IMG/VR virus record: IMGVR_UViG_3300042879_000337
Location: 1-34,563 of that record
DNA: 34,563 nt
Reading direction: 5' to 3' (one strand)
Origin: a virus
The position numbers and the translations under genes are program-made. Positions within the stretch are counted from its first letter, which is position 1. The number at the start of each line of letters is the position of its first letter. Shown piece after piece: positions 1-34,563 of the stretch. The notes beneath the pieces are model-generated. The model did no database searches. It was not told where the DNA came from and saw only the letters and a program-made list of their open reading frames with translations.

Positions 1-1
1 G

Positions 2-1189
2 CAGATGGCAGAGGCTCGTGCTCTGCAGTTTGCTCAGATGTCACCACAGCAGCAGATGCAATACAACATTTACCGGAATGTTAATCGTTTAGGTCGTGGT
101 GCTGCCAGTCTGTTAGGTGCTGATGTCCAAGATCCTGCCATGCGTAAGGCTTCTCAGATTCGTCAGCTGGCTTCTCAGTTCAATACGAATACTCCTGAAG
201 GAATGATGGAGTTTGCTGGTGCTCTGAGGCAGATCGATCCTCAGTTGGCTATGCAGGCTGCTCAGCAGGCTCAGGCTATGGCTTTTCAAGCGGAAAGAAT
301 TGAGACACAGAAAGCTCAAACAGGTCAAGCACGAGCAACCGAAGCTAAAACTTTATTAGGCGTACAACGGGAAGAAAATCTTCGTCAAGCTTTGTCTCAG
401 CTTCCTCCTGATGCCTCTGATAAGGATATTGAAACAGTCGTTCGTAGGTTTGGTGATGCAGATAAAATATTTGCTTCTCTGGAGCGTAGGCAGAAAGCTG
501 AAGCAGATCGTCAAGCTAAGGCAGAACTAGAGCGTGAGAAATTAGAAGCTAGAGAACGTGAGAATGAGCGTGACCGAGAATTTAAACGACAAATCGATGC
601 TGCCAGTGCAGGTGCTCGTTCAGCTCTGACAGGGGTTCAACGTGAGCTTGCTCAGGCTCGTTTAGATGATATAAAAGCTAAACAAGAAGATAAAGCAGAA
701 AAGAAAGCTGCAGGACAACAAGCAGCTTTGACTCACGCAACTAAAGTTATTGGCGATGTCGCTGATGCTGCTAGTTTAGTTGGTGGAATGACTACGGGTT
801 TAGTGGGTAAAGCTCAATCTTTTGTTCCCGGAACAGATGCTTTCAATCTGAATCAACGGCTTTTGACAATCAAAGCTAACCTTGGTTTTGATCGTCTTCA
901 GCAGATGCGTGATGCCAGTCCCACAGGTGGTGCTTTAGGTCAGGTTGCTGTTCAGGAATTAAATGCCCTGCAAGCAACTGTAGGGTCTTTGGAGCTTGGT
1001 CAGGATCGTAAAGAACTGAGTAAAAATTTGAATAAGATTGAACATCATTATTCTAACTGGATTCGGACAACCAGAGGTGAACAGCCTATCTCTTTTGAAG
1101 AATTCATGAAGTCTAAAGAACCTCCTAAAGCTGCTCCGATGCAGGCTCCAGCGGCAGGAACAGGTCAATGGTCGATTCGCCCACGATAA
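2..1189 (+). CDS. Internal virion (ejection-type) protein, 5' end cut by window start
   Basis: Open from the first bases; the reading frame is already coding at position 2, and the intact N-terminus is present at the other end of the window (start 34257), so this is the body of that gene and the ATG at 5 is internal. The protein is Gln/Ala-rich near the N-terminus, then has a long Lys/Glu/Arg-rich stretch (roughly residues 90-240 from position 5) that should form a coiled coil, followed by a less charged C-terminal part. No enzymatic motif is visible. It lies between an Ala/Gln-rich virion protein and a second large structural protein, just before lysis genes, where T7-like phages carry internal core/ejection proteins. 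That role is inferred from context, not homology. Confidence 0.75.
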   Translation, partial: QMAEARALQFAQMSPQQQMQYNIYRNVNRLGRGAASLLGADVQDPAMRKASQIRQLASQFNTNTPEGMMEFAGALRQIDPQLAMQAAQQAQAMAFQAERIETQKAQTGQARATEAKTLLGVQREENLRQALSQLPPDASDKDIETVVRRFGDADKIFASLERRQKAEADRQAKAELEREKLEARERENERDREFKRQIDAASAGARSALTGVQRELAQARLDDIKAKQEDKAEKKAAGQQAALTHATKVIGDVADAASLVGGMTTGLVGKAQSFVPGTDAFNLNQRLLTIKANLGFDRLQQMRDASPTGGALGQVAVQELNALQATVGSLELGQDRKELSKNLNKIEHHYSNWIRTTRGEQPISFEEFMKSKEPPKAAPMQAPAAGTGQWSIRPR

Positions 1190-1201
1190 TAAGGAAATAA
1201 C

Positions 1202-2698
1202 ATGGCTACTTATGTTGTGACTGCCCCTGATGGAAAAGAGTACGAAGTTACTGCGCCTGAAGGAGCAACTCAAGAGCAAATTCTTGCATATGTGCAACAG
1301 AACTATGCTCAAGCAGCACAGCCTCAACCACGTACCGTAGGTCAAGACATAGCTCGTCAAGTGGGTCTTACGGCTCGTGCAGGTATTACAGGATTAACTG
1401 CTATTCCTGCTATGATGGCTGATCCTGTAGCCGCTGCTATCAATCAAGCAGCAGGAAGACAGGTCATGGCTTTACCTAGTCAAGGCATTCAAACTTTGAT
1501 GACAGCGGCGGGATTACCTGAGCCTGAAGGTAGTTTAGAGAGGGCTGTTCAAACAGGCACGGCAGCTATGGCTGGCCTTCCTCCACAGGTAGCACTTGCA
1601 AAAGGAACACCTGCCTTAGCTCCTTTAACTCAAAATTTACTTCCTCAGACTGCCGCTGCTGCTGCTGGTGGTACAGCTGCTCAGCTTGCTTCAGAGGCCG
1701 TTCAAGAGGCGACAGAAAATCCTATTGCTTCTGTTATCGCAGGTCTTGCTGCTGGAACCGTGGCAGGAGCTGCTGCTGGTAAAACTGCAGGAGCCGCCAC
1801 AGCCAAACGTGAGCCTTTAGTCACTCTTGATGAGATTAAGAAGAGAGCACAGCGTTCCTATGCTAATATGGAACAACAAGGTGTTTTTATAAAACCTAAA
1901 AGTGTTTTAGATAGTTTTAATAATATTGAAGCTAAACTGGTAAAAGATAACTTTAATCCTAAACTTGATGACCATAAGCCGGTTGCTCAAGTGTTGGAAC
2001 AAGTTAGAGATATGATAGGCACACAGCGGGTATCTTTTCCTAAACTAGAACAGATGCGCTCTGCTTTGAATGATCTTAAAACCAGTAAAACACCAGCTAC
2101 TAGAAAATATGCCGGTCAAGCAGTCGCTGAATTAGATACTTATATTTCTAATTTATCAGGAAAAGATGTCCTAGCTGGTAAGGGTTCTTTAGGTGACGCA
2201 GTTAAATCTGTACAAGATGCTCGTAAGGATTGGCGTAATCTTTCTCGTGCTACTGTCTTAGAAGATGCTCTTAATGTTGCCGAAGCTAAGGCCTTAGATC
2301 CGAAAGCATCTGAAGGAGAGTTAATCCGCAGGCAATTAATTAATCTGGCTGGAAGTAAAGATAAAATGCGTTTCTTTACAGAGCGTGAAAAGAATGCAAT
2401 TAAGAGTGTGGCATCTGGCCCTATGGCAGATCCTTTACTGTCTTTACTTGCTAGGTTTAATCCTGAGCGGAGTCAACTCGTAACAGCAGGAACAGCCTTT
2501 GCAGCAGGTACAAATCCTGCTCTGGCTGCAACTGTTAGTGGGGCTGGTTTTGCAGCAGATAAACTACAAAGTGCTTTACGGCAACGATCTATTAATAGAC
2601 TTATTTCAGACGTAGCTACAGGCAGGCTTCCAGAAGTCCCTCCTAACATGGCGTGGAGAGGTATGCTATCTGGTTTAATGACAACTCCGGAGGAATGA
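1202..2698 (+). CDS. Large virion protein, probable internal/ejection protein
   Basis: 498 aa, ATG preceded by AAGGAAATAAC. The first ~30 residues (YVVTAPDGKEYEVTAPEGAT then EQILAYV) form a short segment that recurs at the N-terminus of many phage internal virion proteins. Residues ~45-200 are Ala/Gly-rich with several weakly hydrophobic stretches that could be membrane-active, followed by a helical, charged middle (about 205-400) and another Ala-rich hydrophobic patch near 425-450. No lysozyme or transglycosylase motif was seen. It lies directly downstream of a coiled-coil virion protein and upstream of the holin. I infer an ejectosome/internal virion role; the exact function is unknown. Confidence 0.7.
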   Translation: MATYVVTAPDGKEYEVTAPEGATQEQILAYVQQNYAQAAQPQPRTVGQDIARQVGLTARAGITGLTAIPAMMADPVAAAINQAAGRQVMALPSQGIQTLMTAAGLPEPEGSLERAVQTGTAAMAGLPPQVALAKGTPALAPLTQNLLPQTAAAAAGGTAAQLASEAVQEATENPIASVIAGLAAGTVAGAAAGKTAGAATAKREPLVTLDEIKKRAQRSYANMEQQGVFIKPKSVLDSFNNIEAKLVKDNFNPKLDDHKPVAQVLEQVRDMIGTQRVSFPKLEQMRSALNDLKTSKTPATRKYAGQAVAELDTYISNLSGKDVLAGKGSLGDAVKSVQDARKDWRNLSRATVLEDALNVAEAKALDPKASEGELIRRQLINLAGSKDKMRFFTEREKNAIKSVASGPMADPLLSLLARFNPERSQLVTAGTAFAAGTNPALAATVSGAGFAADKLQSALRQRSINRLISDVATGRLPEVPPNMAWRGMLSGLMTTPEE

Positions 2699-2702
2699 TA
2701 AG

Positions 2703-2897
2703 ATGTCTTTATCGCAATCAACTACAGAGACTGCCTCTGGGATGGTCACTAAAGCAGCAGCGCCTGTGACTGTCTCTCTTGCAACAGTAGCTGGTTATCA
2801 GGTTTCTGATATTATCCTCTGGACTACGTTGTTCTACACAGTCTTGATGATCGGTCATAAACTATATGTCATCTACAAGGATGTAATGGGTAAATAA
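2703..2897 (+). CDS. Putative holin
   Basis: 64 aa with one clear transmembrane helix (about residues 33-55, VSDIILWTTLFYTVLMIGHK) and a moderately hydrophobic Val/Ala/Thr segment before it (about 20-32). The short C-terminus is basic (HKLYVIYKDVMGK). Size, topology and position immediately upstream of an endolysin fit a small phage holin that permeabilises the inner membrane. The stop codon overlaps the endolysin start (TAATG), implying translational coupling. The preceding stop is 6 nt upstream; GGAGG at about 2689-2693 serves as ribosome site. Confidence 0.75.
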   Translation: MSLSQSTTETASGMVTKAAAPVTVSLATVAGYQVSDIILWTTLFYTVLMIGHKLYVIYKDVMGK

Positions 2898-3361
2898 TGA
2901 TGAACAGGATAGCCCCGGCATCTTTAGTTCTTACAGCAGCTACTCTGGTAGGTATAGCCGTAGAAGAAGGCTTTGTAGGCACTGCTTATACTCCAGTTAA
3001 AGGCGATGTACCTACTATAGGTTTCGGGACTACCTCTGGAGTTAAGCAGGGAGATAAAATAACCCCGGAAAGGGCGCTAGTAAAACTACTCGATGATGCT
3101 AGTAAATTTACTCAGGCAGTTAAGACTTGTGCTCCAGTACCTATGTATCAGTACGAGTTTGATGCTTATGTGTCTCTCACGTACAATATTGGCCCCACTG
3201 CTTTTTGTAATTCTACTCTGGTTAAGAAGCTCCTAGCTTATGATTATGAAGCAGCTTGCAAAGAGATCCTCAAGTGGGATCACTTCAAAGGCAAGCCTCT
3301 GAAGGGACTGACACTACGGAGACAGAGGGAATATAACCTCTGTATAGGTAAGCATGAATAG
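2897..3361 (+). CDS. SAR endolysin (lysozyme, GH24-type muramidase)
   Basis: 154 aa. The N-terminus has a weakly hydrophobic Ala/Gly/Ser/Thr/Val-rich segment (residues ~6-22) typical of a signal-arrest-release anchor, followed at once by the catalytic region EEGFVGTAY and GDVPTIGFGTT (E24, D37, T40). The remainder (YNIGPTAFCNSTLVKKL, then WDHFKGKPLKGLTLRR) matches the lysozyme fold of lambdoid/P22-like endolysins; this variant with GDVPTIGFGTT is common in phages of Burkholderiales. It degrades peptidoglycan after release from the membrane. The Asp is four residues later than in T4 lysozyme spacing (E-x8-D). Two adjacent ATGs (2897, 2900) are possible starts. It overlaps both the holin and the Rz gene. 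Confidence 0.88.
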   Translation: MMNRIAPASLVLTAATLVGIAVEEGFVGTAYTPVKGDVPTIGFGTTSGVKQGDKITPERALVKLLDDASKFTQAVKTCAPVPMYQYEFDAYVSLTYNIGPTAFCNSTLVKKLLAYDYEAACKEILKWDHFKGKPLKGLTLRRQREYNLCIGKHE

Positions 3362-3794
3362 AATCATTATTGCCTTGGTTATATACATAGCCTCCGTAGC
3401 CCTCTCTGGATGGTATTTCTACGGAGTAGGTAGAGACAAGGAAGCTAAGAAGTTTTCCGAGTATAGAGAAGCTCAAAAAGCTTTGGTATTACAACTACAG
3501 AAGGACAATCAAGATAAGATTGTGTCTTTACAAAAGGACAAAGAGAATGCTATTAAGAATCTTAATAAGCGTCATGCTTCTATCGTTGACAGCCTGCGCC
3601 AGCGTCCAGAAAGACCATCCATTGCCACCCCTCAAGCCCCTAGTGCTGCCCTTGTCTGCACAGGAGCAGGAAGCACTGGAGACAAACTTTATAGAGAGGA
3701 TGCAGAGTTTCTTATCGGGGAAGCTACCCGAGCAGAAGTCCTTAGACAAGCCTTAAAAGCTTGCAGAGCACAATTAGAATCTACAAATAATTAA
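3354..3794 (+). CDS. Rz-like inner-membrane spanin
   Basis: 146 aa, starting 8 nt inside the end of the endolysin gene. Residues ~4-22 form an N-terminal membrane anchor, followed by a charged coiled-coil periplasmic domain (about 28-85, rich in Lys/Gln/Glu/Asp) and a Pro-containing linker. This is the standard architecture of an i-spanin, which with the outer-membrane lipoprotein Rz1 fuses the two membranes in the last step of lysis. A lipoprotein ORF is nested in the +1 frame (3547-3756), which strongly supports the call. It is the last gene of the rightward unit, ending at a terminator hairpin. Confidence 0.85.
   Translation: MNRIIIALVIYIASVALSGWYFYGVGRDKEAKKFSEYREAQKALVLQLQKDNQDKIVSLQKDKENAIKNLNKRHASIVDSLRQRPERPSIATPQAPSAALVCTGAGSTGDKLYREDAEFLIGEATRAEVLRQALKACRAQLESTNN
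3547..3756 (+). CDS. Rz1-like outer-membrane spanin lipoprotein, nested in Rz
   Basis: 69 aa in the +1 frame entirely inside the Rz gene. Starting at the ATG at 3547, the product has a basic N-terminus, a hydrophobic h-region (LLRILISVMLLSL) and a lipobox LTAC with Cys near residue 17, then a short Pro-rich mature part (HPLPPLKPLVLPL). An out-of-frame nested lipoprotein with a Pro-rich mature domain is the hallmark of Rz1 o-spanins. An upstream in-frame ATG at 3520 would add residues before the signal peptide and is less likely. It should be lipid-modified, sorted to the outer membrane and paired with Rz. Confidence 0.85.
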   Translation: MLLRILISVMLLSLTACASVQKDHPLPPLKPLVLPLSAQEQEALETNFIERMQSFLSGKLPEQKSLDKP

Positions 3795-3826
3795 GCCCCT
3801 ACAGAGTCTCCTCTGAGGGGCTTTTT
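3794..3826 (+). terminator. Rho-independent terminator at convergence of the two transcription units
   Basis: Immediately after the Rz stop: AGCCCCT (3794-3800) pairs with AGGGGCT (3816-3822), with an inner CAGAG/CTCTG stem and a TCTC loop, followed by TTTT. This ends the rightward (late) transcript; on the opposite strand the T-run is poor, so it is probably weaker against leftward transcription, whose last gene ends at 3831. Confidence 0.85.
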
Positions 3827-3830
3827 GTTG

Positions 3831-4463
3831 CTATTCTTCGCTTACTTCCGTATCCACTACTATTTTCTTAGGTTTAGATTGATTTCTCAGATGCCTATAC
3901 CTACGTTGGATACGCTTACGTGCCTCATCAGCATCAAACCAGAATTCTCTACCTTTCTTGAGTTCTTCCATCTCACGAGGAGTAAGGAAGCCTGTATAGG
4001 CAGTATCCAGTAGCTTATTTAACTGTCTCGTTGCGAAGTCTGTTTGTGACTTGACGTTTGGGACAGTGCCGACACTGCCGTAGTGAGCAGTGTGAAGCAT
4101 AAACTCTGCACTATCAGCAATGAGGCACTGAGGAGCCATGCAAACCAACATAGAGGCAGCAGAATAAGCAGCGCCAATGACCGTAACAGCGACTTCACCT
4201 CGACATCCTTTCATAGCTTCGATAATCTGCCAGATACTGTCTGTCCTACCTCCGTAGGAATTGACAAGCATATTGACAGTATCGTGTTCATTACAGGTAG
4301 CCAAGCATTGAATTACATCTCTGTAGTTCGATGGCTGGATAACGTCATCATCCAAGAAAACAATGTGAGTGTTTATCTCGGTTGTGATTGTCCTTATCAT
4401 GCCATTTTGTTGCTTGGACGGATCTTGCATAACGATCAATTCCTCATCATTAGCTTTCCCCAC
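3831..4463 (-). CDS. ClpP-like serine protease (S14 family)
   Basis: 210 aa from a GTG start at 4463, chosen because AAGGAGG lies 6 nt upstream. The fold signature is clear: VNSYGG oxyanion/handle region (~68-72), GAAYSAASM with nucleophile S104, FMLHTAHYGS with H124, and GREFWFDADEA, where the family usually has Asp the residue here is Glu (E173). The N-terminal ~20 residues are polar and the C-terminal tail is very basic then acidic. Phage ClpP-like proteins are often prohead proteases, but those sit next to portal/capsid genes. This one is the last gene of the leftward replication/metabolism unit, so a different substrate is possible. It is 12 nt from the ribonucleotide reductase gene. Confidence 0.85.
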   Translation of the reverse strand: MGKANDEELIVMQDPSKQQNGMIRTITTEINTHIVFLDDDVIQPSNYRDVIQCLATCNEHDTVNMLVNSYGGRTDSIWQIIEAMKGCRGEVAVTVIGAAYSAASMLVCMAPQCLIADSAEFMLHTAHYGSVGTVPNVKSQTDFATRQLNKLLDTAYTGFLTPREMEELKKGREFWFDADEARKRIQRRYRHLRNQSKPKKIVVDTEVSEE

Positions 4464-4474
4464 TGTCAGCCTCC

Positions 4475-6391
4475 TTAAAAAGCAATTTCACAAGCTCCTG
4501 CGGTACAGGCCAATGTCTGAGTACCCTCTACATTGTCGGTATTCTCAAAGAAACTCTCCCAGTCAATACCAGCAGGCATCTTAGAGGCCAAGTCCTCGTA
4601 TGTGGCAGCATCAATAGTCTCATAAGGAGCTTGTCGATATGTTCCACCATCGTGAGGCAGGAATGACACCCCTGTTACCTCATCGAAGTGCTCCCACACC
4701 CATGCCCCTACAGCAGGCCATTCGTGCTCCTTCACAGAGATCGTTACCGAAGGCTTATGCTCACACCAGTGACGCTGGAAAGCAAGCCACAGACGTAGAT
4801 GCTTGATAGCGTCAATATCGTCCCTGAGCACTGCACCATCACCTACCTTGACAGGGAAACTGAACACGGTAGTGCTGTCAGGCTTCATAAAGCAAGGCTC
4901 TGCAGGAAATCCTTGAGACTTCAGGAAAGCTGTCAGAGGATCTTTGTTATCAGACCTTACACGGCGAATGAAATACTTAGCATGTTGAGGGTGAATGCCA
5001 CTAGCAGTGCCAGTAAGCTGACTGACCGTCCCTTCAGGCTTAACACAGGTGATAGATGCGCTACAATTGATACCAAGATTGCCAGCGTACTCAGAATTAA
5101 CATTAACAGCCACATTTTTAAGCTCCTCAAGTCGTGCAGCTAATCCCTCATCGTCAGGATTGTTCAGCAGTGCATTGTCTAAAATACCTGTCATGGATAC
5201 ACCAAGCAGGCGCTCTTCCTCAGTGTTTGTCTGCCAAATCTTCCGAAGATACGGGAAGTGTGTCAGTGTCGATTGAAAAGTTCCAAGGATCGTTGCCAAG
5301 CGTACCTTATTACGAAGTCGATCCATAGAATCGGTACTACGAACAATAACGCTACTAAGATTACAAAACTGGTAAGGACGTAGGATAATTTCAGAGCAAG
5401 GGTTAGTGCCCCACTCTTTACCAAGTTCTCTGCGTCCATTCTTCGCTGCTTGGAGATCCGAAGCATAGCGATTAAAGATTCCACGCTCTCCCGAATGACT
5501 CTCATAAATGCTGCTCCACTCACGCATGAATTGACCCACAGATGGCTTGACATCGTACACTGCACTGTTGTTAGCCAGAGCACGTTGACCATTACCATCC
5601 CACCAGTTACCTGCCTTAGCATGAGCCATACGATCATCGCTAAGATCAGACAAGCTAATCATCGCAGACCTACGGACTCCTCCCACAACCACAACTTCTC
5701 CAATTTTGCAAAGGATGTCGTGAGCTTCAAGACTCGTAAGTTTACGACCAGCTGCACCTTTGAACTTTCCGACCACATACTTAAAGAGTTCAACAAGCGG
5801 TTCAGGCCCGGATGCTCGCCCTCCAAATGTCTTTAGCCGTGTTCCCGCAGGACGGACAGCAGATACGTCCCACTTTGGAATTTCGCCTGCATATAACAAG
5901 GCAACAACTTGTCGGAGAGCCTTTGCCCAGCCTTCTTTGGAGTCTTTAACGACAACCACAGTGCCAGAATCGAACAACTGACACGGGATTTCAGGGAGTT
6001 TGTTGACATATTTTTGCTCCACACTAAAACCTACACCTGTCCCACAAAGCAGAATATACATAGCCTCATCGAATGCCTTGACATCATCAATAGGCAGATA
6101 TGAGCAGTTAAACCCTGCAATATTCTGACGATCAAGGGCTTCCCCTGCAGTCATAATAGCCCTCATAGAAGGCATGACTTCAAGGTTATTAATCGCTGTG
6201 TAAAGCTCTTGGTAAAGATCATCAGACAAGTTATAGTTGAACTTGGTACTCAGGTGCTTACGCATGAAGTCCATGTACCGTTCTGTTGTCTCGTTCCAGT
6301 GCTCCCTACGACCCTTATCGTCCAAGTATCGAGAATATCGACTCTTGGCAATGTATGTCTGATATGGAGTCATCGTATTAGAAGTAGTCAT
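4475..6391 (-). CDS. nrdJ: Adenosylcobalamin-dependent (class II) ribonucleoside-triphosphate reductase
   Basis: 638 aa. The N-terminus (KSRYSRYLDDKGRRE) matches monomeric B12-dependent RTPRs. Cysteines fit the Lactobacillus leichmannii enzyme: C96 in FNCSYLP and C343 in FCNLSSV (redox pair), C332 in NPCSEI (thiyl radical, with N330 and E334), and a C-terminal C629-x4-C634 pair that would reduce the active site. It reduces NTPs to dNTPs for phage DNA synthesis without oxygen dependence but needs host or scavenged B12. It is shorter than the ~740-aa L. leichmannii protein. It starts 14 nt inside the preceding 54-aa gene and works together with ThyX and MazG-like proteins encoded upstream in the same unit. 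Confidence 0.93.
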   Translation of the reverse strand: MTTSNTMTPYQTYIAKSRYSRYLDDKGRREHWNETTERYMDFMRKHLSTKFNYNLSDDLYQELYTAINNLEVMPSMRAIMTAGEALDRQNIAGFNCSYLPIDDVKAFDEAMYILLCGTGVGFSVEQKYVNKLPEIPCQLFDSGTVVVVKDSKEGWAKALRQVVALLYAGEIPKWDVSAVRPAGTRLKTFGGRASGPEPLVELFKYVVGKFKGAAGRKLTSLEAHDILCKIGEVVVVGGVRRSAMISLSDLSDDRMAHAKAGNWWDGNGQRALANNSAVYDVKPSVGQFMREWSSIYESHSGERGIFNRYASDLQAAKNGRRELGKEWGTNPCSEIILRPYQFCNLSSVIVRSTDSMDRLRNKVRLATILGTFQSTLTHFPYLRKIWQTNTEEERLLGVSMTGILDNALLNNPDDEGLAARLEELKNVAVNVNSEYAGNLGINCSASITCVKPEGTVSQLTGTASGIHPQHAKYFIRRVRSDNKDPLTAFLKSQGFPAEPCFMKPDSTTVFSFPVKVGDGAVLRDDIDAIKHLRLWLAFQRHWCEHKPSVTISVKEHEWPAVGAWVWEHFDEVTGVSFLPHDGGTYRQAPYETIDAATYEDLASKMPAGIDWESFFENTDNVEGTQTLACTAGACEIAF

Positions 6392-6542
6392 TGATTTCCT
6401 TTTCTAGTTTATCTTGTTTGTCTTCTATCAAATCTTCGAAACGCTCGACAAGTTCATCACTGTGGATGTTTAATAACTCCAGCAATGTGATCTCATCGAG
6501 CATTGAAAGTCTCTCTTTCAGTTCATCAAGAGTGAGACTCAC
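6378..6542 (-). CDS. Small acidic phage protein, GTG start
   Basis: 54 aa starting with GTG at 6542, preceded by GGAGG with a 5-nt spacer; the stop overlaps the start of nrdJ by 14 nt. The sequence (fMSLTLDELKERLSMLDEIT, then LLELLNIHSDELVERFEDLI) is amphipathic, helical and acidic, and resembles a short protein that recurs in many unrelated tailed phages. The function is not known to me. It may matter for coupling translation into nrdJ. Confidence 0.75.
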   Translation of the reverse strand: MSLTLDELKERLSMLDEITLLELLNIHSDELVERFEDLIEDKQDKLEKEINDYF

Positions 6543-6578
6543 CGCAGCCTCCAAGAGGCGAGAATATCTATAATATGC

Positions 6579-6980
6579 TCACTTCGTTGCGCCATGTTTA
6601 TCAATCTCCCTCTGTAGATACCACAGAGCCTTCTTCAGATCCTCCAGAGGCTTACCTTTGTGCTGGTGTCTAGCGATGTACTTGACTGCATTGGCAAGCC
6701 TGAAGTTCAGATTCCAGTCCTCAATGACATCTATAACCTCGTACTTCCCTGTCGTGTAGTGTTTCGGTTTATTGACAATATCCTCACTAGGAGCCTCAAA
6801 CACATCTTCGTATTCCCAGTTCTTGACAGCCTGCGTTAAAGGCTTGAAGTCAGGAATACTGCTGTTGATATAGACATTCCGATCCACAAACTTATTGTAC
6901 CCTTCACAGGTACTGCACGGTGCTGTGTCACGATCCTGCTCCATGTAAAAACACCTGTTACATTTATGTTCTTTTTTCAT
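6579..6980 (-). CDS. DUF3310/SaV-like protein with N-terminal zinc motif (possible nucleotide kinase)
   Basis: 133 aa. Residues 7-25 contain C7-x2-C10 and C22-x2-C25, a likely zinc site. The C-terminal half (VNKPKHYTTGKYEVIDVIED, then AVKYIARHQHKGKPLEDLKKALWYLQREI) is the characteristic DUF3310 region. T7 gp1.7, a dTMP/dGMP kinase, has been linked to this kind of domain, so a role in nucleotide supply fits the neighbours (nrdJ, thyX, mazG-like), but catalysis is not demonstrated by the sequence. Its start overlaps the stop of the upstream exonuclease gene (TAATG). Confidence 0.82.
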   Translation of the reverse strand: MKKEHKCNRCFYMEQDRDTAPCSTCEGYNKFVDRNVYINSSIPDFKPLTQAVKNWEYEDVFEAPSEDIVNKPKHYTTGKYEVIDVIEDWNLNFRLANAVKYIARHQHKGKPLEDLKKALWYLQREIDKHGATK

Positions 6981-7717
6981 TAGATTCCCTTCAGCACTTG
7001 TTCAGGAAGTTTCGTACTTGTTCTCTCGCTGCTCCATGCACCACAGGCATTGCACTGATAACGCTGATACTTTCCTGCTTTGGTCACATTATATCCTCGC
7101 TTGGTCAGCAGTCCAGACCCACAGGTAGGACAGCTCAGAGGTGTCTCATCGTGCACAGCCTTACTAGGATGGTTCTTGATCCAAGGTAGAAACTCGTAGT
7201 AGACCTTCTCAAGGAGCACCACATCCTGCTTGTTGTAGGCTTCCATACGCTTCCAAGCATCGAGATCCTTGTTCATGCACTTGACCCACAGCTCAAAGCC
7301 CTCATGTCCTTCCTTCTGACCTACACCCAAAGCCCTGCCAACATAGTCTAGCTTGTTGCTTGGGAACCTGAATTGTTGTCTAGCTGTCTTGAGAAGATCA
7401 ATCTGAGCATACGGAGCAGGAGGAGCCAACTTAGCCAGCAAGAATTCCTTGTTCAGCGTAGGGATATCAAACCTGCTTCCGTTGTAGTGTACCACAGCAT
7501 CAGACTGTTCAAGCAGCTTATGGATCTGTCGGAGCATCTTCTTGTGACCATCAAGGATCGAAGAGAACATGACTTCATCTTCACCTAGCCACTTAGCTGC
7601 CCAACAAAGCATCTTGCTACTATCTACGATCTGACTGATACTGATGTTCTGTTTAAAAAGCCCCCACACATATGCCGTGTTAGGGGCTGATTCGATGTCC
7701 AACAAAAGAATTTTCAT
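6980..7717 (-). CDS. DnaQ/RNase H-like 3'-5' exonuclease with C-terminal zinc ribbon
   Basis: 245 aa. An RNase H-like exonuclease domain spans about residues 1-180: DIES (D7, E9), HYNGSRFDIP (Exo II-type) and YNKQDVVLLEKVY (Exo III-type Asp). It is followed by a zinc ribbon, CPTCGSG ... CNACGAW, at about 195-230, likely for nucleic-acid binding. The polymerase of this genome has its own proofreading domain, so this is a separate nuclease, perhaps for DNA repair, end processing or host DNA degradation. It overlaps the upstream gene by 4 nt (ATGA). Confidence 0.8.
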   Translation of the reverse strand: MKILLLDIESAPNTAYVWGLFKQNISISQIVDSSKMLCWAAKWLGEDEVMFSSILDGHKKMLRQIHKLLEQSDAVVHYNGSRFDIPTLNKEFLLAKLAPPAPYAQIDLLKTARQQFRFPSNKLDYVGRALGVGQKEGHEGFELWVKCMNKDLDAWKRMEAYNKQDVVLLEKVYYEFLPWIKNHPSKAVHDETPLSCPTCGSGLLTKRGYNVTKAGKYQRYQCNACGAWSSERTSTKLPEQVLKGI

Positions 7718-8016
7718 TCATCAAGTCCCGGTTTGATTTCCTCGTCTTGTTCATCTTCATCCTCGGGATAAAAATAATGATTGACCCAAGGATCATTCCA
7801 ATTTATTTCAGTATCTGTTGAATACCTAACCCATGCTGGTTCTTGGATGCGAATCTTGTCTTTGATGTTATATTTGTAAAGACTTTCAAGGAACCTGACA
7901 AAATCCTCAAGGACATCAGACCAACGATCAAGTCCTGAAACCTGCAGATAATACCGCTTTCCATCGTAGTCTACATACTCGAAACCAAAATAATCTGTAT
8001 CAAACTTATCGCTCAT
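7714..8016 (-). CDS. Acidic protein of unknown function
   Basis: 100 aa from the ATG at 8016 (MSDKFDTDYFG); a GGAGG 7-8 nt upstream favours this start over the in-frame ATG at 8031. The protein is rich in Tyr, Trp and Asp and ends in a very acidic tail (EDEDEQDEEIKPGLDE). No motif recognised. It lies inside the nucleotide-metabolism cluster and overlaps both neighbours, so it is certainly translated as part of the operon. The acidic aromatic-rich character would be compatible with a DNA-mimic or inhibitor role, but that is only a thought. Confidence 0.7.
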   Translation of the reverse strand: MSDKFDTDYFGFEYVDYDGKRYYLQVSGLDRWSDVLEDFVRFLESLYKYNIKDKIRIQEPAWVRYSTDTEINWNDPWVNHYFYPEDEDEQDEEIKPGLDE

Positions 8017-8314
8017 CTCCAGATCCTCCAATAGTCATTCGTTCAGCCCTCGAAGCAAGCTTCTGAAGGTTCTTCGATGCAATATCTGCCAAGCTCCAGC
8101 CCATGACAGTAGACAATCCAGCAAGCTGCCAGAAGACATCTCCCATCTCTTTTTGCAAACCTTCCTCGTCTAGCATACCGTCCCGAATCCACTTAGCATA
8201 CTTGCCAGCGACTTCCCCGGCCTCCGAGGTCAGATTCGCTACCATGTAAGCAGGATTCTTAGCAGTTTCCAAGGCTGTTTCCCACGCCTTCTTTTGATAA
8301 TCTTCAATCAGCAT
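8006..8314 (-). CDS. MazG-like nucleoside triphosphate pyrophosphohydrolase
   Basis: 102 aa, all-alpha, with the EXXE...EXXD metal-binding signature of the all-alpha NTP pyrophosphatase family: E31/E34 in LTSEAGEVAG and E56/D59 in KEMGDVFWQLAG. Single-domain phage MazG proteins hydrolyse (d)NTPs to NMPs and are thought to shape nucleotide pools or alarmone levels. Its neighbours are thyX upstream (10-nt overlap) and a small acidic protein downstream, consistent with a nucleotide-pool function. Confidence 0.85.
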   Translation of the reverse strand: MLIEDYQKKAWETALETAKNPAYMVANLTSEAGEVAGKYAKWIRDGMLDEEGLQKEMGDVFWQLAGLSTVMGWSLADIASKNLQKLASRAERMTIGGSGDER

Positions 8315-8933
8315 TATACAACTCCATAATACTAGGACATACCAGAGTAAGTTCTTTTTTACAAGCCTCTGCTACTTCCCTGTGTTCCTTTTGTGTGCTC
8401 GGATCAGTCCTCACCTCGATGTAGTGTAGCCAGCTCCTGAGCGTACCGTTCATGTACATACGACTGACTGTCATTCCCTCAGGAAGCAATGCTCTGGCCT
8501 GCTCCTTAGCAATGCCACGATTGAGTGCTGCCTGATACATAAACTCAGCCTCAGACTTTATACGATTCTGTGCAGCTGCCCACCAATTTTGAAGCTCCAG
8601 ATCAAAAGTGTATACACTGTTTTGTCTGTTCTTCTCGTCCTGTAGTCGGCATTCCCTTGTATCAAAGCCCTGCACAGTTGCATATCTCTGAGAAAACTCT
8701 TGGAAGCTGAAACTACGATGCCTGAGAATCTGCCTTGCAATGTCTCTGGTAGTTTCAATCTCCATGCAAACATTAGCCATCTCGAAAGGACTCCAGTGCT
8801 TGTTCTTGATTAGATACTTGAGCAATCTAGAGGCAGTCGAATGGTTATGTTGGTTGTCAGGGTTACTTACTCTAGCACAGTAGGCTACTTTCTCCTCTAA
8901 ATCAGGAGTAGACCATACAAGATTAACTTTCAC
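8304..8933 (-). CDS. thyX: Flavin-dependent thymidylate synthase ThyX
   Basis: About 209 aa from a GTG start at 8933, chosen because GGAGGAGG lies just upstream and it gives the usual family N-terminus (VNLVWSTPDLEEKVAYCARV); an in-frame ATG at 8969 would add 12 residues deep in the preceding gene. The ThyX signature RHRSFSFQEFSQRY is present (about residues 71-84; canonical RHRxxSxNExSxRY with Gln in place of Asn). It methylates dUMP to dTMP using FAD, NADPH and methylenetetrahydrofolate. It sits between small unknown genes and the MazG-like gene, and complements the class II reductase. Confidence 0.93.
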   Translation of the reverse strand: MKVNLVWSTPDLEEKVAYCARVSNPDNQHNHSTASRLLKYLIKNKHWSPFEMANVCMEIETTRDIARQILRHRSFSFQEFSQRYATVQGFDTRECRLQDEKNRQNSVYTFDLELQNWWAAAQNRIKSEAEFMYQAALNRGIAKEQARALLPEGMTVSRMYMNGTLRSWLHYIEVRTDPSTQKEHREVAEACKKELTLVCPSIMELYNAD

Positions 8934-9114
8934 TCTTATCCTCCTCCAAGTCAATGTCTGCACCTTCACAGGTCAGCTTCTCTCCTTCTCGGATACTTGC
9001 TTTTAAAGCTTCTATGATACCGAACCTTAGAAGGGCATCTCGCTCTTCGGCGGTAAGGTCAAACGAATAGCAAGCTGAACCATCGTCATTTTCGTGTAAA
9101 AGATTGACATTCAT
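8923..9114 (-). CDS. Small protein of unknown function
   Basis: 63 aa. Start and the upstream stop share the sequence TAATG; the 3' end overlaps the thyX start. The sequence has a compact alpha-rich middle (LTAEERDALLRFGIIEALKA) and an acidic C-terminus. No recognised family. The tight overlap on both sides argues that it is a real operon member. Confidence 0.65.
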   Translation of the reverse strand: MNVNLLHENDDGSACYSFDLTAEERDALLRFGIIEALKASIREGEKLTCEGADIDLEEDKSES

Positions 9115-9353
9115 TATTTACCTTTTTCAGGCAGGATTCCAGCATCTTTAAGCTCATTCAAGAATTCCTTGAAATCATCATAGACCATGAAGTATCGGAG
9201 GACACACATAATAGCCGTGGCAGTCTCCAGATCCTTGAAGTCAAGACATGTAAGATAGTCTTCTTTCAATCGTTCAACAACCAGAACTTCCATGATGTCA
9301 TTCCATGCATCTCGCACAGTGGGCTGCTCTAGCAGCTTAAAAATACTGTTCAT
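9114..9353 (-). CDS. Small helical protein of unknown function
   Basis: 79 aa. The ATG overlaps the stop of the endonuclease I gene (ATGA). It is predicted to be largely helical, with hydrophobic core residues throughout (TVRDAWNDIMEVLVVERL, AIMCVLRYFMVYDDF). No recognised motif. It lies between the resolvase and the thymidylate synthase genes. Confidence 0.65.
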   Translation of the reverse strand: MNSIFKLLEQPTVRDAWNDIMEVLVVERLKEDYLTCLDFKDLETATAIMCVLRYFMVYDDFKEFLNELKDAGILPEKGK

Positions 9354-9799
9354 TGTGTGTTTCCTTTTTCATTGATCCACTCCTGAGGGATCTCCTTGTC
9401 TGCGTATTTGAATCCGTACTTCTTGCACCAATCAGCGTAGGTAGTTCTACTCTTCTTGCTAATACGTGCACTGGAATTAGAGAACACAAACCGAATATCT
9501 ACCGTAGGGTTATGCTTCTTGACGAGCATATGCTTTTGTCTGTCTGCAGGTAGGAACCTTCCTTTAGTCTCTACGATGATGCCATTAGCGAGAACAAAGT
9601 CTGGAGTATAGACATGAGATGAAGCTGGTTTTATATAGTTCAGCTTCAACTGCTCATAGGTAAACTCCACACCGCTGTCCTCTAGTTGCTTAGCAATGCG
9701 TTCCTCTAGACCACTGCGGAATCCATACTTCTGTCCTACCTGCTTAGCTGTCAAGGGTGCTTTTCTTTTGACGCTAACAGTTCTTTTGGAGGTAGCCAT
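9350..9799 (-). CDS. T7 endonuclease I-type Holliday-junction resolvase
   Basis: 149 aa from the ATG at 9799, which has AAGGAGA close upstream; an in-frame ATG at 9826 would only add a basic extension. Catalytic residues match T7 gp3: E32, D67 (YTPDF), E77 and K79 (VETKG), with the same D-x9-E-x-K spacing. The C-terminal part (TYADWCKKYGFKYADKEIPQ) also follows the family. It resolves branched DNA during replication and packaging and can contribute to host DNA breakdown. The basic N-terminal ~20 residues may bind DNA. The gene start lies within the end of the exonuclease gene. Confidence 0.9.
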   Translation of the reverse strand: MATSKRTVSVKRKAPLTAKQVGQKYGFRSGLEERIAKQLEDSGVEFTYEQLKLNYIKPASSHVYTPDFVLANGIIVETKGRFLPADRQKHMLVKKHNPTVDIRFVFSNSSARISKKSRTTYADWCKKYGFKYADKEIPQEWINEKGNTQ

Positions 9800-10488
9800 A
9801 TTTCTCCTTCGCTCCTTCTTAGCCACAGGAGCTGCCCTTGTTCAGTGAGATATTCAATTCCATGTTCCTTTTCCTGATAGACTTTCCAGACTGCTTGAAG
9901 TAGTTCTTCTTTTGTCTTTGCGTTTGCAAGAGCTTTTTCTGCTTTCTTGGGGCCAATTCCTTCTAGACCCGGAATGTTATCGACCCTATCACCCGTGAGT
10001 AGCTGAGTACAAAACGCTTTGTATCCACTGAAGTCATCTACGTATTCTGTCTGTGCCTTATGAGGATTGTGATGCCATCCCGGTATCTGCCTGAGATCCT
10101 TGTCAACACCTACAAGCAGGTACTTATCAATATCTACAGACATCCTGATAGCTACTTCATCATCGGCTTCCTGTCCCTCTACAACAACAGCCCCTAGGCG
10201 GGTAATCATGCATTCACGCAAAGCATCGTAGTGTTTGGGCTTTTTAGCGTCCTTGCGATTACCTTTATAGGGTACTGTCTTTGCAATCTCGTAACGGTAA
10301 TTGTTTTTACCAGTTAAGAAGGCTTCATAAGAGTCTGCCTTCAGGTGTATGTAGACCATATCTTCGAGTGTCTCTACTAACCTGCTCTTTGCAAACTTCT
10401 CAGAATCCTCCTCACTAGCAAAACCAACACCATAAATCAGGTAGTCAGCATCAATGAGTAACTGTTTAGGCGTATCCTTAGAGGACAT
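9751..10488 (-). CDS. 5'-3' exonuclease / flap endonuclease (Pol I 5'-nuclease-like, T7 gp6 role)
   Basis: About 245 aa from the ATG at 10488 (MSSKDTPKQLLIDADYLIYG), which overlaps the end of the SSB-like gene; ATGs at 10491 and 10521 are alternatives. Metal-binding motifs of the FEN/5'-nuclease family are clear: LLIDADYLIY, EGQEADDEVAI, VGVDKDLRQIPG and LLTGDRVDNIPGLEGIGPKKA, the last being the helix-3-turn-helix. The helical-arch basic segment GNRKDAKKPKHY is also present. Expected to remove RNA primers and generate recombination ends; it sits with SSB-like and resolvase genes as in T7 (genes 2.5, 3, 6). Confidence 0.9.
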   Translation of the reverse strand: MSSKDTPKQLLIDADYLIYGVGFASEEDSEKFAKSRLVETLEDMVYIHLKADSYEAFLTGKNNYRYEIAKTVPYKGNRKDAKKPKHYDALRECMITRLGAVVVEGQEADDEVAIRMSVDIDKYLLVGVDKDLRQIPGWHHNPHKAQTEYVDDFSGYKAFCTQLLTGDRVDNIPGLEGIGPKKAEKALANAKTKEELLQAVWKVYQEKEHGIEYLTEQGQLLWLRRSEGEIWLPPKELLASKEKHP

Positions 10489-10906
10489 CATCCAAAGATT
10501 CATCAAAAGGGCTTTCTTCACCCTCAGGGGAATAAACTTTCAAGTCGGTAACAATCAACTTCTTGATGCTCGGGGATGCTCCGTACTTGGCTGACATCTT
10601 GTGGCGATAGCTAGTCACCAGTGCAGTAACCTTTGTACCGTTACCGATCTTGGAAATATCCACAGGCTTACCTGCCTCGTCCACAGGTTCGAACACGTAC
10701 AGGCTCTTGCCCACGATGTACTTACCCATTGTATCCTTCTCTTTGATCTGGATTCCAAGCTCTTTCAGGGCTTCAGCAGCTTTGTCTGAAAGATTACCAA
10801 TGGTGCACTCATACTTCTTGTTGTCTTCATTAAACTTCGTATTGAAGTTATTCATCCAGTTAGCCCAGAAGAGTTCTCCACCGATCTTTACAGGTTTCAT
10901 ATCCAT
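10478..10906 (-). CDS. Single-stranded-DNA-binding-like protein (T7 gp2.5 role)
   Basis: 142 aa, predicted beta-rich, with a strongly acidic C-terminal tail ending EESPFDESLDDVL (aromatic plus acids), the signature used by T7 gp2.5 and bacterial SSBs to contact polymerase and helicase. Lys and aromatic residues are spread through the body (ELFWANWMNNFNTKF, KYIVGKSLYVFEP). Location next to exonuclease, resolvase and polymerase supports the role. The family assignment rests on architecture and context. Confidence 0.75.
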   Translation of the reverse strand: MDMKPVKIGGELFWANWMNNFNTKFNEDNKKYECTIGNLSDKAAEALKELGIQIKEKDTMGKYIVGKSLYVFEPVDEAGKPVDISKIGNGTKVTALVTSYRHKMSAKYGASPSIKKLIVTDLKVYSPEGEESPFDESLDDVL

Positions 10907-10943
10907 TTCATTTTCCTTTAATTAGTGCTGCAATGCAGCTGGT

Positions 10944-11027
10944 TGGTGAGACTGGAGGGATTTGAACCCTCACGCATTAAGCGGCAGATTTTAAGTCTGC
11001 TGCGGCTACCGATTACGCCACAGTCTC
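10944..11027 (-). tRNA. tRNA-Leu (anticodon UAA)
   Basis: On the minus strand GAGACTG (from 11027) pairs with CAGTCTC as a 7-bp acceptor stem, followed by discriminator A and an encoded CCA (10944-10946). The anticodon stem GCAGA/TCTGC holds loop CTTAAAA with anticodon UAA (10991-10993). The T arm is GAGGG-TTCAAAT-CCCTC. A short extra arm (CGC/GCG) is present, as expected for a class II tRNA such as tRNA-Leu, and the D arm contains AATCGGTAG. 84 nt with CCA. It would read UUA (and UUG), a codon frequent in the late structural genes. Its 5' 15 nt overlap the end of a small ORF. Confidence 0.95.
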
Positions 11028-11165
11028 GCTATTTTCAGTCTTTTGTTGCTCGGTGAACTGTGCCACGAGCTTCTGATGCAACGGAAAAGCACCAGACTCG
11101 GTAGGCAACTGCCCAATAACACGAACAATGAAGGCTGCTTCGTGATCTTCAAGTGTAAAAGTCAT
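11013..11165 (-). CDS. Small phage protein ending inside the tRNA gene
   Basis: 50 aa; AAGGAG sits well placed before the ATG at 11165. The protein (MTFTLEDHEAAFIVRVIGQL, then PTESGAFPLHQKLVAQF) resembles a short helical protein that recurs in tailed phages. The stop codon TAA is formed by bases 13-15 of the tRNA-Leu, so coding and tRNA sequences overlap. Function unknown. Confidence 0.75.
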   Translation of the reverse strand: MTFTLEDHEAAFIVRVIGQLPTESGAFPLHQKLVAQFTEQQKTENSETVA

Positions 11166-11191
11166 TTCTATCTCCTTTTTTTGCGGTACAT

Positions 11192-11392
11192 CTATTGTAA
11201 CCGAATTCTGTCTATTTTGTCAAGGTCTTCTGCAACATTTTCCAAATATTCTTGGATTCCTACTGCCACAGCCCATATCGTCATCATATCAACCTTCTCT
11301 GTGATATTGACTTCGAAGCTATCTGAATACAAATTTATTACAATCTGTCCTATGACATCATTGTCAGTGTGTTTCTTTGTGCTCTTCGACAT
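11192..11392 (-). CDS. Small protein of unknown function
   Basis: 66 aa, starting inside the last codons of the HNH endonuclease gene. A polar, Lys/Thr-rich N-terminus precedes a mixed hydrophobic core (DVIGQIVINLYSDSFEVNIT, then AVAVGIQEYLENVAEDLDKI). No recognised motif. Position and overlap support it as an operon member. Confidence 0.6.
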   Translation of the reverse strand: MSKSTKKHTDNDVIGQIVINLYSDSFEVNITEKVDMMTIWAVAVGIQEYLENVAEDLDKIDRIRLQ

Positions 11393-11774
11393 ACGAAGCT
11401 GCCTTTCTCATAAGCTCAGGGTTGTCTTTAAACAGTCCAAGAGCGCGGTTACAGTTATGACAAAGAAGCTTCCTTACTTTGCCTGTGTCGTGATCGTGAT
11501 CCACTGCTAGTTTTTCATTGTGGTTGTTCTTACCAATCAAGAATCCTTCACTATGACAAAGATAGCACTTGTAGTTCTGATCCTTCTTCATTTGCTCCAG
11601 AGTAGCATCGTCAATACCGTAGTTCCTTTTGTAATAGGCGTTCTTACCTTTGCAGGCAGAACTACAGTATAACTGACAAGGGTTTGTAGGAGTGAACACG
11701 CTCCCACAAGTCTTGCAGTTTTTATCTTTAAAGTAGCCATTCGGATACTTAGTGAGTCCCGTACCAGTTTGCAC
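11364..11774 (-). CDS. HNH / endonuclease VII-type nuclease
   Basis: 136 aa from a GTG at 11774, overlapping the polymerase 3' end by 26 nt. Four Cys pairs are visible: C20-x2-C23, C37/C41, C70-x2-C73 and C105-x2-C108. The catalytic stretch LAVDHDHDTGKVRKLLCHNCNRALG (His93/His95 region, residues ~89-113) is the recombination endonuclease VII / HNH core. The N-terminal zinc motif may bind DNA. It could be a free-standing homing endonuclease, often found beside phage polymerase genes, or a structural resolvase like T4 endonuclease VII; the genome already has an endonuclease I, which favours homing. Confidence 0.85.
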   Translation of the reverse strand: MQTGTGLTKYPNGYFKDKNCKTCGSVFTPTNPCQLYCSSACKGKNAYYKRNYGIDDATLEQMKKDQNYKCYLCHSEGFLIGKNNHNEKLAVDHDHDTGKVRKLLCHNCNRALGLFKDNPELMRKAASYVEEHKETH

Positions 11775-13443
11775 CTATCTTCCCTTCTGCTGCAACAGGA
11801 CAACGAAAATTCAGATCTTTACCGGCTTTAGCTGCTGAGGCAATGACAATCTCTTTTACTGTCTCAGCAAACTCAGGCTTAGTTTCGATCTGTACTTCAT
11901 CATGAACGGTTGCCACTAATTTGTATGGTATTTTTTTGTTTTTAAGTTCCTCTGAAAAGTTAACAAGCCACTTCTTAGCGATAATGGCCCCTGCTGATTG
12001 AAGAAGCGTATTGAGAGCAGAGTGTTCTGAACGAATGTTAAGTCTGCGCCCATCAAGTCCCGGTAGCCAGCCTTTTTGAGCGAACTTCGCAACCTTTTGC
12101 TTGAGTTTTGCATACGCAGGGACGTTCCGTTCAAAAGAATCAATAATTTTTTTTCCTTGAGAGGATGATCCACCAATGATAGAACCCACTTTTGCTGGCG
12201 AAGCCCCGTAGAGCGTGGCATAGAGCACTGTCTTCGCATCGTTGCGTGTAGGTACTCCAAACGCTTTTTGGTTTCTTGTATGTACATCACCGTTTACTAC
12301 CTCATTCGTATAGTCTTCGTCATTCAAGTAATGAGCAAAACACCTAAGCTCAATACCAGACAAGTCAACACCAACAAGCACGTTACCTTCTTCAACAGAC
12401 CAACACTCACGACATTCCTTACCATACACACTACTCGTGTTAGGTATTTGTCCCATGTTAGGGCTTGAATGTGTCATCCTGCCTGTCACTGCTCCATTGG
12501 TAATAACCTTTCCATGCACTCTACCGTCATCTTCTACGGCCTTGATCCAGCTCTCGATCTGTGCTACCCTTTTCTGGAGCATCAAATACTCTGCAATCAT
12601 CTTAGCCTCTGGGATGTTGATATTTGACAGTATGTTCTCATCGACCATAGCCTGCCCTGTCTCGGTAAACTGCTTAGGTTTCCATCCTAACTCAACTAGC
12701 TTTTCTCCGATCTGCTTTCTTGATCCGGGGTTGAAAGTAACCAACAAGGGCTTGAGTTCCTTTCCTGTTTTCTCGCTGACTCTCGGGACTTCGTAGGCAG
12801 GCCATCTCTGCTGCATCTGTTCATATATTCCTGCCATCTTTCCCTTGATGTCAGTAAGTAACACAGTGGCGTAGATGGTATCGAGTTTGAATCCATTTCG
12901 TTCCTGCTCCGCTATGATTGCCGCAACCTTGTGTTCCAAATCAACACTTTCTTGCGAAAACTGTTTCTGATCCTGTTCATTGCATAGGTTAAGATACAGC
13001 CTAGCAGTAACTTCAACATCCCTAATGCAATAATGCTCCAGAAGACCCACCAAGGGTTTATCAAAGCACTCTCCGTCATACTCCTGCCTCCTGTCCATCA
13101 TCCACTGCCATACAGCAGGGTAGTCAATCTTGTGAAACCCCAGTGTCCTCCCCCATGACTCTAGACTGTGACCTTGTTCCCTGCTCGGATCTAGAAGCCT
13201 GCTTACTATCAGTGTATCGAATACCTTCTTCAAGCCTATCTTCGTATTCCATTGCCTGTTCAGCACTGGAAAGTCGAATCCGATGCCGTTGTGAGCTACG
13301 ATCAATGTAGCGTCCTTTATAAAGTCCTGAAATGGCTTTGCTTCTTTCCATGTTCTTATTTCGCCTGTGTCAATGTCTTTCGTTACGACCAAGTGGATCT
13401 TCTTGTGAGATAGATCCGTTTCGATGTCGAGGACTAGCCTCAT
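11749..13443 (-). CDS. Family A DNA polymerase with 3'-5' exonuclease domain (T7 gp5-like)
   Basis: 564 aa. The exonuclease domain shows VLDIET (D6, E8), HNGIGFDFP (D57) and YCIRDVEV (Y138, D142). The polymerase domain has motif A VGVDLSGIELR (D360), motif B RNDAKTVLYATLYG (R400, K404, Y408, Y412) and motif C ATVHDEVQIE (D515). Tyr408 is the residue equivalent to E. coli Pol I 762 and T7 Tyr526. It lacks a 5'-nuclease domain, which is encoded separately. At 564 aa it is shorter than T7 gp5 (704 aa). It is the replicative polymerase, downstream of the primase-helicase and a 49-aa membrane protein. Confidence 0.96.
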   Translation of the reverse strand: MRLVLDIETDLSHKKIHLVVTKDIDTGEIRTWKEAKPFQDFIKDATLIVAHNGIGFDFPVLNRQWNTKIGLKKVFDTLIVSRLLDPSREQGHSLESWGRTLGFHKIDYPAVWQWMMDRRQEYDGECFDKPLVGLLEHYCIRDVEVTARLYLNLCNEQDQKQFSQESVDLEHKVAAIIAEQERNGFKLDTIYATVLLTDIKGKMAGIYEQMQQRWPAYEVPRVSEKTGKELKPLLVTFNPGSRKQIGEKLVELGWKPKQFTETGQAMVDENILSNINIPEAKMIAEYLMLQKRVAQIESWIKAVEDDGRVHGKVITNGAVTGRMTHSSPNMGQIPNTSSVYGKECRECWSVEEGNVLVGVDLSGIELRCFAHYLNDEDYTNEVVNGDVHTRNQKAFGVPTRNDAKTVLYATLYGASPAKVGSIIGGSSSQGKKIIDSFERNVPAYAKLKQKVAKFAQKGWLPGLDGRRLNIRSEHSALNTLLQSAGAIIAKKWLVNFSEELKNKKIPYKLVATVHDEVQIETKPEFAETVKEIVIASAAKAGKDLNFRCPVAAEGKIGANWYGTH

Positions 13444-13452
13444 ACGTATCCT

Positions 13453-13602
13453 TCACTTTAAATTAAGCCATAGGCCCACCTGAGCAAACGCATAACCTGT
13501 CCAGATCATGCCATTCGATAGTTCACCCTTGCTCCACTGCAAGACACCTACAATGAGATACCCGATTCCTGTGGCTCCCACAATCAAGTGCTCAATAGTC
13601 AT
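13453..13602 (-). CDS. 49-aa membrane protein
   Basis: The ATG at 13602 overlaps the primase-helicase stop (ATGA). The peptide has two hydrophobic helices, about residues 5-21 (HLIVGATGIGYLIVGVLQ) and 33-47 (GMIWTGYAFAQVGLWLNL), with a short polar loop (WSKGELSN) between them. Such a hairpin membrane protein between helicase and polymerase genes might tether replication to the membrane or alter host membrane functions; I recognise no family. The coupling signal makes translation very likely. Confidence 0.7.
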   Translation of the reverse strand: MTIEHLIVGATGIGYLIVGVLQWSKGELSNGMIWTGYAFAQVGLWLNLK

Positions 13603-15185
13603 AGTGTCTCCTCTTCCATCTCTAACATTCTACCAGTTTCCTTGACATATTGCAAGTCACAAGCTGGCCCGGTGTAGCCATTGAATCTGTTCTTCGCTAC
13701 GGCAACCTTTGTCTTGTGTCTTTCCTGTTCGTTCTCAGCCATGCTGTTCCTCTCCAGTGTAATTACTGCGTCAGATAGCTGGGCAATCGCTCCAGAGCCT
13801 CTGAGCTGAGACAGAGACACTACTTGCCCGTCCTCATGGCCTGCATTGCCCTGTGGCCTACGCAGGTGCGAGACACAGATCAAGGTAATCTCCAGCTCCT
13901 GAACCAGTGTTCTTAGCTTGGTCATCATGTTGTCTATGGCCTTTCGTTCATCTCCTAAGTCCTGACCACTAACAACAATAGAAATATGATCCAAGAAAAT
14001 AACACGGCAATCAAAACCCTTAGCCATGTACCTGATTCTGTTAGCAATGTTGTCAACATCACTAGAACCAAAATGGTCAAAGAGATAAACACGGTTAGTT
14101 CCAAGAGTAGCATTGAACGCATCCTTTAGTTCCTGTTCTGTCACCGGAGTGTCAGGCAAATGTAGTAACTTGTTCGCATGAAGAGACATGATACTACGGG
14201 CTGTCTTTCGTGTAGATTCCTCCAAAAACAATCCTCCGATGTTCCACTGAGTAGTCTTCAAGAGATGGTACAGAATCTCCCTCAAGAATTGACTCTTACC
14301 CAGTCCAGACCCTGCGGTGACCGTAATCAGTTCTGCCCTCCGCAGGCCATACAGCAGCTTGTTCAAGCCCTTCCAAGGATACATAGCCTCCGCAGGTTGC
14401 TCTGGCTTCCTGACTTCCTCCCAGAGATCTGCGGCATTGACAATACCATCAGGGATGTATGTCTCAGCCTTCCACCATTCGTTTACAAACTCCTTCGTAG
14501 CTCCTGCCTGCAGGTACTCACAAGCATCTTTGTAGCCACTCTTGTGCTTGACAATCTTGGCCTTCTGTCCGAATAGCTCTGCAACCTCCTTAGCGGCCTT
14601 CTGTCCGGGTTCATCAGCATCGAAGCAGATAACGATGTTCTCAAAGCTGTTGAGCCATTCGTACTGGGCTTTGCAATCCTTTAGGGCCGCTTGAGCACCG
14701 TTTCGAATGCTGACACAAGGCCATTGACTGCCTGTAAGTTGGTATCCTGCCAGTGCGTCAAGTTCTCCTTCGTATACCGTGACGTACTTCCCACCTCCGT
14801 GAAAGAGATGTTGACCGAATAGAGTGGCTGATCCGAAACTTCCTGCAATTGAGAAGCTCTTATCCGCAACCGTTCGTAGCTTAAGAGCAACGATAGTTCC
14901 GGCTGGGTCAGCATAAGGGTAATAGTGGCGCTCTGCATCTTGAGTAACTCCAAATTTCTCACAAGTTTGTTGTGTGATACCTCGATCAGGGATTGACTTT
15001 ACTTGTCCCTTGATCTCGACCTTCTTAGGTGCTACAGCGTCACGCATGACTGTTCTTTCTTCGCTTTGGTGTTCAAATTCAGTGTTCCCACACTTGAAGC
15101 AGTGCGTATGCCCGTCATCGTAGAGGCTGTTAGCGTCACTACTTCCACATTTATCGCAGGGTAGGTGACGCACGAATGTGCTCAT
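13599..15185 (-). CDS. Bifunctional DNA primase-helicase (T7 gp4-like)
   Basis: 528 aa. A zinc ribbon lies at C10, C13, C29 and C32; a TOPRIM primase domain has YEGELDALAG (E139) and VICFDADEPG (D189, D191); the RecA-like SF4 helicase has Walker A TAGSGLGKSQ (about 290-299) and Walker B RVIFLDH, followed by the SHLRRP motif and SQLRGSGAIAQLSD. This is the T7 gp4 arrangement: synthesises RNA primers and unwinds the fork for the family A polymerase. At 528 aa it is close to T7 gp4 (566 aa). It overlaps both neighbours by ATGA-type junctions. Confidence 0.95.
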   Translation of the reverse strand: MSTFVRHLPCDKCGSSDANSLYDDGHTHCFKCGNTEFEHQSEERTVMRDAVAPKKVEIKGQVKSIPDRGITQQTCEKFGVTQDAERHYYPYADPAGTIVALKLRTVADKSFSIAGSFGSATLFGQHLFHGGGKYVTVYEGELDALAGYQLTGSQWPCVSIRNGAQAALKDCKAQYEWLNSFENIVICFDADEPGQKAAKEVAELFGQKAKIVKHKSGYKDACEYLQAGATKEFVNEWWKAETYIPDGIVNAADLWEEVRKPEQPAEAMYPWKGLNKLLYGLRRAELITVTAGSGLGKSQFLREILYHLLKTTQWNIGGLFLEESTRKTARSIMSLHANKLLHLPDTPVTEQELKDAFNATLGTNRVYLFDHFGSSDVDNIANRIRYMAKGFDCRVIFLDHISIVVSGQDLGDERKAIDNMMTKLRTLVQELEITLICVSHLRRPQGNAGHEDGQVVSLSQLRGSGAIAQLSDAVITLERNSMAENEQERHKTKVAVAKNRFNGYTGPACDLQYVKETGRMLEMEEETL

Positions 15186-15448
15186 GGAAAAGCCCCTTCT
15201 TCGTGTAGCTGACTCACTACAATGTCGTGCTGGTCATGGGCCTGTGTCTCTATGTCTTTCAGTTGTTCCTCGGACATACAGTCTACAATGTTGACCCATC
15301 GGCGCTCCTCTGGCCTGATTGTGGGCGCTAGATACCAAACTTCAAGCGTATCGAAGTCGATGTACCAGCTACCATCTTCTGACCAGATGTTAAACTCTAT
15401 AGTCACATCGGAGTTAGCAACCACTGCAGGTAATGAAATCTTACTCAT
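15182..15448 (-). CDS. Small acidic protein of unknown function
   Basis: 88 aa from the ATG at 15448 (MSKISLPAVVANSD), chosen because upstream codons are low quality and an AAAGG lies before it. Predicted beta-rich N-terminal half (VTIEFNIWSEDGSWYIDFDT) and an acidic helical C-terminus. The stop overlaps the primase-helicase start (ATGA). No recognised domain. Confidence 0.65.
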   Translation of the reverse strand: MSKISLPAVVANSDVTIEFNIWSEDGSWYIDFDTLEVWYLAPTIRPEERRWVNIVDCMSEEQLKDIETQAHDQHDIVVSQLHEEGAFP

Positions 15449-15497
15449 TTTAGACAAACCTTTACAATTGTTAAGACAAACAAAATTAAAGACACAA

Positions 15498-15683
15498 TCA
15501 TTGTACATTATCCTTTGTGATCCTGTCAATGGCTTTTTGAACATCAAGCATAATTGAATCGTAACCATTGGACACGATCAATTGTGCAACATCATCTATC
15601 GTTGAATGATACCAGCATTCAAACCTTACTTGCTCCTGTTCCTGCTCTGTCAATTCCAAGATGTAATCATCAAATGAAGACAT
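15498..15683 (-). CDS. Small acidic protein, first gene after the middle promoter
   Basis: 61 aa from the ATG at 15683 (MSSFDDYILELTEQEQEQVR), with AAAGGAA upstream. Helical and acidic, no recognised motif. It is the first coding sequence downstream of the leftward promoter at 15826-15854 and of the two GTTACTTAT palindromes, so it may be among the first products of the replication transcript. Confidence 0.6.
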   Translation of the reverse strand: MSSFDDYILELTEQEQEQVRFECWYHSTIDDVAQLIVSNGYDSIMLDVQKAIDRITKDNVQ

Positions 15684-15721
15684 AAGTATTCCTTTTGTAA
15701 AAGACAAACAAAGCCCCCTAT

Positions 15722-15737
15722 GTTACTTATAAGTAAC
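15722..15737. repeat. Perfect 16-bp palindrome, probable operator
   Basis: GTTACTTATAAGTAAC is perfectly self-complementary. It lies between the leftward promoter elements and gene 15683, and is matched 60 bp away by GTTACTTATGAGTTAC. It looks like a binding site for a dimeric regulator; no regulator gene is evident in the window. Confidence 0.6.
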
Positions 15738-15746
15738 TGTATATGT

Positions 15747-15775
15747 ATTATATATGTTTTATATATAATGGTCTA
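15747..15775 (-). promoter_or_regulatory. Weak candidate sigma70 promoter between the palindromes
   Basis: On the minus strand TAGACC (15770-15775) is 17 bp from a perfect TATAAT (15747-15752). The predicted start (~15740) abuts the perfect palindrome at 15722-15737, which would then cover the initial transcribed region. The -35 box matches only four of six positions, so the call is tentative. Confidence 0.4.
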
Positions 15776-15781
15776 TACTAT

Positions 15782-15797
15782 GTTACTTATGAGTTAC
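15782..15797. repeat. Imperfect second copy of the GTTACTTAT palindrome
   Basis: GTTACTTATGAGTTAC, 60 bp from the perfect copy and with the same flanking context (ACTATGTTACTTAT versus CCTATGTTACTTAT, then ACTGT on the other side). Spacing of 60 bp is close to a multiple of the helical repeat. Confidence 0.55.
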
Positions 15798-15825
15798 TGT
15801 TTCTTGTTAGTATCCTTTAAAGTAT

Positions 15826-15854
15826 ATATTACCATACTTTTGAGGATTTGTCAA
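15826..15854 (-). promoter_or_regulatory. Leftward sigma70 promoter for the replication genes
   Basis: Minus strand TTGACA (15849-15854), 17-bp spacer, TAATAT (15826-15831). The spacer end AAAAGTATGG is the same as that of the late promoter at 18390. It lies in the 3' end of the small zinc-protein gene and would transcribe leftward into the 61-aa gene, primase-helicase and polymerase. Confidence 0.7.
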
Positions 15855-16059
15855 GCCCTTCCTGTAAAATTCCTTTTTCAAAGAGTGCGAGATCGTCCAG
15901 ATCAATGTCAGACTCTGATAACAGATCCTTACGATCCTTCGTGGGTATGTCCAGATCCAGAATACATCGGTTGCACATATCCAAGTATTCGTTGGTTAGT
16001 GCGTGTTTTCTGGTTGTCTCGTAATCGTTCAAGTTCCTATTGCAGGCCACACAACGCAT
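15829..16059 (-). CDS. Small zinc-binding protein (two CxxC motifs)
   Basis: 76 aa. Two CxxC motifs (C3/C6 in MRCVACNR; C29/C32 in MCNRCILD) with about 22 residues between them suggest a zinc ribbon. The tail is acidic (SESDIDLDDLALFEKG). Similar short two-CxxC proteins occur in early regions of other podovirus-like phages; function is unknown. Its 3' end contains the leftward promoter. Confidence 0.7.
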   Translation of the reverse strand: MRCVACNRNLNDYETTRKHALTNEYLDMCNRCILDLDIPTKDRKDLLSESDIDLDDLALFEKGILQEGLDKSSKVW

Positions 16060-16109
16060 AGAAGCTCCTTACCCTAGTGTGGGTATTAAATCTTACAAAA
16101 AACCTCTCT

Positions 16110-16129
16110 AAAGCCCTTTTAAGGGCTTT
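16110..16129. terminator. Short hairpin between small early genes, possible weak terminator
   Basis: AAAGCCCTT-TT-AAGGGCTTT forms a 9-bp stem in the gap between two leftward genes. On the minus strand a run of six T lies about 8 nt past the stem, so it could reduce read-through from the first early genes to the replication genes, which have their own promoter just downstream. The spacing to the T-run is longer than usual. Confidence 0.4.
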
Positions 16130-16139
16130 TAAAGGGTGT

Positions 16140-16277
16140 TTAACGTGGTAGGAATAACCCTAGTATCCATGCAATGATACCTTTAGAGGGTTTTTCTGGC
16201 AATTCTATAGCCTGCCCTCTAGGGTCAAAGTAACACTCTTCAATTGTTCTGGGTGTCTTAAAATGCGATTCTTTCAT
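16140..16277 (-). CDS. 45-aa protein with C-terminal membrane helix
   Basis: The ATG at 16277 overlaps the stop of the preceding gene (ATGA). The first 30 residues are polar (MKESHFKTPRTIEECYFDPR), the last 13 form a short hydrophobic helix (GIIAWILGLFLPR) with a basic end. This suits a tail-anchored inner membrane peptide. No family recognised beyond general resemblance to other phage early membrane peptides. Confidence 0.6.
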   Translation of the reverse strand: MKESHFKTPRTIEECYFDPRGQAIELPEKPSKGIIAWILGLFLPR

Positions 16278-16468
16278 TGTTTTACCTCTTCATGTAGAAC
16301 TGTTTCTATTGCCTCGATCAATTCCCGTGCTTGCTCCTCAGACAATCTAACATTGCATGATGCATTAGATTGTGTGATTGATAACCAAACTTTGCTATCG
16401 TCTGATTCAAAAGGGCTTACGAATACGTAAGTGTACTTTTTTGCAGTGTCAATGCGATGTTCACTCAT
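16274..16468 (-). CDS. Small early protein of unknown function
   Basis: 64 aa from the ATG at 16468 (MSEHRIDTAKKY), with AGGAG upstream; an in-frame TTG two codons earlier is less likely. Probably a small alpha/beta fold ending in an acidic helix (LSEEQARELIEAIETVLHEE). No recognised family. It is coupled to the downstream gene by ATGA. Confidence 0.6.
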   Translation of the reverse strand: MSEHRIDTAKKYTYVFVSPFESDDSKVWLSITQSNASCNVRLSEEQARELIEAIETVLHEEVKQ

Positions 16469-16485
16469 GCTCAATTACTCCTGTG

Positions 16486-16635
16486 TTAAAAAGGTGAATC
16501 TTCAATGTCAGGATCTGACAAAGCCAGTTCATATTGTGTCAATGGTTTGTCAGGCTTTGATCCCTCCAATGCGACACTTTCGGGTGTCTGCTCACCATTG
16601 TACCACTTAAAAGGCCACATTGTCGGTAGGGTCAT
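16486..16635 (-). CDS. 49-aa early protein of unknown function
   Basis: The ATG at 16635 overlaps the stop of the upstream gene (ATGA). Aromatic N-terminus (MTLPTMWPFKWYNGEQTPES) and acidic C-terminus (LALSDPDIEDSPF). Too short and featureless for family assignment; the coupled start is the main evidence. Confidence 0.55.
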   Translation of the reverse strand: MTLPTMWPFKWYNGEQTPESVALEGSKPDKPLTQYELALSDPDIEDSPF

Positions 16636-16826
16636 TCTCTTACCCTCACAATTTTAAAAAGATTTAGACACTCTCCCCGTGCATAGTCTATCACGTCCCC
16701 GCTTATGGGGTCAAGTACTGGGACATCCTCGCCGTAATCATTGCAGTCTATCCAGTACTGCGCTCCTTTGCGATCGTTAAAGGTAGCGGCAACTATACCG
16801 CTAGACCTGAATTGTACTTGATACAT
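16632..16826 (-). CDS. Small early protein of unknown function
   Basis: 64 aa from the ATG at 16826 (MYQVQFRSSGIVAATFNDRK), with GAGG 7 nt upstream; an in-frame TTG two codons earlier is possible. Mixed alpha/beta composition, near neutral. No recognised motif. It is 10 nt downstream of the 111-aa gene. Confidence 0.6.
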   Translation of the reverse strand: MYQVQFRSSGIVAATFNDRKGAQYWIDCNDYGEDVPVLDPISGDVIDYARGECLNLFKIVRVRE

Positions 16827-16835
16827 AGTCAATCC

Positions 16836-17171
16836 TCAAAACTGAATAAAAACAAAGTTACCCTCGGAAGCTTCTGCGTACTGGGTATTCTGAGACAGAA
16901 AATCCTCAACCTCTCCGATGCGTTCATCGTCATCGGTGCATTGTGACAGATCGACATCATAATACTGGGCTATTTCCTGCCACGTCATTTCAGACCATTC
17001 ACAGCAGATGCCCACGATGTCCAATTCTACCGGCTCTCCGGTACTGTCACTGTATTCTTCCAAGTACTCGAAGATAGCCGTAAGCGCCTCATATGAGAAT
17101 TGATCCTTGCGTGATGATTGCATGAATGCATCACGGAATTGGTACACATTGAGAGTTTGAACGATAGCCAT
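16836..17171 (-). CDS. Conserved-looking acidic early protein
   Basis: 111 aa, strongly acidic, with aromatic residues (LNVYQFRDAFMQSSRKDQFS; FEYLEEYSDSTGEPVELDIV; VFIQF at the C-terminus). Proteins with the same layout (a YEAL..FEYLEEY block, a GICCEWSE-type block and a C-terminal FVFIQF strand) recur in phages and plasmids; I know of no assigned function. Its small, acidic character and position among the first transcribed genes fits a host-takeover or anti-defence role, but that is speculative. Confidence 0.65.
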   Translation of the reverse strand: MAIVQTLNVYQFRDAFMQSSRKDQFSYEALTAIFEYLEEYSDSTGEPVELDIVGICCEWSEMTWQEIAQYYDVDLSQCTDDDERIGEVEDFLSQNTQYAEASEGNFVFIQF

Positions 17172-17237
17172 GCTTGATCCTTGATTGATCTACTGGAAAG
17201 GCCAGCACCTAGTACGCAGTCATTGTGTCGCTGTACT

Positions 17238-17265
17238 GCGCTAGAGTCTGTCACACTCTAGAACG
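17238..17265. repeat. Inverted repeat in early leader
   Basis: CTAGAGT (17241-17247) pairs with ACTCTAG (17255-17261); flanking GCG and CGC extend the stem with a two-base bulge. It sits in the 111-nt gap between two early genes, with no T-run, so it is more likely an RNA processing or stability element than a terminator. Confidence 0.4.
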
Positions 17266-17282
17266 CTACAGTGTCACATTGG

Positions 17283-17543
17283 TTACAGTGATTTGACGTA
17301 ACTGTAATGCTCCGCTTGATCCTCATAAGGTGACAGGAAAGCACAAACAGCACATTGTTTAGCATCATATCTTACAAGGTCTCCTGAATCCCATTCCTTC
17401 CTAAAATTCAATCCTGTTTCTGCGCTTACTTTACGGATCGCCCCAAGCTCACTAGTGGCGCTGACTCTGTAGCGTTTCACCCATGAATAATTAGCATCCT
17501 CGCCATAGGTGTCCGTGACTTCAACATAAAAAACTGTTTGCAT
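17283..17543 (-). CDS. Early protein of unknown function
   Basis: 86 aa with a beta-rich N-terminal part (TVFYVEVTDTYGEDANYSWV, then KRYRVSATSELGAIRKVSAE) and a CAVC motif near residue 64. Short proteins with the DTYGEDANYSWV-type motif are found in many phages, plasmids and actinobacterial genomes; function not known. It is the second gene of the early unit. Confidence 0.65.
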   Translation of the reverse strand: MQTVFYVEVTDTYGEDANYSWVKRYRVSATSELGAIRKVSAETGLNFRKEWDSGDLVRYDAKQCAVCAFLSPYEDQAEHYSYVKSL

Positions 17544-17578
17544 GATGGTTTCCTTTCAGTGATTGACGATTGATTGTA

Positions 17579-17656
17579 TCAGATTCCAAGGGCTAACAGG
17601 ACACCCCAAAGGGCGAAGACTACAAAGCATAGAATCATTGCAACAGTGTCGGACAT
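17579..17656 (-). CDS. 25-aa membrane peptide, first gene of the early unit
   Basis: The ATG at 17656 has AAGGAAA upstream and lies ~40 nt after the predicted start of the early promoter. After MSDTVA the whole peptide is a single hydrophobic helix (MILCFVVFALWGVLLALGI), typical of a single-pass membrane peptide. Short size makes chance occurrence possible, but the ribosome site and position right behind the promoter support it. Confidence 0.5.
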   Translation of the reverse strand: MSDTVAMILCFVVFALWGVLLALGI

Positions 17657-17703
17657 GGTAGGTTTCCTTGGTTACTGACCAGCACCGCGCTAGCCATGAC
17701 TCA

Positions 17704-17731
17704 ACTATAGCATAGTCTTTCAGTGTGTCAA
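17704..17731 (-). promoter_or_regulatory. Strong early sigma70 promoter, leftward
   Basis: Minus strand TTGACA (17726-17731), 16-bp spacer, TATAGT (17704-17709), with TGC just before the -10 box (extended -10). It is the only good promoter upstream of the first leftward genes and abuts the DnaA-box cluster, so host RNA polymerase would read it immediately on entry. Confidence 0.75.
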
Positions 17732-17827
17732 TACCTAAATCGTATCTTTACAATTCTTTACAATAGATCCCTTTAAACGCCCTTGGTGCTGTTTTCTTTG
17801 TTTCCCTGCCCTAGCCCTTGGAAAATG

Positions 17828-17946
17828 TTATCAACACCTATTCTGGTACTTATCCACATTCCTGAGTCTTATATAAGACTTTGCCTGTGAATAACTTATA
17901 CCCTGCCTAGTAACTTATACACAGCCTGTGAATAGTTTGTGGATAA
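17828..17946. other. Putative replication origin: DnaA-box cluster
   Basis: Four perfect TTATNCACA boxes: 17850-17858 (+, TTATCCACA), 17886-17894 (-, TTATTCACA), 17915-17923 (+, TTATACACA) and 17938-17946 (-, TTATCCACA). One-mismatch boxes are at 17828-17836 (+) and 17927-17935 (-). A perfect 16-bp palindrome AGTCTTATATAAGACT (17865-17880) lies inside. Immediately right is an AT-rich stretch (about 17947-18003) that could unwind. There is no coding sequence here. The arrangement matches bacterial and plasmid origins that use host DnaA. Confidence 0.7.
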
Positions 17947-18023
17947 CCTTATCTGGACATATAAGTATGTAATTATATAAGGGTATAAGGTAGTACTTAT
18001 ATGGTCCTACATAGCCTCTCCCG

Positions 18024-18118
18024 TGTAAGTTTCATGTAAGGATGTTACTTACTGACCAGTCAGTCATTAACGTAGCTTGTAAGGATCTTGTAAGGTTGAC
18101 TTGTAAGTGAGCACTTAC
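18024..18118. repeat. TGTAAG iteron-like repeats and inverted repeats
   Basis: Five direct TGTAAG copies at 18024, 18035, 18078, 18089 and 18102, with two pairs exactly 11 bp apart, i.e. one helical turn. Interspersed are ACTGAC-CA-GTCAGT (18051-18064) and GTAAGTG-AG-CACTTAC (18103-18118). This looks like an iteron and operator array adjoining the DnaA boxes. Confidence 0.5.
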
Positions 18119-18389
18119 TAGCCTTGACAGGGGGGGAGGGGTCTTGTGAGTGTGTTACTTTTGCGGGAGCCTCTAAAGTCCACAAAAAAGTAAAATAAGA
18201 CCTAAGATGCACTAAATTGGTGCATAAGAGGATAACTGCTAAGTTCTTGTCAGGCTTAGACTTAACATAATTATTGGTAGAAATCCTCCAGAGGAATCTG
18301 AGCACCCTGTAATGGGGAACTTTAAAGGACTGGATGTATCACATAAGAGACAATAAATAAAAATATTTTAAAAATAATTGTAACAAAGC
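18119..18389. other. Non-coding stretch upstream of late promoter
   Basis: No convincing coding sequence; the open frames here lack ribosome sites and family resemblance. It holds a G-run (about 18128-18138) and becomes very AT-rich (about 18340-18388, including long A and T runs) just upstream of the late promoter, which may act as an UP element or unwinding region. Confidence 0.5.
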
Positions 18390-18418
18390 TTGACTTTTAA
18401 GGAAAAGTATGGTATAAT
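18390..18418 (+). promoter_or_regulatory. Main late promoter, sigma70 consensus
   Basis: TTGACT (18390-18395), 17-bp spacer, TATAAT (18413-18418), preceded by an A/T-rich upstream region. The core and spacer ends (GCTTGACTTTTA, then TGGTATAAT) are almost the same as the promoter at 22840. It transcribes rightward into the terminase genes after a ~275-nt leader. Confidence 0.85.
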
Positions 18419-18424
18419 ATATGT

Positions 18425-18699
18425 ATTAGTTAAATTAACGACTTAACTATACAGAACTCAGGATGAAGTCTTAGAAGCCTAGCCCCACTTCTAAGTAAGA
18501 CAAAAGTATTACACACTAAAGGAACACCTAATCTGCACTCCTCGTAGAGGGAACTATAATGAAGCATTAATATTAATACTTCATCCAAGATTCTGTTCCT
18601 TAAGCATTTAATACACGTTAGTGTAACTGTTAACAAAGTAAATTTCTCAGTTACTCTAAAGTAACTTTATAGTCTCCACTTAAAGGATAAAGACTTCGT
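18425..18699 (+). other. Structured late leader RNA with three hairpins
   Basis: Hairpin 1: CTTAGAAG (18470-18477) with CTTCTAAG (18488-18495). Hairpin 2: ATGAAG-C-ATTAAT with ATTAAT-A-CTTCAT (18559-18584), a 12-bp stem with one mismatch. Hairpin 3: AGTTACT (18649-18655) with AGTAACT (18660-18666). None has a terminator T-run. An inverted repeat AGTTAA...TTAACT (18428-18448) lies at the start. No coding sequence seen until 18700. Confidence 0.55.
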
Positions 18700-18762
18700 A
18701 TGATAACAAACACAAGTAAGAACCTGATACACAGTACTCGTCTCCAAGGAGACTTCGTATGA
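18700..18762 (+). CDS. 20-codon leader ORF coupled to small terminase
   Basis: ATG at 18700 (MITNTSKNLIHSTRL...DFV), with AAAGGA upstream at a longish 12-nt spacing. Its TGA overlaps the small terminase ATG (ATGA at 18759-18762). A 13-bp direct repeat AGACTTCGTATGA surrounds both start codons (18691 and 18750). A coupled leader peptide is plausible; chance cannot be excluded at this length. Confidence 0.45.
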   Translation: MITNTSKNLIHSTRLQGDFV

Positions 18763-19148
18763 CCAAACCATCAGGTAACAAAAAAGGTAGACCTCCAAAG
18801 TCTGACATTGCAGAGATCAAGGAGAAGAGATCAGTAGGTAGACCCAAGGGTGATGCTGCTATCATTAATGAATACAAGCTTAGGATGCTTAACTCTCCTA
18901 AGTCAGCTAAGGTCTTAGAAGCTATCTATGATGCAGCTCTTAACGATGAACATAAGAACCAAGCTGCTGCGTGGAAACTAATTGTAGATAGGATTATCCC
19001 TGTATCTGCTTTTGAAGCCACTAAACAGGGTGGAGGTACACCCCAGATCTCTATCAACATCAGTGGACTGTCTAGCCCCACAGCTGAGGTTTTAGAAGAT
19101 ATAACAGATATACAGGTCAAGGAATACTCAGACGATGACAACCCTTGA
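18759..19148 (+). CDS. Probable small terminase subunit with AT-hook-like N-terminus
   Basis: 129 aa; AAGGAG at 18746-18751 is 7 nt before the ATG. The N-terminus has two AT-hook-like motifs (KKGRPPKS, residues ~8-15, and VGRPKG, ~26-31), followed by a helical region (EYKLRMLNSPKSAKVLEAIY) and an acidic C-terminus (EYSDDDNP). Direct position before and 14-nt overlap with the large terminase is the main evidence. It would recognise viral DNA and start packaging; AT-hooks suggest minor-groove binding of AT-rich DNA. Confidence 0.78.
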   Translation: MTKPSGNKKGRPPKSDIAEIKEKRSVGRPKGDAAIINEYKLRMLNSPKSAKVLEAIYDAALNDEHKNQAAAWKLIVDRIIPVSAFEATKQGGGTPQISINISGLSSPTAEVLEDITDIQVKEYSDDDNP

Positions 19149-20394
19149 CTTTAAACTACTTAAATGGCAACAACAGGTATTCAAGGATTCTGCACGATTC
19201 AAAGTCGTAGCAGCAGGGCGAAGGTGTGGTAAGTCCAGACTGTCTGCCATTACCTTGCTTATCGAGGCTCTTAACTGTCCTGAAGGCTCTAGCGTCATGT
19301 ACGTAGCTCCTACACTGGGACAAGCTAGAACTATTATCTGGGAACTGTTACACGATCTAGGTAGACCTGTTATCAAGTCTTCCCATGTCAATAACCTTGA
19401 GATTACATTAATCAATGGAAGGAAGATCCTTGTTAGAGGTGCTGATAACCCTGATAGCCTTCGTGGTGTGTCTCTTACTTACCTTGTACTTGATGAATGT
19501 GCCTTCGTCAAGCAGGATGTCTGGGAAAAGATTCTACGAGCTGCTTTGTCGGATAAGAAGGGCCGTGCTCTATTCATATCTACTCCTAGCGGTCGCAATT
19601 GGTTTTATGATACCTACAAGTTGGGTCAATCGGAAACAGACCCAGAGTGGAGAAGCTGGCACTTTACGACACAAGATAACGAAACTATTGATCCTGCTGA
19701 AATTGAAGCAGCCAAAAGAACCCTAAGCTCCTTCGCATTCAAACAGGAATACTTGTCTAGCTTCGATACCGCAGGAGCTGATGTCTTCAAGGAAGAGTGG
19801 TTCAAGATCTCTCCTGAGCCTCAGTACGGTAGCTACGTAGTGGCTATTGACTTGGCAGGCTTTGAAGAGGTAGCCAAGACTGCAGGGGCTGCAAAGAAAC
19901 GCTTAGACGAGTCAGCTATCGCCATTGTCAAAGTAGAAGATAACGGAGACTGGTGGGTAGATAAGATTCTGCACGGTAGGTGGGACATTAGAGAAACTGC
20001 TGTCAACATCCTCAAGACTATTCGTGACTATCAACCTACAGCGGTAGGTATAGAGCGAGGAGCTTTGAAGAATGCTGTGCTTCCATATCTGAACGATCTG
20101 ATGCGTAAGAATAACATCTACGCTCATATTCAAGACCTGACGCACGGTAACAAGAAGAAGACTGATCGTGTTGTCTGGAGCCTTCAAGGGCGTATGGAGC
20201 ATGGCAGGATCAAGTTCAATGAGGATGAGGACTGGGAGGAGTTTAGAGATCAGTTATTGATGTTCCCCACAGCAGGGGTTCACGATGACTTGGTTGATGC
20301 TCTATCCTATGTTGACCAATTAGCCATTACTTCGTACCAGCAAGACTACGAAGAAGATGAACATCTTATTTTAGATCCAATATCGGGGTACTAA
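19135..20394 (+). CDS. Terminase large subunit (packaging ATPase/nuclease)
   Basis: 419 aa. ATPase domain: Walker A AAGRRCGKS (26-34), Walker B LVLDE (117-121), coupling motif around STPSG (149-153). RuvC/RNase H-like nuclease domain: D239 (VVAIDLAG), E307 (VGIERGA) and HDDLVDAL (D384/D385/D388). Length and motif order are typical of headful or T7-like TerL; the short C-terminus suggests the compact podoviral type. It pumps DNA into proheads through the portal encoded three genes downstream. Confidence 0.95.
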   Translation: MTTLDFKLLKWQQQVFKDSARFKVVAAGRRCGKSRLSAITLLIEALNCPEGSSVMYVAPTLGQARTIIWELLHDLGRPVIKSSHVNNLEITLINGRKILVRGADNPDSLRGVSLTYLVLDECAFVKQDVWEKILRAALSDKKGRALFISTPSGRNWFYDTYKLGQSETDPEWRSWHFTTQDNETIDPAEIEAAKRTLSSFAFKQEYLSSFDTAGADVFKEEWFKISPEPQYGSYVVAIDLAGFEEVAKTAGAAKKRLDESAIAIVKVEDNGDWWVDKILHGRWDIRETAVNILKTIRDYQPTAVGIERGALKNAVLPYLNDLMRKNNIYAHIQDLTHGNKKKTDRVVWSLQGRMEHGRIKFNEDEDWEEFRDQLLMFPTAGVHDDLVDALSYVDQLAITSYQQDYEEDEHLILDPISGY

Positions 20395-20395
20395 T

Positions 20396-20569
20396 ATGAA
20401 ACAAGGTTTATACGCAAACATTGCAGCTAAGCGCAAACGCATTGAAGCTGGCTCTGGTGAGAAGATGAGAAAGCCCGGTTCCAAAGGTGCTCCTACAGAG
20501 GAGGCTTTTGAGGAGTCAGCCAAGACTGCTAAAAAGAAACCTAAAAAGAAGGGTAAAAATGGCTACTAA
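20396..20569 (+). CDS. 57-aa Lys-rich protein
   Basis: ATG at 20396 is one base after the terminase stop, and its own stop overlaps the next gene (ATG at 20559). The sequence (MKQGLYANIAAKRKRIEAGS, then GEKMRKPGSKGAPT) is a recurrent small phage protein found beside terminase or portal genes, ending in a very basic tail (AKKKPKKKGKNGY). It may bind nucleic acid or be a minor head component; unknown. Confidence 0.8.
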   Translation: MKQGLYANIAAKRKRIEAGSGEKMRKPGSKGAPTEEAFEESAKTAKKKPKKKGKNGY

Positions 20570-20846
20570 AAAAGACCCTCGACTTGAGAAGGCAGGCGTA
20601 GATGGCTACAACAAGCCTAAGCGTACTCCCAATCATCCTACCAAGAGTCACGTTGTAGTGGCTAAGGAAGGGGATCAGATCAAGACCATTCGTTTTGGTC
20701 AGCAAGGCGTATCTGGATCTCCCGCTTCCGAGGATGAGACAGAAGCTGAGCGTAATCGCCGTGAGAGCTTCAAGGCTCGTCATGCCAAAAACATTGCCAA
20801 AGGTAAGATGAGTGCTGCTTACTGGGCTGATAAAGTGAAGTGGTGA
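20559..20846 (+). CDS. 95-aa basic protein of a recurrent phage family
   Basis: Start chosen at ATG 20559 (MATKKDPRLEKAGVDGYNKP), which overlaps the previous stop. Conserved-looking blocks include KRTPNHPTKSHVVVAKEGD, IRFGQQGVSGSP and FKARHAKNIAKGKMSAAYWA. I recall this as a common protein in tailed phages located between terminase and portal genes; function unassigned. Highly basic, so nucleic-acid or head-interior binding is possible. Confidence 0.85.
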   Translation: MATKKDPRLEKAGVDGYNKPKRTPNHPTKSHVVVAKEGDQIKTIRFGQQGVSGSPASEDETEAERNRRESFKARHAKNIAKGKMSAAYWADKVKW

Positions 20847-20848
20847 AT

Positions 20849-22843
20849 ATGGCTGAAGAATATAACAACCCTGAATATGAGGAACCTACAGAGGCTGATA
20901 AGGAATTAACAGCCTTTGTGGTCGATCACATTACACGCTGGCGTGACTGGCGTGACGCTAACTTCATGGATCTCTGGCTAGAGTATGAGCGTATCTTCCG
21001 AGGTATCTGGGATCCACAAGACAAGACTCGTGACTCTGAGCGTAGCAGGATCATCTCTCCTGCCACTCAGCAGGCCGTGGAGACTCGTCATGCTGAGATC
21101 ATGGAAGCTATCTTCGGTCAAGGTGAGTTCTTTGACATTGAAGACGATATTCGTGATGTCAACGGTAATAACATCGATGTTGAGTTTATCCGTGCTCAGT
21201 TGATGGAAGACTTCAAGAAAGACAAGATCAAGAAGTCTATTGACCAGATCGAACTGATGGCTGAGATCTACGGAACAGGTATCGGTGAGGTGATTGTCAA
21301 GAGTGAGATCGAGTACACACCCTCTACACAAGCCATTCCCGGTATTGCCAATGCTGCAGCTATCGGTGTGGAAGAAAAAGAGCGTATCGCAGTCAAGATC
21401 AAACCTGTCAATCCTAAGAACTTCCTGATTGATCCTAATGCTGACTCTATCGAGGATGCCTTGGGCGTGGCAATCGAGAAGTATGTGTCTTTACATAAGA
21501 TCGTTGAAGGCATTGAGCGAGGTATCTATCGCAAGGTAGACATCGGTAGCACCTACGAGAGTCAGGACTTGGAACCTACACAGGATCTCAAGACCTACCA
21601 AGACGATAAGGTTAAGCTCGTAACCTACTACGGTTTGGTTCCGAAAGAGTATTTAGAGGGTAATGACGAAGAAGAATACGAAGAACTGTTCCCTGAAGGC
21701 TCTGAGGCTGATGAATATTGTAATCTTGTAGAGGCTATCATCGTTATCGCTAACGATTCTGTCCTGTTAAAGGCTGAAGAGAACCCCTACATGATGAAGG
21801 ATCGTCCTGTGATTGCCTATCAGGATGACACTGTGCCGGGAAGATTCTTCGGAAGAGGTACAGTTGAGAAGGCTTACAATATGCAAAAGGCCATTGATGC
21901 ACAGTTACGTGCTCATTTGGACTCTTTAGCCCTTACAACTTCTCCGATGATCGCTATGGACGCTACGAGACTGCCTCGTGGTGCTAAGTTTGAGATCAAA
22001 CCCGGAAAGGCTATCCTTACAAACGGCTCTCCCAGTGAGATTTTATATCCGTTTAAGTTCGGTCAGACAGACGGAAACGCTGCTGCAACGGCTCAGAACT
22101 TCGAAAGGATGCTTTTGCAGGCTACAGGCACTGTAGACAGCGCAGGAATGCCCTCCAATATCCCTCGGGATGCTGGCGCAGGTGGTATGTCGATGGCTAT
22201 GGCGGGAATTATCAAGAAGTACAAGCGTACCTTGACCAATTTCCAAGAAGATTTTATGATTCCTTTCATCAAGAAGGCTTCTTATCGCTATATGCAGTTT
22301 GATCCTGAGCGTTATCCTACCGTGGATATGGATTTTATTCCCACTGCTACGCTTGGTATCCTTGCTCGTGAGTTTGAACAGCAGCAACTTATCGGTTTAC
22401 TGCAGACTTTAGGGCCGAATACGCCTGTCTTGCCTCTGATTCTCAAGGGAATCCTACAAAACAGCTCCTTGAGCAATCGGGCAGAGCTTATTCAGACCTT
22501 GGAGCAGATGTCTCAGCCCAATCCTGATGCTCAGCAGGCTGCACAACAGCAACAGCAGGCTCAGATGGCTATGGTTGAGGCCCAGCTGCAGGAAATGCAG
22601 GCTAAGGCTCAGCGTGAACAGGCTGAAGCTGCTAAGGCAATGGCTGAGGCACAAGCTACTCCGCAACTTACACAAGCTAAGTTGATTTCTGCTCTGACAA
22701 ACAACCTCAACGAGGACAATGAGTCGGCAGACTTCGAAAGAAGGGTCAAACTAGCTGAGTTAGCTCTAAAACAAGAAGACATTCAGAGCAATGAGCGTAT
22801 TGCAGCACTACAAACTATGTCTAAACAAGCAAAAAGGGCTTGA
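20849..22843 (+). CDS. Portal (head-tail connector) protein
   Basis: 664 aa from the ATG at 20849 (MAEEYNNPEYEEPTEADKEL), two bases after the upstream stop; two GTGs at 20840-20845 lie within the previous gene. An acidic N-terminus leads into SRIISPATQQAVETRHAEIM and a long central domain with FGRGTVEKAYNMQKAIDAQL, typical of P22-like podoviral portals. The C-terminal ~110 residues are Gln/Ala-rich coiled coil (about 555-625). It forms the dodecameric ring through which DNA passes. The stop codon TGA overlaps the -35 box of the next promoter. Confidence 0.9.
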   Translation: MAEEYNNPEYEEPTEADKELTAFVVDHITRWRDWRDANFMDLWLEYERIFRGIWDPQDKTRDSERSRIISPATQQAVETRHAEIMEAIFGQGEFFDIEDDIRDVNGNNIDVEFIRAQLMEDFKKDKIKKSIDQIELMAEIYGTGIGEVIVKSEIEYTPSTQAIPGIANAAAIGVEEKERIAVKIKPVNPKNFLIDPNADSIEDALGVAIEKYVSLHKIVEGIERGIYRKVDIGSTYESQDLEPTQDLKTYQDDKVKLVTYYGLVPKEYLEGNDEEEYEELFPEGSEADEYCNLVEAIIVIANDSVLLKAEENPYMMKDRPVIAYQDDTVPGRFFGRGTVEKAYNMQKAIDAQLRAHLDSLALTTSPMIAMDATRLPRGAKFEIKPGKAILTNGSPSEILYPFKFGQTDGNAAATAQNFERMLLQATGTVDSAGMPSNIPRDAGAGGMSMAMAGIIKKYKRTLTNFQEDFMIPFIKKASYRYMQFDPERYPTVDMDFIPTATLGILAREFEQQQLIGLLQTLGPNTPVLPLILKGILQNSSLSNRAELIQTLEQMSQPNPDAQQAAQQQQQAQMAMVEAQLQEMQAKAQREQAEAAKAMAEAQATPQLTQAKLISALTNNLNEDNESADFERRVKLAELALKQEDIQSNERIAALQTMSKQAKRA

Positions 22844-22868
22844 CTTTTAGATAAAATTGTGGTATAAT
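22840..22868 (+). promoter_or_regulatory. Second late promoter, near-copy of the one at 18390
   Basis: TTGACT (22840-22845), 17-bp spacer, TATAAT (22863-22868). The -35 box contains the TGA stop of the portal gene. Shares GCTTGACTTTTA at its left end and TGGTATAAT at its right end with the late promoter at 18390. It should boost expression of scaffold and capsid relative to terminase and portal. Confidence 0.85.
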
Positions 22869-22903
22869 GTATATGTGTTTAACAACAATGAGGTTCTCCA
22901 ACA

Positions 22904-23146
22904 ATGGAACAAAACCTTCAAAAGTATTATGAGTCCTCCTTTGAGATGATGGCCTCCCAAGGCTGGAAGTTTCTACTGGAGGACTTTGACAAGTTAAAAG
23001 CAAGTATTAACGATGTAACATTGATTACGGACACACAAGATTTATTTTTCCGTAAGGGTCAGCTTGACATCTTAGACTTGATTTTAAAGCGCAAGGAGAT
23101 GTGCGAAAAGGTGTGGGAGGAGTTAAGCAATGAAACGATTGTTTGA
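22904..23146 (+). CDS. 80-aa protein of unknown function (head region)
   Basis: First gene after the second late promoter. Helical and charged (MEQNLQKYYESSFEMMASQG then FRKGQLDILDLILKRKEMCE). Small proteins of this kind often sit between portal and scaffold genes in podovirus-like phages, but I recognise no function. It overlaps the next gene by 17 nt. Confidence 0.7.
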   Translation: MEQNLQKYYESSFEMMASQGWKFLLEDFDKLKASINDVTLITDTQDLFFRKGQLDILDLILKRKEMCEKVWEELSNETIV

Positions 23147-23363
23147 ATTCCTCTGTACCGATGGACACTACTCTGAGCGTCTGGTTGACGATAGCATCAG
23201 GACTATTGAGTGTCCTACTTGTGGTAAGGATGCTACTCGTTTAGTTTCTTCCCCGCAGATCAAACTAGAAGGCATTACCGGAGCTTTTCCGGGGGCTTAC
23301 GATAGGTGGGAAAGAGTCCGGGCTGAAAAGCTCAAAGAAGAACAGAAACGCAATGCCCTCTGA
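23130..23363 (+). CDS. FmdB-type zinc-ribbon protein
   Basis: 77 aa. Zinc ligands are likely C9 and H13 (LCTDGHY) with C28 and C31 (CPTCG); one Cys of the usual FmdB pair is replaced, leaving a C/H-type site. The downstream block ITGAFPGAYDRWERVRAEKL is shared with many phage-encoded FmdB-like proteins. Its role is unknown; it may be a DNA-binding or assembly cofactor. It overlaps the previous gene. Confidence 0.8.
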   Translation: MKRLFEFLCTDGHYSERLVDDSIRTIECPTCGKDATRLVSSPQIKLEGITGAFPGAYDRWERVRAEKLKEEQKRNAL

Positions 23364-23395
23364 GGCACGTATCTGAATACATTTATAAATCTGCA

Positions 23396-23444
23396 ACGTA
23401 GTGAGAACTTCTCGCTTCGCTGCGATAATCCTGTAATCCTACGT
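23396..23444 (+). other. Structured intergenic element before scaffold gene
   Basis: ACGTAG (23396-23401) and CTACGT (23439-23444) bracket a palindrome GAGAA-C-TTCTC (23403-23413) and a CGCTTCGCTGCG stretch. The whole can fold as a compact RNA or bind a protein. No promoter of good quality found here. Confidence 0.4.
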
Positions 23445-23463
23445 GGACAGGGAAAGGTTAGGT

Positions 23464-24249
23464 ATGGCTTTAATTGATAACGAAGAACTGGATCAGCAAA
23501 GCGAATTAGAAGCTGAGGAGTCTAAACAACAAGAGCAACAGACTGCTGCTCAAGAACAAGCTAAAGTAGAAGTTCCCGAGAAGTACAGGGGTAAAAACTT
23601 TGAAGATATTGTTCGGATGCATCAAGAGGCTGAAAAGCTGATTGGTCGTCAGGCACAGGAAGTTGGAGAGGTTAGACGCTTAGCCGATGAGTTACTGAAA
23701 CAGCAACTCTCTAGTAAGAGATCTGAAGCACCTGCACAACAAATAGAAACACAAGAGATTGACTTCTTCGAAGATCCGAAGACAGCCGTTCAAAAGGCGG
23801 TAGCAACTCACCCTGATGTGTTAGCGGCTAAACAAGCTGCTGCACAGTTTAAAGCGTTACAAACTCAGCAACAGTTGGCTGCTAAGCATCCCGACTTTAA
23901 AGAGATTTTAACGGATGGTGAGTTTATCGAATGGGTAAAAGCCTCTCCTTTGCGACTAAATATGTTCGCAATGGCTGATGCTCAGTACGATTTCATGGCT
24001 GCTGATGAACTGTTTTCTACGTTCAAACAGATCCGTACAGCTAAGACACAGCAGACTCAGGACACTGGTAAACAGGTCTTGAAACAAAACATGAAAGCTG
24101 CTGCTGTTGATGTTGGAGGAACTGGAGAGTCTTCTAAGAAAGTTTATCGCCGTGCCGACCTTATCCGGCTACGCATGAACGATCCTGACCGTTATATGGC
24201 TATGCAAGATGACATCATGGCTGCATATGCTGAGGGAAGGGTCAAATAA
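23464..24249 (+). CDS. Capsid scaffolding protein
   Basis: 261 aa from the ATG at 23464 (MALIDNEELDQQSELEAEES), which has AAAGG upstream; an in-frame ATG at 23443 is in poor context. Very acidic and Gln-rich N-terminus, a central helical part (KYRGKNFEDIVRMHQEAEKL), a polar middle and a basic C-terminal end (YRRADLIRLRMNDPDRYMAM), which is the usual charge layout of scaffolds that bind coat protein with a C-terminal basic helix. Located immediately upstream of the major capsid gene. Confidence 0.85.
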   Translation: MALIDNEELDQQSELEAEESKQQEQQTAAQEQAKVEVPEKYRGKNFEDIVRMHQEAEKLIGRQAQEVGEVRRLADELLKQQLSSKRSEAPAQQIETQEIDFFEDPKTAVQKAVATHPDVLAAKQAAAQFKALQTQQQLAAKHPDFKEILTDGEFIEWVKASPLRLNMFAMADAQYDFMAADELFSTFKQIRTAKTQQTQDTGKQVLKQNMKAAAVDVGGTGESSKKVYRRADLIRLRMNDPDRYMAMQDDIMAAYAEGRVK

Positions 24250-24275
24250 CTTAATCACAAACAGGAGATTTACAA

Positions 24276-25199
24276 ATGCCTTTAGGTACTAATAACGTCA
24301 CCGTGACGACCGCAGCAACCTTCATTCCTGAAGTATGGAGTGATGAAATTGTTGCCGCTTACAAGAAGAACCTTGTTGCCGCTAACCTCATCAAGAAGAT
24401 GAACTTCAAGGGCAAGAAGGGTGACACCGTTCACATTCCCGCCCCGACCCGTGGTGATGCCTCTGCCAAGGCTGCTAACGCTCAGGTTACCCTGATCGCT
24501 GCAACCGAAGGTGAGAAGACCGTTGCCATCGACCAGCACTGGGAATATTCCCGTCTGATCGAAGACATCGTGGAAGCTCAGGCTCTGGCCTCGCTGCGTC
24601 AGTTCTACACTGATGACGCTGGCTACGCTCTGGCTCGTAAAGTGGACAGCACCCTGATTCAACTGGGCCGCAAGGTTCAGGGTGGTTCGGGTACTAACGC
24701 TTACAGCGGTGCTTTCTCTGGTGCTGACGGTACTACCGCTTATGTGGCTGCTACCAACACCGGCTCTGGCGCTCTGGCTGATTCCGCTATTCGCCGTTCT
24801 ATCCAGCGTCTTGACGATCAGGACGTTCCGATGGATGGTCGTTTCCTCATCGTGCCCCCGAGCACTCGTAACACCCTGATGGGTATCAACCGCTTCACCG
24901 AGCAAGCCTTCGTTGGTGAGTCCGGCAATGCCAACACGATCCGTAACGGTGAGATTGGCAACGTGTACGGCGTTCCCGTGTTCGTGTCCACCAATGCTGA
25001 CACGACCTCTGGCTCTACCGCTACCCGTGTCTGCCTGATGGGTCACAAGGACTTCGCAGTGCTGGTTGAGCAGATGGGCGTTCGCACCCAGACTCAGTAC
25101 AAGCAAGAATACCTCGGTACTCTGTTTACTGCTGACGTTCTGTTCGGCTGTGATGAGCTGCGTGACGGTGCTGCCGTTGCTCTGGCTGTTCCGGCCTAA
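24276..25199 (+). CDS. Major capsid protein (HK97-fold, podoviral type)
   Basis: 307 aa. AGGAG precedes the ATG. N-arm region TTAATFIPEVWSDEIVAAYK, then FKGKKGDTVHIPAPTRGDAS and VAIDQHWEYSRLIEDIVEAQ, A-domain GRFLIVPPSTRNTL and C-terminal DELRDGAAVALAV are typical of coat proteins of small podovirus-like phages. Position after a scaffold gene fits. Codon usage differs sharply from neighbours: Leu is mostly CTG, Gly GGT/GGC, Thr ACC, with a visibly higher GC, consistent with selection for high expression. Followed by a strong hairpin terminator. Confidence 0.92.
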   Translation: MPLGTNNVTVTTAATFIPEVWSDEIVAAYKKNLVAANLIKKMNFKGKKGDTVHIPAPTRGDASAKAANAQVTLIAATEGEKTVAIDQHWEYSRLIEDIVEAQALASLRQFYTDDAGYALARKVDSTLIQLGRKVQGGSGTNAYSGAFSGADGTTAYVAATNTGSGALADSAIRRSIQRLDDQDVPMDGRFLIVPPSTRNTLMGINRFTEQAFVGESGNANTIRNGEIGNVYGVPVFVSTNADTTSGSTATRVCLMGHKDFAVLVEQMGVRTQTQYKQEYLGTLFTADVLFGCDELRDGAAVALAVPA

Positions 25200-25231
25200 T
25201 AGTAGTGTTATCTAACAGTAGATAAATAGTC

Positions 25232-25259
25232 GCCCCTTCGGAGTTACCTCTGAGGGGGC
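25232..25259 (+). terminator. Hairpin terminator after the major capsid gene
   Basis: GCCCCTTCGGAG (25232-25243) pairs with CTCTGAGGGGGC (25248-25259), 12 base pairs including two G-U, with a TTAC loop. The following bases TTCTATGT are only moderately T-rich, so it likely attenuates rather than fully stops transcription into the tail genes, keeping coat mRNA abundant. Confidence 0.75.
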
Positions 25260-25291
25260 TTCTATGTATCTACTCAACAAGGAGAGAATAG

Positions 25292-25477
25292 ATGGGTATT
25301 AAGTTTAAATGTGTTCAGTCCGGTAATGTCTATGAGTTTCACTTAGAGCATGACATCAAGACCATGAGGACACACCCTGAGTATGTGGAAGTTACCGAGC
25401 AACAAGACAAGCCCAAGACTGAAGAAGTTGTTAAACGTGTCGGTAGACCTCCCAAATCGTTATTATCTGAGGAATAA
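25292..25477 (+). CDS. 61-aa protein with C-terminal AT-hook-like motif
   Basis: AAGGAG precedes the ATG. The N-terminus (MGIKFKCVQSGNVYEFHLEH) looks beta-rich; the C-terminus has VGRPPKSLL, the same core as the first AT-hook in the small terminase. Proteins of this type follow capsid genes in other phages. Function unknown; may be a minor head or DNA-contacting protein. Confidence 0.75.
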   Translation: MGIKFKCVQSGNVYEFHLEHDIKTMRTHPEYVEVTEQQDKPKTEEVVKRVGRPPKSLLSEE

Positions 25478-25480
25478 ACA

Positions 25481-25810
25481 ATGCGTGAACTATCAGTAGG
25501 CAATAACTTAACAGCTAATGTAAAGACTACCGTTTATACAGTGCCTACTGGCTATTACGCAAAGTGGAGTCTGTTATTCGTGGTAAACCACACAGGTAAC
25601 AACAAGTATATTGATGCTCTGTGGTACGACAAGAGTGCCAACACGGAGATCAGGGTTTTAGATAATTATACGTTAAGCCCTAGTCAATATATTCGCTTTG
25701 ACGGTTCTGCGTTTGTGGTTCTTGAAGAAGGCGATGAAATTAGACTTCAATCGGAAACAGGCTCTGATATGAGTGCTATCAATACAATCGAACTTGTGCG
25801 TAAAGGATAA
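25481..25810 (+). CDS. Small beta-rich virion protein candidate
   Basis: 109 aa, start 4 nt after the upstream stop. Alternating hydrophobic pattern (TVYTVPTGYYAKWSLLFVVN; YIRFDGSAFVVLEEGDEIRL) suggests a beta-sandwich. Location between capsid and fibre genes suggests a capsid decoration or tail-associated protein. No recognised family. Confidence 0.7.
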   Translation: MRELSVGNNLTANVKTTVYTVPTGYYAKWSLLFVVNHTGNNKYIDALWYDKSANTEIRVLDNYTLSPSQYIRFDGSAFVVLEEGDEIRLQSETGSDMSAINTIELVRKG

Positions 25811-25812
25811 TC

Positions 25813-27810
25813 ATGGCTTCTCAAGCAATCATTGATGCATTAACAAAACAGATTCTTGCTCAAGGCACTAAAGGATGGTCTGGTGAGGGTTTTGGTTCTG
25901 CCGAGGCCAATGCTAGAGACATGGCAAGGATTCTTGCAGAGGCAGGAATTACCGACATCAAGCAGTTTGGTATCAAGACCGTCAAGGTTCCAGCATCGGA
26001 GCAGGTAGTCCTAGATGAAGGCGGTCAAGTTTCTGGTATCATTCCTATTCCAGAGACTACCAAACAGGTTTATGTTAACAAGTCTACAGGTGCTGAGATC
26101 ATGCCTAACTACGCCAGAGCAGGCGGTAACATCTGGTCTGGGACTTACTCAGGTCAAGGCTCTACAGGTTATGGTGTAAGATTCGATGCTCAAGGCAATC
26201 CTCAGTTTTATACAGAATACGGAGGCACAACAAGCGATTGGGTTCCTTTCCGTGAGGGTTTCGTAAAACCTGCTGCTTTGATGGCTGGTTTAGCTTTTGG
26301 AGCCAATGCACTCGGTCTTACCGGGGCTGGAGCAGGCGCTGCCGGAGCAGCCGGGACTGTAGGAGCTGATTTAGCGTTTGCAGCTGCAGATGCTGCACAG
26401 TTAGCAGCTCAAGGTCTATCTCAATCTCAAATTGCTCAGGTATTGGCTTCTACTGGTTTAGATTCTTTTATCGCTGCAGATATGGCTGGATTAGCTGCTC
26501 AGGGGTTGAGTGCAAACCAAATTGCTTCTACTTTAGGGTTTACAGATGTAGGAAGCACTGGCTTATTTGGTAATTTAGGTGCTACTCAAACTGTTGCTCA
26601 AGGGATTACAGACACGGGAGGAACAGTAACTCCTTCTGCTACCGGAACCACAACTACAACAACTCCAACAGGGACGACAGGAACTACTGGGACTACTGGA
26701 ACAACAGGATTATTATCTGGTTTAACTCCTTCTCAGATCTCTAGTCTTCTTCAGGCTGGTTTAGGCTTAGTCGGAGCAGGCGCTGCAGGCTCAGCTATTG
26801 GAGGGGGTGGTGGAGGAGGCGCAGGAACTGTTGGTGCATTACCGACTCAGGCTCCTCCGGGTTATGACCAGAATTACTTTGATGCCTTGAATGCCTACTA
26901 TGGTGCATACTTACCGGGACAGCAAGCTAATACGTCTATGCTCTCTTCTTGGTATAACCAGCAACCCTACAATGTAAGTCAGTTCCAGATGCCTGTTATG
27001 GCCTCTCAAGCTGCTCAGCAAAATCTTCAACAAACAGGTGGTGGTGATATGGGTTTCTTCAGTAATTTATTTGGTTCTTTGTTTAATGATTATCTTAAAC
27101 CTAACCGAGTGATTCCGGGTGCACCTGCTCCGGTTGCTCCCCCTACAGTTCCTTCCGTACCTCTGACTGGTGGGCCGGGGAAAGCTCCTTCGATGCCTGA
27201 GCCGATTGTCCCTGTTGCTCCTCCGACTCCGGGAACACAGCCTTCTGCTGCACCTTCGCCTTTCGTGGCTGGAGGTGGTATGGAACTAGCAGGATATGGT
27301 GGTTTCGCATCCAAAGAAGAGTATGACCGTGCCGCTGCAGAGACTGCCGCTAACAAGGCAAAACTGCTCTCAGATTTGCAAGCTTATCAGGTGACAGGGG
27401 CTTCTGGTTACGGTGATCTTTATAACCAAGCTGTGGCAGATCCTTCTTTGCTCCGTAAGTTTGCCGGTGAAACGGATGAAGATGCTCTCTTACGTTTGAA
27501 ATATAACGTCATGGATGCTGAGCAGCGTATGGCTCGTAGACAAGATTTACAAAACCAGATGGCTAATACCGGACAAACAATGATTGTTTCCGGCACTCAG
27601 TATGGTACTATGGAATCTGATCCTTACGGCAGTGTTGGTTTAGGTGGAGCTATCGACTACAAGAACGCTTTACCCGGACTCTTCCAAGAAATCTACGGTA
27701 GGGCAGGTACTCCTCAAGAGATAGCCAATGTTCAGGGTATGCCTTTGGATCAAGTTAGGAATGTGTTACAGACTTCGCTTGCTAACTGGAAAGCATCACA
27801 AAATCGTTAA
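25813..27810 (+). CDS. Large low-complexity virion protein candidate
   Basis: 665 aa. N-terminal ~150 residues are globular (EGFGSAEANARDMARILAEA; VYVNKSTGAEIMPNYARAGG). Then two internal repeats in about 190-250 (DAAQLAAQGLSQSQIAQVLA and DMAGLAAQGLSANQIASTLG), a Thr-Gly repeat tract near 275-298 (TTGTTGTTGTTG), a Gly run near 329-335, a Pro-rich linker near 430-490, and a charged C-terminal helical domain. No enzymatic motif. Position suggests a virion structural protein; the linkers suggest several globular parts joined by flexible tethers. Confidence 0.7.
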   Translation: MASQAIIDALTKQILAQGTKGWSGEGFGSAEANARDMARILAEAGITDIKQFGIKTVKVPASEQVVLDEGGQVSGIIPIPETTKQVYVNKSTGAEIMPNYARAGGNIWSGTYSGQGSTGYGVRFDAQGNPQFYTEYGGTTSDWVPFREGFVKPAALMAGLAFGANALGLTGAGAGAAGAAGTVGADLAFAAADAAQLAAQGLSQSQIAQVLASTGLDSFIAADMAGLAAQGLSANQIASTLGFTDVGSTGLFGNLGATQTVAQGITDTGGTVTPSATGTTTTTTPTGTTGTTGTTGTTGLLSGLTPSQISSLLQAGLGLVGAGAAGSAIGGGGGGGAGTVGALPTQAPPGYDQNYFDALNAYYGAYLPGQQANTSMLSSWYNQQPYNVSQFQMPVMASQAAQQNLQQTGGGDMGFFSNLFGSLFNDYLKPNRVIPGAPAPVAPPTVPSVPLTGGPGKAPSMPEPIVPVAPPTPGTQPSAAPSPFVAGGGMELAGYGGFASKEEYDRAAAETAANKAKLLSDLQAYQVTGASGYGDLYNQAVADPSLLRKFAGETDEDALLRLKYNVMDAEQRMARRQDLQNQMANTGQTMIVSGTQYGTMESDPYGSVGLGGAIDYKNALPGLFQEIYGRAGTPQEIANVQGMPLDQVRNVLQTSLANWKASQNR

Positions 27811-27823
27811 CAAGGAGATTTGA

Positions 27824-28711
27824 ATGTCTATCTACCGTGGGCCGGGAGGTGCGGGAGATGCCACAAACGATGCAGCAAGCCAAGCCGTTCTAGCAACTCT
27901 AAAGGCTGCTGAGGCTGCTGCTTCAGCTACTTCAGCAGCTACCAGTGCATCCAATGCTTCTACTTCGGCATCTAATGCTTCATCGAGTGCCTCCGCAGCA
28001 TCGGCAAGTGCTTCGGCAGCATCATCTAGTGCATCTGCAGCGTCCTCTAGTGCCTCTGGTGCTTCCTCTAGCGCATCATCGGCATCCTCTAGTGCCTCTG
28101 CAGCTGCTTCTAGTGCCTCCAGCGCAAATTCTGCTAAAGTAAGTGCAGAGGCTGCAAGGGATGCCACTCTTAACTTTGGTAATGCTCTGCAGGTAGCGGC
28201 CTCTACGCTCAGCCCCGGCGCATCGGCTACTGTAGCTTATAATTCAGGAACTACAACCATCTCTTTCGGTATTCCGACTGGAGCTACCGGAGCAACAGGA
28301 GCTACGGGGGCCACTGGAGCCACAGGCGCTACAGGTCCTCAAGGACCCAAAGGCGATACAGGGGATATCGGCCCTACTGGTGCTACAGGCGCTACAGGTG
28401 CTCAAGGCCCTCAAGGGATTCAAGGACCTAAGGGAGATACAGGAGACACAGGTCCTACCGGAGCCACGGGTGCTACCGGAGCTACAGGTCCTCAAGGTCC
28501 TAAGGGCGACACCGGAGATACTGGCCCACAAGGGCCTCAAGGTATACAAGGTCCTACCGGAGCTACAGGGGCAACTGGTGCTACAGGAGCCACTGGAGCC
28601 ACAGGCCCCGGAGTAGCGATAGGAGGTGCTTCAGGTACTTTCCTGATTAAGAATTCAGCAACAGATTATGACACTTCATGGACTTCCACGATTGACGGAG
28701 GCACTTATTAA
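27824..28711 (+). CDS. Collagen-like phage fibre protein
   Basis: 295 aa. N-terminal [20 protein letters not shown] is a typical phage fibre attachment segment; residues ~30-105 are an almost pure Ser/Ala repeat likely to form a coiled coil; ~105-150 a short globular linker; from ~153 about 36 uninterrupted Gly-X-Y triplets ([15 protein letters not shown]) form a collagen triple helix. It ends in TIDGGTY. Trimeric virion fibre or fibre adaptor. At DNA level the triplet tract is strongly repetitive and prone to length change. Confidence 0.88.
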
Positions 28712-28713
28712 TC

Positions 28714-30093
28714 ATGGCAACTTTAATTACTAAAAACAGTTCTACAGCTAGTTCTGTACCTACCAATGCACAGTTAGTTCAAGGTGAATTAGCTGTTAAC
28801 GTGACTGATAAGCGCCTGTACACGGAGAATGCCTCTGGTACTGTTGTCGAGTTAGGCACTAATCCCGGCTCTGCAGTGACCCACACTGCAGGCACTGCTG
28901 GCGCTCCTGCTATCACGACCACTGGCGACACCAACACCGGCATCTTCTTCCCTGCTGCTGACACGATTGCCTTTTCTGAGGGCGGGGTGGAGGCCGCGAG
29001 GTTTGATTCGTCTGGGAATCTTGGTTTGGGGACAACAAGCCCGACAGCAAAGCTGGATGTATCGGGCACAGCAGCTGTTAGCGGATCGTTTGCTGTAGCG
29101 GGAAACAACATCTCTGCTGTTAATAGCATGGGTTTTAGGAACCGCATCATCAACGGCGATATGCGGATTGACCAAAGGAATGCTGGGGCGAGTGTAAGTA
29201 ATGCCGGGGCGGGAGCTGCTTCATATATTATAGACCGGTGGGGTATGTTTGAAAACGGCTCAATGTCTTTTTCTGCACAGCAATCTACAACCGCCCCATC
29301 TGGGTTTACTAATTCATTCCTTATTACAGTCACTACATCTGCAAGTCCATCAGCAGCCACTCGCGCACAATTATTTCAAAACATCGAAGGGTTTAATGTT
29401 GCAGATCTTATGTGGGGGACTTCATCGGCGCAATCAATAATTATTTCGTTTTGGGTGCGCTCTAGTTTGACTGGAACATTTGGGGGCGCTTTGGGAAATG
29501 ACGCAGGCAACAGAGCGTACCCGTTTACATACACAATTAGTTCCGCAAATACTTTTGAAAGGAAAACCATTACGATTTCCGGAGATACAACTGGTACGTG
29601 GATTACAAATAATGGTCTTGGTTTGCGTGTTTATTTTGATCTTGGCATGGGGTCGGATCTTCTGGGTACTGCTGGTGCATGGGCGGCGGCAGATTATCGA
29701 GGCGCAACTGGTGGAGTAAAACTTGCGGAAACCAACGGCGCAACTTTCTACATCACCGGAGTCCAGCTTGAAGCAGGCTCAGTTGCCACCCCGTTTGAGC
29801 GCAGGGACTACGGGCGTGAGTTGATTATGTGTCAGCGGTATTTCACAGCAACTGAGTTTTTCTCGGCTGGATATGCAGGTAGTTCAAGTGCCGGATGGAA
29901 CCTAAACGGAATTCCTTTCCCGGTTCCCATGCGTGTCACCCCATCTGTTACGTTTTCAGGTATGTCATACGGAAATGCGTCCGCTATTGTCGCTAACGTA
30001 TTACGTGACGACTATGCAAACGCAACTGTTACAGCAACTGTTGCTGGACAAGTTTATGCTTATGGAACAGTTAACGCATCTGCGGAGCTTTAA
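28714..30093 (+). CDS. Tail fibre / receptor-binding protein
   Basis: 459 aa. N-terminus ITKNSSTASSVPTNAQLVQG and ELAVNVTDKRLY is a common fibre start motif, followed by a repeat-rich shaft (TNTGIFFPAADTIAFSEGG; LGLGTTSPTAKLDVSG). The distal domain begins with NRIINGDMRIDQRNAG and ends with VQLEAGSVATPFERRDYGRE and LIMCQRYF, a well-known carbohydrate-binding-like fibre tip of environmental phages. Composition changes around 28.9-29.0 kb, suggesting a swapped receptor-binding domain. It probably sets host range. Confidence 0.87.
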   Translation: MATLITKNSSTASSVPTNAQLVQGELAVNVTDKRLYTENASGTVVELGTNPGSAVTHTAGTAGAPAITTTGDTNTGIFFPAADTIAFSEGGVEAARFDSSGNLGLGTTSPTAKLDVSGTAAVSGSFAVAGNNISAVNSMGFRNRIINGDMRIDQRNAGASVSNAGAGAASYIIDRWGMFENGSMSFSAQQSTTAPSGFTNSFLITVTTSASPSAATRAQLFQNIEGFNVADLMWGTSSAQSIIISFWVRSSLTGTFGGALGNDAGNRAYPFTYTISSANTFERKTITISGDTTGTWITNNGLGLRVYFDLGMGSDLLGTAGAWAAADYRGATGGVKLAETNGATFYITGVQLEAGSVATPFERRDYGRELIMCQRYFTATEFFSAGYAGSSSAGWNLNGIPFPVPMRVTPSVTFSGMSYGNASAIVANVLRDDYANATVTATVAGQVYAYGTVNASAEL

Positions 30094-30096
30094 ATC

Positions 30097-30522
30097 ATGA
30101 TGTATCAACTCACAAACACCACATCCATCAAACGCCTGTCTGATGGAGCGTTCATTCCAGCAGACCCCGCCAACAGCGACTACCAACAATACCTTGCGTG
30201 GCTGGCTGAAGGCAACACACCGCTGCCGGTTGACCCGCCAACACCTGCTCAGATTGAGGCAGAGTGCATTGCTGGCACACAAAACCGCCTTGACACGTTT
30301 GCCCAGACACGGGGCTATGACGGAATCCTGAGCGCCTGCACCTACGCTACTAGCACGGTGGACAAGTTCAGGAACGAAGGCACGTACTGCGTGGAGGCTC
30401 GTGACGCAACATGGACTAAGGCGTATGAAATCCTCGCTGAAGTCGAGGCTGGCACACGCCCCATGCCTTCAGGGTATCCAGACATCGAGCCTGACTTGCC
30501 GCCTTTGGTGTGGCCCAACTAA
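30097..30522 (+). CDS. Tail-fibre-associated protein, possible fibre chaperone
   Basis: 141 aa. Start YQLTNTTSIKRLSDGAFIPA and DPANSDYQQYLAWLAEGNTP is the common N-terminus of proteins found directly after fibre genes; the C-terminal half includes CTYATSTVDKFRNEGTYCVE and a helical WTKAYEILAEVEAG region seen in fibre-assembly-type proteins. Codon use and GC are like the preceding fibre tip rather than the rest of the genome, so fibre and partner were probably acquired together. ATGs at 30097 and 30100 are both possible. Confidence 0.75.
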   Translation: MMYQLTNTTSIKRLSDGAFIPADPANSDYQQYLAWLAEGNTPLPVDPPTPAQIEAECIAGTQNRLDTFAQTRGYDGILSACTYATSTVDKFRNEGTYCVEARDATWTKAYEILAEVEAGTRPMPSGYPDIEPDLPPLVWPN

Positions 30523-30531
30523 GGAGCAGCG

Positions 30532-30612
30532 ATGAACGATATTCTCTGGAAAATCAAAGCCCTCGATGTCAACCCGCCTGTTGTTAATTTACTTCTACCG
30601 TGGGGAGTTTAA
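30532..30612 (+). CDS. 26-aa ORF after the fibre chaperone gene
   Basis: ATG at 30532 is preceded by AAGGAG with a 5-nt gap. The peptide ([20 protein letters not shown]..., ending LLPWGV) is short and has a hydrophobic end. Could be a real small protein carried with the fibre module or a coincidental frame; the ribosome site is the only support. Confidence 0.4.
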
Positions 30613-30613
30613 G

Positions 30614-30793
30614 ATGCCATTGAAAAAAGGTAATTCAGATAAGACTGTCAGCGAGAATATCTCCATGATGGTCAGAGAAGGTAAGCCTCAGAAACAAGCT
30701 ATCGCTATTGCCCTGTCAGAGGCAGGCCGTAGCAAGCCTGAACGTGGTGAGCGTTCCAAGAAGAACAAAGACAAAAAGAAAAAGATGAAATAA
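30614..30793 (+). CDS. 59-aa Lys-rich protein (DUF6496-like)
   Basis: Start chosen at ATG 30614 ([20 protein letters not shown]), with GGAG just upstream. Contains [19 protein letters not shown], a block shared by a widespread small phage protein annotated as DUF6496, and ends in a run of lysines ([11 protein letters not shown]). Function unknown; basic tail suggests nucleic acid binding. Composition returns to that of the main genome here. Confidence 0.8.
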
Positions 30794-30805
30794 GGATAAA
30801 CAAAC

Positions 30806-31456
30806 ATGGCTACGTATTTAGACGTTGTGAACAATGTGCTCAGACGCTTGCGTGAGCCTGTTGTTTCCTCTGTGACCGACACTGATTATTCTTCCATGAT
30901 CGGTGTCTTGGTCAATGATGCTAAGAGAGAAGTAGAGGACGCTGCAGACTGGAATGCTCTGACTCAGACATTGACTGCAGTGACCACTGCTAGCATCTTT
31001 AACTATGTTCTCGTAGGTTCTCGTACACGCTTCAGAGTCATGGATGTTCTTAATGACTCTGATGATTTTGCTATGAGGTATGCCCCTTCAACATGGATGA
31101 ACCGTATGTTCATGTTGGATACACAGCAGCCGGGAAAGCCTCTGTACTACAACTTCAACGGTGTAGATACCAACGGAGACACTCAGGTAGACATCTATCC
31201 TATTCCCGATGCAGCTTATACGCTACGGTTTAACTTGATTATTCCTCAGGCTGACCTGAATCTGGATACAGATCGTATTTTAGTTCCTGACCATTTGGTA
31301 TCTATGCTTGCCTACTCCAAGGCTATTGCAGAGCGTGGTGAGGATTCTGGTTTACTATCTTCTGAGGCTTATCAGATGTATCGTTTAGCTCTGGCAGATG
31401 CTGTTGCAATTGAGAGAAACCACTACGATGAAGAGATGGTGTGGGAACCTACCTAA
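30806..31456 (+). CDS. Tail tubular protein A-like adaptor (T7 gp11 role)
   Basis: 216 aa. N-terminal helical MATYLDVVNNVLRRLREPVV and VNDAKREVEDAADWNALTQT, then a beta-rich middle (YYNFNGVDTNGDTQVDIYPI) and LVPDHLVSMLAYSKAIAERG near the C-terminus. This pattern is seen in gatekeeper/adaptor proteins of T7-like tails. Directly upstream of the nozzle-type protein. Confidence 0.8.
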   Translation: MATYLDVVNNVLRRLREPVVSSVTDTDYSSMIGVLVNDAKREVEDAADWNALTQTLTAVTTASIFNYVLVGSRTRFRVMDVLNDSDDFAMRYAPSTWMNRMFMLDTQQPGKPLYYNFNGVDTNGDTQVDIYPIPDAAYTLRFNLIIPQADLNLDTDRILVPDHLVSMLAYSKAIAERGEDSGLLSSEAYQMYRLALADAVAIERNHYDEEMVWEPT

Positions 31457-31478
31457 TGGGATTTAAACGGAGTAAGAA

Positions 31479-33017
31479 ATGGCAGAACAGCTTCTAACGA
31501 CTACAATTCAAGCTCCGGGCTTTATGGGTCTTAACCGTCAAGACTCTTCAGTGGGTCTTGACAATGGGTTCGCTACGGTTGCTACCAATTGTATTATTGA
31601 TAAATTTGGACGTATCGGTGCTCGTAAGGGATGGAGTCCTGCACATTCTAGTCTAGTAGCTTTATCAGGGGATGTAGAAGGTATTGGTGAATTAATTGCT
31701 TTAGATGGAACTTCCTACATCATAGCTACTGGAGCTAATAAATTATTTAAATTAGTTGGCTCCACCCTTACAGAGTTAACCTATGGAGGAGGTGGTACAG
31801 CTCCTACGATTACAGCTAATCATTGGCAGATGGCTCCCTTAAACGGATGCCTGTATCTGTATCAGGCTGGACATGACCCTTTAGTGTTCGACCCTGCGGT
31901 CAGCACGACACAGTACCGTAGGATCTCTGAGAAGTCAGGTTATGTTGGAACGGTATCGCATAATAATTGTGCAATCAGCGCCTATGGTAGGACATGGACT
32001 GCAAACAATAACTCTCAAAAGAGTATCATCCAGTTCTCTGATCTTCTGTCAGGACACATTCTGAGCACAGGCACTGCAGGTACTTTGGACATCTCCGAGA
32101 TCTGGCCTGCAGGCTCTGATGAGATTATGGCCTTAGCTGCTCATAATGGATTCTTGATGGTCTTTGGTCGTAGGCAGATTCTGGTTTATTCAGGAGCTAC
32201 AGATCCGAACGAGTTAAGATTGGCAGACACGATTAACGGTACGGGTTGTGTAGCTAGGGACTCTGTAGTTACCACAGGTGGAGATATTGTCTTCCTCTCA
32301 GATACAGGTGTTAGATCTCTGATGAGAACCATTCAAGAGAAATCTGCTCCGATGAGGGAACTTAGTATCAATGTCAAGGACGACCTGATCGAGGATGTCT
32401 TAGCTGAAACATCCTCCAAGATCAAGGCAGTATACTCCGATAAAGATGCCTTCTACTTGTTGTCTTTACCGACAGTCAATACAGTCTACTGTTTTGATAT
32501 GCGCTCTCAGCTCCAAAATGGTGCGGCAAGAGCTACAACGTGGAATAACATTACCCCGACAGCCTTCTTCTATACCCGCAGTAAAGATTTATTACTCGGT
32601 AAAGAAAATTATATCGGAAAATATCAAAATAATCTTGACAACACTGCCACTTATCGGTTACAATATTATACCAACTACTTTGACTTTGGTTCTCCGACAG
32701 CATTGAAGATCCTCAAGAAGATCAACATGACTCTGATCGGTGGACAAGGTGCTGATATGGTTGTCAAATACGGATTCGATTACAGTCCTAGTTTCTTGTC
32801 TCAATCTGTCAGTTTAGGTGCTGTGACTATCGCAGAATACGGGGTAGCAGAGTATAACATCGGACAGTACACTGCTGGTGTTGTCTTTGATAATCAAAAG
32901 ATTCAAGGTAGCGGTGCAGGGAATGTGCTACAGATAGGACTGGAAGCTGAGATAGATAGTTTTGAACTATCCTTACAGAAATTGGATTGCTATGTTAAAG
33001 CAGGACGAACGAGGTAA
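31479..33017 (+). CDS. Tail tubular protein B-like nozzle protein (T7 gp12 role)
   Basis: 512 aa, mostly beta, with likely propeller-type repeats (LNRQDSSVGLDNGFATVATN; CIIDKFGRIGARKGWSPAHS; IQFSDLLSGHILSTGTAGTL). Length is shorter than T7 gp12 (~794 aa) but the order adaptor-nozzle is preserved. Probably forms the tail tip tube. No enzymatic motif seen. Confidence 0.75.
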   Translation: MAEQLLTTTIQAPGFMGLNRQDSSVGLDNGFATVATNCIIDKFGRIGARKGWSPAHSSLVALSGDVEGIGELIALDGTSYIIATGANKLFKLVGSTLTELTYGGGGTAPTITANHWQMAPLNGCLYLYQAGHDPLVFDPAVSTTQYRRISEKSGYVGTVSHNNCAISAYGRTWTANNNSQKSIIQFSDLLSGHILSTGTAGTLDISEIWPAGSDEIMALAAHNGFLMVFGRRQILVYSGATDPNELRLADTINGTGCVARDSVVTTGGDIVFLSDTGVRSLMRTIQEKSAPMRELSINVKDDLIEDVLAETSSKIKAVYSDKDAFYLLSLPTVNTVYCFDMRSQLQNGAARATTWNNITPTAFFYTRSKDLLLGKENYIGKYQNNLDNTATYRLQYYTNYFDFGSPTALKILKKINMTLIGGQGADMVVKYGFDYSPSFLSQSVSLGAVTIAEYGVAEYNIGQYTAGVVFDNQKIQGSGAGNVLQIGLEAEIDSFELSLQKLDCYVKAGRTR

Positions 33018-33019
33018 AC

Positions 33020-33250
33020 ATGAGTAATTATACTAAAGCCACGGACTTTGCCGTTAAAGACTCTTTAGCGTCAGGAAACCCTTCAAAGCTCGTGAAAGGT
33101 ACTGAAATTGACACTGAGTTTAATGCAATTCAATCTGCTGTAAACTCCAAAGCTGATAAAGCCTCCCCTGCTCTGACAGGCACGGCTACGGCGGTTAACC
33201 TGACTGTATCTGGAACATTTAATGCCACAGTGGACGGAGGGACTTACTAA
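33020..33250 (+). CDS. 76-aa tail-associated protein
   Basis: Start NYTKATDFAVKDSLASGNPS and KLVKGTEIDTEFNAIQSAVN is a motif common at the N-terminus of environmental phage fibres, here as a free-standing small protein. It ends in ATVDGGTY, the same C-terminal signature as the collagen-like fibre (STIDGGTY). Overlaps the next start (TAATG). Could be an adaptor peptide of the fibre. Confidence 0.75.
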   Translation: MSNYTKATDFAVKDSLASGNPSKLVKGTEIDTEFNAIQSAVNSKADKASPALTGTATAVNLTVSGTFNATVDGGTY

Positions 33251-34245
33251 TGGCTGATTGGACTAATCTTCTAACTGGCTTACTCGGAGCAGGAGCCAGT
33301 ATATACTCTGCTAATAAGCAAGCCAGTGCAGTTCAGAATGCTGCCACTCAAGCGGCTCAGCAGTCACAGTTCCGTCCCGTAGGTATCACTACCCGCTTTG
33401 GTCGTAGTGGGTTTCAGTATGACCCTGCAACGGGTCAGCTCGTAGGTGCTGGATACCAAGTAGCTCCTGATGTTGCTGCTCAGCGGGAGGCTCTGTTAGG
33501 GCTTGCCGGTGGACAGCTTTCTCAGGCTCAGCAAGCTCAGGCGATGGCTCCTCAAGTAGCTCAGGCTGCTCAAGGCTTGTTTAACTTAGGTCAGGGCTAC
33601 CTTGCTCAGACTCCTCAAGCTGCAGCACAGCAGTTCATGGCTCAGCAGCAGCAGTTACTTGCTCCGGGTCGTGAGCAGCAACTTGCACAGGCCATGAACC
33701 GTGAATATCAGCGGGGAACGATGGGCTTAGGTGTAGGCGCTACTCAGGCAGGCTATCAAGCAGGTGCTCCCGGCTTAGCAGCTTCTAATCCTCGTCTTGC
33801 AGCCTTGTACAATGCTCAAGCTGCTCAGGATGCTCAGCTGGCTGCTCAGGCTCAGCAGGCAGGCATGGAGCAGGTTCGCTTTGGTCAGGGACTCTTAGGT
33901 GGTGCTCTGAACCTGCAGGGTGCTGGCTACGGTCTGCAGACACAAGCTCTGTCGCCGTACACTGGCTACTTCGGTGCTGCTCGTACCGCAGAGACAATGG
34001 GTATGCAACCTATTGATATTAGTCTTGGCTTAGCTGGCCCTACTCAGGCTGCTGCTCGTGCCGCTGCTCTGACTCAGCAGCAAGCCGCTATCGATGCCGC
34101 TAATATCGATGCTAGGCGCAACCAAGCCGTTATCGGTGGTTTGTCTGATCCTGTAGCTGCTTTGATCGGAGCCTTAACAAAGACAGCGCAACCTGATTTT
34201 TCAACAATTGGTTACACTGGCCCCGGACGCGGTGATTATTTCTAA
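33250..34245 (+). CDS. Ala/Gln-rich internal virion protein candidate
   Basis: 331 aa. Short N-terminal hydrophobic segment (LLTGLLGAGASIYSA) then long Gln/Ala-rich helices (QLSQAQQAQAMAPQVAQAAQ, QQFMAQQQQLLAPGREQQLA). Followed by a Gly-rich C-terminus (SDPVAALIGALTKTAQPD; TIGYTGPGRGDYF). Resembles the small internal core proteins placed before larger ejection proteins in T7-like phages. Confidence 0.7.
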   Translation: MADWTNLLTGLLGAGASIYSANKQASAVQNAATQAAQQSQFRPVGITTRFGRSGFQYDPATGQLVGAGYQVAPDVAAQREALLGLAGGQLSQAQQAQAMAPQVAQAAQGLFNLGQGYLAQTPQAAAQQFMAQQQQLLAPGREQQLAQAMNREYQRGTMGLGVGATQAGYQAGAPGLAASNPRLAALYNAQAAQDAQLAAQAQQAGMEQVRFGQGLLGGALNLQGAGYGLQTQALSPYTGYFGAARTAETMGMQPIDISLGLAGPTQAAARAAALTQQQAAIDAANIDARRNQAVIGGLSDPVAALIGALTKTAQPDFSTIGYTGPGRGDYF

Positions 34246-34256
34246 GGATAACATAA

Positions 34257-34563
34257 ATGGCAACACAATTACCTAGTTTATTTGGCACTCAGATGGAACC
34301 TGAGCAGATGGCAGAGGCTCGTGCTCTGCAGTTTGCTCAGATGTCACCACAGCAGCAGATGCAATACAACATTTACCGGAATGTTAATCGTTTAGGTCGT
34401 GGTGCTGCCAGTCTGTTAGGTGCTGATGTTCAAGATCCTGCCATGCGTAAGGCTTCTCAGATTCGTCAGCTGGCTTCTCAATTCGATACGAACACTCCTG
34501 AAGGACTGATGGAGTTTGCTAGTGCTCTGAGACAGATCGATCCTCAGTTGGCTATGCAGGCTG
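34257..34563 (+). CDS. Internal virion protein, N-terminal part (cut by window end)
   Basis: ATG at 34257 gives MATQLPSLFGTQMEPEQMAE and continues in the same frame as the gene at 2-1189, whose first part it duplicates. Together they represent one gene of about 411 aa spanning the map junction. AAGGATAAC precedes the ATG. Three residues differ from the other copy in the shared part (N/D, M/L, G/S). Confidence 0.85.
   Translation, partial: MATQLPSLFGTQMEPEQMAEARALQFAQMSPQQQMQYNIYRNVNRLGRGAASLLGADVQDPAMRKASQIRQLASQFDTNTPEGLMEFASALRQIDPQLAMQA
34304..34563 (+). repeat. Terminal redundancy: repeats positions 1-260
   Basis: Collinear with 1-260; the first 126 bases are identical, then seven substitutions occur, corresponding to positions 127, 178, 182, 190, 203, 218 and 229. 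No indels. It most simply marks the closure of a circular assembly with population variants at the join. Confidence 0.9.

Follow-up and report, generated by a model that had tools for sequence, protein, structure and literature searches.

The control region of the phage studied here holds a tight cluster of consensus boxes for host DnaA, and the question that it raises is whether such a cluster serves as an origin of replication, as the original prediction proposed for a phage with T7-like replication proteins, or whether it acts on the early promoter beside it, a role that the same prediction had named as a second option.

DnaA boxes between two diverging operons

The window, that is, the whole stretch of DNA that was analysed, is a 34,563-bp IMG/VR record of a freshwater-type phage and is possibly a fragment. 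Its leftward genes start at ~17.5 kb and encode a T7-type primase-helicase, a family A polymerase, a 5'-3' exonuclease and endonuclease I, in agreement with the replication proteins predicted for it, and the same operon also includes endonuclease VII, ThyX, MazG and a class II RNR. The rightward genes, starting at 18.76 kb, encode the terminase, an SU10-like portal and the capsid, and the cluster was indeed found in the non-coding region between these two operons. The claim that the genome has no phage RNA polymerase agrees with the search for PF00940, which was undetected in 33 records, comprising the window (as a possible fragment) and 32 others, with S-CBP3 detected as positive control. The four replication proteins are those of T7-like (Autographiviridae-type) phages, from which the window differs in that a phage RNA polymerase was unfound and in that its divergent control region carries host-type sigma-70 promoters. 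An Rfam scan of the window returned a tRNA as the sole match (Table 1).

The cluster comprises four perfect DnaA boxes (TTATNCACA) in alternating orientation and two boxes with one mismatch each, exactly as first reported, and a scan of the whole record revealed that 17850-17946 holds all four of its perfect TTATNCACA sites. More than two boxes per 120 bp were observed in none of 2000 first-order Markov genomes, and the Poisson expectation for four boxes in 97 bp was ~9e-9. The six boxes are spaced at 0, 22, 58, 87, 99 and 110 around a central palindrome, and it was observed that divergent relatives from IMG/VR, recognised by their TerL or primase-helicase, present the arrangement +0, +22, -58, +87/88, -99/100 and -110/111, in which the spacer sequence has diverged and single boxes drift by one base. 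Among 56 distinct elements, retrieved by box 2 and the palindrome only, 45 had box 3 at the expected offset and 30 had box 1, with the reversed pattern giving 0 and 0. The position of box 1, imperfect in the window, reads TTATCCACA in L123, L164 and the cultured phage DC31, and the core of the element is nearly symmetric. The cluster is a defined and highly non-random element of consensus DnaA boxes; the initial observation was correct and reaches further than first described.

Table 1. Coordinates of the features of the window and of the element in Limnohabitans phage DC31
Feature	Position	Strand	Remark
Family A DNA polymerase (PolA)	11749..13443	-	leftward operon
T7-type primase-helicase (phrog_239)	13599..15185	-	leftward operon
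tRNA-Leu (taa)	10944-11027	-	between replication genes
Leftward sigma-70 promoter, early operon	17704..17731	-	TTGACA-16-TATAGT, TG before -10, 11/12
Whole cassette	17769..17957		189-bp block, replaced by ~26 bp in L007
DnaA box 1 TTATCAACA	17828..17836	+	one mismatch
DnaA box 2 TTATCCACA	17850..17858	+	perfect
Palindrome AGTCTTATATAAGACT	17865..17880		inner GTCTTATATAAGAC = inner 14 bp of SdhR motif TCTTATGTCTTATATAAGACATAAGA
DnaA box 3 TTATTCACA	17886..17894	-	perfect
DnaA box 4 TTATACACA	17915..17923	+	perfect
DnaA box 5 CTATTCACA	17927..17935	-	one mismatch
DnaA box 6 TTATCCACA	17938..17946	-	perfect
AT-rich tract	17947..18010		69% AT; also in L007
NtrC-type palindrome TGCACTAAATTGGTGCA	18208..18224		~170 bp upstream of rightward promoter
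Rightward sigma-70 promoter	18390..18418	+	TTGACT-17-TATAAT, 11/12
Terminase large subunit (TerL)	19135..20394	+	rightward operon; basis of tree
Element in DC31	20233-20350

The central palindrome and other putative regulator sites

The 16-bp perfect palindrome that had been noted among the boxes lies between boxes 2 and 3. A literature search on its letters led to a survey of the GntR family in which TCTTATGTCTTATATAAGACATAAGA is given as the site of SdhR, a member of the HutC subfamily with an operator in proteobacteria (PMC4494728). The inner palindrome of this motif is matched at 14/14 positions at 17866-17879, and the outer arms of the full motif, TCTTAT...ATAAGA, were absent from the window. 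The cassette site and the published operator (PMC4494728) are identical in these inner 14 bp and differ in that the former is placed in a phage control region, has no outer arms and is accompanied by symmetric inverted DnaA boxes. In the elements of the relatives, the TCTTATATAAGA palindrome is invariant between boxes 2 and 3, and a longer TCTTATG-TCTTATATAAGA form was found without DnaA boxes in four relatives (L015, L021, L055 and L068).

Querying a plasmid collection with the SdhR motif returned 23 records, 21 of which were Burkholderiaceae replicons, and in three Burkholderiales records that were examined the motif stood directly upstream of acnB (L358, L360) and of isocitrate lyase (L361). 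When palindrome sites were retrieved without a box criterion, a perfect DnaA box was found within ~70 bp of 48 out of 102, and several of the remaining sites were located inside genes or in arrays of palindromes. Regarding the protein that would recognise the site, no GntR gene above the cut-off was found in 20 genomes. Since the palindrome shares the core of the SdhR motif, metabolic genes lie behind this motif and no GntR gene above the cut-off was found in the phages tested, the palindrome is most likely the operator of a host regulator.

A DnaA C-terminal-domain gene above the cut-off was likewise found in none of the phages tested, and a phage-encoded DnaA or GntR protein was rejected as the binder for the tested records on these grounds. 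It was also observed that other viral contigs harbor three to four SdhR-core palindromes, mostly 23 bp apart (L351, 664-746; L284, 4341-4433; L286, 2561-2620; L319; L339), and these arrays are possibly decoys or operators.

Another putative regulator site was found nearer to the rightward promoter. The perfect palindrome at 18208-18224, which meets the GCACYNNNWTGGTGC consensus and is conserved in several relatives, has the form of an NtrC site, with E. coli glnA as the control. Searching the literature by the letters of this site found no paper. Sites of this type gave 19 matches, some of them counted twice owing to overlapping patterns, over 120 kb of sequence from this upstream region in the relatives, versus 0 in 427 kb elsewhere. 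In a second cassette type, found in L114, L160, L161 and others, four direct DnaA boxes are combined with NtrC-like sites, and one of these, TGCACCATGTTGGTG, is similar to GCACCATGTTGGTGC, the site at E. coli glnA. The likeness to NtrC enhancers therefore covers both the window palindrome and the second cassette type, the difference being that no sigma-54 promoter was found in the window near 18208-18224. In three further relatives (L013, L014 and L018), ~1.2 kb upstream of TerL, three copies of a GGCAAATATTGCC-like palindrome replace the DnaA cassette.

Spread and exchange of the cassette among phages

The element was identified in at least 119 IMG/VR contigs belonging to several unrelated lineages. 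It occupies a single intergenic place per genome, and most carriers have one palindrome. Contigs of ~36, 37, 53 and 78-84 kb carry it and have no TerL matching that of the window, and in one more carrier group a different terminase-like gene lies ~1.2 kb away from it. Phage DC31, a 76-kb long-tailed phage whose host is Limnohabitans sp. DCL3 (PMC12195039), presents five boxes and the palindrome inside a 930-bp intergenic gap. From the host of DC31 and the occurrence of the SdhR motif, the host of the phage studied here is probably a member of the Burkholderiales. No gene family was common to all carriers, small early genes being shared by subsets only. Among the genes close to the element, phrog_21585 (~74 aa) was found in 33 carriers at a median of 499 bp, including contigs without this TerL (e.g., L282:18514-18738, minus strand), and in one carrier group (L181, L193, L196, L234 and L238) CCCACTGGGTCAA-type repeats are interleaved with the DnaA boxes and the palindrome. 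No plasmid-type homologue of the 146-bp core was found. The view that the element is a copy of a host oriC was rejected, the core pattern being present in only 1 of 84,980 cellular species genomes as against the viral contigs.

The comparison of homologous regions, which had been expected to show conservation in related phages, gave a divided outcome: spacing and orientation were conserved in divergent relatives, but the nearest sister was devoid of the whole block. This sister, L007, is a single metagenome contig whose TerL and primase-helicase are 96% identical to those of the window. The alignment of the two stops at 17768 and resumes at 17958 with nothing between kept, and L007 retains the AT-rich tract as well as the region around the leftward promoter. 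The AT-rich tract reported beside the boxes does exist, but it lies outside the cassette, because it is retained by a sister without boxes. DNA resembling a 25-codon hydrophobic micro-ORF (MSDTVAMILCFVVFALWGVLLALGI; 17579-17656, minus strand), which is the first frame past the leftward promoter, was also present in L007 and in L088.

Replacement at this position was found to be frequent. In a TerL tree of 91 phages, in which carriers of the DnaA and SdhR sites are over-represented because many were retrieved by pattern, so that their share is biased by ascertainment, cassette states switch 27 times; at least 12 changes of the DnaA plus SdhR state are forced by supported branches, and one pair with identical TerL differs in cassette state. 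Many relatives presented other repeats or none at the cassette position, and several different DnaA-box arrays were found there. These results altogether demonstrate that the cassette has been exchanged between near-identical phages and has spread over unrelated ones.

Possible roles in promoter control, replication and titration

The early promoter predicted from a -35 element at 17731 was recovered in full, and a promoter of this kind is not peculiar to the window. Of 28 distinct carriers, 11 have a leftward sigma-70 promoter scoring at least 10/12 at 60-310 bp to the left of the element, as against 0/28 on the opposite strand and 4% in shuffled sequence; in the other 17 no strong consensus promoter was found within 310 bp, and none was found beside the element of DC31. 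The suggestion that DnaA could time the adjacent early promoter fits better than an origin does.

The reading that we favor, and to which we give about even confidence, is that an exchangeable cassette controls the leftward early promoter from ~100-200 bp upstream and that 17828-17946 is its DnaA/SdhR version. Host DnaA would bind the six boxes of fixed geometry, and an SdhR-like regulator of the TCA cycle, from the GntR family of the host, would bind the central palindrome between the inverted boxes 2 and 3; both would then assemble into a single nucleoprotein complex by which early-promoter activity is set, through activation or repression, according to the growth and carbon state of the host. 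Early transcription may also start replication, as suggested by a T7-type replisome with no RNA polymerase of its own detected. The binding of both proteins, the direction of the effect and any coupling to replication are inferred. A partial precedent is found in lambda, in which DnaA stimulates transcription next to ori-lambda (PMC3985674): in both cases host DnaA boxes stand beside a phage promoter in a replication control region. Lambda differs in that its DnaA-box-like sites are few and its initiator, O, is its own (PMC3985674), whereas the cassette has a fixed, exchangeable arrangement of six boxes around a metabolic-regulator operator, in phages with a T7-type replisome.

According to the original prediction, host DnaA would open the cluster as a replication origin, onto which the T7-type primase-helicase of the phage would load, with the palindrome as an accessory or regulatory site. 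The consensus boxes are non-random, oriented, evenly spaced and confined to one intergenic place per genome, relatives have different DnaA-box arrays at the same place, and the replisome is T7-type with its RNA polymerase undetected, all of which would suit an origin. The window has its lowest cumulative GC skew at 17926, which would point the same way, but skew follows gene direction, and in DC31 its minimum lies away from the element, for which reason skew was set aside as evidence on an origin. Against an obligatory origin stand the absence of the element from L007, the frequent changes of cassette state on the TerL tree, the lack of a perfect box in 25 of the 41 relatives with the region covered, and the lack of a conserved AT-rich flank, whose AT content across 30 oriented carriers was 0.61/0.58 versus 0.577. 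The element is also unlike a host oriC: both present clustered intergenic consensus boxes in both orientations, but the cassette has no conserved AT-rich unwinding flank, is dispensable in a close relative and is nearly restricted to viral records. A search of the literature yielded no phage DnaA-box origin of a comparable kind. Mobility equal to that observed would be expected of an exchangeable origin, and a DnaA-dependent origin, perhaps started by early transcription as at ori-lambda (PMC3985674), is possible; an origin opened directly by DnaA seems to us rather unlikely.

Two other explanations appear weaker. Boxes present on many phage copies could act as decoys that titrate host DnaA and halt host initiation, as the palindrome would titrate SdhR and free TCA genes for energy; the high-affinity consensus boxes and the contigs with three to four SdhR-core sites 23 bp apart would agree with this, but titration needs no fixed geometry, orientation or single-copy placement upstream of leftward promoters, and with one palindrome in most carriers we regard it as improbable. 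That a phage-encoded protein binds the repeats, their likeness to DnaA boxes being due to chance, is more improbable still: small unknown genes do adjoin the element in several lineages, but no single adjacent gene family is common to unrelated carriers, and two unrelated architectures have only the exact DnaA consensus in common.

Returning to the control cassette, its presence in unrelated phages suggests that these phages may read the growth and metabolic state of the host at the start of infection. More tentatively, and with somewhat less than even confidence, unrelated lytic phages, probably of Burkholderiales, may share and exchange an element for host DnaA and a host TCA regulator as one sensor of cell cycle and carbon for early transcription and replication, of which the sister versions would combine DnaA with NtrC-type nitrogen control. 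The question is testable with DC31 and its cultured host Limnohabitans sp. DCL3, and the element could mark the host group of uncultivated phages. Moreover, the element could be one way for T7-type replisomes to operate when a phage RNA polymerase is lacking, and it suggests how early expression, perhaps together with replication, could be tied to the growth, carbon and nitrogen state of the host in environmental lytic phages that have no regulator of their own.
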